From: Halichondria panicea
Taxonomy: Eukaryota > Porifera > Demospongiae > Suberitida > Halichondriidae
NCBI RefSeq assembly: GCF_963675165.1
Contig: NC_087382.1
Span: 5,814,315 to 5,878,314, forward strand
Direction: 5' to 3'
DNA length: 64,000 bases
The notes under the pieces are model-generated. The model made no database searches. It was not told the DNA's origin and worked only from the letters and a program-made list of their open reading frames with translations. Shown piece after piece: positions 1 to 64,000 of the stretch. The translations under genes and the position numbers were made by a program. Position 1 is the stretch's first letter, and the number at the start of each line of letters is the position of its first letter.

Positions 1-101
1 TTATTTGTGGTAATCTTTCCGTATTATAAGTGACAACTTACCCTTAAGAACTACTCTCTAGGCTGGATGCACTGTACATTGTATCAAAGACAATAATTAA
101 T

Positions 102-107
102 TTTATT
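102..107 (-). terminator. Probable polyadenylation signal of tensin
   Basis: TTTATT on the plus strand reads AATAAA on the minus strand, about 65 bases after the tensin stop codon (TAA at 169-171). Confidence 0.5.
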
Positions 108-168
108 TTAACAGATAGTGCAATAGACACTGCATGCAACAACAAAAATATTAATACACAAGACTTGA

Positions 169-3100
169 TTATTTCTGAGCGTGTCTACCAGCTAGTTTGT
201 GTTCTTTCATGACCTTTTGGACGAAGTTCACGACCGATGTAACAGGTTGCGATGAGTCAAACTCGGAAAACACCAGACATGAGTGGCCAAAAGCGTCTTG
301 TGGGTGATAGACAATACCAAAGCACCTGTGCATGAGTGGGGAGTGACAGTTAATAGTGCACTGTTGGGTAAGTTTGTTGCTACAGACACACTGTACAGTA
401 TAATTACAATCATGTGTAGTAGAGGAGGTTCTAGTGATTAATTCTGTGGTATGAACATGATAATTTACAGAGAGTGCAGCCCAGATACTTGTAGCTTGGC
501 TTGCTGAAATTTGCAAAAAATATGTACATAAAAAATGTCCTGCTCCTGTAACATGGTACTGTAAGTGCTACAGAATAATACAGTATAAGGCGAGGGGTAC
601 AGTAACTGAGTATACGAAAGGTACAACGTGCTGAAGAGTCAACTATCTGGTGTAGAATATGCGGAAAATATTCTGTATGTACGATCTACCACCTAGAGAC
701 ACCTCTACAAAGGATTGTGGATATGGTTACGTATTAATTACAACATGTCAGTATACATAGGCTTGGAGAGAGCGTGTGTCACATGACTTACGGCTTATCT
801 TTCAATGACAAGACCTCCCCTGCATGTTGAATACCGGGCAAGTTCCATCTGAGACAACAAAAACCGGATAAATAACAATCCAAATAATCACTCATCTGTT
901 TTAGACATTATCAGATACTTGAATCAGTCTGAACTTAGCATTGACAAGAGAGAGTGCCTTGGGGCTTACCTGTAATTATTGGGGTCGAGGCCACAATAGG
1001 AGATGGAGCTGATAGGGTACTGCCGTCTAATGTACATCCTGTTGTGTGTGTGTGTGTGTTTACGCCTGGGTAATTACATAGCAAGCATGCGTAAGTACGT
1101 ACACATACATATTGGTTCAAACCAACAATTGCCTGAGGACGATTAATAATTATTTGCCTTAAAGTATCAGACACAAAATAACCTCTCTCCCGCTACTAAA
1201 CAAATCATGCATGCCACCCAGTTTATCAGTTACTGAATAGTTAGCAAGCCACCCACCCATTGATATTGTCAGTGAGAGTCACTCCGTCCCTCGATGCTTT
1301 GAAGGTCACTATGTTCATACTCAGAGAGTCCATGCTGCGCAGCTGTTCCACTGAGTATGCTACCGTCTGCTCGTCACCAGGGTCAGGTAAGTCAACACTT
1401 CCCAGGTACACAAGGTTGCAAGCTGTGTGTGGGTGTGTGTACATGTACACGTACATGCATAGTGTAGTTAATGTGTACAAATTAAATTTGTGAACGTCCT
1501 GAAATTGAAATACAAAAAAAGAAGATATACATGTGCATATGTATTAGGAAATTTCCTACATGACCCACCTGCTCCAGTCTGCAAAGCTTGTTGTACGCCA
1601 GCTGGTCTTCTCCGGGAGGCGGGCTGGGCAGAGGAAGGGGTGGAGCCTCGGGGGAGCACCAGTCGACAAGGCATACACAGCTTTTCCGTTGTGTGATGGG
1701 CTATGAACTCAGGGAGGGACTCTGTGTAGAGTGTGTGTAGGGGGAGGGGGAATGGAAATATCAAATTTCTTGAACATACAGCAGATGTACTGTATTATAA
1801 ACAGGTATTATAAACATACATGCATGTAATTACACATCGTATGACTACTGAGAATAATAATATAGTTACATGCATGCATGTACATGTGTACATACATGTT
1901 CATGTAGCATATGGTTGCTAAACACAAACTGTCACGATTATTCTCTTACTGAAAGCTCTCTCATTCCAGCCTTGCAGTTTGACTCCCTCTGGGTCGGGTT
2001 GGATGAGGAAGTGGGTCACCATCATCTCCTCAGTGATAGCCATGTCTGCAAAACATAGCAACACCATTGAAACTCAGGCTATTCATTATTTTACAGAATT
2101 TAAAGCACAATCATGTAGTCACACTGCATGTACATGTATACTGTACTCCCCTTAAATGTATGACCATCACACAAGCCACAAGACATATGGGAGAGCATAA
2201 TTATATTTGCACACACTCACACTGGTCTATATACAGAGTATAGGGAAACAATGACTGTCCCTCCACCAACTACTTGTGCCAATTAACTCACCATCGGCAA
2301 GCTTCTTTCTCCGTCTCACGTGATCCTCCGACAGTTTCAAAGTGAGAGCGTAGCCACCCTGCACCGTCTGACTATCCCTCACGATGAATGCACCAGGTTC
2401 CAGCGGTCGCACATAGTCTATAGCTTCCTCTCTACTCCACGTAGGCCTATACCAATACGGCATGAGCGATTTCACTGTCGATTCCGAAGGCTTTAGCTGG
2501 TGGGAACGTTCTCGATCATGGTACGGAACAGGTTTATTCGGAAGTGGACGTGATCGATGGTTACCGTGGTGATCTGTAACTCTTGCCGGAGGCATTACAG
2601 GAACTTCCGAGTGTCTGTGTTGATTCTTTACAAGATCTTTGACTCTTGGTGCAATCATAGCGTCTGAATTGGCTGCTTGCAATTTCGTATGTGGGCGCGA
2701 CTGGTCTGAGTGGGCAAGATGAGGGGCTGATGGCTTCTTGGCGAGGGGAGGGTGTCGTTTGGGCGGAGCAGACGGTTGAGTGATTGGCTTCGCCTGACAG
2801 GGAGACAGAGAAACAATAAATTAGCACACAAGTTCTGTTGAATCAACTGCAAATGATGAACTATGTACATAATACGTGTACGTGTATGTACACATGTATG
2901 AGTCCACAAGGTACTAGCGAATACTGGCCAACCTTCGCCTTCAATTCAATACAGCTGTAAAATAGGTGTAATTGTCATAATAACAATGTGCAAGTGACTT
3001 AGAACTCCAAATACGAGAATGCACATTACAAAAAAATGACCTGCTATAATACATAATTATAGGCTACCTACACATTTATACTTGTATGACATCAGCATAA

Positions 3101-6100
3101 CTATGTTATCTGCACTATCAGTATAAGGTCGTGTGCTTGTGTGCATCATACACTCAGTGAGAGTCTCGGGTGGTGTACTCACCTCTGGTGATACAATGTT
3201 CTCTCTGGAGGTTTGGTGGGCTGGTCTGCGATACTTCCTCGGCTGTATAGGACTAGAGGGAGTGTCCTTGGTGTCCCCTGGTGGTGTGTGTGTGTGTGTG
3301 TGTGCGTGCGTGTGTGTGTGCGTGCGTGCGTGCGTGTGTATAATGTGAGGTAACACCACTACACTACATGTACACGTATGTGGCATGGCAGTAAGGTACA
3401 TGTACATATACATTATCATTTATGTAGCGATCATACAGTAGAGGCCAATCCGTTTGCGTAGTACTCTGCGTTTATTTTGATTCTATTGCACAAAGCAAAA
3501 CAATCGGTTTGGTGCATGTGCACTAAGCTTGCAATAGTACATGTGTTGACACAACCACTAATTGGGTTCATACAGTACACAGTACAGTCAATAATGTCAC
3601 TACATGCTGTGAGTGTAAACTATGTAACCACAGCATACATTGTAGTACAGTGTAGGCAGAAACGGACCTCCGCATGATCTAATCAGCCACAATGTAGCTA
3701 TCTATACAAACAGAACAGACACTTTAATTTGGCCTCTACGTACCTGCAACATTCTTACAGTACGTGGTTCAAAGACATTGGCTTTACATTTTATTTTTAA
3801 AACCAGTAGGCTAGGCACCACCTAGGCATCTAGCACTTTTCATGTATGTGTATTATCTCTTAATATTATGTCAATCACTTTTATCGAACTCACCTCCTCC
3901 TCCAGGTGGTGGTGCTAGATTCTTGGGTCGTTCCGGTTTAGGGGGAGGGGCTCGAGCTGACGGCTCTTGGTGATCCTGTAATTAGAAGGGCAAAGTAATA
4001 AACACTTCAATATGCATGTTGCATGTACGCACGCACACACACACACACACAGCGTTATAATCAACTTAATGACAATAACAGTTCAAACTGAAGCTACATG
4101 TGCAATAGTCTGTATACTGTCAAGACTACCCTTGATACTGTAGATACATGTATCAACTAGCATTAATCAGGTCGTGTACGTGATGTACAGTGTACACACA
4201 GTGAAAGTCTGTACATTACATGTACGTAACATTTTCATCATTTTCCACTACATGTAATTAAGCTCTATTTACATGTACGTACATTTCCGTTATTTCCTCT
4301 GTGATGAGCTGCTTCACCACCCGTCCCCTGCAACTCTGTCTTCCCCCCCTCAGGGACACTCCCCCACGCACTTGTACGCAGGAAAGCCTCGTAATCACGA
4401 TTTACATGTCCAATTGAAATCCCCGATATCTCGAATGGAGCGAGTGTCTTCACCCTCTCTTCATTGCTGACCGTGGCCGAGTGAATCGTGTGTTGCTTGG
4501 GCTTGGTCAGATTAAGTGATCGCAAAAACTGAGTTTGAGCAAAATCAATGAACAAGTTACAGAATATTATTAACAAGTAACCCCGTATTGTGCTACATTA
4601 CATTATGTACATGTAATGTAAAATACAAATGCAGAGTCACTTTTCTAGCTGACACACAAAGTGTGTACAATTCTTAGAGCACCGTATTTGACTACTAGAA
4701 GGACCATTAGTTACTAGTACTCGACTAATAGAGCGATAAAAAAAATGCATGCATACATACATCCCTGGTACATGTACATGACTGTTTTAGCCTGGTGTAC
4801 TAGAAAAGAATACGCTGACATTTGATTTAGAAGTTGAACCCGAAGTACATGTACATGTACATATGACAGTAATCTCAAAGCATTTGAATGCTCAACCAAA
4901 ACAGCTAATACCCACCCACTAACCTTGAGAAAGGAAGCCCCTGATCCTAGCCTGGATCGCTGGGGCGGGGCCTCAATGATGGGTGTGTCCTCTGAGGAGG
5001 GGCCTGTAGCCTCGTCCACTGGCTGGTGGGCCGTACGCAGCTGTGAGGTAGGTGTATACATGTGAGCTAGAGGCGTCATTTGTTAGCAATTAAACCAAAC
5101 TGGTGTACACATAATAATACATGTACAGACTAACATTTAATGTAGTACGTATGCTGAATTTCAGGGCCTAATCTGTTACCAAGAGTTACAGAGGGAGAGT
5201 ATCAGATGTACATGTACATGTATGAGGAGACTTCCTGTATCTATCATGGGCTTAGAATTTGCACACTGACCAATCCAAGTGTGTGTGATGTACTCTTTTT
5301 AGCTTACATTACTCACACTTGGAATGCGTGTATAGTGTACAGTGTTTTTTCAATTTTAGAATTTATGACCCTTTTCCTAATAGCACTCCTGGTAAAGGTC
5401 GTTCATAGCTTAAAACACTATCGAGCAGTCATCTGGTAAAGGGTAGTTAAAGTAAAAGCTTCAATTCAAACACCATTATAAAACATTTTTAGGAAGAAGA
5501 ATTTAACAAGTACACCTTATATACATGTAGATCGAGGGAGAATGTGTCACATGTGTCACTGTGTGTATATATACACACACACATTGAATACTCACCTGCT
5601 CAAGTAACTCGTCTTGGTTGGAGTAGATATGGAAGATGCCCTCGGGCAGTTGGTTGATGTAGTCCTCCTCAGACGCTGGGTCATGAGGTCTGCAGAAAGT
5701 GCAGAAACACAACTGTAACAAACCTTTGCTTTAAACACAACTTGTGGGCACTCAAACTTAAAATAGAACTTGCTAAGAGATACTAAACGCATATTTTACA
5801 AGAAATTGGTCAGTCACAACTCGAACTTCAAATGTACGTACCAGTCTATAGTCCAAATTGGGTGGATTAATTGATAATCTAAGCACAATCACTCACAGCT
5901 ATACATCTATACAATTTGAAAACACGCAGCTCTTCACAGACCCCACAAATGTTTTAGACAAAACACTCCCCAGATTCTGCAAGCACATGTTGCTCATTAT
6001 CCCCCATACACTCTCCCCCATGCAATAGACAGACACCAGGCTGCATTTTCCTCTCTTCAGTTCTTTAGAGAAAATCGCCCTGGGAGCGAGGCTAAGACCC

Positions 6101-9100
6101 CACTAGACTAGACCATCCCACTCACATTGTCGCCTCCCCCTTGTCCAGTTCCGTGTTTTCGTACTGACGAGTCCTCAATAAGTTAGCGAGTATCTGTTTA
6201 CGAGCCTTCAACTCCTCCGGGGGTAACACCTCCACAGCCTCACCAGGATGTGTGGGCGGTGGGGGTTCCACGGTGGTATCAATCAAACTGCCGTCGGGTG
6301 CATACCCGAGGTTTGTGTACTCTGGTTCATCGATGGCCATTGGGCTCAGGGGAATTATAGAGTCTCTGCAAAGAGAAGTATTAGATTTATAACCTTTAAC
6401 AAATAAGTGCTAATGACACCTTACTGTCGAGCACGCACAACACACACACACCCACGCACGCCCACACACACACACACACGGTACCTGTTAGCATTGGTAG
6501 CCTTGATAAAGACCCTCTCATGATTCGAGAACGACCTGCTCCTCTGAATAGACTCGGCCCTCTCCCTCTCTTCACTGGTACCCTCTGCTCCGGGGGTTAT
6601 GTCCAGGTCCGCCAGGTTAGAATAGAAATCAGAACCAGAATTACTCGTCATGGTCAGATTCCCAGAACTTGAAGACCGACGCCCGATACTGTCAGAGTTG
6701 AGTGGAACAGGAACATCAGGGAACTTCACTTTAGCCCACATGTCATTGTCCACAGCGGACTGTCTGTTAGGCAAATGCTCAACTGAGATTTCTTGATTGA
6801 GCGGAATCTCATCATACGATGGTTGGTGTTTTAAGACACTTAGAGGGTGGGCTGAAGGTTTTGCTGTTTTCTTTTCCGCTTTTGATGGCGTTTCCGAGGG
6901 CTTGGTTATCTTTTTTGTCTTTGTAGCCCCCCCTCTTGATTCTAAATTGGCACTCTCACGCTTTCGTTGAAGATGCTGTTTTAGTATTTGTTTCTGCAGT
7001 TCTTCGTGCACAGAGCCAATTTTATCGTCTGTTGGTTTGGGTTTAAACACCGGTTTAGTACGAGGGGTGGGCCGTTGTGGGCGTGGCTTTATGACAGGGG
7101 TGTGGTCAGGGGACGATTTGGTTGGTTTGGTTTTGGAAAGCCCCGGACCATCTGTCCCCTCAGTTGCGAGGGTGGTGGGTGTGTCATCGTCTATCTCGGC
7201 ATAGTCTTCATCAGTGGGTGTTTGAGAGTCCAGGGATCTGGAGTGAACAATTAATACACTGATACACTTTTATCACCGTACAGTATATACATGTACATGA
7301 CGACTGTACATGACGACTGTACATGTACATGTATGTACGTAATTTCGTATCTGTACATGTACAGTGTACATGAATATAGTGGTATAAAATTAAATGCATG
7401 CTCTCGATGCGTTACATCACCATTTTAGAGCTGCATACATATGACACATGTACGTGGCACTCTCATGCAGTCATGATTGCATGCTATAATCGAAGCCTAT
7501 TCCACATAATGTACAGTACATGTTATCTATAATTAACACACGTACATGTACAACCATATGAAGGGGTTACCTTGAAGGGGGTATCCTGGGTAGAGGACGA
7601 TGGACCAACTGGCTGCCGGCTTTACGCTCCCCAGAGGGGGGTGGGGGTCTGGGTGGCTTGACTGTCTTCACAACCCCTAGGTTTGGAGTGGATGGAGACG
7701 AGTCAGGAATTCTTCTATCACTTCTATCGAGAAGACTGAAAAGAGAGTCATTCGAAGTAGCTTTGTGTGGCTTTAGGATTTTCTTTGGTGGAGGAGGTGG
7801 CTTTTCTTCTGGTTGAGCAATTACTTCATCTCGTTTTGTCTTGTCTTTGACTGATTTTTGGACGACTGTGTATAACTCTGAAGATTGGGGATGTGTGAAA
7901 TGGTCTATATCGTCGGGGTCCATTTGAGCACTGATTTCACTCTCTGCCCTCTCACGACGAAGTTGGGGGTACTTTATCTTTGGAGACTCCAAACTACATG
8001 TACATGACAATTGTATATATAATTGTGTACGATGGTGAGGGAGGCCAGGGCCATATATTAGACTGACTATAGAAGTTAAATCTAGAGTTTTAAATCTAAC
8101 TAGCATATGTAGTATATCCTATATAGACTTTACATCAGAGGAGGTACATGTATGACTCGATTAGGCTAAAATTAAGGTATTTGGTCACATCAATACATGT
8201 AGTCTGGCCACACCCTCCCCAACTTTGTATTGGGTCGGGTGAACTAGAACAGAACTACCACAAAGCAACAAACACTAATTTTATAGTTTAAAATAATTAT
8301 AGCATTCAATTATTCTACATGTACATGTATACCGTACTCTACCGAGATTACGCCCACCCTAATTGCATGCTACAAAGCAGCTACAGGTGGGATGGGCTTA
8401 ATTTCGAAAACAGTAGTTTTGTCTCGAAATTAAGCCCACCCAGATGTTTGCCTCGAAATTAAGCCCACTCGTTAAGAAACTATTCTTCTCTGTCTGCGTC
8501 TGAGGCCTGCCAGCTTTTGAAATACAATGAATACATCAACATACAACAACGGTGAATGCATGGGTAAAGTAGCTAGGTATAAAGAGTCAAGATTCTACAT
8601 CAGAAGGTTGTTCCTTGTCACTGTCAGTGTCTTCAACAGAGATTTAGAGAAGATTGTCCTTGTCTCTCTTATACTTGCTAATAGAATCTAGCTATATCTA
8701 ATTATTCAGAGCTAACCAGTGTACACAATAAACTGCTAAACCTTTTCTTGAAAACTTGCTCACTGACAAGATGTATCACTTCCTGGTGGGCGTATTTTCG
8801 AGGCAAATTAGCCTATGCAGGAACTTTCACCCAAAAGTGGGGGTGGGCGTAATTTTGGACGTGGGCGTAATCTCGGTAGAGTACGGTATATACATGTACG
8901 TACAATGTACAAGCAAATAAAAATATATAAAACCCAAAACACGGTCACACTATTGTTCAAATCAAAGCACTCTCACAGATCCACCCACTCACTCCATAAG
9001 GTTGGGCGGGTCGTCTCCCGGCATCCCGCTGTCATAGCCTCCTCTGAACGAAGCGTACGAGTTCCTCTTTGCCAACACGTCATCGTCCAACCCAATGTTC

Positions 9101-11160
9101 CCATTGGTCGCCGTCCCATTGTTGACTGTCAGCTGTTTGCCGTCAAGAAGAGAGGAACGGACATCAGCAAATGGCACATCTGTGTGTGTGGGGGGGAAGG
9201 GGGTGGAAACTTTACTATGAAGCATATCGATCTGAATTCATGAGTATTGACACAGGTATGAATATTGCGGTAAGCAGTTGAGAGGATTATTGAGCTACAT
9301 GTAAGTGCATGAGAGACAACCCCCCATAGTGAGAGACAACCCCCCATAGTGAGAGACAACCCCCCATAGTGAGAGACAACCCACCATAGTGAGAGACAAC
9401 CCCCCATAGTGAGAGACAACCCCCCCATAATGAGAGACAACCCCCCCCATAATGAGAGACAACCCCCCATAGTGAGAGACAACCCACCATAGTGAGAGAC
9501 AACCCCCCATAGTGAGAGACAACTCTCCATAGTGAGAGACAACCCCCTCCATAAATGTGTACTACGTGGAAAAGACACCATATCCAACCTATTTGAAGAG
9601 CAGTGTGAGCGCTTATCCTCGAAAAAATCCACTGTCAGACTTTTATATCGGTATTGCTAGTGGTCGTGATGCTTTCACTGCAATGAAAGCACGTCGCACA
9701 GGTGACGACTACAAGGAGATGCACGGCATCAACCGGATGACGGCTGTTTTCAAATCGAAAGATCAAAAAATATGCAAAAAGCGTGAAAAAGAACTTGTTG
9801 CAGTGTTCAAAAAGCACCCAAGGAATTTAAATCGAATAGGCGGAGGTGGGGGAAGAAGTACCAAACAACCATGGAGTTACGTGTACCTCGCCATGCATGT
9901 TTGAGACTTGAGACTGACTAGAAACATATAAAGCTAGACTGATAGAAAGACGGACAGTAGACTAGAAACTGTAACATTTTAAGTACATGTACATGTGCAC
10001 TGTAGCTAAAGATTTCTGTGTACAGATCGAGTTTACATTTTGAATCTAAAAAATTGGTACCTGTACATGTTCAGTGCATACACGTACATGTACATGTGAA
10101 ATGTGTTCCATTACCGTATAGCGGGTAAGTTTCATGGGGTAAAATATTCGTTTAACTCGAGAAACGGTGGTTTTCGTGAGTAAAAATTTTGTTTAGTCTC
10201 GTGGCTGCACGGCATTCTTACGTTCCGATAAGCCACGCCTACGATAAAATTTCGTGGATATTTACCCCATGAAAATTACCCGCTATACGGTACATGCATG
10301 CACAACTGTATACCCTCAAGCTTGTAACTCTCCCACTAATGTGCTGCATGTACATGTACGTATGATAAACTGTTGTTTACAGTCTTGTATATGTACAAGC
10401 ATAAACATGTGCATGTATGTGCATGTGCATGTAATTGCCTAGCAACAAAGTATGAAGGGTGGGTGGTATCATGCAGTGGTGTGGGGCCCGGGTGACTACT
10501 TAATTTTGATGCACTAATAAGGATCGTGGTTACTCAATATTAGGAGTCCTTTGTTGTGGCAAACTATAATAATTTACTGATATTGAGTAACCACGATTCC
10601 GGGAGTATTACTGTACTGTCCAGACAGTTAAAACATTGACCCACTCACGTACCATCAGGATACTGGTCCTCTGCATTGTCGAAGATGAGCTCCACCCGGG
10701 TACTATCATCAAATCTCTTGTCTTTGAAAGCATCGTCCAGATCTGCCTTGCTGTACACCATCCGGAGGTTCTCTCCCACTACTGCCGAGTGGAACTGACA
10801 GCGAAAGATTATCTCCATTCCGTGGGACTTTTTGTGGAAGCATTTGATCTGAGTGTGCGTGTGTAGTGGTGGGGGAGGTTATGACACTTGTTACAGCTGT
10901 TGGGTGTGCTTCATAATTACATGTACATGTACATGCATACACGTACACTAACCTACATGTATATGTACGCAAAATGTGTACAAAATGTAGGAACAATTAA
11001 TAATCAAGGGATGTCAATACAGTACTCCTGACCTACCTACATGTATGTAGCTACATTGTACGTACATGTACATTGTACAGTTACTCACCAAGACTTCTCC
11101 TTTTAGACTCAGTCCTCCGTATATGGATATCTTCACTCTCTCCTTGTCTGCCTGGCAAAG

Positions 11161-11198
<38 letters not shown>

Positions 11199-14100
11199 GG
11201 GGTGAACGGTTAGTTATCGTGGGGCTACAAGTACAGTGGAGCCCGCCACTTTGCAAAAATAAAATCTGCAAAACCTAAAATAGTAATGGTAATGACACAC
11301 GGTCGGTCCTTGCCAGAATGCAATAGTTAGATCGCAAAGGGTAAACATTTCTGCTGATTTGGTCCATTTGCAAAGGTTTTAAAAACCCGCAAAATATTCT
11401 AGTAATACGGTGGGATATATTGATGCACACAGCAGGCCACAAAACTCACATACATGACATGCATGACAGAGCGAAATAATTGAGCAAAAATGAGTATCAA
11501 CCCTCCACCCACCAACGCCCACTCACTATAGTCCAGAGGTGTAAACGAGGTCCATGTTGTCGTAGATCTTGAGGAACGGTCGAAACCCTCCCTTGCCGTC
11601 AAAGTTGGGTATACCGTGGATGATGAGATGCTGGAGGGTCACGGGCCTGTGGAACAATGTGCGTACATGTACATGTAGGCTGTAATACTTAGTATGTGTA
11701 TGTGTTGTGTAGAGTGTATCAAGACTAGATATGAGTATACATACATGCATATTCAAGGATACATGTACATTGTAGCTAGTATTCTTACCACTTTTGTATA
11801 GATGCAGTACAGTAATTGAAGGATATCTACGATGTATACAGCACAGTTATAGTAACAAATGTAGGTACTGTTCCTGTACAAACGTAATTAATTATCCTGA
11901 TCAAAACATTTTTGAAGAAATGGCGGTAACGTCCTAAGCATAGACGGATATAATCCACAGACTCACGGTGATTGGAGGTCGATCTTCCCGGCTAGTAGGT
12001 CAGCAAAGTAGTGAACGTACTTCCTCTGGGAGGGTTGGGTCACTCCCCCACACTTGCTATCATAGAACCTCTTCATGGCGAACCGATCCAGGGCAGCCTC
12101 AGCACTGTAGAGGTGGGGTGCATGGTGGTGATTTTGAATGCTCAAAACTTTGTTCCAAGTACAGTGTATCCATCCATTTTAAAAGAACACCTTTTGTAGC
12201 TCACCTATGGCAGATTTCCGAGTAGTGCATGAACGCTGCAATTACGCAACCAGTGCGACCTTTGCCCCCTTTACAGTGGACCACAGCAACGTGTAGCGGG
12301 TCAGAATCCAACCACGATTTCATGGACTTGCATACACTGCGAATATGTGTGTGTGTGTGTGGAAATGATTGATTTATAAAGCTGTACATACATGTACATG
12401 TGACTATAATTATCTCCCAAACACTCATATTACATAATATGACTACCCTAGTATACAAATGAAGAAAGTAATTACTGATAAAATCGACATGTATTAATTA
12501 TACTTTTGTATGCACATGTACATGTACGTATTCACGGCTTTAGAGAAGGCATGCCATACACGTACTAGCCACAATACAATGTACCTGCTCAACCTCTCCA
12601 GGGAGGGTGCCAGGTGGTCGGGCCAGCCGAAGTCCAGCACCTGGTTGTTGAAGTTGGTGATGTCATAGCTCCGTTCTGACAAATTGAAGATCTAAAGAAA
12701 GAAGGAATTGTAATTGTAGCTGCTTACATGTAGCTGCATGTACTCTAAGCAAAACAAATCGCTATACAAAGCTATTATGAAATGGCAATAAGAATATCGA
12801 TGGCTATACATGTAACTGCACACGCATCACAAGCACAGTACATGTATGTGTATGTGTCATAATTATGTGTACTTCAGTATTATACGTCAAGTATATAGTG
12901 TTACCATGTAGTTTTCTTCGTGTTTGGTCTTGAGCATCTTGGCCACGTCATGGAGGTTGTTCCTGTAAGCCTTCTCCATACCAGTGGCCGGGAAGGACAT
13001 GGCTGTGTGTGTGGGTGTGGGTGTGAGGGGGTGGTGAGTATGTGTATTGTGTGAGTGGGTGGAAGGGGGCGCAGTACACACGTGCATTGTGTGCAGTAAT
13101 GGGTATGTACAAGAACGTATGTGCAAGGAATAGTAATACCCATAGCCATTAAATATGCATGCAAGAGCAGACCATACCCAAGCTGATATGATAAATGTAC
13201 GTGCCCGCTAAAATAACCGGCCCCTTAACGTCTAAATAGCAGGACTTAGCACTTAGGGGCTGAGGTGATCGCTGTTTCATTGTTTACAGGGAAACAGTGA
13301 TAACATTTGTATATTGGAGCTCTCATTATGACTAGCTAATCTCCAAACATTCTAAATGATCTGCTAACGATGTTTTTGACACTTACATGCATTGTGCTAG
13401 TTGACTCGTCTGTGGAATGTGCATCAAAGTACATGTATGTGAGAATAAACTCATTGACAACACAGTGAATACGATTTCATAACGTGAAGTGGCTGAGATA
13501 CAATCCTCAAAGGCTGCGGTATAGTGTACACTCAAAGATTTCTCATTCACTGCACTTGTTCGAGGAAAACTGAGGTATCTACTACTAACAGTGAGATACA
13601 CACTAAATACTTGTACATACACTCACACACAGTATACAGTCAAGCCTAAGGCTATAGATGGCTCCTTTCTACTTGTCTGCTGTGTTGCTAGTATGCAGTG
13701 CTGTGTTGGTGGTTGGAGCTCTTCCCTATGGCAACAGAAACACAGCTAGGAACTCCCTCCAAGCAATAAAGGAGAGCACTACCGGTGGTGGTTGGAAGTT
13801 TGATAGAGTCTTGGAACAGGCTGAGGGGTTGTTTCTCAAGCTACTACTGAGACAAGAGCTACTAAGACAAGAGAAAGCTTCTGTGGCTGAAATTGAAGAT
13901 GAGATGTTCATACAAAAGATGTCTGAGCTACTGGCCCAAGAATACCTCTTCACACCACCACCACCACCACCACCATCCTCACCACCACCCACACCACCAT
14001 CCTCACCACCACCCACACCACCATCCTCACCACCACCCACACCACCATCCTCACCGCCACCCACACCACCATCCTCACCGCCCCCACCACCACCATCCTC

Positions 14101-17100
14101 ACCACCACCACCATCCTCACCACCCCCACCACCCTCAAGAGTTTTTGAGCAAGACAACAACCAGATGTTACTTCAAAGGATCTCTGAGCTACTGACCCAA
14201 GAAGACCAGGCAATAGAAGAGACGGGTACACAGAATGAGGAGAAATCACTTGAGCAGTTGATTCTCCAGCAACTACTGAAACAAGAGAAGGCATCTGTGG
14301 CTGAAATGGACAATCATATGCAACTACTGACTGAACAAGACAAGGGTTGACTACATACTCTTAAGATGATTCAATGATCGCCAAGTAACTGATTTTTGAA
14401 CGCTTATGTACATTAATTATTACAGTAGTATTATGAATACGAATGGCATTCAGAAGCCAAGAAGTATAAGGATTCTTCAGTTAATGATCTTTCCACAGAA
14501 GCACCATGCATACATTATACGTGATACAGTATGTGCACGCATTGACAACATCATGAATAAGTATGGTCAAAGTTTTACGTAGCATGTGCTTTCATCCTGT
14601 TGTCTGCTGAAGGCTTATAGACAGGTTTCATTTCCGAGTACAATATCTCGTGTACATAAACAGTTGGGGGAACAGCTATGACAATTGATAATTCGTAAGT
14701 ATAGTTCGCTGTACAGTTGTGTGTAATGGAACTATGTTTTTGCATCGTATTTCATTCTGTTGTACATTGTAGATCATCATCCTGCATTTTTGACTTTCAT
14801 TGCACTACTGAACATAGCTACAGTCAATGAATGTTGTGCAGGAGTCGGCTCTCACCAGTACAGCTAGCTAACATGTAGCTAGCAAGTGAAACTGAGCTAG
14901 ACCATGCCTATTTCCCCTAAAAATGTCTATACTAGCTGTAAAACATAAGCGCCACCATAATTTAGGCGCCAGCTGGGCTGCACGCAATTTTTGGGGTTCT
15001 AAAAGATGCGCCACTCACATGAGGCCAATTCATCAAGTAGCACTAAAAAACTGCCGTTAGCAGATCGATAATAATTTGCAAGACAGTGTTCGTTACATCT
15101 ATAACACAAGGACATCCTGTGGTACAAAAAGTGTATTAACAGCTAGTTCACTGAATTACTTATACTGTACATGTGTAAACTAAACACACACAGGACGCTA
15201 ACAGTAAAGTCTAAGGCTATAGATGGCTCCTCTCTACTTGTACGCTGTGTTGGTGGTTGGACCACTACCACCACGACCACAGCTGTCAAGAGTGTTGAAG
15301 CAACACTACAATCAGATGCTCATACAAAGGATCTCCGAGTTACTGGCCCAGGAACACCCACCACCATGGCCACAGGGACTTCTAGAGCTGGCTAAACAGC
15401 AAGAGAAACAAATCAGAGTCAGTTCACAAAATCGAGGTGCAGTGGACGCGAGGAAAGAGTACAGAGCACAAGGAACAGCAGCTCAGGATGCCTTGGTTTT
15501 TGGTACCGGCGAAAAAGGGTTTGTTCCAAGGTGACAAACGTACCGATATTCATAAAGGGTTGAGCCTACAAACCTAGGATCATTCCACCAGCCAAACATG
15601 AACAGATCATAAATTAGTTAAGTCGTATTTTGTGATGTTCATTGTATCATACGTAGTACATGTACCATGAATTGTAGTTGAATTGTTAAGTGTATTGTAC
15701 GTAACTAAGCAAAATAAAGCTATACAGTTATTAATTTGACACGCAGCAAAACCACCATTACCCACTGCCCTAACAACAGTACAAGGTGCCACACAAACAC
15801 ATATACATGAGAGGCTATCCCCAATTTAATTTCTCAAAGACAGCGTCAGCCCTAACCCCACCTTAGCACTTACCTGTATTTTCACATGAAACATTTTTTT
15901 CACAAATGTTCGTTCAATTGAAAATTCACCCACTATATACATGTACATGTACATGTGCATGTACATGTGCATGCTGTATATGATAGTTACATGTACATGT
16001 ACTGTAGAATGTTTTGCGAGCATACACTACTGTAACATGTAGCTCACCAATAATCCTCTCTGTGATATACGTGAGGTCCAAATCGAACTCATCGTTGACG
16101 TAGCGGTCTCTACCTCTGCACGTGGTGAGAACAAGATACAACGTGAGTCCATGCAGCACTCATCAACACACACTCTCACTTAACACTAAAACCTAACTCT
16201 GTGTACAAGCGGTGGTGCCTAACAATAATTGTAAAGTTCAATTATTAGGTTCACAGCAATTACTAGATTGGCTTATAGTCTGTACACATGTACATGTAGT
16301 GGCATGAGAAAGTGGTCAGTGGGCCAAATCAAATGGCCCAACAAGTTGTAATTACGCCATTAATTAATTATTGTGAACCTAGATACATGTACATGTACAT
16401 GTTCACACAGTAATTAGTATAGCAATAATTATAACACACTGGGGTGGCTACATGTAGTTATTTGTCACACGTTATAGTACATTGTACGTACTGGTACAGT
16501 GGAACCCCTCGTTAAAGGGAGTACATTGTACGTACTGGTACAGTGGAGCCCCTCGTTAAAGGGAGTACATTGTATGTACAGGGTACAGTGGAGCCCCTCG
16601 TTAAAGGGAGTACATTGTATGTACAGGGTACAGTGGAACCCCTCGCCCTCGTTAAAGGGCCAGAAGAGAGGCCAATTATAATACACATTATACACGCGTA
16701 AAATAATTAATTTTTATAGGCCCTAAATGTAGAGTTTGTGTACAAAACAATCAAAAGGCTACCACAGTGTACAACGGCCAAATTCTCTAAAGGTGTGTCA
16801 GTAATACAGGGGTTCCACTGTACGTATGTTGTCTAGTAATCACGCAGCAATGGGCTAATTCCCGCACTCAACTAAAGCTATCAGATTATCTAAGGCACAC
16901 GGGACTATACGTGATGTTGATAGTCTTTGGATACTCCGATTTTGAAGGCACAACAGGTTTCTCTCTGAAATGAAATAGCAGAATATATGCCATACAAAAG
17001 CTTCTAACTATAATGATCTTTACCTACATGTACACGTCTTACAATGTCAGCCAGGCTGAGAAACATACACACACTTGACGTATTGAACCAGGACTCACTG

Positions 17101-20100
17101 CACTTACATGTACTTGCATGTGCTTTATATAATTATGTATAAAAATTAAGGTCTAGGCAAACATTATTTTAACTCAGGGTACAACTGTCAAGCATTAATT
17201 ACTAAGCCGACTGGAGCTGCATGAAAACAAGTTCTGATCCAATCAACTTGTGCTAAATCCAAGGTCTCCTCACACACTACCCACACCCCCTCACACACTA
17301 GCCACACACCCCCTCACACAGTCCACTCACTTTGCCACTTTCCTCCGCACGTAGGGCAGGATCCCCCGGGAGGGAGGGGCGGGGGCGGGGATACTGCCAC
17401 GAGGCTCCTCATCAAATGCATCCTCCGTCTCATTCTGTGAGAAACAATAATGACACGAGGTTGAAGCAATTACGTCATGAAGATGTAACAAACCAATACC
17501 GATTGCCATGCAAATATCAAATGAGGCGGCGACCCACTCAAACAACACAATACAAGATTAATCGATCAATATTGATTTGATACACGATTACAAATTTGCC
17601 TCCTCGGGCAATGTGTACTGTATAGCGGGTAATTTTCGTTGGTGCAAAATTTCGTATGAACTGCCCAATTTATTTTAAATAATCGTACAGCTCAGGATAG
17701 TGACGTTGAGCCTATTGCGGTAGAATAAAGATAACCCGCTATACGTACCTTTTTATATTTTTATATTTTAGAACCATAACGAGGATATTATAGCAGCTCC
17801 TTGAAATAATGGTCATTGCAGACATTTTCCAAAAACTAACAATCAAATTAATGTCCGATACGTGTACATGTACGCGTACAGCCGTCCTATTACACCGACA
17901 TACTCAGTGTATCCTTTGCAAATTAGCCATGAAAACTACCCCCAAATACTACATGTATACATGTATATGATGTTATTGGCGTACTCACTGTGTCAGGGAC
18001 GGTCACACATGGATGGTTGTACTCGTCCTCGCAGCGATCAGTGTGCAGGGTCACGCCACACGAGTCACACACAATGGAGTCTTGCCAGATTATCTCCTCA
18101 CACGAATCACAGGTTTTAGGTCGAGCGTGGTTGACCATCCTGAATCTGTGTCCTTCACGATTGGGAACAGGGATCTATGTGTGTGTGAGTGGGGGTATGA
18201 GTGCGTGTGCGTGTGTGTGCGTGTGTGTGTGTGTGTGTGCGTGTGAATGAGGTATAAGTTAATTGTTGCAGCTATTGCATAGTGAAACCTGTCAATTGTG
18301 GTCACCCTATAATCAGGCAACCCTCTATAATAGTCTCTATAGCATGTGCTTCAACCTGTGTAACAGATCACCTCTTTATTACAGCGATTGTTAGCCTGCA
18401 CGAGGGTGACCGCTATAGACAGGTTTGAATGATCTTGAGAGTGACATGTACAATACAGCGTACATGCATGTATACAATTATTATAAGGATTGTTAGTTAG
18501 GACACTGGAGCCACATGTAGGATTAAATCACTGATATCAGTTACTCGAGGCATACACGCACCTAAAGCAAGAATACATACATGTAGCATTACATGTACAT
18601 GTATGTATAAACTATAGGAACTTGGTTTTGTTCCATATACCATAACAGGAGATCACATGAGCACAGAATAAGGTGTTTGAGTAGAATACAGTGTACACAC
18701 AGTATAAAGTAAATGGGTTATAATAGAGATTACCGTATTTAGTCAATCATGTGTGCTATAAGCAGTGGTCCAAATTCCTGACTATAAACAGACAGATTTC
18801 TAGTAAGGACAGCACACACATCAGAGCTCACAGTAGTGTATGAGAGAGAGTGTGGGTGGAAACATGCATGTACATGTACTGTATGTACAGATTGGTTTAA
18901 CAAACTATATGCTTCCAGTCAGTACTAGATGGAGCTTTAATACACGTCGTACATGTGCGTGACTGTCTATCATTACACATTGTACACCGTGTGCGTTCTA
19001 TATAGCTTAGTACGTTGCAATCATATATAGAAGACTACGTACTATAATTATTATCAAATAGTGTATTTGTGGACATAACAAACGGGCTGCATGAACTCTT
19101 AACAGCACTGATAGAGATAATACTGTTTATAACAAGAACTCTGTCATGGGAAGACAACACACGACTGGACAGAACACGCACAGTGAAACTTGTCGAATGT
19201 GGCCATCGTATAAGCAGGTCACCCTCTATAACACAGCCATGTAATGTTAAAGGGCCCAAAAGTATCCATATACAAATCAATGTACAAATAAGAATGTGCT
19301 TGAACCTGTGTTATAAGTTACAGCTGGTGTTGATCTGTCCAAAGGTGAAGGCTAATAAACGATGTACTTACAGTGAGTATAAACGACTTAGTACAAACAA
19401 ACAGAGGAAAAGTACATGTAGATGTAAACAATTAGTGCCAGAGGGTACAGGTACATGTAGGTGTAAACATAAACAGACAGCCCTTAAGGAAGCACAAACA
19501 ATAACAATTTCACTTTTACTTCGCCATTGTAAATGCGTATATATGTAGTACTACCTGTACCTGCACTGGACCAGGAAATACACCTTATAACATAAACTTG
19601 AGCAATCTCATTGTGCAATTGTTAAGTATACTAGGCAGTTAATGTTGTTAGTCAACTCAAGACCACAGCAATCCACAACTTTCAAATCACAGAGCACAAA
19701 CATGCTTTGAGTTGAGAGAGGCGTATCTCGTCACATTTGGTAAACAGCACACAGTTATGCACATGTAAGATCAACTCCCATTATATTAAGCAAGATCTGT
19801 TCTCACTGACTCGATAATTATACAGTCATGTGAGTATAGTGATACACACACATGCACGTCCTCCGTTACTATGGTTACAGACAGTGCTCTAAACAGTACG
19901 CAAGGATACAGTTTTACACGATAAGAATACGCATTATACACAGGCTGTTTATATAACTATGTACATCATTACAATTTGAAAAAACCTATGAAGCATAATT
20001 ATACAAGTAGTTTAGTACACACAAGCCCCACCCTTTCAAACGGAAGGCCCACGTAATTTAGCCCCGCCCCCACAGTACAAGTGGCCTCACAGGTGCGCTG

Positions 20101-22652
20101 TACACCACCAGACGTCAGTAGTGGTGTGAGGACCAAAGGCTACAACATTTGAACACAGTGAGCCAACATTCGACAATACATTAATTGGAGAATGCTCTCC
20201 ACTGCCAATCAAGTCTAAGCCTTTCAGACATCATAATGTGCAATCACACGGTATTGGAATTGGAGTAAAAATTAGGAGAAAGGAAAAGTAGCCCTCACAC
20301 AATGGAATGGAATCGAGTCAGAGAAAATATTGAGGGCTCAAAAATTAGACTAGATTAGGGTCAAGGTTTAGTATAGTACACCGCACATGTACTGTAATGT
20401 AATAACTGCAAATAACATAATTATACTGTAGTCTGTGTTCAGTCTATTGTGGTCACTCTAGCATACTCTCTGTGATGAGCTACGCTTATAAAATCTGCAT
20501 AGCACGGGATTTCGTTAGAAGGACACCTCTTTTTATTACAGCCATTGTTGCAGGACGACATTTAACTACACATAATTATGTTTCATCGTGTGTAAATACA
20601 TGATTGTCTGGTACGTACAGTACATTTGTATGTATGTAATTATAGTATCAAGGAATTAAAGGAGAGCCTGTGTCATGTGATAATTATTATAAATTGCTGC
20701 ACTTTGGCTGTAAATACACAGAGTATTAAACTGTGTCACCTACAACTGTTGCTATCGGCTGCGTAAGTTTGACCACCAAAATGAGTACACAAACAAATAG
20801 AGTTTCATCTGGAGCTGAATACGTACTGTAAATAAACACACGTGGTTCAAGCTAAACTGTAACCATGGAAATTCCACAGATTGTCACAACTATTCACAAA
20901 TTTACAGTTAAAAAATAGGAAATGTAGATGATTTAATGATGACTACAACACTAATCAACACAAATAGGTCATCACCATGGACTCCAATGACAGGTCATCA
21001 CCATGGACTCCAATGAACACACACCGCTCTCGGATATTAACATGTGACAGACACAGTCACAAAGGAACATCACCTACATGTAGTACTTACTACTGCACTC
21101 TTTAAAAAGCTGTCAAGTCAATATTAATCTTTCTGGTCTACTTACACTTGTACATATATACATGTAGCACCACTGTCGTTATAGTACGAACAAACGCTCA
21201 ATACCATCAAGGTGCAGTCTTGGTTTCCAGCTCATATAATATAATTATTATAATCCATTGAATAATACATGTACATGTATATAATCCAGCCAGGAAGACT
21301 CATCACACACAGTCTCAATAAATTGGCTACAGATTGCTTTGAAGTGGGTCAAGGAACATATTCTATAAGCCACAACTAGCACATGCTTCGAGTACTCACC
21401 CTGCACCACAGTGTGAGAGGGTGCTACTTGGGAGCTAGCATCAAAGTGTGAGAGGGTGCTACTGGGGAGCTAGCATCACAGTGTGAGAGGGTGCTACTGG
21501 GGAGCTAGCATCACAGTGTGAGAGGGTGCTACTTGGGAGCTAGCATCAAAGTGTGAGAGGGTGCTACTGGGGAGCTAGCATCACAGTGTGAGAGGGTGCT
21601 ACTGGGGAGCTAGCATCACAGTGTGAGAGGGTGCTACTGGGGAGCTAGCACCACAGTGTGAGAGGGTGCTACTGGGGAGCTAGCATCACAGTGTGAGAGG
21701 GTGCTACTGGGGAGCTAGCACCACAGTGTGAGAGGGTGCTACTGGGGAGCTAGCACCACAGTGTGAGAGGGTGCTACTGGGGAGATAAACTTCAGTCGTG
21801 TACAAACACAAATTATATATATACACCTCAAGACGGAACGTGGCCACAACTATTAAGCACATGATTTGAATGAAGAGCTAGCCACTCTGCATGACAGTAT
21901 CGAGGGTGGACAACTTGACAACTATTTTAAACATGACATCCTACGCCTTGGGGGCATCCTCACTAGAGGTACACGGTAACAAGGATTTTAAAGCAACCCT
22001 CTCTCCCCCTGACAGCTGTGAGTTAATTACCATAATATCCAATAATGGGCCTTTGTATACACGCCTTACAAATATTTTCTTAGTACGAATGGAATGATCA
22101 ATCAAGCTCCTAATTACCGATGGTGTACTGTACAGTGGAATCCCTCTCAACGCAACTGTCGTAACGGCCACCACTGAAGAAAAATCAACTGCGATATAAC
22201 GGCCAGGCCAGGTCCCAAATGAACAGTTTGTGTTCAAAACAACCCCTCAACAAAGTTCACCTCTGTACAATGGCCAACATTTTTGTTCCCCAGAGGTGTC
22301 CGTTATAGAATGGTTATATATAATGTATTTTCCACTTAAAGTACAGGAACTGCTCTAATACATAATACTGACTTCGCAGAGAAATATGATATGTGGCCAT
22401 AAAACAGGCATTAAGTAGTTAACCCCCTTGAGAATATCATGGGTAATACACAAGGGAGCCATGCCACACACGAGCGCCTCTGTAACTAACATACGGCCAT
22501 TGCATGCTCACCTCAGATATCTCTTCTCCTGTTCGTCCGTGTGACGGGTAGCTCTCTGAATGCATCTCTATGAAGTGCCCCGACAATTTGTTGCTGCTAC
22601 TGAACCCGACCAGACATAGCGGGCAGATGAAACCTTCCTCGGGATTAGACAT
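169..22652 (-). CDS. TNS: Tensin (C2H2-C1-PTP-C2-SH2-PTB), 28 coding exons
   Basis: Focal-adhesion adaptor that links integrin tails and actin and binds phosphotyrosine proteins. Exons (5' to 3'): 22652-22512, 18174-17989, 17434-17331, 16964-16911, 16115-16048, 13002-12905, 12691-12585, 12336-12205, 12104-11967, 11646-11527, 11161-11089, 10848-10653, 9179-8993, 7993-7571, 7237-6485, 6365-6126, 5689-5596, 5040-4924, 4528-4283, 3975-3894, 3277-3183, 2793-2292, 2045-1950, 1721-1569, 1422-1257, 1038-970, 848-792, 325-169. All have GT/AG ends and phases agree, giving about 1617 aa. Domains: C2H2 finger (about 10-31), C1 finger (about 56-103), PTEN-like phosphatase with [10 protein letters not shown] (Cys274, Arg280), C2 (about 343-472), proline-rich linker, SH2 (about 1330-1430, Arg1357 in FIVRDS), PTB (about 1470-1612). 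C1 plus an intact catalytic Cys resembles vertebrate tensin-2; tensin-1 has Asn there. Exon 1 membership is the least certain part; exons 4283-4528 and 3894-3975 rest on weaker splice choices. Confidence 0.93.
1015..1065. repeat. (CA/TG)n at tensin acceptor
   Basis: Short TG repeat immediately upstream (minus strand) of the exon at 1038-970. CA repeats ending in CAG serve as the acceptor tract for many exons of this gene, including 3277, 9179, 11161, 13002 and 18174. Confidence 0.5.
3281..3340. repeat. (TG)n/(CG-TG)n microsatellite
   Basis: Tensin intron tract of alternating TG with TGCG interruptions, directly 5' (minus sense) of the exon 3277-3183. It provides the acceptor. Confidence 0.7.
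8331..8887. mobile_element. Non-autonomous TIR element, about 560 bp, in a tensin intron
   Basis: The ends are perfect inverted repeats of at least 27 bp (ACCGTACTCTACCGAGATTA... at 8331, complement at 8861-8887). Both sides carry TA next to the ends, as expected for a TA-targeting (Tc1/mariner-type) MITE. Internal inverted segments (GAAATTAAGCCCACC) repeat several times. No transposase frame is seen. Confidence 0.8.
9311..9556. repeat. 20-bp minisatellite, about 12 copies
   Basis: Tandem unit GAGAGACAACCCCCCATAGT with single-base variants, in the tensin intron between exons 10653 and 9179. The apparent long reading frames on the minus strand here are only the repeat read in three frames. 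Confidence 0.95.
9557..9904 (+). CDS. Hypothetical small protein (about 100-115 aa), nested in tensin intron
   Basis: An open frame opposite to tensin that reads like real protein: after a [13 protein letters not shown] stretch comes [13 protein letters not shown], a Lys/Arg-rich middle ([16 protein letters not shown]), a Gly-rich turn ([12 protein letters not shown]) and [10 protein letters not shown] before TGA. The YIGIA start recalls a GIY-YIG-like strand, but I do not see the full catalytic set and do not assign a function. Coding sense continues up to the edge of the minisatellite, so the true start may lie before it or the gene may be truncated by it. I have an impression of similar frames elsewhere in sponge genomes but cannot check it. 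Confidence 0.5.
   Translation: MYYVEKTPYPTYLKSSVSAYPRKNPLSDFYIGIASGRDAFTAMKARRTGDDYKEMHGINRMTAVFKSKDQKICKKREKELVAVFKKHPRNLNRIGGGGGRSTKQPWSYVYLAMHV
10112..10292. mobile_element. MITE, family A (ACCGTATAGCGGGTAA termini)
   Basis: A 180-bp element with near-perfect inverted ends (TACCGTATAGCGGGTAA and its complement at 10276-10292) and longer inner complementarity around TTCATGGGGTAAA. Related copies occur at about 17621-17745, 28014-28240, 54716-54915 and 55695-55890. Confidence 0.8.
11165..11198. repeat. (TG)n microsatellite
   Basis: Pure TG tract in the tensin intron just upstream, in transcript sense, of exon 11161-11089. Confidence 0.9.
12205..12336 (-). CDS. TNS: Tensin exon with phosphatase signature motif
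   Basis: It encodes [12 protein letters not shown], the HCx5R P-loop of the PTEN/tensin phosphatase fold, with Cys and Arg both present. Vertebrate tensin-1 has Asn in place of this Cys, while tensin-2 keeps it, so the sponge protein may be an active phosphatase. The preceding exon (12585-12691) supplies the WPD-like loop (FGWPDHLAP). Confidence 0.93.
13658..14350 (+). CDS. Secreted proline-rich / Gln-Glu repeat protein, nested in tensin intron
   Basis: Single-exon frame of 230 aa on the strand opposite tensin. Residues 1-22 form a clear signal peptide ([20 protein letters not shown]). The mature protein has two helical Gln/Glu/Leu-rich blocks with shared phrases (KASVAE, SELLx[13 protein letters not shown]) around a low-complexity centre (about residues 100-165) built from a PPSSPPPT repeat of 24 bp. 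No known domain is recognised; a structural or matrix-type secreted protein is a guess. A degenerate paralogue lies 1.5 kb downstream, sharing the bases before the start codon (CTAAGGCTATAG-ATGGCTCC). Proline-tract length probably varies between alleles. Confidence 0.7.
   Translation: MAPFYLSAVLLVCSAVLVVGALPYGNRNTARNSLQAIKESTTGGGWKFDRVLEQAEGLFLKLLLRQELLRQEKASVAEIEDEMFIQKMSELLAQEYLFTPPPPPPPSSPPPTPPSSPPPTPPSSPPPTPPSSPPPTPPSSPPPPPPSSPPPPSSPPPPPSRVFEQDNNQMLLQRISELLTQEDQAIEETGTQNEEKSLEQLILQQLLKQEKASVAEMDNHMQLLTEQDKG
15223..15534 (+). CDS. Short, diverged paralogue of the 13.66-kb secreted protein
   Basis: 103-aa frame starting [13 protein letters not shown], with a shortened signal peptide and a core ([15 protein letters not shown]) nearly identical to the upstream paralogue, but lacking the proline tract apart from a PPPWPQ remnant. 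The 5' flank is conserved with the first copy (CTAAGGCTATAG before ATG). The tail (about 40 aa) has no counterpart. It may be a young tandem duplicate that has decayed; transcription is unproven. Confidence 0.5.
   Translation: MAPLYLYAVLVVGPLPPRPQLSRVLKQHYNQMLIQRISELLAQEHPPPWPQGLLELAKQQEKQIRVSSQNRGAVDARKEYRAQGTAAQDALVFGTGEKGFVPR
16495..16660. repeat. About 56-bp tandem repeat built on a MITE end (CAGTGGA-CCCCTCGTTAAA)
   Basis: Three to four tandem copies of GGTACAGTGGARCCCCTCGT followed by TAAAGGGAGTACATTGTA. The motif is the end of MITE family B (see 34498-34680), so this looks like a tandem amplification of an element terminus. A partial inverted counterpart lies at about 16775-16825. Confidence 0.75.
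17621..17745. mobile_element. MITE family A copy
   Basis: Inverted ends TGTATAGCGGGTAA and TAACCCGCTATACGTA bound a 125-bp element in the tensin intron between exons 17989 and 17434. Confidence 0.7.
17989..18174 (-). CDS. TNS: Tensin exon encoding the C1 zinc finger
   Basis: This 186-nt exon (62 codons, phase 0 at both ends) carries H-x12-C-x2-C-x10-C-x2-C-x4-H-x2-C-x7-C, the C1 metal-ligand pattern with a shortened central loop (C-x10-C instead of x13-14). A C1 domain upstream of the phosphatase is known from vertebrate tensin-2. The short loop makes phorbol-ester binding unlikely, so this is best read as an atypical C1. Confidence 0.88.
18180..18244. repeat. (TG)n microsatellite at the C1-exon acceptor
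   Basis: Interrupted TG repeat immediately upstream (minus sense) of the tensin C1 exon. Confidence 0.85.
18245..21400. other. 3.1-kb non-coding stretch of tensin intron 1
   Basis: I see no convincing exon. It holds two or three copies of an interspersed repeat starting GTGAAACYTGTC with GTGGTCACC/GTGGCCATC (about 18284-18425, 19180-19330, 20440-20560), scattered ACATGTAC palindromes and a 20-bp tandem duplication (AGGTCATCACCATGGACTCC, about 20966-21014). Confidence 0.6.
21405..21783. repeat. 35-bp minisatellite, about 10.5 copies
   Basis: Unit CACAGTGTGAGAGGGTGCTA plus CTGGGGAGCTAGCAT, with G/T and A/C variants that alternate in blocks, suggesting higher-order duplication. It lies in the putative first tensin intron. 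Confidence 0.95.
22130..22312. mobile_element. MITE family B copy (ACAGTGGAA...)
   Basis: Starts TACAGTGGAATCCCTCTCAA, contains AACGGCCAGGCCAGGTCCCA and AACAGTTTGTGTTCAAAACA, and ends in GAGGTGTCCGTTATAGAATGG. It matches the copies at about 25045-25195, 34498-34680 and 50871-51054; its 3' terminus is eroded. Confidence 0.7.
22512..22652 (-). CDS. Putative first coding exon of tensin: EEA1/Rabenosyn-type C2H2 finger
   Basis: The exon starts with ATG and encodes 47 aa with a C-x2-C-x12-H-x4-H finger ([12 protein letters not shown], then HFIEMH), the spacing and consensus of the Rab5-binding C2H2 finger in EEA1 and Rabenosyn-5. It ends GAG|GTGAGC in phase 0. The next plausible minus-strand coding acceptor, 4.3 kb away, is the phase-0 C1 exon of tensin at 18174; I saw no other minus-strand gene for it to join. 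A CA-repeat ending in CAG just upstream could be the acceptor of a 5'UTR intron. Splicing to tensin is inferred. Confidence 0.6.
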
Positions 22653-23417
22653 TGTTCTGTGTGTGTGTGTATGTGCGGGCATGCGTGTGAGAGAGAGGTT
22701 TGAGCAACGTACAACAAACAATGATCATACGTAATTATATGTATACTCCCAATGCAACATTGGACTGAAACTCGGGGCCAAAGAAAAGAGTCTGATACAA
22801 AAACAACGAATACTTGACTTGTTGGCATAGAATATCTATGCTATTATCAGATGTTGATCTTCGTCCAATACAGGCCAGCTGCCATATCGTATGCTGATCA
22901 ATATCAATGTACAAAGTGACTATACTTTAGTAACGACAAGGCAATAGAACTTGTCGGTTTGCATAGTCGAGTCATGCAAGTAGACACCACTAGTGTAGAC
23001 ACCGGGTACCCACAACCATAAAGTGATATTTTTAATACAGAGTACTTATTATTAGAGGCACTTTCTAATCCCTACAGCATCGTATATCAGTATGTCAATG
23101 CTACTGTACTGCTACTGGCACTTACCAGAGTCAGGATCCCAGTTTCAATGGCAAAATAGATTTAGACCTTGCCTAGTCTTTAACTATATCCGCTAGCTGT
23201 ACACTAGCACTATAAATCCAGTGTTTATGAAGCTTTGAGCAGTATAGTTGAGCTTTCCGTACACTGCCTGCAAACACACAGCTTTATTTAATTGTCACAT
23301 GATAAAGAATGCACCAGCCTCCACCCACAACTATGAATAACTTTAATATTAAATTCACAAAATTATCCCTTATAAAGCCACATAGTGAGGTATTTATACA
23401 CCCAGAGCAGTGTTAGT

Positions 23418-24483
23418 TCATGCTGTGGCCGTGGCTGTAGTTGTAGTAGTAGTAGTCGTAGCGGCAGGCTTCGAGGCATTACCCCACCCTCCTTCACGTT
23501 GCCCTTGGTTACCACCACCACCGCCGCCACCACCACCACCACCACCAGTGCGAGGACCTGAATCGTCTGTCTGTTGCTGTGTGTGCGTAAAGTGTGAGGG
23601 AGGGGTAAGTGAAAAACAATTTCTTAAAGAGAACAATATCAGGCCTACTGAAATAAATACAGCCTGTATTTTTCTCAAGCAAAAAATGGAAACAAAACAA
23701 GTACAGGAACACAATTAGTACTGCAGTGCTGCCTCACCCTTGGCCTAAATCTTGGGGGTGGAGTTCTGTCCTTCCTCTGTTCCGAAGAGCGATTGCGAAC
23801 AATTTTGGAGTGGATGGCACAGCTAACACAGTACAAGAGTTTGGCGTATAGCTTCGGAAGAGGGTAACCTGAAGAAGGGGGTTTGGTATTAGTTGACAAA
23901 AACATTTTATTAAATCGATCAACACTAATATTAAAGTTTCAAGAACCTACATACACTACAAAGCAACTATGTATTAACACGTTGACAACAAAACCGTGTA
24001 GGTAGATTTTAACAGTAAATCCTTACTGTCGTATACAGAAGCCTCTGAGAGATCCCTAATAGCTGCAGCTTCCACAATGTTACGAATGACAAACTTCTTG
24101 ATTGCCTTGTCCTAAGAAGGGAAAACAGATGGTCAGTACGATTACAAGGTGGTTTCACCAACCCCACACCCATGTCTAAATAAAAATCATCCACACTCAC
24201 ACGACAGTCAACCACATACCTTAGGGACACATCGGGCACAGTTAGTACATCTCACATGGGGCACATGACCACGGCCCTTCTTAGAACGTCCACCATTTCG
24301 TCTTTTCTTAGTCTGAAAGACAAAAACTTCACATTCAAATAAAATGTTGCTGATTAACTAAAATAACTGACTACCACACACAGGGCACACAGGGCACACA
24401 AAGGGGACAGAATTAGTCTAAATGTACTCCAAATGGGTCTTAAAAGGCTCAAAGAAGTCCTATTCCTAAAGCACACTCACCAT
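23418..24483 (-). CDS. RPS26: 40S ribosomal protein eS26 with a glycine/threonine-rich tail
   Basis: Component of the small-subunit mRNA exit channel. Exons 24483-24481 (the ATG alone, followed by GTGAGT), 24312-24220, 24111-24027, 23868-23738, 23576-23418; phases agree. The protein is 156 aa. The eS26 core is clear: [37 protein letters not shown], then [16 protein letters not shown] and [10 protein letters not shown]; the CxxC pairs bind zinc. Human eS26 is 115 aa and ends soon after this point with a proline-rich tail; here the last exon adds about 40 residues ([10 protein letters not shown], a Gly run, [11 protein letters not shown], then poly-Thr and Ala/Thr repeats). An AATAAA (minus sense) at 23283-23288 could be the polyadenylation signal. 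It shares a short divergent promoter region with RNASEH2C. Confidence 0.95.
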
Positions 24484-24634
24484 TTTCTCGACCTCGTGGC
24501 TGGAAAGGATTTGCACATGCGCAGTAGCAATAATTATAACCTTTGTACCAAACTCAAAAGTGACCTTAGAACTCTGCTTAAGAACCAAAGTAGGTTTTAT
24601 GTACATGTAAGGATGTTTGCCTAATTTACTTACA
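24484..24634. promoter_or_regulatory. Bidirectional promoter between RPS26 and RNASEH2C
   Basis: Only about 150 bp separates the two divergent start codons (24483 minus, 24635 plus). No canonical TATA box is placed convincingly. The segment includes a TGCGCA element (about 24516-24521) and must contain both 5'UTRs and promoters. Confidence 0.7.
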
Positions 24635-25682
24635 ATGAATACTCTTAGCTCAGAAAATGAAAGCTCTATAAACCAAGAAATAAAGATCAGCCACCATCAT
24701 ACAGCCTCTAAATCAACAGTGCATCTGCTGCCCTGCAAAGTCGAGTGTGAGGGCGTGGAGGGATGCTCATCTGCAAAGATCGATACTTACTTTGCCCCTG
24801 TCATTAGAGCTACTAACGAGACGATTCATTTATCAACTGCCAAAGACTGTGCCGACAAACCGATCCAAGTTTGTACGGCTACTTTCAGAGGCCGAAGATT
24901 AAAGGGTGTGAATATTGCTATACCTGAAGGTCTTACTGGTGTTGTGTTGAGAGAGCCTGATCAGTCCCATGGAGATGAGGTGTGTGTGTGTGTATGTGTG
25001 TGTGTGTGTGTGTACATGATTCAGTTAAAGCTTCCTGCTAATAATACAGTCTTAACGGTCCACCCCTGAAAAAATTAGAACCAACGGTAATACATCGACA
25101 TGGCGAGACACCCAGGTCCTAAATGGACAATTTGTGTGCAAAATGATCTCTTAGCAAATGCCAATTCAAAGGTGTGTGTTATAAAGGGTACCACTGTAAT
25201 CAGGAGTGTATGCATGCACTCCTGCTGTAATCAATAGAGACTTTTACCCTGGTTAGTTGCTAGAGTATATTAGCCAATTTTCTCTCCTTGTATTAGGAGA
25301 GAGAGTTTGTAGGTCGTGGTGAGTTCTCAGAATTCACTTATTGGAATCTTCAGTCTACCCCCACCACTGACGACAAACTCATTCAGGCTATGGCGTGGAA
25401 CAACCTCGCTCAAACGGTGACTGTGTGTGTAGTGTGTGTAGTGTGTGTAGTGTGTATAGTGGAGCCTCAGCATTATTATAGACATGTAGGATACATTAGG
25501 CTGTAAATACTGTCCTTCATAGAGCTAGAGGCTGCTCCTAAAAATAACCACCTATCTTTTATATGATCACTGCATGTACATTCATGAACCATTTCAGTTA
25601 TATAATTTTGTATACTGTTCTATCCATGCAGCTCCACAAGCCACTGCCCTTCAAGAAAGACAACTCTATAATTACAGACTAA
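24635..25682 (+). CDS. RNASEH2C: Ribonuclease H2 subunit C
   Basis: Accessory, non-catalytic subunit of the heterotrimeric RNase H2 that removes ribonucleotides and RNA:DNA hybrids in nuclear DNA. Exons 24635-24979, 25297-25416 and 25632-25682, all phase 0, giving 171 aa (human 164). Recognised from VHLLPCKVECEG, YFAPVIR, FRGRRLKGVNIAIPEGLTG near the middle and the C-terminal RGEFSEFTYWNLQSTP followed by AMAWNNLAQ. The first donor lies at the head of a TG repeat (GAG|GTGTGTG), an atypical but usable site. The chosen ATG follows several stop-containing frames. An AATAAA at 25808 lies about 125 bp past the stop. Confidence 0.92.
25045..25195. mobile_element. MITE family B fragment in RNASEH2C intron 1
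   Basis: Contains ACGGTCCACCCCTGAA, ACCCAGGTCCTAAATGGACA and GGTGTGTGTTATAAAGGGTA ending ACCACTGTA, a diverged copy of family B. Confidence 0.6.
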
Positions 25683-25689
25683 GTTAGAG

Positions 25690-25695
25690 TTTATT
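25690..25695 (-). terminator. Probable polyadenylation signal of the RNF212-like gene
   Basis: AATAAA in minus sense, 110 bp after the RNF212-like stop and 8 bp past the RNASEH2C stop on the other strand. Confidence 0.5.
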
Positions 25696-25804
25696 ACGTA
25701 ATAATTATTTGACGATGAGCATAATAATTATGTCCCAGACACGATCAGCATTTTAATGAGTCAATGTTATACTGTACAATGAAGACTTCAGTCACTTTAC
25801 ACTG

Positions 25805-26644
25805 TCAAATAAATGGGTTGCGAATTTGACCAATAGTGTGTGCTTCTGTAGGCATTGGAGTAGCTGAGATATACGGTTGTAATGGGACAGTCAGGGTGCC
25901 CTGTAGAGGAGTTCCAGTTTGAGCGACTCGTTGACATGATTGTGGGGGCAGTCTATGAACTGGCGTTGTGTTGTTGGCACCATGGCTTGGAGTTAAAATT
26001 TTCTTCACATGAGTAGTACGATTTGAATGAGTGGTGTGTGTTTGAAATCTGCTCGAGGAGATTGGGGCAGTTTGAATTGGTGTTAGTCTACCATTTGGTC
26101 GTCTCGTACTAAGTGATAAATTGGCCCCGACTGGAGTAAGTGGATTTGACGAGATCACACTCTTGTTTCTTGTTGGTAATTTAATACCCAAGGAAGCAGC
26201 TCTTTGTCGAAGCACTTGCAACACTTCAGACAATTGTTTTCCATTATCTATTAAAGCATCATGAATAATTTTCAGCTGTTCATCATCTCCACTATCTCCA
26301 TCTTCAGCTTCCACTGGCGATTGCTTTTGGGATAGGTCTACACTCGATTGGTAGACTTTCCGTTGAAAATCAAGAGCTTGAGTGAGCTTTTTCAAACCAG
26401 TTGCCGGATCACTGAAATATCGTTGCACATCCTTGCTCAATTTTGCTTCTTTTGCCAGAGATACCAGAGAGCATGGTTTCTTACAAACCAAACATGCTGA
26501 GAGGCCGGCTTTAGCTTGACTATTTCTTTGCAGCCCTGTAGCTTTCTGGTAGCAGGTGCTACAAATGAAATGTCCACAACTTCCAAGAGAGAGAGAGACA
26601 ATAGAGGGGCCAGAGAAACAAGATGAGCATTTCATCCACTCCAT
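25805..26644 (-). CDS. RNF212: RNF212/Zip3-like RING protein (meiotic crossover factor)
   Basis: Single-exon gene for 279 aa. The N-terminal RING (MKCSSCF, LGSCGHFICSTCYQKA, ACLVCKKPC) starts at residue 4, and the sequence after it (LAKEAKLSKDVQRYFSDP, then LDFQRKVYQ) matches the RNF212/Zip3/ZHP family. In other animals and yeast these are SUMO/ubiquitin-type E3 factors on the synaptonemal complex that stabilise crossover intermediates. A predicted coiled coil (about 75-160) and a Ser/Thr/Pro-rich basic tail complete the family layout. Length is close to vertebrate RNF212. The absence of introns, unlike its neighbours, may reflect retroposition or ancestral loss. RNF212 versus RNF212B cannot be settled here. 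Confidence 0.82.
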   Translation of the reverse strand: MEWMKCSSCFSGPSIVSLSLGSCGHFICSTCYQKATGLQRNSQAKAGLSACLVCKKPCSLVSLAKEAKLSKDVQRYFSDPATGLKKLTQALDFQRKVYQSSVDLSQKQSPVEAEDGDSGDDEQLKIIHDALIDNGKQLSEVLQVLRQRAASLGIKLPTRNKSVISSNPLTPVGANLSLSTRRPNGRLTPIQTAPISSSRFQTHTTHSNRTTHVKKILTPSHGANNTTPVHRLPPQSCQRVAQTGTPLQGTLTVPLQPYISATPMPTEAHTIGQIRNPFI

Positions 26645-26789
26645 TTTATGGGAAATGTACCCAAATGCAGTGAACCATAAAAGTTCAGGTGCACCACACT
26701 CTGAAATGGAGTGGGTGTAGAATGTGCGTAATAATTGCGCATGCGCATGCGCATACAGTCAGAATCACCGCCACAATGCGGTCAGAGAT

Positions 26790-27284
26790 GTCATTTTTTC
26801 AGCCGCTCAATCTGCAGCTCTTGGACCATCCCGCGAGGCCCAAGGTTTAATCCCAGAATCCCTGTCAAGACCCGCTGACGTCTTCCTCCCAACTTGGCAA
26901 GGTGGCAGGCCCCTGCCTTGGACGTCCATGTTATTTCACCGCTCCAGCAAACCCTCATTCATGAAGCTGCCTTCTCCCCTGGACACGCCCTAGAAGTCGG
27001 AGTTAGATGCAAGCTCACCACCCATCTACAGGCCTGCCGCTCCATAGGTGTAAACTTCATTCCCATTGTGGCAGAAACACTAGGAGGTCTAGGTGAAGAA
27101 GCAATCAACATCATAGGTGCCATCGGAAATGCCATCGACCGGAGAGTAACCATGACACATTCCACATCCTCCACCAAGAAGCATCTGTTTCATCGCCTGG
27201 CCATTGCACTTTGGAGAGGAAATGCCTGCCTGTGGCTTCATCGCCAACAAACTTTACCTCCTTCAGCGGATGGTATCCGCTAAA
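26790..27284 (+). pseudogene. Retroelement C-terminal restriction-like endonuclease fragment
   Basis: Decayed coding remnant. One frame reads AALGPSREAQGLIPESLSRP and ADVFLPTWQGGRP; after a frame change near 26905 the other continues PALDVHVISPLQQTLIHEAA and then SIGVNFIPIVAETLGGLGEE to the stop at 27284. The RPAD ... LDVHV pattern fits a PD-(D/E)xK nuclease core, as at the C-terminus of some non-LTR reverse transcriptase polyproteins. No RT domain remains. Confidence 0.7.
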
Positions 27285-27381
27285 CTGTATGCCCCCCCCT
27301 CTTATCTTTTGGTCTGTTGCTTTTGTACATTTGTACTGTTTGATATTACATGAGCTGTTACCATGAAAAAAAATACAGTCA

Positions 27382-27495
27382 GGCTGAGGCCCGAGTTTTC
27401 GCTTAAAAGCGAAAACTCGGCCTGCGATCGAGGCTAGAGTACCCGCCTCTACGCAAAAAAGCGAAGACGGAGGCAGTGTACCAGGCTACCACACA
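27382..27495. repeat. Hairpin related to the AGCCTCG...CCCAGGC element ends
   Basis: CCGAGTTTTCGCTTAAAAGC and its complement form a hairpin, followed by GCGATCGAGGCTA; the motif matches the 60-bp TIR at 35701-35760. It lies about 100 bp after the endonuclease fragment at 26790-27284. Confidence 0.7.
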
Positions 27496-28013
27496 CAAAG
27501 TAAGGCTTCAGTGCATGCTCTTATAATTATGTTAGCTTCCAACAACAGCTGCTGGAACTTACTTTAGGAGTACTACTAATTACCAGATTATGTAGTTGTC
27601 TCATCACTTGCATGCCCAAAATAGCAAGCAATTAAGCAATTATAGCTATTGACTTGTATTTCCAGCTGTTAAATTATAGTACTGTTGTTATCCTCATTCC
27701 CAGGCCAATTTTTAAACTTTTCTTTAGAAACAAATCAGCCTAGGGACGAGGCTACGACTCTGTACCTATAGTATTATAGCAATTGCATGTACTTATTATT
27801 ATTTACCACCTGTATGCCTTAGCGAATTAGAGAAAAATAGGTACTCCTGAGCATTGAGAATAATGCTGGGACTTTGACGGCACTGATAAACGAGAAGATT
27901 TGAGTTTCAAGTGCAAGCAAATAAACTATTATATCAGCAGTTAAACAGCTTGAATCTTTATACTGCATGTGTGACTCAGACACTCAATTATAGACTCTTA
28001 AAAATCAGTTTGC

Positions 28014-28240
28014 CGTATAGCGCTAAATTTTCGAGGGGCTTAATTTTCGCGGATTTCGTGGGTTAGAATCCTACACGAAAATTAAGTCCACAAAAATTGA
28101 ATTACCTGCTATAACATGCATAGATTTAAAGGCGTGGCTTCCGGTAAGCAGTCATTCCGCGAACATTGTGCAACGAAATAGCTTTTAGAGGCTAATCCAC
28201 GAAATATAAGTGCCTAGAAAATTTCGCGCCATACCGTAAT
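28014..28240. mobile_element. MITE family A copy (diverged)
   Basis: GCCGTATAGCGCTAAATTTT at one side and AAATTTCGCGCCATACCGTA at the other, with internal ACACGAAAATTAAG. Diverged member of family A. Confidence 0.65.
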
Positions 28241-28648
28241 TGAGAAAAATAGAAGAAAAAATATAGGGGAATAGCAAGCAATATTATCATGAGCATAATC
28301 CGCCAAGGCCTATATAGTTCCACATGCATGCAAACACTGATTAAGTCTGCAATAATTAATAGTTGGGGGTAGGTTCTTCAATCTATATATATTAACCTTT
28401 TGCCTGCAGGATTTTGAATTGTATGCAAAGCATGGAGATCAAAAGAACCTCGCGTTCGAAACCCGATCTTGTACAATCAATCTTGACTTTTCTACAAAAC
28501 TGAAAAACTTTAAATTCTACGTTCACTTGAAATACATGTAATAGAGTGCACAATGCTATATACTATACTACTGTTATATATATACATGCATGTATATATG
28601 TACACAATCAGTGAACATTATTTTATAGCATTAAAATCACGGTATGGT

Positions 28649-29326
28649 TCAGTGCTGGAACTTGAATACCATTAAAATACTTAGTACCAGAGAGAGTGAG
28701 ACTGGTAGCAGACTTGCTTGCGTCATGACAGCACCACTTGTAGGTGACACAGTAGTAACAGTACCAGTAACCGCTGTGGTACTTGGTTCAGAGGTGGATG
28801 AAATGGGATCTGTTGCTTGTGTAGTGCCTGAGGGATCAAGAATACTTGGATCGGGAGGTCCGAAACAGGTTGGTGTTTCGGCAAAAGTATCTAGTGAGCA
28901 GTTGAAATACGGCGGCCAATCATATCCATTTGACACAAGTACAGATTCGCACCGAGATTGCACATACTCACAAAGATTTCGACAAGGCTTAAACAAAACA
29001 TTCGATCCCGGACTGGGAACTTCGAAACATGCTGGCACATAGAAAGCACAAAGAAAAAATGAAATTGCATTGGAACAGTTACTGTTGACAAGTCCAATGA
29101 AATCGTTTAACTCCGCAGCAGCCATCTGTAGTGTTTCGTGACCTCTTGCATTCGGCAAATAGGTAACAGCTTCTGCATAATAGCCAGTGTTTTCACAAAA
29201 GATGGCATCAACAGTCAATGGGGTGCAAGGTGAAGCTTCTGTAATTGTGTTCCCAGTCACAGTGGTTTGGCCATCGCTTTTTGTTGCCCATAGGAGCAGC
29301 AGATAGAATGGTAGAAGTGAAGTCAT
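28649..29326 (-). CDS. Frizzled-type CRD protein with signal peptide and C-terminal hydrophobic tail (copy 1)
   Basis: Intronless frame of 225 aa; I start at MTSLLPFYLLLLWATKSDGQ, a signal peptide, rather than at the longer upstream extension. The Frizzled cysteine-rich domain (about residues 30-160) has ten cysteines in order: CTPLTVDAIFC, NSNC, FFLC, VPAC, KPC, NLC, SRC, FNC, PTC. A Ser/Thr-rich stalk follows, then a C-terminal hydrophobic segment (LLPVSLSLVLSILMVFKF) with almost nothing after it, which suggests a GPI-anchor signal or a tail anchor. No seven-helix region is present, so this is an sFRP-like or membrane-tethered Wnt-binding candidate. The copy at 59002 is almost identical through the CRD. 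Confidence 0.85.
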   Translation of the reverse strand: MTSLLPFYLLLLWATKSDGQTTVTGNTITEASPCTPLTVDAIFCENTGYYAEAVTYLPNARGHETLQMAAAELNDFIGLVNSNCSNAISFFLCAFYVPACFEVPSPGSNVLFKPCRNLCEYVQSRCESVLVSNGYDWPPYFNCSLDTFAETPTCFGPPDPSILDPSGTTQATDPISSTSEPSTTAVTGTVTTVSPTSGAVMTQASLLPVSLSLVLSILMVFKFQH

Positions 29327-30352
29327 TTTATTTTTTAGAGCTATATCTAGCTTGTGTCTATTTTGTACTTTTTCTACAGTTTTGTTCTGCTGGTGGAATT
29401 CCACCTCCAATCAGATGGTTGCAGTATTTATATAATATGCTGAGTCGGCACTATTTTTGTGTCTGGTCAGCAGTTTTCAGAGATAGCTACTGGCGCATGG
29501 GTCATCTAGCCATTTGCTGTATCATTTGCGGATAAAAAATTCAGCGTATCAATTTTGTGAATAGGAAAATGATCACAATAAAAAAAAAGTATTAGATCTA
29601 TCTACAAGCAAGCTGTGCATGTACCAGTCTCTGCCAACTGTCCCGAATTAGCCGAGACTGTCCCAGATGTAGATCTAGCACCCCTGTCCCGAAAAGAAAC
29701 TGCTATTCACCTCAGATATCCCGGATTTTCAACGTTTCTGCTCTTGAGCTGGGTTATTAAGCTCCAATAAAGCTTAGCAATGGAACTACTGCTAAATAAT
29801 AGTAAACCCCAAGAAAACTTCATTTGCTGGATCATAGTCATTAATATTTGCCACAGACAATTTTGTGAACAGGAAATGATCACAATTACATCATAATGAT
29901 ATTCACGGGCAAGTATGGTTATTGTGTGCGGGCAATTACCAGTCCAAGAAATTCCTGGACCAATTAGACAAGTTCTACATTGGAACTTGACCAGGCGTTC
30001 TTTCAGGAACAAATGGCTCTCAAGGCTAATGATCATCAAGGAAATTAGTCTCGCAAGGCCCACCCTTCACTGAGTGACTAAACACGAAAATAGTGCCGAC
30101 TCAGCACATTAAAGCTTTCGCAAGTGATCTCCTTCTGACCCTTCTTCAGAAGATTTGGTGTAGATCTATGTGACGATTATTAGTACTTAATCTATAGCTT
30201 TCTCTGTTTCTTAATTAAGTGTTCAAGCAAGGTTCAAGCATTAGCACTTAAATAAATCTAGCTTTCTCTGTTAAGTGTTCTAGCTCTTGCTTGTTTTGCA
30301 AAGCAAAGTTCAAGAGATCAATGACTGTACCGGAGAATGCACCAAATGCCGT

Positions 30353-31015
30353 TTTAATAGATGATTCCAAATGCTCCAAAATTCAATGTAATGGCGAAAA
30401 TCTCTAGGCAATATAAAGCCACAAATACAGTCATTTTGCCATGTGGCTGGGTGTAACTCATTAATTTCGGCCACACCTCAATGAGGAGAAGGCTATAGAA
30501 GCCATATGAAGGGGCTGATGAGAAACTACTAGCCTGCTTATAATGCACAAAATGAATGCACTAGATTGTCTTCTGTTATAACCAAAAAGCCATTCTATAG
30601 TGAGTGCAGGCAGCACCTGGGCAGCACTATTGTATTTACTGTGCATGCATGATTTTGATTTAGCTAGTAGTAATAGTAGCCCTCTAGCTATATAGGATCA
30701 ATCTAATATAATAGCTGTTTTTGACAAACTCCCTATAATTATTATAGAAGAAAGATGTCTACAGCTGGTGCAAGCATTCGTACTGAGTTAAAGTCAGAGA
30801 ATAAGCACCTATAATTATATATATTAAGCAATGCATGCATGCATGGAATGTAATTACACAGCGGTTTATAGCTGCTATAATAATTATCATGTATGATAAT
30901 TATTTCAATTCACAGACACTATACTCCCCACACACGCACAAACAATATTATTTTTATAATTGACCCAAATCGTCATGAAAATTTAACTGTTTACATATAA
31001 TTATATTCATAAGTC
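30353..31015 (+). pseudogene. Truncated duplicate of the kinase-gene 5' region (copy of about 48150-48720)
   Basis: The 5' flank and first exon of the kinase locus recur here: MSTAGASIRTELKSEN at 30753, then the intron and a few codons of exon 2 (DPNRHENLTVY). The donor after exon 1 is changed from GTAAGC to ATAAGC and the copy breaks off before the kinase domain, so it is a non-functional fragment. Confidence 0.75.
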
Positions 31016-31131
31016 TATTATAGTTAATTAATATCTACACATTCAGGTACATGCATTTCTACATGTAGCACTACTAACTATATAGCTGTGTTTGAATCTC
31101 AATTCTAAGTAGTTCTTGATGTTGTGACTGC

Positions 31132-31223
31132 TTAAAACAGTGAAGACATAGTCACAACTATTCCAGTGATCATCATCATTGGCACGGCAACGGTAGACGC
31201 AGCACCACTGACGCCAGGGCAAA
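31132..31223 (-). pseudogene. Inverted copy of the last exon of the 43.0-kb secreted protein gene
   Basis: A 92-nt exon-like unit (acceptor CTCACAG, then VCPGVSGAASTVAVP and a hydrophobic tail to TAA) nearly identical to the final exon at 44993-45084. The copied block extends about 31040-31270. No upstream exon of that gene is seen nearby, so it is a partial duplicate unless used as an alternative exon. Confidence 0.65.
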
Positions 31224-32069
31224 CTGTGAGATAAGTAAACGATAGTTAAACTAAAGCACTGAGGTGATATCATGGCTGTTCATGCACATGAATAATTGTA
31301 TTGATCTATCTATATAGAAACCAGACGACTGTTAATCTTATATATCGTATAAAACACAGTGCGTCCTAAAAGCTCCCATTATCGTTTAGTAAAACTTTCT
31401 ATATCATCATTGATTTCTTCGAATACTATAGATTGATTTTTACAAATTGTAACCCCCAAAGCAGTTTTTCAGATCACCACTTAATGTGAAATATACTCAA
31501 AGTGAGAATCTACCGAATAACATTCTTGTAAATCTGAGTGATTGCTGAAATATTCAAGCAACATGATCATAATAATAATTAAACTACACTATCGCATAAA
31601 TAAAGTTCATAAGCACACTCATGCAGATCAGTCACTCTAAGCCAAATGAGCACTGCAGCTTCAGAAGTGCATGCAGCTCGTACTTCACTCATGCCCTATT
31701 TAATAATAACGACATTCCTCTTGCACTTGAGAGCTGCGACTGCACAATTTCCTGCAATTTTTGGAGTGGTTCTAATGATTTAAGAGCATATTCAGTCCTA
31801 AATTTAGAACCCAAGAGCAAGTGCTAAATTTAGGACCCAGATGTTTACAATGCTTACTATACGTGCACTACTACACAGGTATTTAATAAATGTGCACATA
31901 CACAAGAACTACAATGTATCAGAATTTTAATTAAGCATTGTTTATGTGCATGCATGGTTATAGTCTTTTCTCTGATTATTATAATTATAGAAACTATAAC
32001 TCGTGTACATACCACTTCCTGTTGTGGCATCAATGATGCACTGTCCTTTATATGAGAGTGTGTAGATCA

Positions 32070-32242
32070 GTGACTCATATACACACTTGTTGGCACACCG
32101 TCAGCAACATCCTTAACATCTGACAAAAACACATTGGATCTCTGGGCCTCAGGTGCTGTGTTGAAGTGTTCCTTCAACAACTCTCCGTTGACAGAGTAGT
32201 GGCCAATTATGACGAAGCCCAGTGCTGGCACAAACCCTAGGG
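32070..32242 (-). CDS. Possible terminal exon(s) of the ParB-like-domain gene
   Basis: After an acceptor (CATTGCAG) an open frame reads SSLGFVPALGFVIIGHYSVN and continues to a TGA at 32070. A further short exon candidate is at 32499-32545 (EWTKEDILNVIFTCRQ, then GTAAAT). Phases between these pieces and 32641-32987 do not agree in my hand-made model, so this part is tentative. Confidence 0.35.
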
Positions 32243-32640
32243 AGCTACCTGCAATGAAAACATCTTGTTATTGTTTGCGTAATTGCATTAGGATTGGCAT
32301 GCAGCAGTATGATGCCGGATGAAGCTATACTTTTTACTCACGTCTCGAAGCTAGAGAGCTGTTGTGCCAATAGCAAACACTAACGCAACTGTAACAACTC
32401 TCCATTGCTGACTGTGTTGTTTCAAGCTGTGATAGGTCTTCTCCGATTAGTACAATGTTGTACAGTGAGAGAGTTTTCTCAGGAATGGTATTTACCTGCC
32501 TACAAGTGAAAATCACATTCAGTATGTCTTCCTTCGTCCATTCCTGCAATGTACACGACAAAAAATCAATAACCATACCCATGCTTGTATTGTCATGTAT
32601 GAAGCACACAAATCTCAATACAGTAAAAGTTGCATCTTAC

Positions 32641-32987
32641 TTTTTGTACGTTTGCAACAAACAGCTTTGCACCCATGTATATGTGGCATGTGCTGCCCGA
32701 AATTTTTCAAATGATGTTGAAAATATAGTGTCTTCAACAAGGTGTACTTTGGACTGTTGGTGAGTGAATATATCTGTGGCGGCACGAGTGGCAGACTGCA
32801 AAGCACCCTCACAATATGCCTGAAATGAAGGTGGATTTTTTGGGGATTTTGTGAAGACTGCAGTGAATGACTCCAAACGCTCAGGATTGGTGTGTTCAGG
32901 GTACTTCCGATTAGCTTCCTCCCAGGTAGTACTCGTGATTCTACAAAAATATTTTTTAACGTCCATGAATGCATGTACAGCAAAGGG
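32641..32987 (-). CDS. Exon of the ParB-like-domain gene (middle/C-terminal)
   Basis: Open frame with PFAVHAFMDVKKYF, TTWEEANRKYPEHTNPERLE, FTKSPKNPPSFQAYCEGAL and FRAAHATYTWVQSCLL before a GTAAGA donor. It shows normal amino-acid composition and a plausible acceptor. No domain is recognised; it is grouped with the gene by strand and spacing. Confidence 0.5.
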
Positions 32988-33162
32988 CTTGTTGTAGTAT
33001 CAAAAATGCAGTGAGAGTTCTACTATAATTATTATAAGCCCTGAGGGTCTCTAAATACGTGTAAACTCCCTAAACAGTGTCTCAGATAATTATAAGTATA
33101 AGCACTTTAGCAATGCAATTTGGTGGTCTTATCTATATAAAGTGAAGTACACTGTACATGTA

Positions 33163-33420
33163 CAGGGCCGTAAGAAGATGTTTTAGGTGAGGGGGGGCAG
33201 AAAAAAGGAATAGACCCACCCCTTGCGACGCAGAGGTGGGTCCAGGAGGGGGAACTTTTTGACATTAATTTTGTATGTTCTCAGATCAAAGTTTATAAAC
33301 AGGAGAAAGACAACACAGTACGTGATCTGCTGGACTCTGCAGAGGAGCCCCACCCCATTTCACAGTCTAAAAACCAGAGGGGCTTCTGCCCCCCAGCCCC
33401 CCTGGTTCTTACGACCCTGA
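33163..33420. mobile_element. hAT-like MITE (CAGGGCCGTAAGAA ends)
   Basis: Left end ACAGGGCCGTAAGAAG and right end TTCTTACGACCCTGAT are imperfect inverted repeats around a 255-bp GC-richer body. The CAGGGYCGTA terminus is typical of hAT-type short elements. Confidence 0.65.
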
Positions 33421-33537
33421 TGTATTATGTACGTGTATATGATTTTCTAAGACATGCATATTATTGCGAAATTATTCAGATATAATTATGCCAATACAAT
33501 TATTATATTTGCAATAAAAATCTTACTTGCAAAAGGT

Positions 33538-35083
33538 TCACTCAATAATCCGCATTGATCGGTAGTTTACCACCTTTTCACGAAGCTCTGCCAAACTAAG
33601 ATCTCCATCAACTACATCCTGCAGAACATCAAGCTTAAATTCCTCAGGCAAGCACTGAATTGGGCTCAAGTATTGTTGCCTGAATTCAGGCTTCGTAATA
33701 AGAGATTTTGTGCTGAGGGTCTGGTCTTTTAACTCCCCCTCCTCAAACTTGTCCATGATAGTGGACACCATGCAGCTTCCAAACATCACTCTTAAACGAG
33801 GCCTGATTGAAGACATTGTCCATAGTGCACCTTCCCATGTCCTAATTGAGCGGTCAGTGCATGTAATCGGCCATTGCAATACAAATCTTACCTGTGGTAG
33901 TATGCAATGCTTGCATATGTCCCTCCACTCTGTGTGTGACTTGGTTTCTGGGGTTTCCCCGCTGGACTCTGTGCCAGCCAATGCAAAGAGTTTGAAACGA
34001 CATGCTTCAACCTAGTCATTGCAAGTATAATATTATAGTTTGTATAGCGCATAAAATAACTCACATAGTCTCTGTGCGTCATTTTGTGCACAAAATGCCC
34101 GTTGACGTTGTGCCGTGAAGCTAAATGGAGGGATTCATCATCTGTGAGCCCAATATAGACTTCTGCTAGGACTCTCTGAAGAGCCATGTTTTCTGGATTC
34201 TCTTTTCTTGCCAGAGCTGAGTGCTGCCCTCCTAATACCTCGTACCTGTAGCCATCTTTTCTTTTTGTGTCGAAGGCTTCTTTTGAGGGAACAGATACAC
34301 ATAGTGCTGCAATGGGTGGTATACCAGGAGATGAAGGGTCCTCTTCGAACCTTGCTGCCAGAGCCTTAACAAACGATGTGTCTACTGGTCTAACACACCG
34401 TTTGGCCTCATGTGGTTTTACTAGGGTGTTGAGAAGCAGATCAAATGTACCTGCGGTGTACAAATAATTATAGTGTAAATTTATACAATCATGCTACAGT
34501 GGAACCTTTGTTAACAACTACCTCCGAATAAAGGCCAGCTGCTATATAACGGCCAGACACCTAGGTCCCCAATGAACAGTTTGTGTACAAAACAACCTCT
34601 CAACAAAGGCCATGCACCTCTGTATGAAGGCCAAAACATTGTTCCCCAAAGGTGTCTGTTATAGAGGGGTTCCACTGTACGTCTTTTAAGATTGTGTGAA
34701 TAGTATTTATATATAACTTGTCGCTTGATGAAGATGGCATCATCAAGGGGATCGCTGTGTTTAAATACCTTTGCAGTTGGTGGAGTTAGGTTTTCCCTGG
34801 AACTGGACGCATCACTATCAAGTGAAAACTCCTGGTCACACGTGCACTAAACTGTGAGACGTCACAGTTTTGTTAATGATCGACTGGCTCAACATTTATT
34901 TATAGAGCAAAACCTTCACATAATTATATCATAGTATACCTCTGTGAATGTATTCCATGCCTTTATGAAATCCAGGGACTTGTTATTAGGCGCCGACAGC
35001 TTAAACTCGTGGTTGAAATTGCTCTGGTTCCATTCAAGAAGAAGGCAATTAAGTACGATATAACTCCCATTCTTGAATTGCAC
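33538..35083 (-). CDS. ParB/sulfiredoxin-like domain protein, core exons
   Basis: Exons 35083-34940, 34846-34681, 34450-34065 and 34011 to about 33538, with agreeing phases (0, 1, 0). The third encodes TFDLLLNTLVKPHEAKR, PPIAALCVSVP, a YEVLGGQHSALARKEN stretch and LASRHNVNGHFVHKMTHRDY. The G-G-Q-H box followed by a helix is the signature of the ParB/Srx nucleotide-binding fold. Function in animals is not known; bacterial ParB proteins bind CTP and DNA. The first donor-acceptor pair near 34681/34450 encloses a MITE. A possible further 5' exon (IPTVLLLAILTDETGQFE, 36597-36650, phase 0) lies inside the TIR element at 35701-37192. The last exon may splice near its end rather than stop at 33538. 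Confidence 0.6.
34498..34680. mobile_element. MITE family B copy inside an intron of the ParB-like gene
   Basis: Starts TACAGTGGAACCTTTGTTAA and ends GAGGGGTTCCACTGTAC, with AACGGCCAGACACCTAGGTC and AACAGTTTGTGTACAAAACA inside. In the gene's sense its right end provides the GTACAGTGG used as 5' splice site in my model. Confidence 0.85.
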
Positions 35084-35700
35084 CTATATAATTATACTTA
35101 GTATATGACATTCAGTGTACAGCCAAATACAATTCTACCTGAATAGCATGCATGCTCTAGAAACCCTTGAGTTGTGGCTTCCGCGCAAGTTTTCTGATTT
35201 GATGGGGTTGAAACATGTGAAATTGCTCCAAGAGGCTTTCCTCAGCTCAGCTTTGTTTCTCACAACTGCAATGCCTTCCAATCCTCCTAACAACATCTTG
35301 AAATACCATCGTCCTCTAGTACCTCCGGACATTTCTGCAATGCAGGTTGTTCCTCTTGTAACAGCAGAAGTGATGAATTGCAACAAAGCCTCGGATAGAT
35401 CAAAGGTATAGAATACTACGTAGATCTACTGCATGCTTGATCCAAGGACATTGCAGCATAATTATGGGAGGAGCTCAATCATGCAGCTGTGTGCGCGCAT
35501 GCGCGCACACAGCTGCACGTATTTTGCAAGACAGAAACTCTGCATGGTTCTACAGCTACAGATATATAATAATCAAAACTAAAAAACATTTGCAATGTGA
35601 ACGTTGCTAGGATTGCCAGGAAAAGAAAAGCGCGGCGAAAAAGCGAAGAAACAAGAAATTTGGCGAGTGCATAACTCCAATCCGTTACAACGTCATTCAT

Positions 35701-37192
35701 TAGCCTCGATCCCAGGCCGAGTTTTCGCTTTTATAACGGTTAGGCGAACAACTAGGCCTAAACATGCAACTGTGGTGCAAACTTCTCTGTAGATCACGCC
35801 ATGATTTGCCACATGGGGGGCTTCCCGACTATTCGCCACAACGAAATTCGTGACATCACAGCCTCACTGCTCACAGAAGTATGCCATAATGTCGCTACAG
35901 AGCCACCCCTCCAGCCCCTCACTGGAGAGCTCTTCTCTGCCAGATCAGTAAACACAAGCAACCATGCTCGCCCCGATATTCGTGCAAGAGGCTTCTGGAA
36001 CAACCACCAAGATGCATTTTTTGATGTAAGGGTATTCTACCCTAACGCACCTAGTAACCGTTCCGGAGATGCCTACAGGAGACACGAGCAAGCAAAAAAA
36101 AGGGAATACGGACAAAGGGTCAGAGAAATCGAGCGGGGAGTCTTCACACCCTTAGTCCTCTCAACCTGGGGAGGAATGGGCAAAGAAGCAGCAACGTTCT
36201 ACAAGAGGCTCGCTGATCTATTATCCTCGAAAAGACAAAATCCGTACCCAGCAGTAATGGGATGGCTCAGATGCAGGCTATCCTTTGCATCGATCCGCTC
36301 TGCAATAATGTGCATTAGAGGAAGCCGTTCATCGCTGCACAGACCTGTCTACATGGACAATATCAACCTTGTATCTCAGGAGGGGCGAGTCCCCCCCTGA
36401 ATACATAATTCCTCTATGAACTACTTATATTCGATTTGTTTTTATTTTTGTCTGCTACATAATTACTATCACTAAACTACCTTCTTCTTTTGTACAATGT
36501 AATCTTTTCTTAGCCCCAAGAATGAGCAGGTCATACTCCAGTCCTGTGAGTATAGGACAATATTAAAAGAAACCAAAGACGGTTAAACCCTTACCTCAAA
36601 CTGTCCAGTCTCGTCCGTTAGTATAGCCAAGAGGAGCACTGTTGGGATAGCTGGATATTAGCCATTGCTCCTGTACAGAGAGTAGACATTCTAAATACGT
36701 GTATATAAATCTATACATATTAAATTTCTCGTATTAAACAGGTTATAGTGTCATTGTCGATGAGCTGATGATGGCAGCACCAAGTTCTCTGGCTCACACT
36801 CTTCACTTGATCCACCATATTAATGATGAAACTATAGTCTACCTACGGGTAGATCTTGCCAAACATGAACAAGACTTGATAGCATAGCCATAGGGCCCAC
36901 ACAAAAATATCTGACCTTAACAAGCTTGACAAAGCTTTATACCTCTTCCCTTGTTGTTCAGTCTTCAGAATAAGCTTCAGAGAAGAGAGAAGCTTCAGCT
37001 AAGAGCCATTCCCAATAATGATAAAATGGGAACTGACTTCTAGTACACGATAGTACACGAATATAAATGTCACGAAAGTGAACGAGAATATCCATTCGTC
37101 AGAATCTGACAAACGACTGAGACAACTAGTACCAGGCCTAGTTGTTCGCCTAACCGTTATAAAAGCGAAAACTCGGCCTGGGATCGAGGCTA
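35701..37192. mobile_element. TIR element B, 1.49 kb, 60-bp TIRs and 10-bp target duplication
   Basis: TIRs 35701-35760 (TAGCCTCGATCCCAGGCCGA...) and 37133-37192 match at 59 of 60 positions. Direct flanking repeat CGTCATTCAT at 35691-35700 and 37193-37202. The 9-11 bp duplication and long TIRs resemble Mutator-like elements. The interior starts with a coding fragment of a restriction-like endonuclease and contains no evident transposase. Confidence 0.88.
35765..36400 (+). pseudogene. Restriction-like endonuclease domain of a retroelement polyprotein, inside element B
   Basis: Open frame that begins directly after the left TIR, in mid-domain: CNCGANFSVDHAMIC (C-x-C-x7-H-x3-C zinc knuckle), GGFPTIRHNEIRD, then RPDIRARGFW and AFFDVRVFYPNAPSN, with a KKREYGQRVREIE helix and a stop at 36400. 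RPD plus DVRV fits the PD-(D/E)xK nuclease core; zinc knuckle followed by this core is the layout of REL endonucleases at the C-terminus of R2/NeSL-type retroelements. No reverse transcriptase lies upstream, so the frame is a captured or truncated domain. Confidence 0.72.
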
Positions 37193-38352
37193 CGTCATTC
37201 ATATGTACTGTTTCAAGAAATTTAAGCTATAATTATTATTTTTGTTTTGGTACTTTTTCTGGCCAATCCTTTCATCACATTGCAAGTAATAATTATTGTT
37301 GATGTGTACAAGCTAGGTGTTTAATTACTTAATGTTATGCAATATTTACTAGGTTCATAGTTTAATGAGTTTGTGGTAAATGTGTTGTTTTGTTCATTTG
37401 TTGTGCGCAGGGCCCCTTGCTCTGGCCCTGCCCCCTTGTTTTTGTATTTGCCATCACCCACTATCTTCCTCGGTTTGTTGTTGTATTTTGTCTAAACTCA
37501 CTAAGAATTGTTGCAAAGGGTCAAGTCAACTTGTACTCTAGGATAAGTATAGGAGCCTGTCTCCCAACAATAGCTAACTCTCAAACTAAACTAGCCTGTC
37601 TAGTTCTTAGTCTATACAAGAAAGAGCTCAACAATTATAGTGATGATTTTGCATTTTTGCAGGCTATATAGTAATGTGTTTATGATGTTGTCCCCTGACA
37701 GTGCATGCATGCTTCTTTTCTATGAAGGCCGGTGAAGGAGGCTAACATCTAAAACTACTTCTTCTACAACAATTAATGAGTACTGTTGTACTCTCAGTGT
37801 GTTCTTTTATATCAGTAGAAGGAACACAAAGAAAATGTTAGTCCATGTTATTAAATGTTATTCACTGTCCTGCAAAGGTGAATTCGCAATGACTGGTTTA
37901 CCCAACCTGTATTTGATTCTAAAATTCCTTATCAACAGTAGGCCACTCGACGGTACATGTTCATGACGTTGTAACGGATTGGAGTTATGCACTCGCCGAA
38001 TTTCTTGTTTCTTCGCTTTTTCTTTTCCTGGCAATCCTATAGCAACGTTCACATTGCAAATGTTTTTTAGTTTTGATTCCCTTTCTTTTTTATTACAGTA
38101 GTACATTAATGATAAGATTTATGTGACGTTGATAAATTTGTCATCGTCCTGTAATCTTGTTGAAGATAATACATGTATCGTTGGACAGAAATATATTTTA
38201 CTCCCCAATAATGAAAGTGAAATACCTATAAGAGGAACATCAAGAAGCAAGAGAAGTTCAAGAAGAGAAGACATGCAGGACTGGAATTATTTTATACATT
38301 TATCTATGTGATAAAAATAATGTTAATTAAGCTTATAGATTATAATATAATT

Positions 38353-38690
38353 ATATTATTCAATTCAATTCAATTCAATATGATTTTTCAGCATTATATG
38401 CCGATGGCAAGCCTGTAGAGACAGGTTACCATAAATAGCTATACTAACACATAATTCTAATACATAGTTATATATAGTTTAAACTGGGCACTTGTTGCAG
38501 GGACATTTAAAGTGAAACGAGCAGGGATTATCAGAGTCAAAATTTAGCCGAAATTGCAGCCACAGGAATTCCTTGATTTGCTTCTTGATAGCTTTGCTTG
38601 AGAGTGAAGTATCTATCGAAGGTAGGCCATTCCAAAGCCTAGGCAGACGATTGTAGTAAAAGTGCCGGAGTATAAGTTTGTGCGGCAGAA
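38353..38690 (-). mobile_element. 5'-truncated LINE fragment with (GAATT)n tail
   Basis: Minus-strand reading encodes FYYNRLPRLWNGLPSIDTSL, IKEFLWLQFRLNF and CSFHFKCPCNKCPV to a stop at 38479, the C-terminal end typical of CR1/L2/RTE-type reverse transcriptases. Beyond the stop a short 3'UTR ends in GAATT repeats (38353-38380), the tail type of many non-LTR elements. Confidence 0.75.
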
Positions 38691-38754
38691 GTTATGTTTT
38701 AGAGATAAACTAAACGGGTTCTAGCGACTAGAGGCTGTATCTAGAATCTTCTGA

Positions 38755-40320
38755 ACATGTCTGTACACGGAGGTAATCAGTGGCGGATCCAGAGGGGGTT
38801 CTTTGGGTTCAATTGAACCCCCCTTTGAGAAAAAAGTGAGTGCAATGGGAGGCTCAAGCAACTATAGCTAGTTAGCAAGTTGTTCCTTTCTTACTAGCTT
38901 TCACATGCATTTCTCACTTACCTTTAATTTAGTCCTTGTTAGTCCTGCGAAGCTTTATCTGTGCAGTTTCAGTGACTATGAAGGCTAAAAACTCTCCAGC
39001 GTAGCATGCCGTGAGACTGGTTATGAAAAGTGATGACCTTTTTTTAGGAAAAAATTCGGTGTGTTAATGCTATAGCATGCAAATATATATGTACACTGTC
39101 CTTTGGAGGCAGGGCTGGAGCTGTTGGGGAGAGATGTAATGTTTGCACGTTATTGCAGATAAAAAACATAGAACTGCAAAACCCCACAAAAAAACAGTCA
39201 CCCTTGAAAATGTGTGGGAGGGTGGCTAGAGGGCAGAGAGATTGAGCTGTTAGGCAGGGCTTCATAGAGGGGGGCACTCGCTCCCCCCCTGGCAATTGCA
39301 AATTTTTGTATTGAAAATATAGGCCATAACACACAGTGTTACGGCATGAACAAACAACAATCAACCTACGCACAGAGTACGTGTGAAACTAATTTCTACT
39401 CGTGAAGAATGATGCGTGATAAAACCGTCATTTGAATCTAAATCAGTTTTACAGCTATAGTGTACAGGGGCGTTTCTAGAGATTGAAGCAGGAGGTGCTC
39501 AAGAGCACTGAAAAAATGGGGCCGCGTTACGCCCCCGCATTTATTTCGGCGCGTCTTTCCTCCTCCCCCATGCAGCCTTGCAGCAAAAAGTACAGCACAC
39601 TGCCCAAGAAACGAGCGCCTCCTATACTACAGTAGACTCCCATGCAGCTTGGCCGGAATAGCGAGGTGGCTGCAGCTCAGGAAATAGCCGCGGCTTAAAA
39701 ACTACCTTACCTCGAATCTAATGACTACTTTTGCGGTTCTTGTCTCGAGGATAATGTAGGATAATGAATCATTTTGTTCTCTATTTAAGTGTAATTCAAT
39801 TTTATTTGCTAAACCACACCCAAAACGTCATATCCGGCCGTAAACACGTATGATTTTTTTTTCGGTTAATACACCTTTATGGTGGAAGCAAGTAAATTAA
39901 TAATAAAATAATAAAATAATAAACAAAGAACAGTGTATGTAAAATAGTGTGTACATGCATGAGATGAACAGTTAGTTTGTTAGTTTTTACAAGCTGGCCT
40001 CTGCTATAACCAGGTCCATAGGTGATATCTTCATAGCGTGGCCTCTTGATGAACGAGCGCCACGTATGCATTGAATGGCAGACCTGAGCAGGCTGAAAGA
40101 GAGGGAGCATCTTAGCCAGTGCAAGGTGGTATTGTAGGGTTAGTCCCATTTATCTGCTAGGAGGGAGTCCAGTCGTTTGTAGAAGTTTGTAGCTTGGGAC
40201 AGCCAGCACTGGCCGGTAACCGGAATACGAGTGGCCGTACTTCAGGTTGAGTTTTGTGCAGTAAACATAATAATAGCTAGCATTCCGAGCCAAGCCAAAT
40301 GGCCGGTATATCGAGGTGAC
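38755..40320. other. Non-coding repeat mosaic
   Basis: No supported gene. Recognisable pieces include AGTGGCGGATCCAGAGG (a common transposon-end phrase), a segment around 39265-39300 with GGGGGGCACTCGCTCCCCCC, ACAGGGGCGTTTCTAGAG at 39465, and several CTTCAGG/GCCGGAATAGCGAG phrases near 40225 and 40330. Confidence 0.5.
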
Positions 40321-40504
40321 CGTACTTCAGGGAGCCGGAATAGCGAGAGTCTACTGTATTCTCGAACAAAGCCAAAAATACTCTAGAGCTTCTCTCTTCC
40401 ATTCTAGTTCTGTTACTATGTTACTAGACAAAGCATCTATAGCTACAATAATGTTTATCTTATTACATGAGTATCTTCTTGTAAATGACAATACAATGTA
40501 TATG

Positions 40505-42088
40505 ACTGTAGCTCTCTTTTCACTCTTGCAGCTATATACTAATAGCCAGTCTAGTGCAGAGCTAACTACTAAGTATATAGAGTAGCAACACTCCATGGAC
40601 AAGTTTTGTACGCACTCTTCTGAAAAGGCTGCAATGGCATTCCAAGTATTATAAAGCAAAAGTATACATGTAGGCATAACTCGAGAACAAGCATTATTTT
40701 GCAAGCCCACAAATTAAAATCCAAAGCAAAAATGACTAGAAGCCTATAGAAACTCTTACTTGTACTGCACTTCATTGATCCTTGAGCAACATACAAACAC
40801 AAACACATGTAGATCGTATATACCTTGCTTGCGCATGCGCATGCACACCGAGGTATAGATCTAATAATCGTACTCAGTATGCAAACACAGGCAGAATAGG
40901 AATTGGAATGAGACTTCCCGTTGCGTATTGTATACAGATAAGATAATTCATTTTTATTTGTGAGCTAGTGGGAATTTTATGGCGGCACATGTGTCATAAT
41001 AGCACATCCTTTGTGGGTTCTGAACTATGAAGTTCTTTTGACAGCCTATAGGATTTGTTATGTCTTCAGCTATTGTGTTGTAAGTTTGGGGAGAATTCGT
41101 AGTTGTTAATTGTTAATTGCTAGGTTATCAATTTTAACAGGATGATGCATGCTATCAGGGCCGTAGATATAGCTTAGGTTTGCAGGGGTGGCAAAATAAC
41201 AACTGACAATTTTTACTTAACAAAAGGTCAACTGTTATTTCTGATTATCCTCTGAGTATGCATGGCAACTTCCAACTTGCTGTGGTACCAACAGTGCCAC
41301 CCCTGCAAACCTAAGCTATCTACGGCCCTGATAGCATGCATCATCCTGATAATTGATAACCTAGCAATTAACAATTAACAACTATGAATTCCTCCCCAAA
41401 CTTACAATACAATAGCTGAAGACATAACAAATCCTATAGGCTGTCAAAAGAACTTCATAGTTCAGAACCCACATAGGATGTTACATTGTATACCATCTAG
41501 CAGGGTAACCAGGTGAAGATAGCCTATAGTAAAGAATTTTCCTGATCAGTAGTATCATGCGATCGTCAAGTTACTTCAATTGTAATGTGCTATTATGACA
41601 CATGTGCCGTCATAAAATGCTCTCCCACCAGCTCACAAATAAAAATGAATTATCTGTATACAATACGCAACGGGAAGTCTCATTCCAATTCCTATTCTGC
41701 CTGTGTTTGCATACTGAGTATACGATTATTAGATCTATACCTCGGTGTGCATGCGCAAGCAAGGTATATACGATCTACACGACTGTGTTTGTGTTTGTAT
41801 AATTTATGTTGCTCAAGGATCAATGAAGTGCAGTACAAGTAAGAGTTTCTATAGGCTTCTAGTCATTTTTGCTTTGGATTTTAATTTGTGGGCTTGCAAA
41901 ATAATGCTTGTTCTCGAGTTATGCCTACATGTAGTTTTGCTTTAATACTTGGAATGCCATTGCAGCCTTTTCAAAAGAGTGCGTAGAAAAACTTGTCCAT
42001 GGAGTGTTGCTACTCTATATACTTAGTAGTTAGCTCTGCACTAGACCGGCTATTAGTGTAGCTGCAAGAGTGAAAAGAGAGCTACAAA
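40505..42088. repeat. Large imperfect palindrome, arms about 700-800 bp
   Basis: Left arm about 40505-41196 and right arm about 41292-42088 are near-perfect reverse complements, for example ATGGAGTGTTGCTACTCTAT near 42000 against its complement near 40580. The centre is a 170-bp element with CAGGGCCGTAGATA termini (41157-41330). The right arm has an extra segment of roughly 100 bp (about 41475-41585). A third partial copy lies at about 42345-42640. Confidence 0.85.
41157..41330. mobile_element. hAT-like MITE at the palindrome centre
   Basis: TATCAGGGCCGTAGATA at the left and TATCTACGGCCCTGATA at the right, with complementarity continuing through TTAGGTTTGCAGGGGTGGCA. The flanking bases continue the palindrome instead of forming a direct duplication. 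Confidence 0.7.
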
Positions 42089-43025
42089 GCTCTTGCTAGT
42101 TAACTTTTTGGCATCTCAGATCCTTTTTAACAACAATCATGGCCGATCATTACCCACTCTTTGAGTTTCTCTGTGATTCTGGATTCTACCTGCATGCACC
42201 ATTAATGCACACATGTTCATCAGAATATAATGTGTGCATAAAATTAAAGCTATTGCTAATAGCTAGTAGTTTTATGTTATGTAGCTTTGACACCTCCACC
42301 GAGGCTGCGGGTGCTTTCATTTCATAAGTTCTCACACATGCACTTCTATATAGCATGCATTATCTTGTTAATCAATAACCTATAAGAGTACAATTAGGAT
42401 TCTTCCCCCAAACTTACGTCACAATAGCTGAAGACGTAACAAATCCTATAGGCTGTCAAAAGAACTTCATAGTTCAGAACCCACAAAGGATTCGACGTGC
42501 TATTCAGTGACACATGTGCCATAAAAATGCTCTCCCATCGGCTCATAAATTTAAAAATGAATTATCTGTATATTATAATTATTACGCAATGGGAAGTCTC
42601 ATTCTAATTCCTATTCCAGCAATCTCAATCAGAAAGTTTTAAATTCGATTCCAGTTCCTATGCAGAAGTATATAATTATAATGAGCGATTTTTTACAGAC
42701 AAATCACAAACCATCAGCTCCAACATCGAAGACTAACCAGCTTCATCAAGTTAAGAAGAAATTACTCATTCTCTGGAACCAAATCGAACACTCCAACATG
42801 GTAAAGAAATTCGTGAATTGATTCGTATATATAAACACTATAGCTGTAAAACTGATTTAGATTCAAATGACGGTTTTATCATGCATCATTCTTTATACAG
42901 TGTACATATAATTATATTTGCATGCTATAGCTACGATACTATAATATATACTGGTCTTTTGGCAGTGCATGTATATAATTATATGCAGCATGCATGTGAT
43001 TCAACCATCATTTCTTTTGCAGACA

Positions 43026-45084
43026 ATGAAGATTGTGCTCGTCGTACTTGTGGCTTGCTTTGCAGCTTCCCATTGTCAAAATGAGCTGCCAGAAATCCCA
43101 ACATTAAATCCACAACAACAACAATGCTTCAATGAGCAAGTACTGGGAAACCAGGGTCTGCTAGCCTGTGCACTCATGTTTGGTGTAAGTTATTTGCACA
43201 TTACTATAATGTGATCTTGTATTAGTCATACATGTCAATTAACTGATGCATTTTTCTCCAAATATTAGAATGTTGACCCATCAAATCCCCGAGCAATTTG
43301 TGATTTGTCCTGCATCAGTGATTTTGCAGCAGCTTACGGCGCATGTAATGTGTCACCTAACCCCGTAACTGAAAGTAAGTCTCTATAATACTGCATGTGC
43401 ATGCTTATCAAATACAACTATATATATAGGAGTGATGTATAATTTTATGCCAACTATAAATGTAGCATGCACTTTTTATGTTGGATATTATAGCGTGCAT
43501 GACATTATTATAATTATTATAGTCAACCAATATTCATTAAACTGCTATAGCTATAATAATACAGATTGATTTAATATAAATAGGACAACCTATATAGTAT
43601 ATATAAACACTGAAGTTACTAAGGCGCGTGCATGGACGGCCACGAGTTATAGTATAGCCCATTGGTCTGACGAAAACCACGAATATTTTGCTCCCCTCCT
43701 GAAAATTACCCACTGTATATATATAATTGTGTTTTTTGGTATCTTGGAGGAAGGCTTCTTAGCTGAGTCTTCCATGCAGGCCATGCATCCTATAGATTCA
43801 GGCTTAGTGCACATTGCATAAACATGCACGCATGCATCACTAAAGTCAATTTATTTTTTACTGATTGCTCCGTCCCCATGTTAGTTGCATATTGTATATA
43901 TAATTATACTGTAATGGATATTACGGCGCCATGCACGTCAGCATCAGCATACTTTTTGAAGCCCTGAAAAAAGCGCCTATATAATTATATATAACCGTTG
44001 CTGTAATTTTATATAGAAAGGATTGTTTAAACATCAAGACAATGAATCATCCTGGATATTTACACTTTGAACAGTATAGTCTGACCCATAGCTATATATA
44101 CTCGATTTTAGGCCACATTATAATTAAACAGCCTGGAATCGAGGCTATAACCCATAGCTATATATAGCTAGCTACAGTCAACGCATGAATGTTGTTCACG
44201 AGCATGTGGGAGCCAGCTCTCGATCTCAACGGTGCATGCAGCTAGCTAGCAAGTTAGCAAGTGAGACCATGCCCATTTTCTCTAGTGTATATACTCTCAT
44301 TCCCAGCCGAGATGTCTCTATAGCTAGGCCGTTTCAACTTTGTTCTATTAAAAAAAGTTTGCCTGTGACCGAGGCTATGCTAGTGTAGAACATGAAGCGC
44401 CACCACATGCATACTACTTAGGCGCCAGCTGGGCTAAACGCAATTTTTGTGTTCTAAAAGATGTGCCACTCAGAATTATAATTTGTTCTGTGGTGGCGTC
44501 GGTGCTGCAATTAGGTAGGGGTTGATTGATTATATGTTAGCATAATTTCGAACATAATAGGCACATTTTTTGGTGAGAATTATGCTGGCATAATGATAAA
44601 AATAATAGGCAGGTTTTGGAAATAGAGGTCAGTACAATCATAGTACAAACATTTATAGGCCATATAATTTATATGTTATAGATATAGTTTGATGTATATA
44701 CTTGTGCGATGACATGGAGTCTATATAATTATGTTTGGAAGAATAATGTGGGAATAATAGCCGATTTAATAGGCAATTTGAAAAGAATATAACAGACTGT
44801 TAGCTTGAGCATAAAAGAATAGTTATAGGTAATATCTCGAGCATAATCTACCAACCCTTAGCTGCAATTATACATCAATTATACGGTATATAGTCGTCTG
44901 GCATCTATATAGATCGATATAATTTCATGTGCATAAACAGCCATGATATCACCTCAGTGCTTTAGTTTAACTATCGTTTACTTATCTCACAGTTTGCCCT
45001 GGCGTCAGTGGTGCTGCGTCTACCGTTGCCGTACCAATGATGGTGATCACTGGAATAGTTGTGACTCTGTCTTCACTGTTTTAA
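43026..45084 (+). CDS. Small secreted, cysteine-containing, probably GPI-anchored protein
   Basis: Three exons: 43026-43184, 43269-43374 and 44993-45084; phases 0 and 1 match, giving 118 aa. Residues 1-18 (MKIVLVVLVACFAASHCQ) are a signal peptide. The mature part has six cysteines (QQCFNEQ, LACALMFG, AICDLSC, YGACNVS, EICPGVSG), and the protein ends in a hydrophobic segment (TVAVPMMVITGIVVTLSSLF), as expected of a GPI-attachment signal. I do not recognise the family. The 1.6-kb second intron contains repeats. The last exon and its flanks exist as an inverted copy at 31132-31223. Confidence 0.72.
44172..44480. repeat. Interspersed repeat interrupted by a CTCATTCCCAG...CGAGGCTA element
   Basis: The flanks match the repeat at about 14818-15018 (TACAGTCAA...ATGAATGTTG, AGCTAGCAAGT, GCGCCAC...GGCGCCAGCTGGGCT). 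Here a roughly 90-bp segment starting CTCATTCCCAGCCGAGATGT and ending TGACCGAGGCTA is inserted, giving a filled and an empty version in one window. Confidence 0.7.
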
Positions 45085-45484
45085 GCAGTCACAACATCAA
45101 GAACTACTTAGAATTGAGATTCAAACACAGCTATATAGTTAGTAGTGCTACATGTAGAAATGCATGTACCTGAATGTGTAGATATTAATTAACTATAATA
45201 GACTTATGTAACTCAGTTTATATAATTATTGAGATATTGCGACAATTTAAAATTATTGCTATTCTCAACTTAATCCAGACTGGGTTAATAGAGCAGCGTG
45301 AGACCAATTAAGTAAAGCATGAGTAAATCGGGACACCGATATACATGCAATTTCATGCGTTAACATTCAAGCAGTTTTATATTATTAATATAAAAGCACC
45401 ACGGGTGCACGCGCTGAGGCCTCGGTGGAGGTGTCAAAGTTACATCACATAAAGCTAGCCTACTATAGCTATTTAATAGCAATT

Positions 45485-46215
45485 GTATCGTCATGCAAGT
45501 GGTCAGAACCAATATGCAAGCGGTATTGTCATGCAAGCAGTCAGAATGAACATGTAAACTGTAATGTTCATGCAAGTGGTCAGAACCGTGTATCATGTGA
45601 CTTTGCCACTCAAGATGGAAGCAAATTAAGCCACGCCCATTTCTGGACATTTTCTGTGACAATGGCTACGCCCATCACAATCCCCTTAATGCTTTAAGCC
45701 AATGAGATCACTCCAGCACACGGTCATGATCAAAACCTGTCACAGGAGTACAAAGGTCAGGGTTCTCTGACCTTTTACTCCTGTGACAGGCGTTCAAATA
45801 AAAGACATCTGGGGCTGGTTGCTTTCAAGACATGAACATTTACCGTTTGCATGTTCATTCTGACTCGCTTGCATGACAATACCGCTCGCATGACGATACC
45901 GCTTGCATATTGGTTCTGACCACTTGCATGACGATACTGCTTGCATAATTATTGGTTCTGACTGCTTGCATGACGATACCGCTTGCATATTGGTTCTAAC
46001 CACTTGCATGACGATACCGCTTGCATATTGGTTCTGACCACTTGCATGATGATACCGCTTGCATATTGGTTCTGACAGCTTGCATGATGATACCGCTTGC
46101 ATGTTCGTTCATTCATACCGCTTGCATGTTCGTTCATTCATACCGCTTGCATATTGGTTCTGACCGCTTGCATGACGATTAATACCGCTTGCATATTTGT
46201 TTTGACCGCTTGCTT
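45485..46215. repeat. Inverted minisatellite pair around a palindrome
   Basis: Units of 35-40 bp (TTGGTTCTGACCACTTGCAT, GACGATACCGCTTGCATA) repeat about nine times at 45855-46215, and in inverse orientation two to three times at 45485-45590. Between them lies a 55-bp palindrome (CCTGTCACAGGAGTACAAAG ... CTGTGACAGG, about 45737-45791). Confidence 0.85.
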
Positions 46216-46351
46216 TGGCACCAAAAACACACCCGTACAGAACATCTGCTGAATAATTATACAATGGTTTTGATGCAGATGTTCAGACATAGTATAATTA
46301 TCATTGTGCTCTCGCTATTTATAGGCTATAAGTGAGAGCACAATGATATAC

Positions 46352-47000
46352 TATCAACTACTCATATTACTACCATTTGTAACAAAACAAGAAAACTAAT
46401 TGGTCTACTTTATCGAAGGTTCTCAACCAATGCATCTCCATCCACTCTCTTAAAACTATATAAAAGCTTTGTGAGGCCACATATGGAATATGCTTCAGAA
46501 GTATGGAGTCCCCACTATAAAAGTGATATAGAAAACCTGGAAAAAGTACAGAGATTTGCCATGAGAGTGTGTCTGGGTCAGTGGGATCTAAAGCAGGAAG
46601 AACTGCTGTCAGCATCTGGCCTTACAAGTCTGGAGACAAGAAGAGTAGTTGCAAGAATGTGCCACTTGTACAAAATTTTTCATGACATGATAGACTTTCC
46701 CAACCCACCGGTTGAAAGAAGAGAGATTGTCTACAATAGCCGCTCAGTTAATGGTCTCTCCCTGGTACCAATTAGATCTCGAACATCAATGTACCAATAC
46801 TCATTCTTCCCACACGCTGTAACTTTATGGAATAAACTTGTTAGTAAGTACAATATAGAAGATATTGTTACTGTCAGTGTATTTAAATATTTTCTGTTTA
46901 GGATGCACTTTACATCTAGCTATACTAGCTAATTGTGTTATCCTACGCTATATGCTGAATTATTATAAAAAAATAAAAAAAAAAATAAAAAAAAAATACA
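46352..47000 (+). mobile_element. 5'-truncated LINE fragment (reverse transcriptase C-terminus) with A-rich tail
   Basis: An open frame reads IGLLYRRFSTNASPSTLLKL, VRPHMEYASEVWSPHYKSDI, ENLEKVQRFAMRVCLG and SLETRRVVARMCHLYKI to a stop at 46932, the thumb/C-terminal region of jockey/CR1/L2-type reverse transcriptases. An A-rich tract (46967-46997) follows. The catalytic YADD part is absent. Confidence 0.85.
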
Positions 47001-47010
47001 GAACATTGCA

Positions 47011-47964
47011 TCAAAACCATTGAATGTCAGTATCATTATTCAGGTAGAGTGTGATCAGGTCCTCTGCTCCTCTGCTGGTGATGGTTGTAACTTGAGTCAC
47101 TTTAGAACTAGAGCACTGAAGTGCAAACCCTCGGCTGGTGACATGATTATAAACTGAAACCAGAAGAGTGATATTATGCAGTGCATGTAGTGATGTTATT
47201 ATCATGTATGACTTAACTGTCTAGCACAGCAACTCAGGAGACGGAAATAAAATTAAACCATACGGAGGCATGCTGAAACATTTGAGAACAGGTAGTGGTA
47301 CTACAGTACTACAGTCTACAGATATATGCACTGTGGATTAGGATCACACCAAAGAAGCCTGCCCAGAGTCTCAGAGAAGTATGCTTTTTACTTCAGTGAC
47401 CCTGTTTCATTCATAGATTGTTCCTGGTACAGGATCACTTCAGTTATAATAACCCATGTGCCAAGTTCTGTTCAAGCTACATTTTGCTCATTTCACATTC
47501 AATGTAATGGTGAAAATCTCTAGGCAACATAACCCTTTCCCGTTCAATCGCACACAATCTGGAACAACCTGGAACAGTTCTGTCACTTTAGTTTGCATCA
47601 CTTTAGTTTGCATCTGAGCCCAACCCACCAAATTAGCTTGATGTTATCGCCGCCCCCAATGAAGTGGCTATGGTTTGTAGAGATGGGCGTGGGTCAATGG
47701 CTGTGCACAAACTAACCATCGATTTTATGCCTTGCTGCTGCCTCGATGGAAGTATATGTGGCCTTTAAAAGCTGCACTCTGGTCAACTAAGCTGCTTAGC
47801 AAGCATGTAGACTATTGTAGAGCTTGTGTCCACTTGTGAAGTGCCTGTGTACACAAAGGGCTTGCTGCTTCCTCTTTGAAAATATTCTATGGCTACCAAG
47901 ATAGTCCAGAGGGTCTACCAATGGATACTTACTCAGTCCTACATGCTGTATAGCTTGTTTTAAA

Positions 47965-47995
<31 letters not shown>

Positions 47996-48150
47996 GTGTC
48001 CTAATTGAACAGCTCAGCACAACTTCAAAGGATAATCGCATTCATGATACTATCCAATCTGCCACAGAATCCAATATCATGCAACATTCACAAGTTGATA
48101 GCACGCTCCCTCCCAGATTGTTGTTGTAAAATTTACAACAATTTGAACAG
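47011..48150. other. Non-coding stretch with a possible exon relic and poly(T) tract
   Basis: Minus-strand 47040-47150 reads YNHVTSRGFALQCSSSKVTQ after a CAG acceptor and may be an exon relic, without further support. A 27-base T run is at 47967-47993. A segment near 47490-47535 is shared with 30375-30420. Confidence 0.4.
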
Positions 48151-48475
48151 TAAAGGATAAAGCCACAAATACAGTAATTTTGCCATGTGGCTGGGTGTAA
48201 CTCATTAATTTAGGCCACAGCTTAATAATGAATTTTTAGGGAAGACTAGAAGCCATATGAAGGGACTGATGAATCTACTTTGCCTGCTTATAATGCACAA
48301 ATGCACTAGATTGTCTTCTGTTATAACCAAAAAGCCAGTCTAGTGAGTGCATGCAGGCAGCACCTGCATGGGCAGCACTATTGTGTTTACTGTGCATGAT
48401 TTTGATTTAGCTAGTAGCCTTACTATAGCTATAATAATAGCTGTTTTTGACAAACTCCCTTATTCTAGAAGAAAG

Positions 48476-49455
48476 ATGTCTACAACTGGTGCAAGCATTC
48501 GTACTGAGTTAAAGTCAGAGAGTAAGCACCTATATATATATATTAAGCAATGCATGCATGCATGGAATGTAATTACACAGCGGTTTATAGCTGCTATAAT
48601 AATTATCATGTATGATAATTATTTCAATTCACAGACACTATACTCCCCCCACACACGCACAAACAACATTATTTTTATAGTTGACCCAAATCGTCACGAA
48701 AATTTAACTGTTTACATAGACGAAAAACTTGTTTTTGGAGAAGTCTTCAAAGGCAGTTACAGGGGGGAAATTTGTGCAGTCAAAGTGCTGCATCAGGTTG
48801 CTATGAAGATGCAGGAAACTATCCCTGCTCATAAAGTGAAGAAGCTAGCAAAGCATTTGATATTGAGTGTACATTTCTCAAGTCGCTCCTGCACCCAAAT
48901 GTTGTTCAGTATTTGTCAACCACTAACAACCCTCAATCATGTGGTGCATTCCTCGTTGTTGAGCTAATGGACTGCAGTCTGGGATCTTATCTCTCCGGCC
49001 TTGATGAAGAGTCCCTCACTATAGATAGTGAAAGCCAAATTAGCCTTTCCAAAGACATAGCTTGTGGTCTGGCCTACATTCACAGCAAGCAGATTTTCCA
49101 CCGTGACCTCCATGACAATAACGTCTTGCTGAAGCTTATACGACCAGTGCCTGTTGCAAAGATTTCCGGCTTTGGCATGCATATCACGACTCCTCGAATC
49201 CTATAATCTTAGCTCCGTTGCCAGGGGGTATCCATCTCTCGGATTGGAATTCAATAGTGGTTTGGATGTGTTTTCCCTCGAGGTGATTATGGTGCAGATT
49301 GTTCGCAAGCTGGAGACGATTAAATCAGCCAAGGATAGATCTTTCCATGTTTCCCAGATCCCTTGCACACACAGGTTGAGAAAGCTTATCGACAGTTGTT
49401 TGTAAAAAGACATGTGGAGGAGACCATCTGCCATAGACATCTGTGAGTTAAGCTG
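48476..49455 (+). pseudogene. Decayed protein kinase gene (tyrosine-kinase-like)
   Basis: Exon 1 (48476-48521, MSTTGASIRTELKSE) splices in phase 1 to 48681, giving DPNRHENLTVYIDEKLVFGE, EVFKGSYRGEICAVKVL with the ATP-binding Lys, then frame breaks. The first break is near 48845. The second frame carries FLVVELMDCSLGSYLSGLDE, IACGLAYIHSKQIFHRDLHD and NNVLL, with the catalytic Asp of HRD present, but the DFG motif reads GFG (Asp lost). A further break is near 49190 and an in-frame TAA precedes WRRPSAIDICEL. At least two frame changes, one stop and the lost DFG Asp indicate a pseudogene, unless the assembly is poor here. The 5' part is duplicated at 30753. Confidence 0.8.
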
Positions 49456-49459
49456 TACA

Positions 49460-50600
49460 TACACCTCTCTCACAAAATACACCTCTCAAACAAAATTGGC
49501 AACTCAAAAATACACCTCTCACATGCACAAAAAGAGCTATTTTGGCGAGAATCACCTCAGTGAATGAAAGCCTTACTTTTAGACGCCAGATGTTGTGTAT
49601 CAAATTGATTGAGGTTAATCATAATTATGATCACATGCACATCGATAGTCCTAGCCTGTGTCTGATTTATGAATTTAACTAGTCTCATGAATCAGCCGCC
49701 GTTCTTTGGAACCCCAAAAGAACGGCGGCTGATTCATGAGACTAGAATTTAACTACATATACTATTAGACTTACTGTATTTGTACATATCAGATACCAAT
49801 CTCATTTCTTCTCCTGTGACCTCTGGCCCTCTCCCGGATCAACAGACACCCAGTGCTGGGGAACAACCAGATACAACCAGATACAACTGGTAGGGATAAA
49901 TTGTATTGATTGTATAATTATGCTGCATGCTGCATGATCCTATATAGTTAAACCATGGCCTCTATAGTGGTATATATAGTTACACAAGAGTATAATCTGA
50001 TCGAAGTCCATGCAGCTTAATTCGCCTCTTGGTTACTCAGATTATTCAGTTTTGATATAATATGGAGAAACCATACATTGTACTATATGGTTAGTATACA
50101 GAGCTGGACAAATTAAGTCACTATATATATTACTGCTTATAAAATCATTATTGTGATCAGATAGTTTTCATTAATTAGCTTGTATTAAGTAAAATATAAA
50201 TCCACGAGAACTTTCCGAAAAACGCTTATTAAAATGAACATTGAATGTATAAGGAGTGGCTGTATAAAGCCAATTCATCCTGTTTGTTTGTGTATATATC
50301 ATGAGCTGTGTCCTCTTCCTAAAACAAGGACATGCAGTATCATAATTGTATACTTTACTATCATAGATTGCTTTCTTTGAACTGTATTTACGGTACGTTA
50401 TTAGGGTTAGGGTCCCTCAATCTGTCTACTTCTGACAATGAATGTAAGTAGCATCGAGAGTGCATGTATTAACTTAGGCCAATGAATTATATTTTCACAC
50501 CACTTTTTGTGTTGGAAGTGTCAGCAAAAGCGAATATAGACTCCGGCCCACTTACGATGCTAGTGTTGCTGAATGTATTTGGAATGTATATTTGGTTTTT
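49460..50600. other. Non-coding stretch between kinase pseudogene and Roc-COR gene
   Basis: No gene is supported. It contains a perfect hairpin (TAGTCTCATGAATCAGCCGC and its complement around CCCC at about 49680-49746) and AT-rich sequence. Confidence 0.5.
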
Positions 50601-50617
50601 GACAGTCTAGTGCAAGA

Positions 50618-53600
50618 ATGACTGTGTTTTCAGGCACTCCATTTTCTGAGAAAGACTGTGATGCTCTAGAAAAGCTGCTGCTAGACTACAAAATCAAAGG
50701 ATTTGCTTTGACTGGTGAAAAGACGTACGAAAAAGTTGTACACTGCCTTCTTGAGCAAGGACACGAAGAACTAGCTGCAAACCTAAGACAAAACCTCGAT
50801 AAAGGTGGGTGTACTATATAGTACTATATATAGCTATATAGTATTAGTTGTGTAGTGGCATAATTATGTACAGTGGACCTTTGTTAACAACCACCTCCGA
50901 ATAAAAGCCAGCTGCTATATAACGGCCAGGCATGCACCCAGGTCCCAAATGAACAGTTTGTGTACAAAACAACCTCTCATGCAACAAAGGCCGCCTCTGT
51001 ATAAAGGCCAAAACATTGTTCCCCAAAGGTGTCCGTTATAGAGGGGTTCCACTGTAGTATATTTTTGTGATAATGAATTGTTTCATGTTAGCGTATATAA
51101 TAATTCCCTCAAATTAATTTATATAATGTTGATAGCTTAGTATGCTGCATGGAAATAATATAATAGCAGCGGAAATGTTTGTGAGCCCTCAGCAGAAATT
51201 AAGGTTCAAAATTTCGCGTTTTTTGAGGGCAGACTGTTAACCCAAAAATGGGAGAAACTCCCATGCACCGGTATTTCACATGCAAAGTTATTTGTGTGGT
51301 TTCCTGGCATTAAAACACGAATATTAGAAACCACAAACATTCCTGCTGAGGGCTCAGGCTGATCCCTGGAGCCAAATAGCGAACATTTGCACCCCTAAAA
51401 ATTTCCCACTGTATGGTATAATTATTAATTGGAAATAATAGGCAGCAACGTCGATTTTGTAATTCATAAGTGTTGCATAACGCCCTCCTCATGGCAAAAA
51501 ATGGCTTAAGGAGAATATTCTGGATCAGTATAATAATCCAGTCAACAAGATAATACTGCATGGGAAGCATATTATTATGCTGTGTTTATGTCTACATCTC
51601 ATCAATTTTTGTTTCAATAATAATCAAATTGTTAGGGAATAATAGGCATATTTTTTAATAAGAATGGGGGGGGCTAATTTATCAGGGCCTACTTATAATT
51701 AGCAGCACCAATGCTTCCCGATAGAAGGGATTCCCCGCCACCATTTTGTCCTTACATATATATACCTATATATATATAGTATAGTCGGTCTTATACTATA
51801 GCTTGACTACTGTATCCGGCCATCGAGTAGAGGGGTCTTCTGTAGTGGAAGATCCAATTAATGCTATCCAATTAATGCTATGCCGAGTCTCCCTAGAGTA
51901 TTATAGATAAACAATTGCAAGTTTACGCTCTGTTGTATATGCTACTTTGTCTTAAACACTCTGCAATATTTAGATGTTACGGTGCATAGGTATTCTCTTA
52001 CACAACAAATAATAGTATACTTGTTTCATAATCTATGTATGCACATAAATGGATGCACGTATGGTTATACTATTGCGCTTCCTAGCTGCATACTTTCAAT
52101 CGTGCAGTGATTGGAGAGCAGAAGCAATATCTGAAGAAATTGGACGATCTGATGACTGATGAAGAAGCTGTCACTATGCAAAATCTCGGGCTCCTTCTTG
52201 TTGGGCCACCATCGGTGGGAAAAACAACAACACTCAACCGTTTGCTTAAAGTTTACAAAAACATCAGTTCAGCAGGAGACAAGGCAAAGCCATGCAGTAC
52301 ACTACTCGCCAATTGTCATCAAGTGGTCGCGTACATGAATAAGGATGCCACGGAATGGGTTTGTTCTGAAGACGTGGATGAGGAAGCAAAGGTCGTTTTT
52401 GGCTACATGTACGCTAACAAGATTGACAATGTACCAAACAAGGAAAATATATCTGTGATTGACAAACCAACTTCTGAAACTTCAAAAGAAATGGAAATTT
52501 CTTCTGAAAAACCTCAACCAAAACTTCAAGAAAAAACAGGCACTAAAATACAAGAAATATCAAACAAACAAGACAAGCTGATACGAATCAAGCATCGACT
52601 GCAAAAGCTGATAAAAAGCGGAAACTACTCCCAAATGGCTAGTCTTCTTAGCAGCACCTTGCTAAACATCAATGATGTTGGAGGTCAGCCAGACTTCCTG
52701 GAAATGCTACCAGCCCTGAGAAATGGTCCAGCCATGTATCTAGTGTTTTTTGATTTGAGCAAAGAACTTGACGAGCCCTACGATATTCCCTTCAGTCGAG
52801 ACGACACCATTATCACCCCATACAAAGCGGCGCACACAGTGGAAGCCACAGTTTCTCAAATTCTTTCTTCAATTGCTAGTGTTCATCACGTCTCTCGAGG
52901 GGATGCCTTGTACAAAACCTTAAAATTGAGTGAGAAGTTTAAAAATTTCCAGCAGGTTCGTCCTGGCAGCTTTGATCGGTACTCACATGGACAAATTGGA
53001 GAATCCGAAAGAGAAAATCAAACAGGTCAACGATGCTCTCAAAAGGACTACTCAAAAGTTTGCCGAGATCTTGGTATGTCCTCCGTCAGATTCCGAATCT
53101 TCATTTTTTGCCGTGGACAACTTTGCTGGAACAGAACAGTCTGACATTGGCCCGATTAGGGAATTCATGAGCAAGGTGTTTGCTTCTCACTTCAGCAATG
53201 CGTCCCTGCCAATCAAGCCGAAATGGCTCCTACTAGGCGCGCTTCTGCGGAGGGAGTACTCAATTGTATCAATGGAACACTGCCTGGAAATTGGGAGAAT
53301 GTTGGAGATGGATGAAGAAGACACCAGGTTTTGTCTGGGGTATCTTCACAATATAGGCACTTTCATGTACTACAGGAATGTTCCCAATGATGACGATGGC
53401 TGGCTCAAAAATCATGTGTTCTGCACCCCTGAAGTAATCTTTACTAGCATCAGCCAACTGATCCTTGTCGCTTTACGCACCTTGCATTCAAAAGGCTATG
53501 TTACTGAGTTTGAGCGAGCAGAGTTGATCAAGATGGGGCAGTTCTCACTGGAGGCCATCATCAAGTACTGCATTGGTCCCAAGGTCACAGAGATGCTGAA

Positions 53601-55506
53601 AGAAGGAGAGATTATCCCAGCCAAGCAACTCATCATACTCTTGCGGTACCTCAACCTCCTCTCTGAGATTGTCCACAACGATGTCAATGATCCAAATGTC
53701 ACTCGAATCACCTACCTGATGCCAGCTGTCCTTGACTGTGCTTCACAAGACAAACTGACCAACCCACCAAAACCAGACGCCAACAACCCAGGACCGCTCC
53801 ACATCACTTTCAGTTTTGGCTACGTACCAACAGGAGTCTTCTGTGTGCTGATCACTCAGCTAGTTTCTCAAGGCCCTCGTGGAATTCTCGGATTGACGTG
53901 GGAGTTGATTGAAGATGGTGTTAAACGAAACTGTGTCTCATTTTCTGTTGATGATGTTCATGAAGTTACACTGCTCTCACACGAAAAAAGCTACGAAATT
54001 CGAGTTTCTCGAGACGACCATGACACTTCTCTTCACAACATCTGTTCGTACGTGCTCTCAGCGATCCTTTACACTCTCAAGTGCTTGTACCAGCATCTTA
54101 CTATGCAAATTGCATTCCAATGTCCCTGTGCCAAGGATTGTACTGAACATGACGTCAACCATCTCTGTGCTCTTTCCAGCAAATCACGAATAAGGTTTCT
54201 CTGTGATCTTTCAAAGCGAGCTGTCACTCTCAGAAAAGATCAGCAAGTTTGGCTGGGAAAAGTCAGTGCGTGTATACATAATTATAATGCACATAATTAT
54301 ACTATTATGACAAGTTGGCAGGATTGCACATCATGCTTTAAATTTTCTCACACAGCACGTGTTACCAGGAAGCAGCACAGAACTAGAGGTGCTAAAGCTC
54401 GCTGAAGATAGTTTCTCCTTCCACTGGACCAAAGAGGGCTCCAGACATCAGATCACGACAACCGATGAGCCCAACATTCTCAGCTTTCAGAGTGTGAGTG
54501 AGAAGGACTTTGGTCATTACCAGTGTGAGGTGAAGGAGACACGAACAGCAGTGGCCCTCACTGTCTACAGAGCTATCTACAAAGAAGAGATGAGTGAGTT
54601 AACTATAAGTTTCTATTATGTGATGGTTGGTTTGGTAATTTTATCATGAAATTGTGGGATATGTTGTTATATACACAAACCAGCTTCATGGAGTTAGGTC
54701 TAGATTATATACTGAGTATATAGCGGGTAATTTTCATGGGGTAGGAAAATTCGTTTATCGGAAAATGGTGGTTTTCGTGAGTAAAAATTTTGTTTAGTCT
54801 CGTTGCCTGCACTGCATTCATACGTCCCGGTAAGCCACGCCTACATCAACATTTTGTGGAGGTCAGCTTGCCCACGAAATTTTGTACCCCACGAAAATTA
54901 CTCGCTATATATACGGTAATACCGGTATAGCCTATATTGGGACTCTTATGCTATCATTCACACAGCTAATGAAGCAACTGGAATAACTACTGATGTCCCC
55001 CAAATAACTACTGAGTCAGGTATCAGATTGTACGCATGTACATATAGAGTGCTCCATCTTTCACTGCAGCTCAGTATAATTATATACAGAATACGTACTT
55101 TACAAGTCATTAATGCAGGAATGATGTCACTCTATAGCTCATGAAGCATACATATCTTTATAATGATACAGCGACTACAGCTCAGTTGAGTCAAGAGTGC
55201 TCGGATGAAGCTCTTCTCCAGCTGTCTACTGAGATTGCCTGCTATGGAAATTACAAGCACAGGCTCGGCCTCAGTGATACTGAGATTGAGGATATCGATC
55301 AAAATCCCCAGACGTTTTTAAGTGTTTCAGGGAAATTTTATGCTGCTCTCAAGAAATGGAAATGTAAAGGCATTGATTTTGATAATCCATCTCATTCGAC
55401 AGCCACTTATTTTCGATTGGTAGAAATTGCCAAGGAGATGAAGGATGGGAAAGCAATTCGTAGCATACACACGGCTTGTGTGACACACAATTTGTTATAC
55501 AAGTAA
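50618..55506 (+). CDS. Roc-COR GTPase with Ig-like and C-terminal Death domains
   Basis: Exons 50618-50804, 52108-54261, 54356-54593, 54966-55019 and 55172-55506; phases agree if exon 2 has one extra base near 52965, giving about 988 aa. After a short N-terminal module comes a Ras-of-complex GTPase: Walker A GPPSVGKTT, a DVGGQ switch and GTHMDK for guanine specificity, with a charged insert between G1 and G3. A long COR-like region follows (KPKWLLLGALLRREYSI to LSKRAVTLRKDQQ). Exon 3 encodes an Ig-like fold (FHWTKEG, LSFQSVSEKDFGHYQCEV) without the usual first cysteine. The last exon is a Death domain (TEIACYGNYKHRLGLSDTEI, FYAALKKWKCKG). This suits an intracellular signalling adaptor like other ROCO proteins. 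The start may lie further upstream. Confidence 0.82.
50871..51054. mobile_element. MITE family B copy in intron 1 of the Roc-COR gene
   Basis: ACAGTGGACCTTTGTTAACA at the left, AACAGTTTGTGTACAAAACA inside, GAGGGGTTCCACTGTAG at the right; very close to the copy at 34498-34680. Confidence 0.85.
51055..52107. other. Rest of Roc-COR intron 1
   Basis: No exon seen. It contains GGAATAATAGGC-type AT-rich phrases, also present near 44570-44790, and short TATATATAG tracts. Confidence 0.4.
54716..54915. mobile_element. MITE family A copy in the Roc-COR gene intron
   Basis: TATAGCGGGTAATTTTCATG at the left and CACGAAAATTACTCGCTATA at the right; the inside shares GTTTTCGTGAGTAAAAATTT with the copy at 10112. 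Confidence 0.85.
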
Positions 55507-55694
55507 GTTATATGTATAATCATGGATAGCGTAGAGAGGGATTGGAAATGGAAGTACCCTCGAAGTACCATCCGTGTATCTCCGCGTTTTAATCGTCTGA
55601 ACTAAAGTTTCATTATTATTTATAGACATGCAAAATTCTCGAAGAAAAAACAGGATATAAAGTGTAAATAAATTTAGGTTAATTTTGAGCATCC

Positions 55695-55890
55695 TACTGT
55701 ATAGCAGGTAATTTCCGGGGGGGGGGGGGTAAAATATTTGTTATTTAGCCAGTTCGTGGTTCTGTGGCTTGCACTGAAGGTATAAAGGTATATACTCAAG
55801 GTTGCTTCATTCATGGTTAAAATTCGTACTCAGCTAGGGATTCTATAAAACCACGAATATTTTCCCCCCTGAAATTACCCGCATTGTACA
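55695..55890. mobile_element. MITE family A copy (degenerate), with a G13 tract
   Basis: TACTGTATAGCAGGTAATTT and GAAATTACCCGCATTGTACA delimit a diverged member. A run of about 13 G lies at 55719-55731. Confidence 0.6.
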
Positions 55891-56579
55891 TAATATTATA
55901 TTCATGTACATTTTATTTTATAGGTGAAGGATCTGGACCACTACATGCATGTGCATGAAAGGAGGGGAATCGTAGTTTCGTGCTACTAATATAAGACTTG
56001 TAATTACGTACACGCATATGTTTTCTTTGAATTTTGTATTCTTTTATGGACATTCAAAATTCTCGAAGAAAAAACAGGATATAAAGTGTAAATAATTTTA
56101 GATTAATTTTTCAATACTGAAGGATATACATAATTATTTGTACACTTTCGATTTGAGTGAACGAATCTGTACCAATTTGTACAGTCCACATTATAATTTT
56201 GTATAACTGGATTTTGGTGCAATTTTATGGAAACTTATTAACTAAGTTTGCAATTGTACATTTATGTGTAGATTATACAATTCTTGTTTAATGTATGTGA
56301 AAGTTAGATGCACAGTATGCCAAAATCCTTCAAATTTTTGAATTTCGACAATTTTATATATCTTAAATGGAAGGTTTAGTTCCAGGGGTGGATATATACA
56401 TGGGCAGCAATCACATCATGTGCTATATATGCCGAAATCTCATTTCGTTGCATGTCCACTTAATTGTTGCTTTGTGAATTCTTTAGGCTTTCAAGTTGTG
56501 ACGTGACATTTAGAATTCTTCAATCTCTCTAGGGTAGACACGTTAGACTAGATCTACCATATATACACTCCAGCAAGAG

Positions 56580-57930
56580 CTAGCCAGCATAAAGCAAACA
56601 TGCACATGCAGCCATACTGAGCATGCACGCACATGCAGGGTATGAACAGTATAGAGCATTCACCCCGTGCTTTGAGCTTCGAGGCAAAATAAATTTGTAC
56701 CGCAATGACCTGTGAATCGAGAATCTATAAAAGCAACGATTAGATCGGCCTTCGAATATCACCTACTATATATATGGCAGTCAGCCACTGCATGTCTCAT
56801 CAGCAGTTAATTAAAAGCAGTCAATGAACGAGTCTATATAGTTAGCTGAAACAGCTCATATTGACAACTATAGAGATATGTACATGCATGCAAGCACAAT
56901 AATCTACTTTCAAAGTGGGAATTTATTTCTGCATGCATTGATCTAAACAGAGATTTGCTTAATATCATTCTTGATTAAAATTTTTCGATGTGCATGCATG
57001 GCAAATGTTTACTTTACTTTCGGGCGCACTTTTTTGGCTTGTGCACCTCTGCATGTGTACACCTGATACCTCTGTTCTGTTGCCTTTACAAATCACCAAA
57101 TTAAGTATCTGTGTCAAGCCCAAAATTGCAAGCATTTTTCCCAGTTGTTAAAGCAATGAATCTAGTGTATTGAAGTACATCAAAATTCCATTGCATTTCA
57201 ATTTTTTGTATCAAACAACAGTAAACTTTAAGTTTAAACGTCCTACAATGCTGCAATTAAGTTGTGTCATGCACAGCCATGTTGAGCATGCACGCACAGG
57301 GTATGAACAGTAGAGCATTCACTCCGTGCTTTGAGCTTCGATGCAAAATAAATTTGTACTGTATATAATGACCTATGAATCAAGAATCTATAAAAGCAAC
57401 GATTAGATCGGCCTTCGAAGATCGCCTACAAGTTTCAACTATATGGCAGTCAGCCACTGCATGTCTCATCAGCAGTTAATTAAAAGGTCAATGAACAAGT
57501 CTATGTAGTTAGCTGAAACAGCTCATATTGACAACTAGCTATAGAGATATGTACATGCAAGCACAATAATCTACTTCCAAAGTGGGAAGTTATTTCTGCA
57601 TGCATTGATCTAAACAGAGATTTGCCTAATATCATTCTTGATTAACATTTTTCGATGTGCATGCATGGCAAACCTGTTTACTTTACTTTCGGGCGCACTT
57701 TTTTGACTTGTGCACCTCTGCATGTGCATGTACACCTGATACCTCTGTTCTGTTGCCTTTACAAATCACTAGATTAAGTATCTGTGTCAAGCCCAAAATT
57801 GCAAGCATTTTTCCTAGTTGTTAAAGCAATGAATCTAGTGTATTGAAGTACACCAAAATTCCATTGCATAAAATTACATAATTCAATTTTTGTATCAAAC
57901 AACGGTAAAGTTTAAACGTCCTACAATGCT
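56580..57930. repeat. Direct tandem duplication, units of about 600-650 bp
   Basis: Segment about 56600-57240 recurs at about 57265-57930 with small indels: GAGCATGCACGCACA, AGAGCATTCACYCCGTGCTT, CAGTCAGCCACTGCATGTCT, TTTCGGGCGCACTTTTTTG and GATACCTCTGTTCTGTTGCC are shared in order. No coding frame is conserved. Confidence 0.9.
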
Positions 57931-57934
57931 GCAA

Positions 57935-58985
57935 TTAAGTTGTGTCATGCATGCATGTCAATCAATATATGCAGTATATACATTCATGTAGCAACGCATT
58001 AATTTCCATCAATAATGTACATCCAAGAACAAACTGTAAAAAAAGTTATACATGCATGCAATTAAAACGCCAGAACAACCTGATACCTCTGAGGTACGAA
58101 CCACCAGATGTTATCAGCTCTGTTGATTTAATGCATACACATGCAATCGTGTTATTACTTACTATAGCTGTCATTGGAATTTTATTAGAATGCTTCTAAT
58201 ACCAATTGCATGGTTTTGCCGATGCATCATTGCCTAGCGATATATGCTAACGGATATACGTGACTGTATATACTACAATTGTTATGCTTTTTAATAATTG
58301 TATTAATTAAAAACCCTATACTAAATAGGATAGCAGCATGCACGCATGCATGGTTATTGTGCCTGTATAATTATATTGTCATGATGATGGACTCAAATGA
58401 TGGGTGTATTGAATAAATATTAAATCTATAAGGGTGTGATTTATGTTATGACTGTACAGTATCTTATTCACATATCCATGCATGCACCTAGATTTCTGTC
58501 AAACGTATAACCTTATATTTTCAGCTTCAGTCTGTCTATGTATATATACACAGCCGGTTGACTTAAGCACAGTCTGAAGAAACCAAAGGGGTGATTCTAT
58601 TTTTCGGCTTTGTTTTCTGCCTACTATTCATGGCTTTGCACGTATATACACTTATAATTTGACTGATAATGTCATTGTCATGCATGCACGGACACACTAG
58701 TTTCGCTTACTCTTTTGTGGCTTTTGTTTATAGTGATTAAAGTAAGTTGTGTCTGTTGCTATGTAGATCTACACATGGTTAGAATTGTAATCAAATTAAT
58801 GAAGAACCACTGCATGGGACATATTTGCTAAAATAAAATATTAGAGACTTGTTATTAACTGAATACAACAAAAAATACAAAAAGATCACAACTTAATAAT
58901 AATATTATCATGAGAAAGGAAACTATAATGATTATTATACTGTATATATATATGCAAGAGTAAAAACTATAAACATAATTATCAC
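57935..58985. other. AT-rich non-coding stretch
   Basis: I see no supported gene or structured repeat here; it lies downstream of the minus-strand Frizzled-CRD copy 2. Confidence 0.5.
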
Positions 58986-59001
58986 AGTATATATTGGTAG
59001 T

Positions 59002-59685
59002 TCAGTATTGGAACTTGAATACCATTAAAACACTTAGCACCAGAGAGAGTGAGAATAGCAGACTTGATTGCGTCATGACAGCACCACTTGTAGGTAACAC
59101 AGTATCGGTAACCGCTGTGGTACTTGGCTCAGAGGTGGATGAAATGGGATCTGTTGCTTGTGTAGTGCCTGAGGGATCAAGAATACTTGGATCGGGAGGT
59201 CCGAAACAGGTTGGTGTTTCGGCAAAAGTATCTAGTGAGCAGTTGAAATACGGCGGCCAATCATATCCATTTGACACAAGTACAGATTCGCACCGAGATT
59301 GCACATACTCACAAAGATTTCGACAAGGCTTAAACAAAACATTCGATCCCGGACTGGGAACTTCGAAACATGCTGGCACATAGAAAGCACAAAGAAAAAA
59401 TGAAATTGCATTGGAACAGTTACTGTTGACAAGTCCAATGAAATCGTTTAACTCCGCAGCAGCCATCTGTAGTGTTTCGTGACCTCTTGCATTCGGCAAA
59501 TAGGTAACAGCTTCTGCATAATAGCCAGTGTTTTCACAAAAGATGGCATCAACAGTCAATGGGGTGCAAGTTGAAGTATCTGAAATGGGTAGAATTGTGT
59601 TTCCAGTCATATTTTGGCCATTGCTCTTCATTGACCATAGGAACAGCAGGTAGATCAATAGCTTGAAAGTTGAGAGAATGGTCAT
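59002..59685 (-). CDS. Frizzled-type CRD protein (copy 2)
   Basis: Intronless frame of 227 aa, paralogue of the gene at 28649-29326 and in the same orientation. The signal peptide differs (MTILSTFKLLIYLLFLW), but from CTPLTVDAIFC through the whole ten-cysteine CRD and most of the Ser/Thr stalk the protein is identical to copy 1. The tail again ends in a hydrophobic segment (LLFSLSLVLSVLMVFKFQY). Identity extends to silent positions in the CRD while both ends and flanks diverge, which points to recent gene conversion or a very recent partial duplication. Probable Wnt-binding secreted or membrane-tethered protein; divergent from UBA5 across about 370 bp. Confidence 0.85.
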   Translation of the reverse strand: MTILSTFKLLIYLLFLWSMKSNGQNMTGNTILPISDTSTCTPLTVDAIFCENTGYYAEAVTYLPNARGHETLQMAAAELNDFIGLVNSNCSNAISFFLCAFYVPACFEVPSPGSNVLFKPCRNLCEYVQSRCESVLVSNGYDWPPYFNCSLDTFAETPTCFGPPDPSILDPSGTTQATDPISSTSEPSTTAVTDTVLPTSGAVMTQSSLLFSLSLVLSVLMVFKFQY

Positions 59686-60052
59686 CTTCTTTAGCTAGAT
59701 CTAGTCAGTGTAGCTTGTGAAGGTGCAGATTAATTGTGTGTTGTCTTGAAACAATAGCTGGAGGATCTGGTACTAAAACCAATGTGCTATTTTGCACTTA
59801 TCCTGACAAATGACATTCTTTTATACAAGGAATTTCACAGCATTAATAATCTGCAACTGTGAGCTCCACCCTTCTTTTGTCTAAATTAGCGAAAATCAAG
59901 CCTGTGCGCAGGAAAATAAAATTAATTTCTTGTACATCGTAGGAAGTCAAGGAAGTATTAAAAGCCAACCTTAAACCAGGGAGAGCTAACTAGCTGACTG
60001 TACTACTGTACTGTCGCATGCTGTACTGGTATCTGGAATAAATCTTGGTTAA

Positions 60053-62101
60053 ATGGCTGAAGAGAGTGAGGTTACAAGGCTAAGATGTCGTGTGGTGGAA
60101 CTAGAGAGAGAATTGGCGGCTCTGAGTACGAGTACGAGTGGGCCTGGGGCCGATGTAGTGAAGAGGTCTAAAATCAACAAAATGAGCTCTGAAGTTGTAG
60201 ACTCAAATCCTTACAGGTACTTTTCGCACTCGTTAAAATAGACAGTACATGTATATAGACATTCACGAACCTTGCTGCTACTAGTGAACCATAAATATGA
60301 CTTGCAGCCGCGTTTTAATACGTATGCTCTGCATAATTTAATGACGTTCACTATGTATTGTGTTGATTGTGTTGTGTGACGGTGTTTATTGTTTATTATA
60401 GTCGTCTGATGGCCCTGAAGAGGATGGGTATAGTGGAAAACTATGAGAGGATACGAGGGTTCACCGTGGCGATAGTAGGAGTGGGCGGAGTCGGGAGTGT
60501 GACGGCCGAGATGCTCACTAGGTGTGGCATTGGGAAGGTGAGGATGATGTGTGGGCATGGTAAATCGGGTAAAGATCCTTAATGCGCAAAGCTAAGCTTG
60601 GAGTGCCCTGCACGCTATGCATAGACATTTAATTACGTCCATTATTAATTCTTGTATCAAACAGAGCCTCGATCATTAGTCTTTATGTTCCATTTATAAT
60701 TATTATGTGTTGCGAATGTTGATGCTAGTAAGTATACATGATCTTATTTCGGTTAGTTTTCAACGATTCATTAATTGGCAGTCACAATATTCATGAACTA
60801 TTAATTTATGGATGTTCACGAAAATTATTGATTACCTAGTGATAATTATTCTCATTCTTTCTTCAGCTCGTACTGTTTGATTACGACAAAGTGGAGTTGG
60901 CGAATATGAACCGACTGTTCTTCAAACCCGACCAATCAGGATTGAGCAAAGTTGATGCAGCTGTCGGCACACTCACAGAGATCAATCCTGACGTAACTTT
61001 CGAGGCACACAACTACAACATCACAACGGTGGACAACTTCCAGCACTTCATGGAAAGAATCAGGTATTGATTTGTGTATTGCCTGTTAGTTTGAATCTTG
61101 TGTCATCAATTTAATGGAATGTACAGTGAACAGTGGGGTAATGAATACATGCATTTTGGAGCTCTTTTATCGAAAGGCCAGGTACAGAATTTTAAAAAAA
61201 TCAGCCCATCCAATTGTAAAGTACTGTATGCTGTGTATTGGTATTGTAAAGCACTCTCTCAATTCCTCCCTCCAGTAAAAGTCACCTGTCTGGTCGGAGT
61301 GAGCCTGTCGATCTGGTACTGAGTTGTGTGGACAACTTCGAGGCTCGTATGGCCATCAATCAGGCGTGTAACGAGCAGGGGCAGGTCTGGATGGAGAGTG
61401 GGGTCAGCGAGAATGCCGTATCCGGGCACATCCAGCTCATCAGACCTGGGGAGACTGCTTGCTTTGCAGTGAGTCATATTTGCCCCTGTGGTGTTTGTTT
61501 TGTTGTTTAAGCGTTAGTATTCTAGTGGCTGCTTATAAGTGATTTACGTAAAGACGTCTCTATAGACAAACATCCGATTTTACGCAAAACTTACACTTTG
61601 AACAATGAAGTATCCTTCTACTGTGTATTCTTTTTGCCATGCTGTACGTATTGTAATATTGAGTCGTCTGCTACACCCACTTCCTGTAGTGTGCCCCTCC
61701 CCTTGTGGTGGCGTCTGGGATTGACGAGAAGACTCTAAAAAGAGAAGGTGTGTGTGCCGCCTCACTGCCCACCACCATGGCCGTCATCGCTGGACTACTA
61801 GTGCAGAACACTCTCAAGTAAGTGTGTGTGTGTGGCGTGGGTGTGTGTGGGTGTGTGGAGGAAGGGATAGATGGTTCATTCACAAACTAGTAAATGTGGC
61901 TGTTTATTATTTGGTAAAGATTGCTCAGTTTACCTGCCACTTACATGTAATTGTCCATAGTTTTGTGCATTAAGTATCTTTACCCAATCTATAGCTTTCA
62001 CACAGGTAAATGTCGAAACTAGATACGCTCAATGTTTGTGTGTAGGTACTATTCACTTTCTGTGCATGTTGTATAGCCAGGAGCAAATGGTATTCGACTG
62101 C

Positions 62102-62179
<78 letters not shown>

Positions 62180-63282
62180 ATCTGCTCGGCTTTGGCAGTG
62201 TGTCTAACTATGTAGGCTACAACGCTATGACCGACTTCTTCCCTACTATGACCATGAAACCAAACCCACAATGTGACAGCAAGCATTGTGTGCAGAAACA
62301 GAGAGAGCATGAGGAGTACTTGAGGGACCACCCCCCTCCCGAGCCAAAGCAGGAAGAGGCAGAGCCTGTCGTGGTGCACGAGTCGAATGAATGGGGTGAG
62401 TGAATTAATTGTGTACATGTGAGTTATTTGTTTTACATTGTTTCTATAAGAAGCTGTACTGCAGTACAGTAACTGTACTGTGTTTTAATTGTCGAGCACT
62501 TTTGTACATTCGTTTTGTGGAACCACGGCAACGACCCAACTACACAGAGTATCTGTTTACATTGTATGTATAATAGTCCAGCTTGATCTCAAACTAGGGA
62601 TAATAGTCTACATACATACCTCTGAAAATGACATGTACCATTCTGTTAATGTTATGCTACGTATAGTGACTATTTGCCTGCGATCAAAATAGGACAAATA
62701 ATAAATTAATATGAGAACCGCAAATGCAATTAACGTACGAACTACTGTACTCAATTTTATGAACACACCCATTATTCATGCAGGGATTTCTTTAGTGGAT
62801 GAAACGCCTGAGAAGCAGTCCAGTGACCAGACCAACCCACCAGGGAGCCAGGGTCTGGCTGAGGGGCTAGAGTTTGCTTATACAGTGCCAACTCAGAACA
62901 CATCAAAGAAAGATGAGGTGAGTAGATTTGTATGACTTCTGTTTTCCTAATTGACACTGTACGATTGTAACATCACATGATCTGCTTAATGCCATATTAC
63001 TTGTGAAACGTAGCTTTAAATGTAGACTCCTTGAAATAGCTAAGGACACCTCTTATATATAATTAGGGTACACATTATGAATTAGCCTAAAGCCTAAAAT
63101 CAGGACACCTCAATAATCAGGACACTTCCCTTAGAGGCACTTGCCTCCCAACAATTCATGTTACGTTAGTTCACTTATTCACAGTTTAGGTTATTATGTC
63201 ATCACACGCTATTTCACAGGAGGTGGGGAAAACAGACGATGTTAGTATGGAAGAACTGATGAAAGAACTGAAAAACCTTTAG
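60053..63282 (+). CDS. UBA5: UFM1-activating enzyme (E1), complete gene
   Basis: Adenylates UFM1 and forms a thioester with it, then passes it to UFC1; acts in the cytosol/ER ufmylation pathway. Eight exons: 60053-60216, 60402-60537, 60867-61063, 61276-61468, 61690-61817, 62178-62395, 62784-62917, 63220-63282; phases agree, 410 aa (human 404). Visible features are [20 protein letters not shown], the nucleotide-binding GVGGVG (81-86), [16 protein letters not shown], zinc ligands Cys228/231 and Cys305/310 (NPQCDSKHC), catalytic Cys252 in [14 protein letters not shown], the UFM1/GABARAP-interacting NEWGISLV, and the C-terminal UFC1-binding helix ([12 protein letters not shown]). An additional Met frame is not needed. 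Intron 5 is dominated by a long (CA)n. Confidence 0.97.
62104..62177. repeat. UBA5: (CA)37 microsatellite at the UBA5 intron 5 acceptor
   Basis: Uninterrupted CA dinucleotides run up to the acceptor (CACACACAG) of exon 6; no pyrimidine-only tract is present. Confidence 0.95.
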
Positions 63283-63414
63283 GTATAATGCAATAACAAT
63301 TTTCAGTCACAATGTTTTTGTATTCATTAATAATTGTAAGAAATGTTTCCATAATAATAATTAATTATGTCAATCCAGCCATAATTATTTTGGTGAGGTC
63401 AATCATTAAAACAA

Positions 63415-63560
63415 GATGCTCAGTAGAGCATTTACCCCGTGCGTTGATATAAGATAAGTTATATAACAGACGCGATAATTTTTCAGGAATGATAGTGAAT
63501 CTATAAAGCTCGATTAAATACAGTGTTTGTGTTTTTTGTCGCCTTCGAAGATCACCTAAT
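63415..63560. repeat. Diverged third copy of the 56.6/57.3-kb module
   Basis: AGTAGAGCATTTACCCCGTG, GAATCTATAAAGC and GCCTTCGAAGATCACC follow the order seen in the tandem duplication at 56640-56765 and 57305-57425. Confidence 0.65.
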
Positions 63561-63779
63561 TCGCTCAAACCGACACACACACACACACACCAATCACTCT
63601 ACCCTCTGCTGCGCTCGCACACGCACAAGGTAATGATTAGCATGCATGCTTATATAGATGATCGGGGTTGCTTGCAAGCTATAGTGCATATGCATGAGTA
63701 ATGCCATGCATGTCGAATCAACGCAAACAATGAACATATTACTTCCCATCCGAACATATTATTTCAACAAACTTTAGCT

Positions 63780-64000
63780 TTATGCCCCATACTAGCCTCG
63801 TCCCCACTTCCACTGCTTGGCTTGCATTGGAGGCGGCTTATAGCTATATCATACTGTATTAATAGCATTACAGGGGGGTAACGATGTCAGGGGCTACATT
63901 GAGGGGGGGCGAGGGGGGTATTTCGCCCCCCTGGGATTTAACAAATTTGATTTAGGATGGACACTGATTATATAGAAGCTGAGGTGGTAGTCAGTAGTTT
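63780..64000. other. Repeat-derived end of window
   Basis: ACTAGCCTCGTCCCCACTT resembles the AGCCTCG-type element ends, and TTTCGCCCCCCTGGGATTT a transposon-like hairpin phrase. No gene seen. Confidence 0.4.

Follow-up and report, generated by a model that had tools for sequence, protein, structure and literature searches.

The window analysed here, a stretch of 64,000 nucleotides of the sponge Halichondria panicea (contig NC_087382.1), contains at 35701..37192 a unit of 1,492 bp that is flanked by a perfect 10-bp target site duplication, CGTCATTCAT, on its left (35691..35700) and right (37193..37202) side, just as the initial annotation had reported. The unit is bounded by perfect inverted arms, a left TIR on the forward strand (35701..35759) and a right TIR on the reverse strand (37134..37192), which pair over 59 nt with 100% complementarity; the length of 60 bp given previously thus has to be corrected to 59, and the left TIR is shortened relative to the 85 bp usual in the family, the likeness of the right one to the family TIR extending to 73 nt. 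Between the two arms lie, both on the forward strand, a 762-bp fragment of a LINE (family 1) that comprises the 3' end of its ORF and the 3' UTR (35760..36521), and the leftover interior of a standard TIR element (36520..37133), which together with the right TIR aligns at 93–95% to four standard copies. Positions 60 to ~412 of the standard element (~350 bp) are gone, having been replaced by the 762 bp of LINE sequence. The LINE piece is joined on the left at ..CTAGGCCT/AAACATG with 3 nt of microhomology (CCT), extending beyond these only if a one-A difference is allowed, and on the right at ..CCAAGA/ATGAGC with 2 nt (GA). It is devoid of the LINE 5' part, of the last ~17 nt and of the poly(A), and no duplication was seen at its two joins. 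The TIR is predicted to fold into a hairpin with pairs up to position 61, and the left junction, at TIR position 59/60, falls beside its base.

An open frame of 212 aa (35762..36400, forward strand) starts at the TIR boundary and carries a CCHC knuckle with the spacing C-x1-C-x7-H-x3-C, as well as the restriction-like endonuclease motifs RHN, ARPD, FFDVRV and KKREY, all of them assigned by eye, in part from the layout given in PMC5678591. Searches of Pfam and of PDB sequences with the nuclease domain returned zero matches, and a structure model of the domain reached a mean pLDDT of 37.3, which is too poor to confirm the fold. A stop codon immediately precedes the frame and its first ATG is codon 14 (35801), within the zinc knuckle, so that the frame is a cut-off piece. 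The earlier description of a knuckle plus nuclease domain directly at the TIR boundary therefore stands as regards the open frame and its visible motifs, but what begins there is the truncated remainder of a longer protein. No transposase frame was found inside the element, and the nuclease piece is most likely an untranslated, or at best accidental, passenger in it.

The origin of this passenger can be traced to LINEs elsewhere in the genome. The 212-aa frame matches the C-terminus of the 1,055-aa ORF of an intact-looking copy at locus L062 (57% over 216 columns), in which the RT domain (PF00078) occupies residues 394–587 and the nuclease domain residues 838–1053. The order RT, knuckle and nuclease in one ORF recurs in the LINE at locus L074 (892 aa, RVT_1), knuckle and nuclease being recognised by eye, and the notion that the domain normally sits at the C-terminus of non-LTR reverse transcriptases is thereby confirmed in both long LINE frames checked. 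At the nucleotide level, the segment 35760..36521 aligns at 95.0–98.0% to three LINE copies (L004, L005 and L006), and L002, L003 and L006 run on upstream into more LINE sequence. A long A tail is found in five of the six copies L002–L007, L006 ending in a short mixed tail only, and repeats resembling target duplications flank L005 and L007; the window segment has neither a complete LINE 3' end with poly(A) nor a target duplication of its own. The nuclease domain has at least 153 matches in the genome; a comparison of 150 of these with the 238 TIR-element ends of known position placed one of them, the window copy, between paired ends. Between the LINE lineages L062 and L063, dN amounts to 0.29 vs a dS of 2.9, the latter near saturation, which suggests constraint in the LINEs. 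In the dN/dS comparison proposed for the domain, the window frame is nearly identical to the LINE copies (dN 0.002–0.006 and dS 0.021–0.043; six comparisons, of which two cover loci already fetched once), a low divergence that recent capture would explain, that would leave use of the frame possible and that is uninformative on selection after the capture. A further, decayed C-terminal fragment of a family-1-type LINE (39990..40196, reverse strand), matching the ORF of L062 at 68% across 66 aa, lies in the window outside any TIR element.

The TIR family to which the unit belongs is abundant, its standard member measuring ~1.1 kb with 85-bp TIRs and mostly 9–10 bp duplications. Its 28-bp end has 695 + 714 = 1,409 matches in the genome at no more than 3 mismatches; coordinates were available for 238 of these at least 1,409 ends, and further domain-bearing copies are possible outside those 238. 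Among 100 ends, all exact and on contig C1, 39 convergent pairs could be formed and 22 ends stayed unpaired. The pairs span 950–1,120 bp in 28 cases and at most 130 bp in 9, and the two longer ones (1,227 and 1,733 bp) are without the nuclease domain. The nine short pairs on C1, merely 90–103 bp in length, are end-to-end hairpins and form a separate size class. In 15 other element pairs the target duplication was 9 bp (nine pairs), 10 bp (four), 7 bp (one) or absent (one), and the TIR was perfect over 85 bp in 10 of them. When these 15 and the pairs of unusual length are taken together, no LINE segment or nuclease domain was found inside the TIR element in any of the 22 other pairs; in L014, L023 and L070, LINE sequence is present outside the element. 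The copies of unusual length or structure (L064, L065, L066, L067 and L070) contain nested elements, extra segments or deletions, with breaks or nested insertions at TIR positions 60–70 in L066, L067 and L070. As a separate observation, L064 and L065 each contain an extra segment of ~640–680 bp at standard position ~160. Family members or related elements are also nested in, or abut, TIR positions ~57–69 of another copy in L018, L024 and L066, with 9–10 bp duplications in L018 and L066, which suggests that these positions are a hotspot for self-insertion.

Mutator-like elements are characterized by target duplications of 9–11 bp and long TIRs. Both are seen here, the duplication being 10 bp in the window unit and 9 or 10 bp in 13 of the 15 other pairs, and the TIRs 59 bp and 85 bp, respectively; on these grounds the family is classified as Mutator-like and, being without a transposase, as non-autonomous. 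Its long TIRs and 9–10 bp duplications are shared with MULEs, from which it differs in that the window element has no transposase and that none of 30 MULE-domain loci has these ends as demonstrated termini of its own. These loci were fetched from 31 matches to the MULE domain PF10551; 4 of the 30 contain a family end with up to 3 mismatches, and a transposase for these ends was not found among them. The ends in L059 (3442–3477) and L061 (3763–3798) are 36-bp palindromes of two end sequences, located inside a MULE-encoding repeat and flanked by the 9-bp direct repeat ggaagttgc. Since the palindromes come with a 9-bp repeat of their own, they are insertions, and the MULE-encoding repeats of L059 and L061 were accordingly dismissed as autonomous partners. 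Perhaps the palindromes are minimal mobile units of the family.

When the whole genome (131 Mb, 39 contigs) was searched at the DNA level, the full 1,492-bp unit was matched once among the best 40 of 779 candidates; within the same 40, seven other places match positions 60–821 or part of this stretch only, and the remaining matches cover 820–1492 or the TIRs only. The sequence at 35701..37192 is thus very probably a chimeric copy of a non-autonomous Mutator-like TIR element with a LINE fragment as passenger, that is, a genuine transposon of an ordinary nested or chimeric kind. The suggestion that a Mutator-like element captured the domain holds in outcome, but for this single copy only. A simple LINE insertion into the TIR element was rejected, the tail and the duplication being missing. 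The loss of both LINE ends, the 2–3 nt of microhomology at both joins, the singularity of the chimera and the absence of similar cases in the 22 other pairs fit a one-off template switch or an insertion followed by a deletion.

Of these two routes, template switching is the one that we favour, as the course with somewhat better than even prospects. A break or stalled fork would have arisen where the left TIR borders the interior, in the hairpin-forming stretch, and synthesis across the gap would have jumped to a LINE copy as template and then returned, the order of steps being read from one allele in a single assembly. According to the excerpted text of PMC8277862, single-copy captures by animal Pack-TIRs mostly fit gap filling with template switching, and microhomology of 1–36 bp (median 2) occurs in at least one breakpoint in 67.6% of cases. 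The anatomy of the window element is consistent with this gap-filling model, for which the 2–3 nt overlaps are weak support. If the element moved at all, it would have been through a transposase acting in trans and recognising its TIRs.

Alternatively, a 5'-truncated LINE may have entered the left TIR near the hairpin base by target-primed reverse transcription, a later deletion having removed the LINE 3' end, the poly(A) and ~350 bp of the element. This course, which we consider possible but on balance improbable, draws its credit from the left join, which adjoins the predicted hairpin base, where other rearrangements occur (elements broken or nested at TIR positions 60–70 in L066, L067 and L070), and lies within ~10 nt of where LINE tails stop in this or related TIRs (L072, L063 and L115–L124). 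Since that base is used by LINEs of another clade, insertion plus deletion may be the true route. However, it requires a second event that happens to take the LINE tail, it has left no LINE target duplication, the LINE of the window runs in the other orientation than those of L063, L072 and L092, and family-1 tails mostly lie elsewhere, a TIR end being no farther away than 120 bp for 2 of 16 tails and for none of the six copies L002–L007.

The second reading offered by the initial annotation was that nucleases of this kind move TIR elements. A domain that is functional in the TIR element, helping to mobilise the window element or its relatives, could be argued from the open frame, the recognisable motifs and the intact 59-bp TIRs, but it is very improbable, given that one copy was found, that a stop codon stands before the frame with the first ATG only in the knuckle, that the 22 other pairs are without the domain and that the 9–10 bp target duplications point to a DDE transposase. 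With 1,409 ends in the genome and the domain following an RT in L062 and L074, the proposal is not supported: as far as sampled, in 22 other pairs and two long LINE frames, the ends are without the domain and the domain follows a reverse transcriptase, the kind of observations that the initial annotation had named as speaking against it. A reading of the unit as an autonomous transposon that encodes the domain was discarded, as there is no transposase frame and the chimera is single. An assembly artefact fusing a TIR element with a LINE copy would account for the single copy but is just as improbable, in view of the perfect 10-bp duplication, the presence of both TIRs and the position of the junctions within a 7.6-Mb contig.

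The closest analogy to the chimera is offered by Pack-TIRs and Pack-MULEs, with which it has in common intact TIRs and a target duplication, a foreign interior, short microhomology, single-copy status and parental copies elsewhere (PMC8277862, as far as excerpted). A foreign segment does lie here between TIRs and target duplication, with its parent elsewhere and the left TIR reduced to 59 of 85 bp; unlike Pack-TIRs, however, which the excerpted definition in PMC8277862 restricts to captured non-TE sequence, the window element has taken up a fragment of a LINE and thus falls outside that definition. For the 100 animal reference genomes of that survey, no Pack-MULE is reported (PMC8277862). On the side of the passenger, RLE-type LINEs of the CRE, R2, R4, NeSL and HERO clades combine RT, CCHC knuckle and restriction-like endonuclease in one ORF, as does the source of the domain (PMC4640811 and PMC5678591, in part), whereas the window piece retains only the last 212 codons and the 3' UTR. 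Its knuckle, C-x1-C-x7-H-x3-C, differs slightly from the C-x2-3-C-x7-8-H-x4-C quoted for RLE LINEs in these excerpts. The intact nuclease frame flush with the TIR is probably a retrotransposon fragment and not a new transposition enzyme, and the unit illustrates that Mutator-like MITEs may take up sequence.

The second nuclease domain of the window, at 26790..27284, is held by a 5'-truncated insertion of LINE family 2 with a short A tail (26763..27373, forward strand), enclosed by the 9-bp target duplication TACAGTCAG at 26754..26762 and 27374..27382. This family has 58 matches in the genome, and L074, with its single 892-aa frame for RT, knuckle and nuclease, is ~53% identical to it. A tblastn search with three family-1 proteins gave zero matches to the domain at 26790..27284 at E 1e-3, by which a common family for the two window domains was ruled out. 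A few bases 3' of the insertion lies a hairpin remnant of the TIR-end family (27387..27436, no strand), and the fold of 27374..27440 has a z-score of -5.55. The assertion that the same domain lies here beside a hairpin of the same ends is therefore right about the hairpin but not about the domain, which comes from another LINE family, and 26763..27373 is a LINE insertion independent of the unit at 35701..37192. The association said to occur twice thus unites separate LINE families, although some substance remains in the neighbourhood itself.

For family 1, 4 of 149 domain matches have one of the 238 known ends no more than 1 kb away, a number that was reached by 4 of 500 coordinate rotations, in a test that used this incomplete list of ends and assumed lengths for some contigs and in which some matches are pieces of one copy; general clustering of family-1 domains at TIR ends was not accepted on these figures. 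The 2 of 16 family-1 tails noted above, all with an A7 run and from 20 loci, compare with 0.15 expected from the same background as used for family 2. For family 2 and its relative L092, an end was found within 120 bp in 5 of 19 tails, with 0.18 expected from a background of 15 ends in 187,686 bp, and in 3 of 17 once the window and L072, the cases that prompted the test, are left out; L073 and L087, both in this tail set, have a common flank. The density of ends is also raised farther from the family-2 tails (6 in 10,154 bp) and, with most of the 19 tails having no near end, tight targeting of TIR ends by this family was rejected. The recurring proximity of nuclease-bearing LINEs and TIR ends nonetheless has some substance, and the pattern is one of LINEs landing near or in TIRs, not of LINE nucleases moving TIRs.

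A third LINE clade, that of L074, shows this more sharply. Twelve distinct places in the genome have an A8 run with TACCAGGCC no more than 8 nt behind it, the pattern having been chosen after L063, L072 and L092, which are all among the 12. Ten of the places, L092 included, have the 12-mer GTATACCAGGCC, L063 and L072 being the two without GTATACC. This 12-mer occurs 438 times and is closely preceded by an A8 run at 10 of these sites vs 0.34 expected from the A8 density of the 64-kb window alone; a control pattern had 0 matches, but is a weak control, as its segment lies in TIR-A and not in the TIRs matched most by the test pattern. At loci L115–L124 (contigs C1, C6, C10, C12, C14 and C16), all outside the window, the poly(A) tails stop at (T/G)GTATACCAGGCC within TIRs belonging to a related MITE family that has TAGCCTCG ends. 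L074-clade LINE 3' sequence precedes the tail at all 10 GTATACCAGGCC places, aligning at 75–100%, the LINE part being just 12 nt plus tail in L116, L122 and L123. Two pairs are duplicated regions, so that the 10 places represent 8 events. Five distinct LINE 5' truncation points were mapped (reference positions 3206, 3210, 3260, 2869 and 3007), the start at 3260 comprising two events with different 5' joins, and the LINE 5' ends of L118 and L124 lie beyond the fetched pieces. Possible 5-nt target duplications are GTATA in L117 and TGTAT in L122. Independent insertions at one sequence are thus found for the L074 clade, and the varied 5' truncations at GTATACCAGGCC are evidence for site-preferring insertion into DNA-transposon ends.

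Altogether, 34 LINE 3' ends of the clade were found with one mismatch allowed; the flanks were read for seven, of which six lie at the TIR site and one, L074 itself, at GATATACGG. The tails of L074 and of the family-2 copies L076 and L090 stop at a second repeat, which starts with GATATACGG, GGTATATC or GGTATACGG. With tails both at the TIR site and at this repeat, the L074 clade seems, judging from these flanks, to prefer GTATAC-like sites in repeats, one of which would lie just inside a TIR hairpin. Target-specific insertion into repeats is a known trait of RLE LINEs, the targets named for non-LTR elements include transposons, and both non-specific and microsatellite-specific families occur in the HERO clade (PMC4640811); moreover, the R2 protein cleaves branched DNA (PMC6895275, in excerpt). 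It is conceivable, though unlikely on present grounds, that an RLE LINE clade integrates preferentially just inward of the hairpin base in the TIRs of Mutator-like MITEs (GGCCTGGTATAC, beside the tail), possibly reading hairpin or branched DNA in addition to GTATAC, and that a similar event, involving a related LINE and the sister TIR family, has left the window element as its scar.

A close parallel is known from Xenopus, where the LINE Tx1L targets the DNA transposon Tx1D, much as the third clade appears to act here; Tx1L differs from that clade in its APE-type endonuclease and in a host element that is not Mutator-like. If true, the TIR site would thus provide an RLE-type counterpart of Tx1L in Tx1D, and LINE tails at one TIR spot would add MITE TIRs to the targets of RLE-type LINEs. 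Among the papers listed in literature searches, none described the insertion of an RLE LINE into MITE TIRs in its title or at the start of its abstract; such work may still exist. The LINEs at the TIR site would also offer a natural test of whether RLE endonucleases read DNA shape besides sequence, and the apparent preference of LINEs for TIR sites is, of all these results, the lead of greatest interest, above the chimera. Finally, L074, L076, L077 and L090 represent two LINE families, and their tails are located at or close to one and the same second repeat, GGTATACGGTAGTGTGTTTGTGTGTCTGTG.
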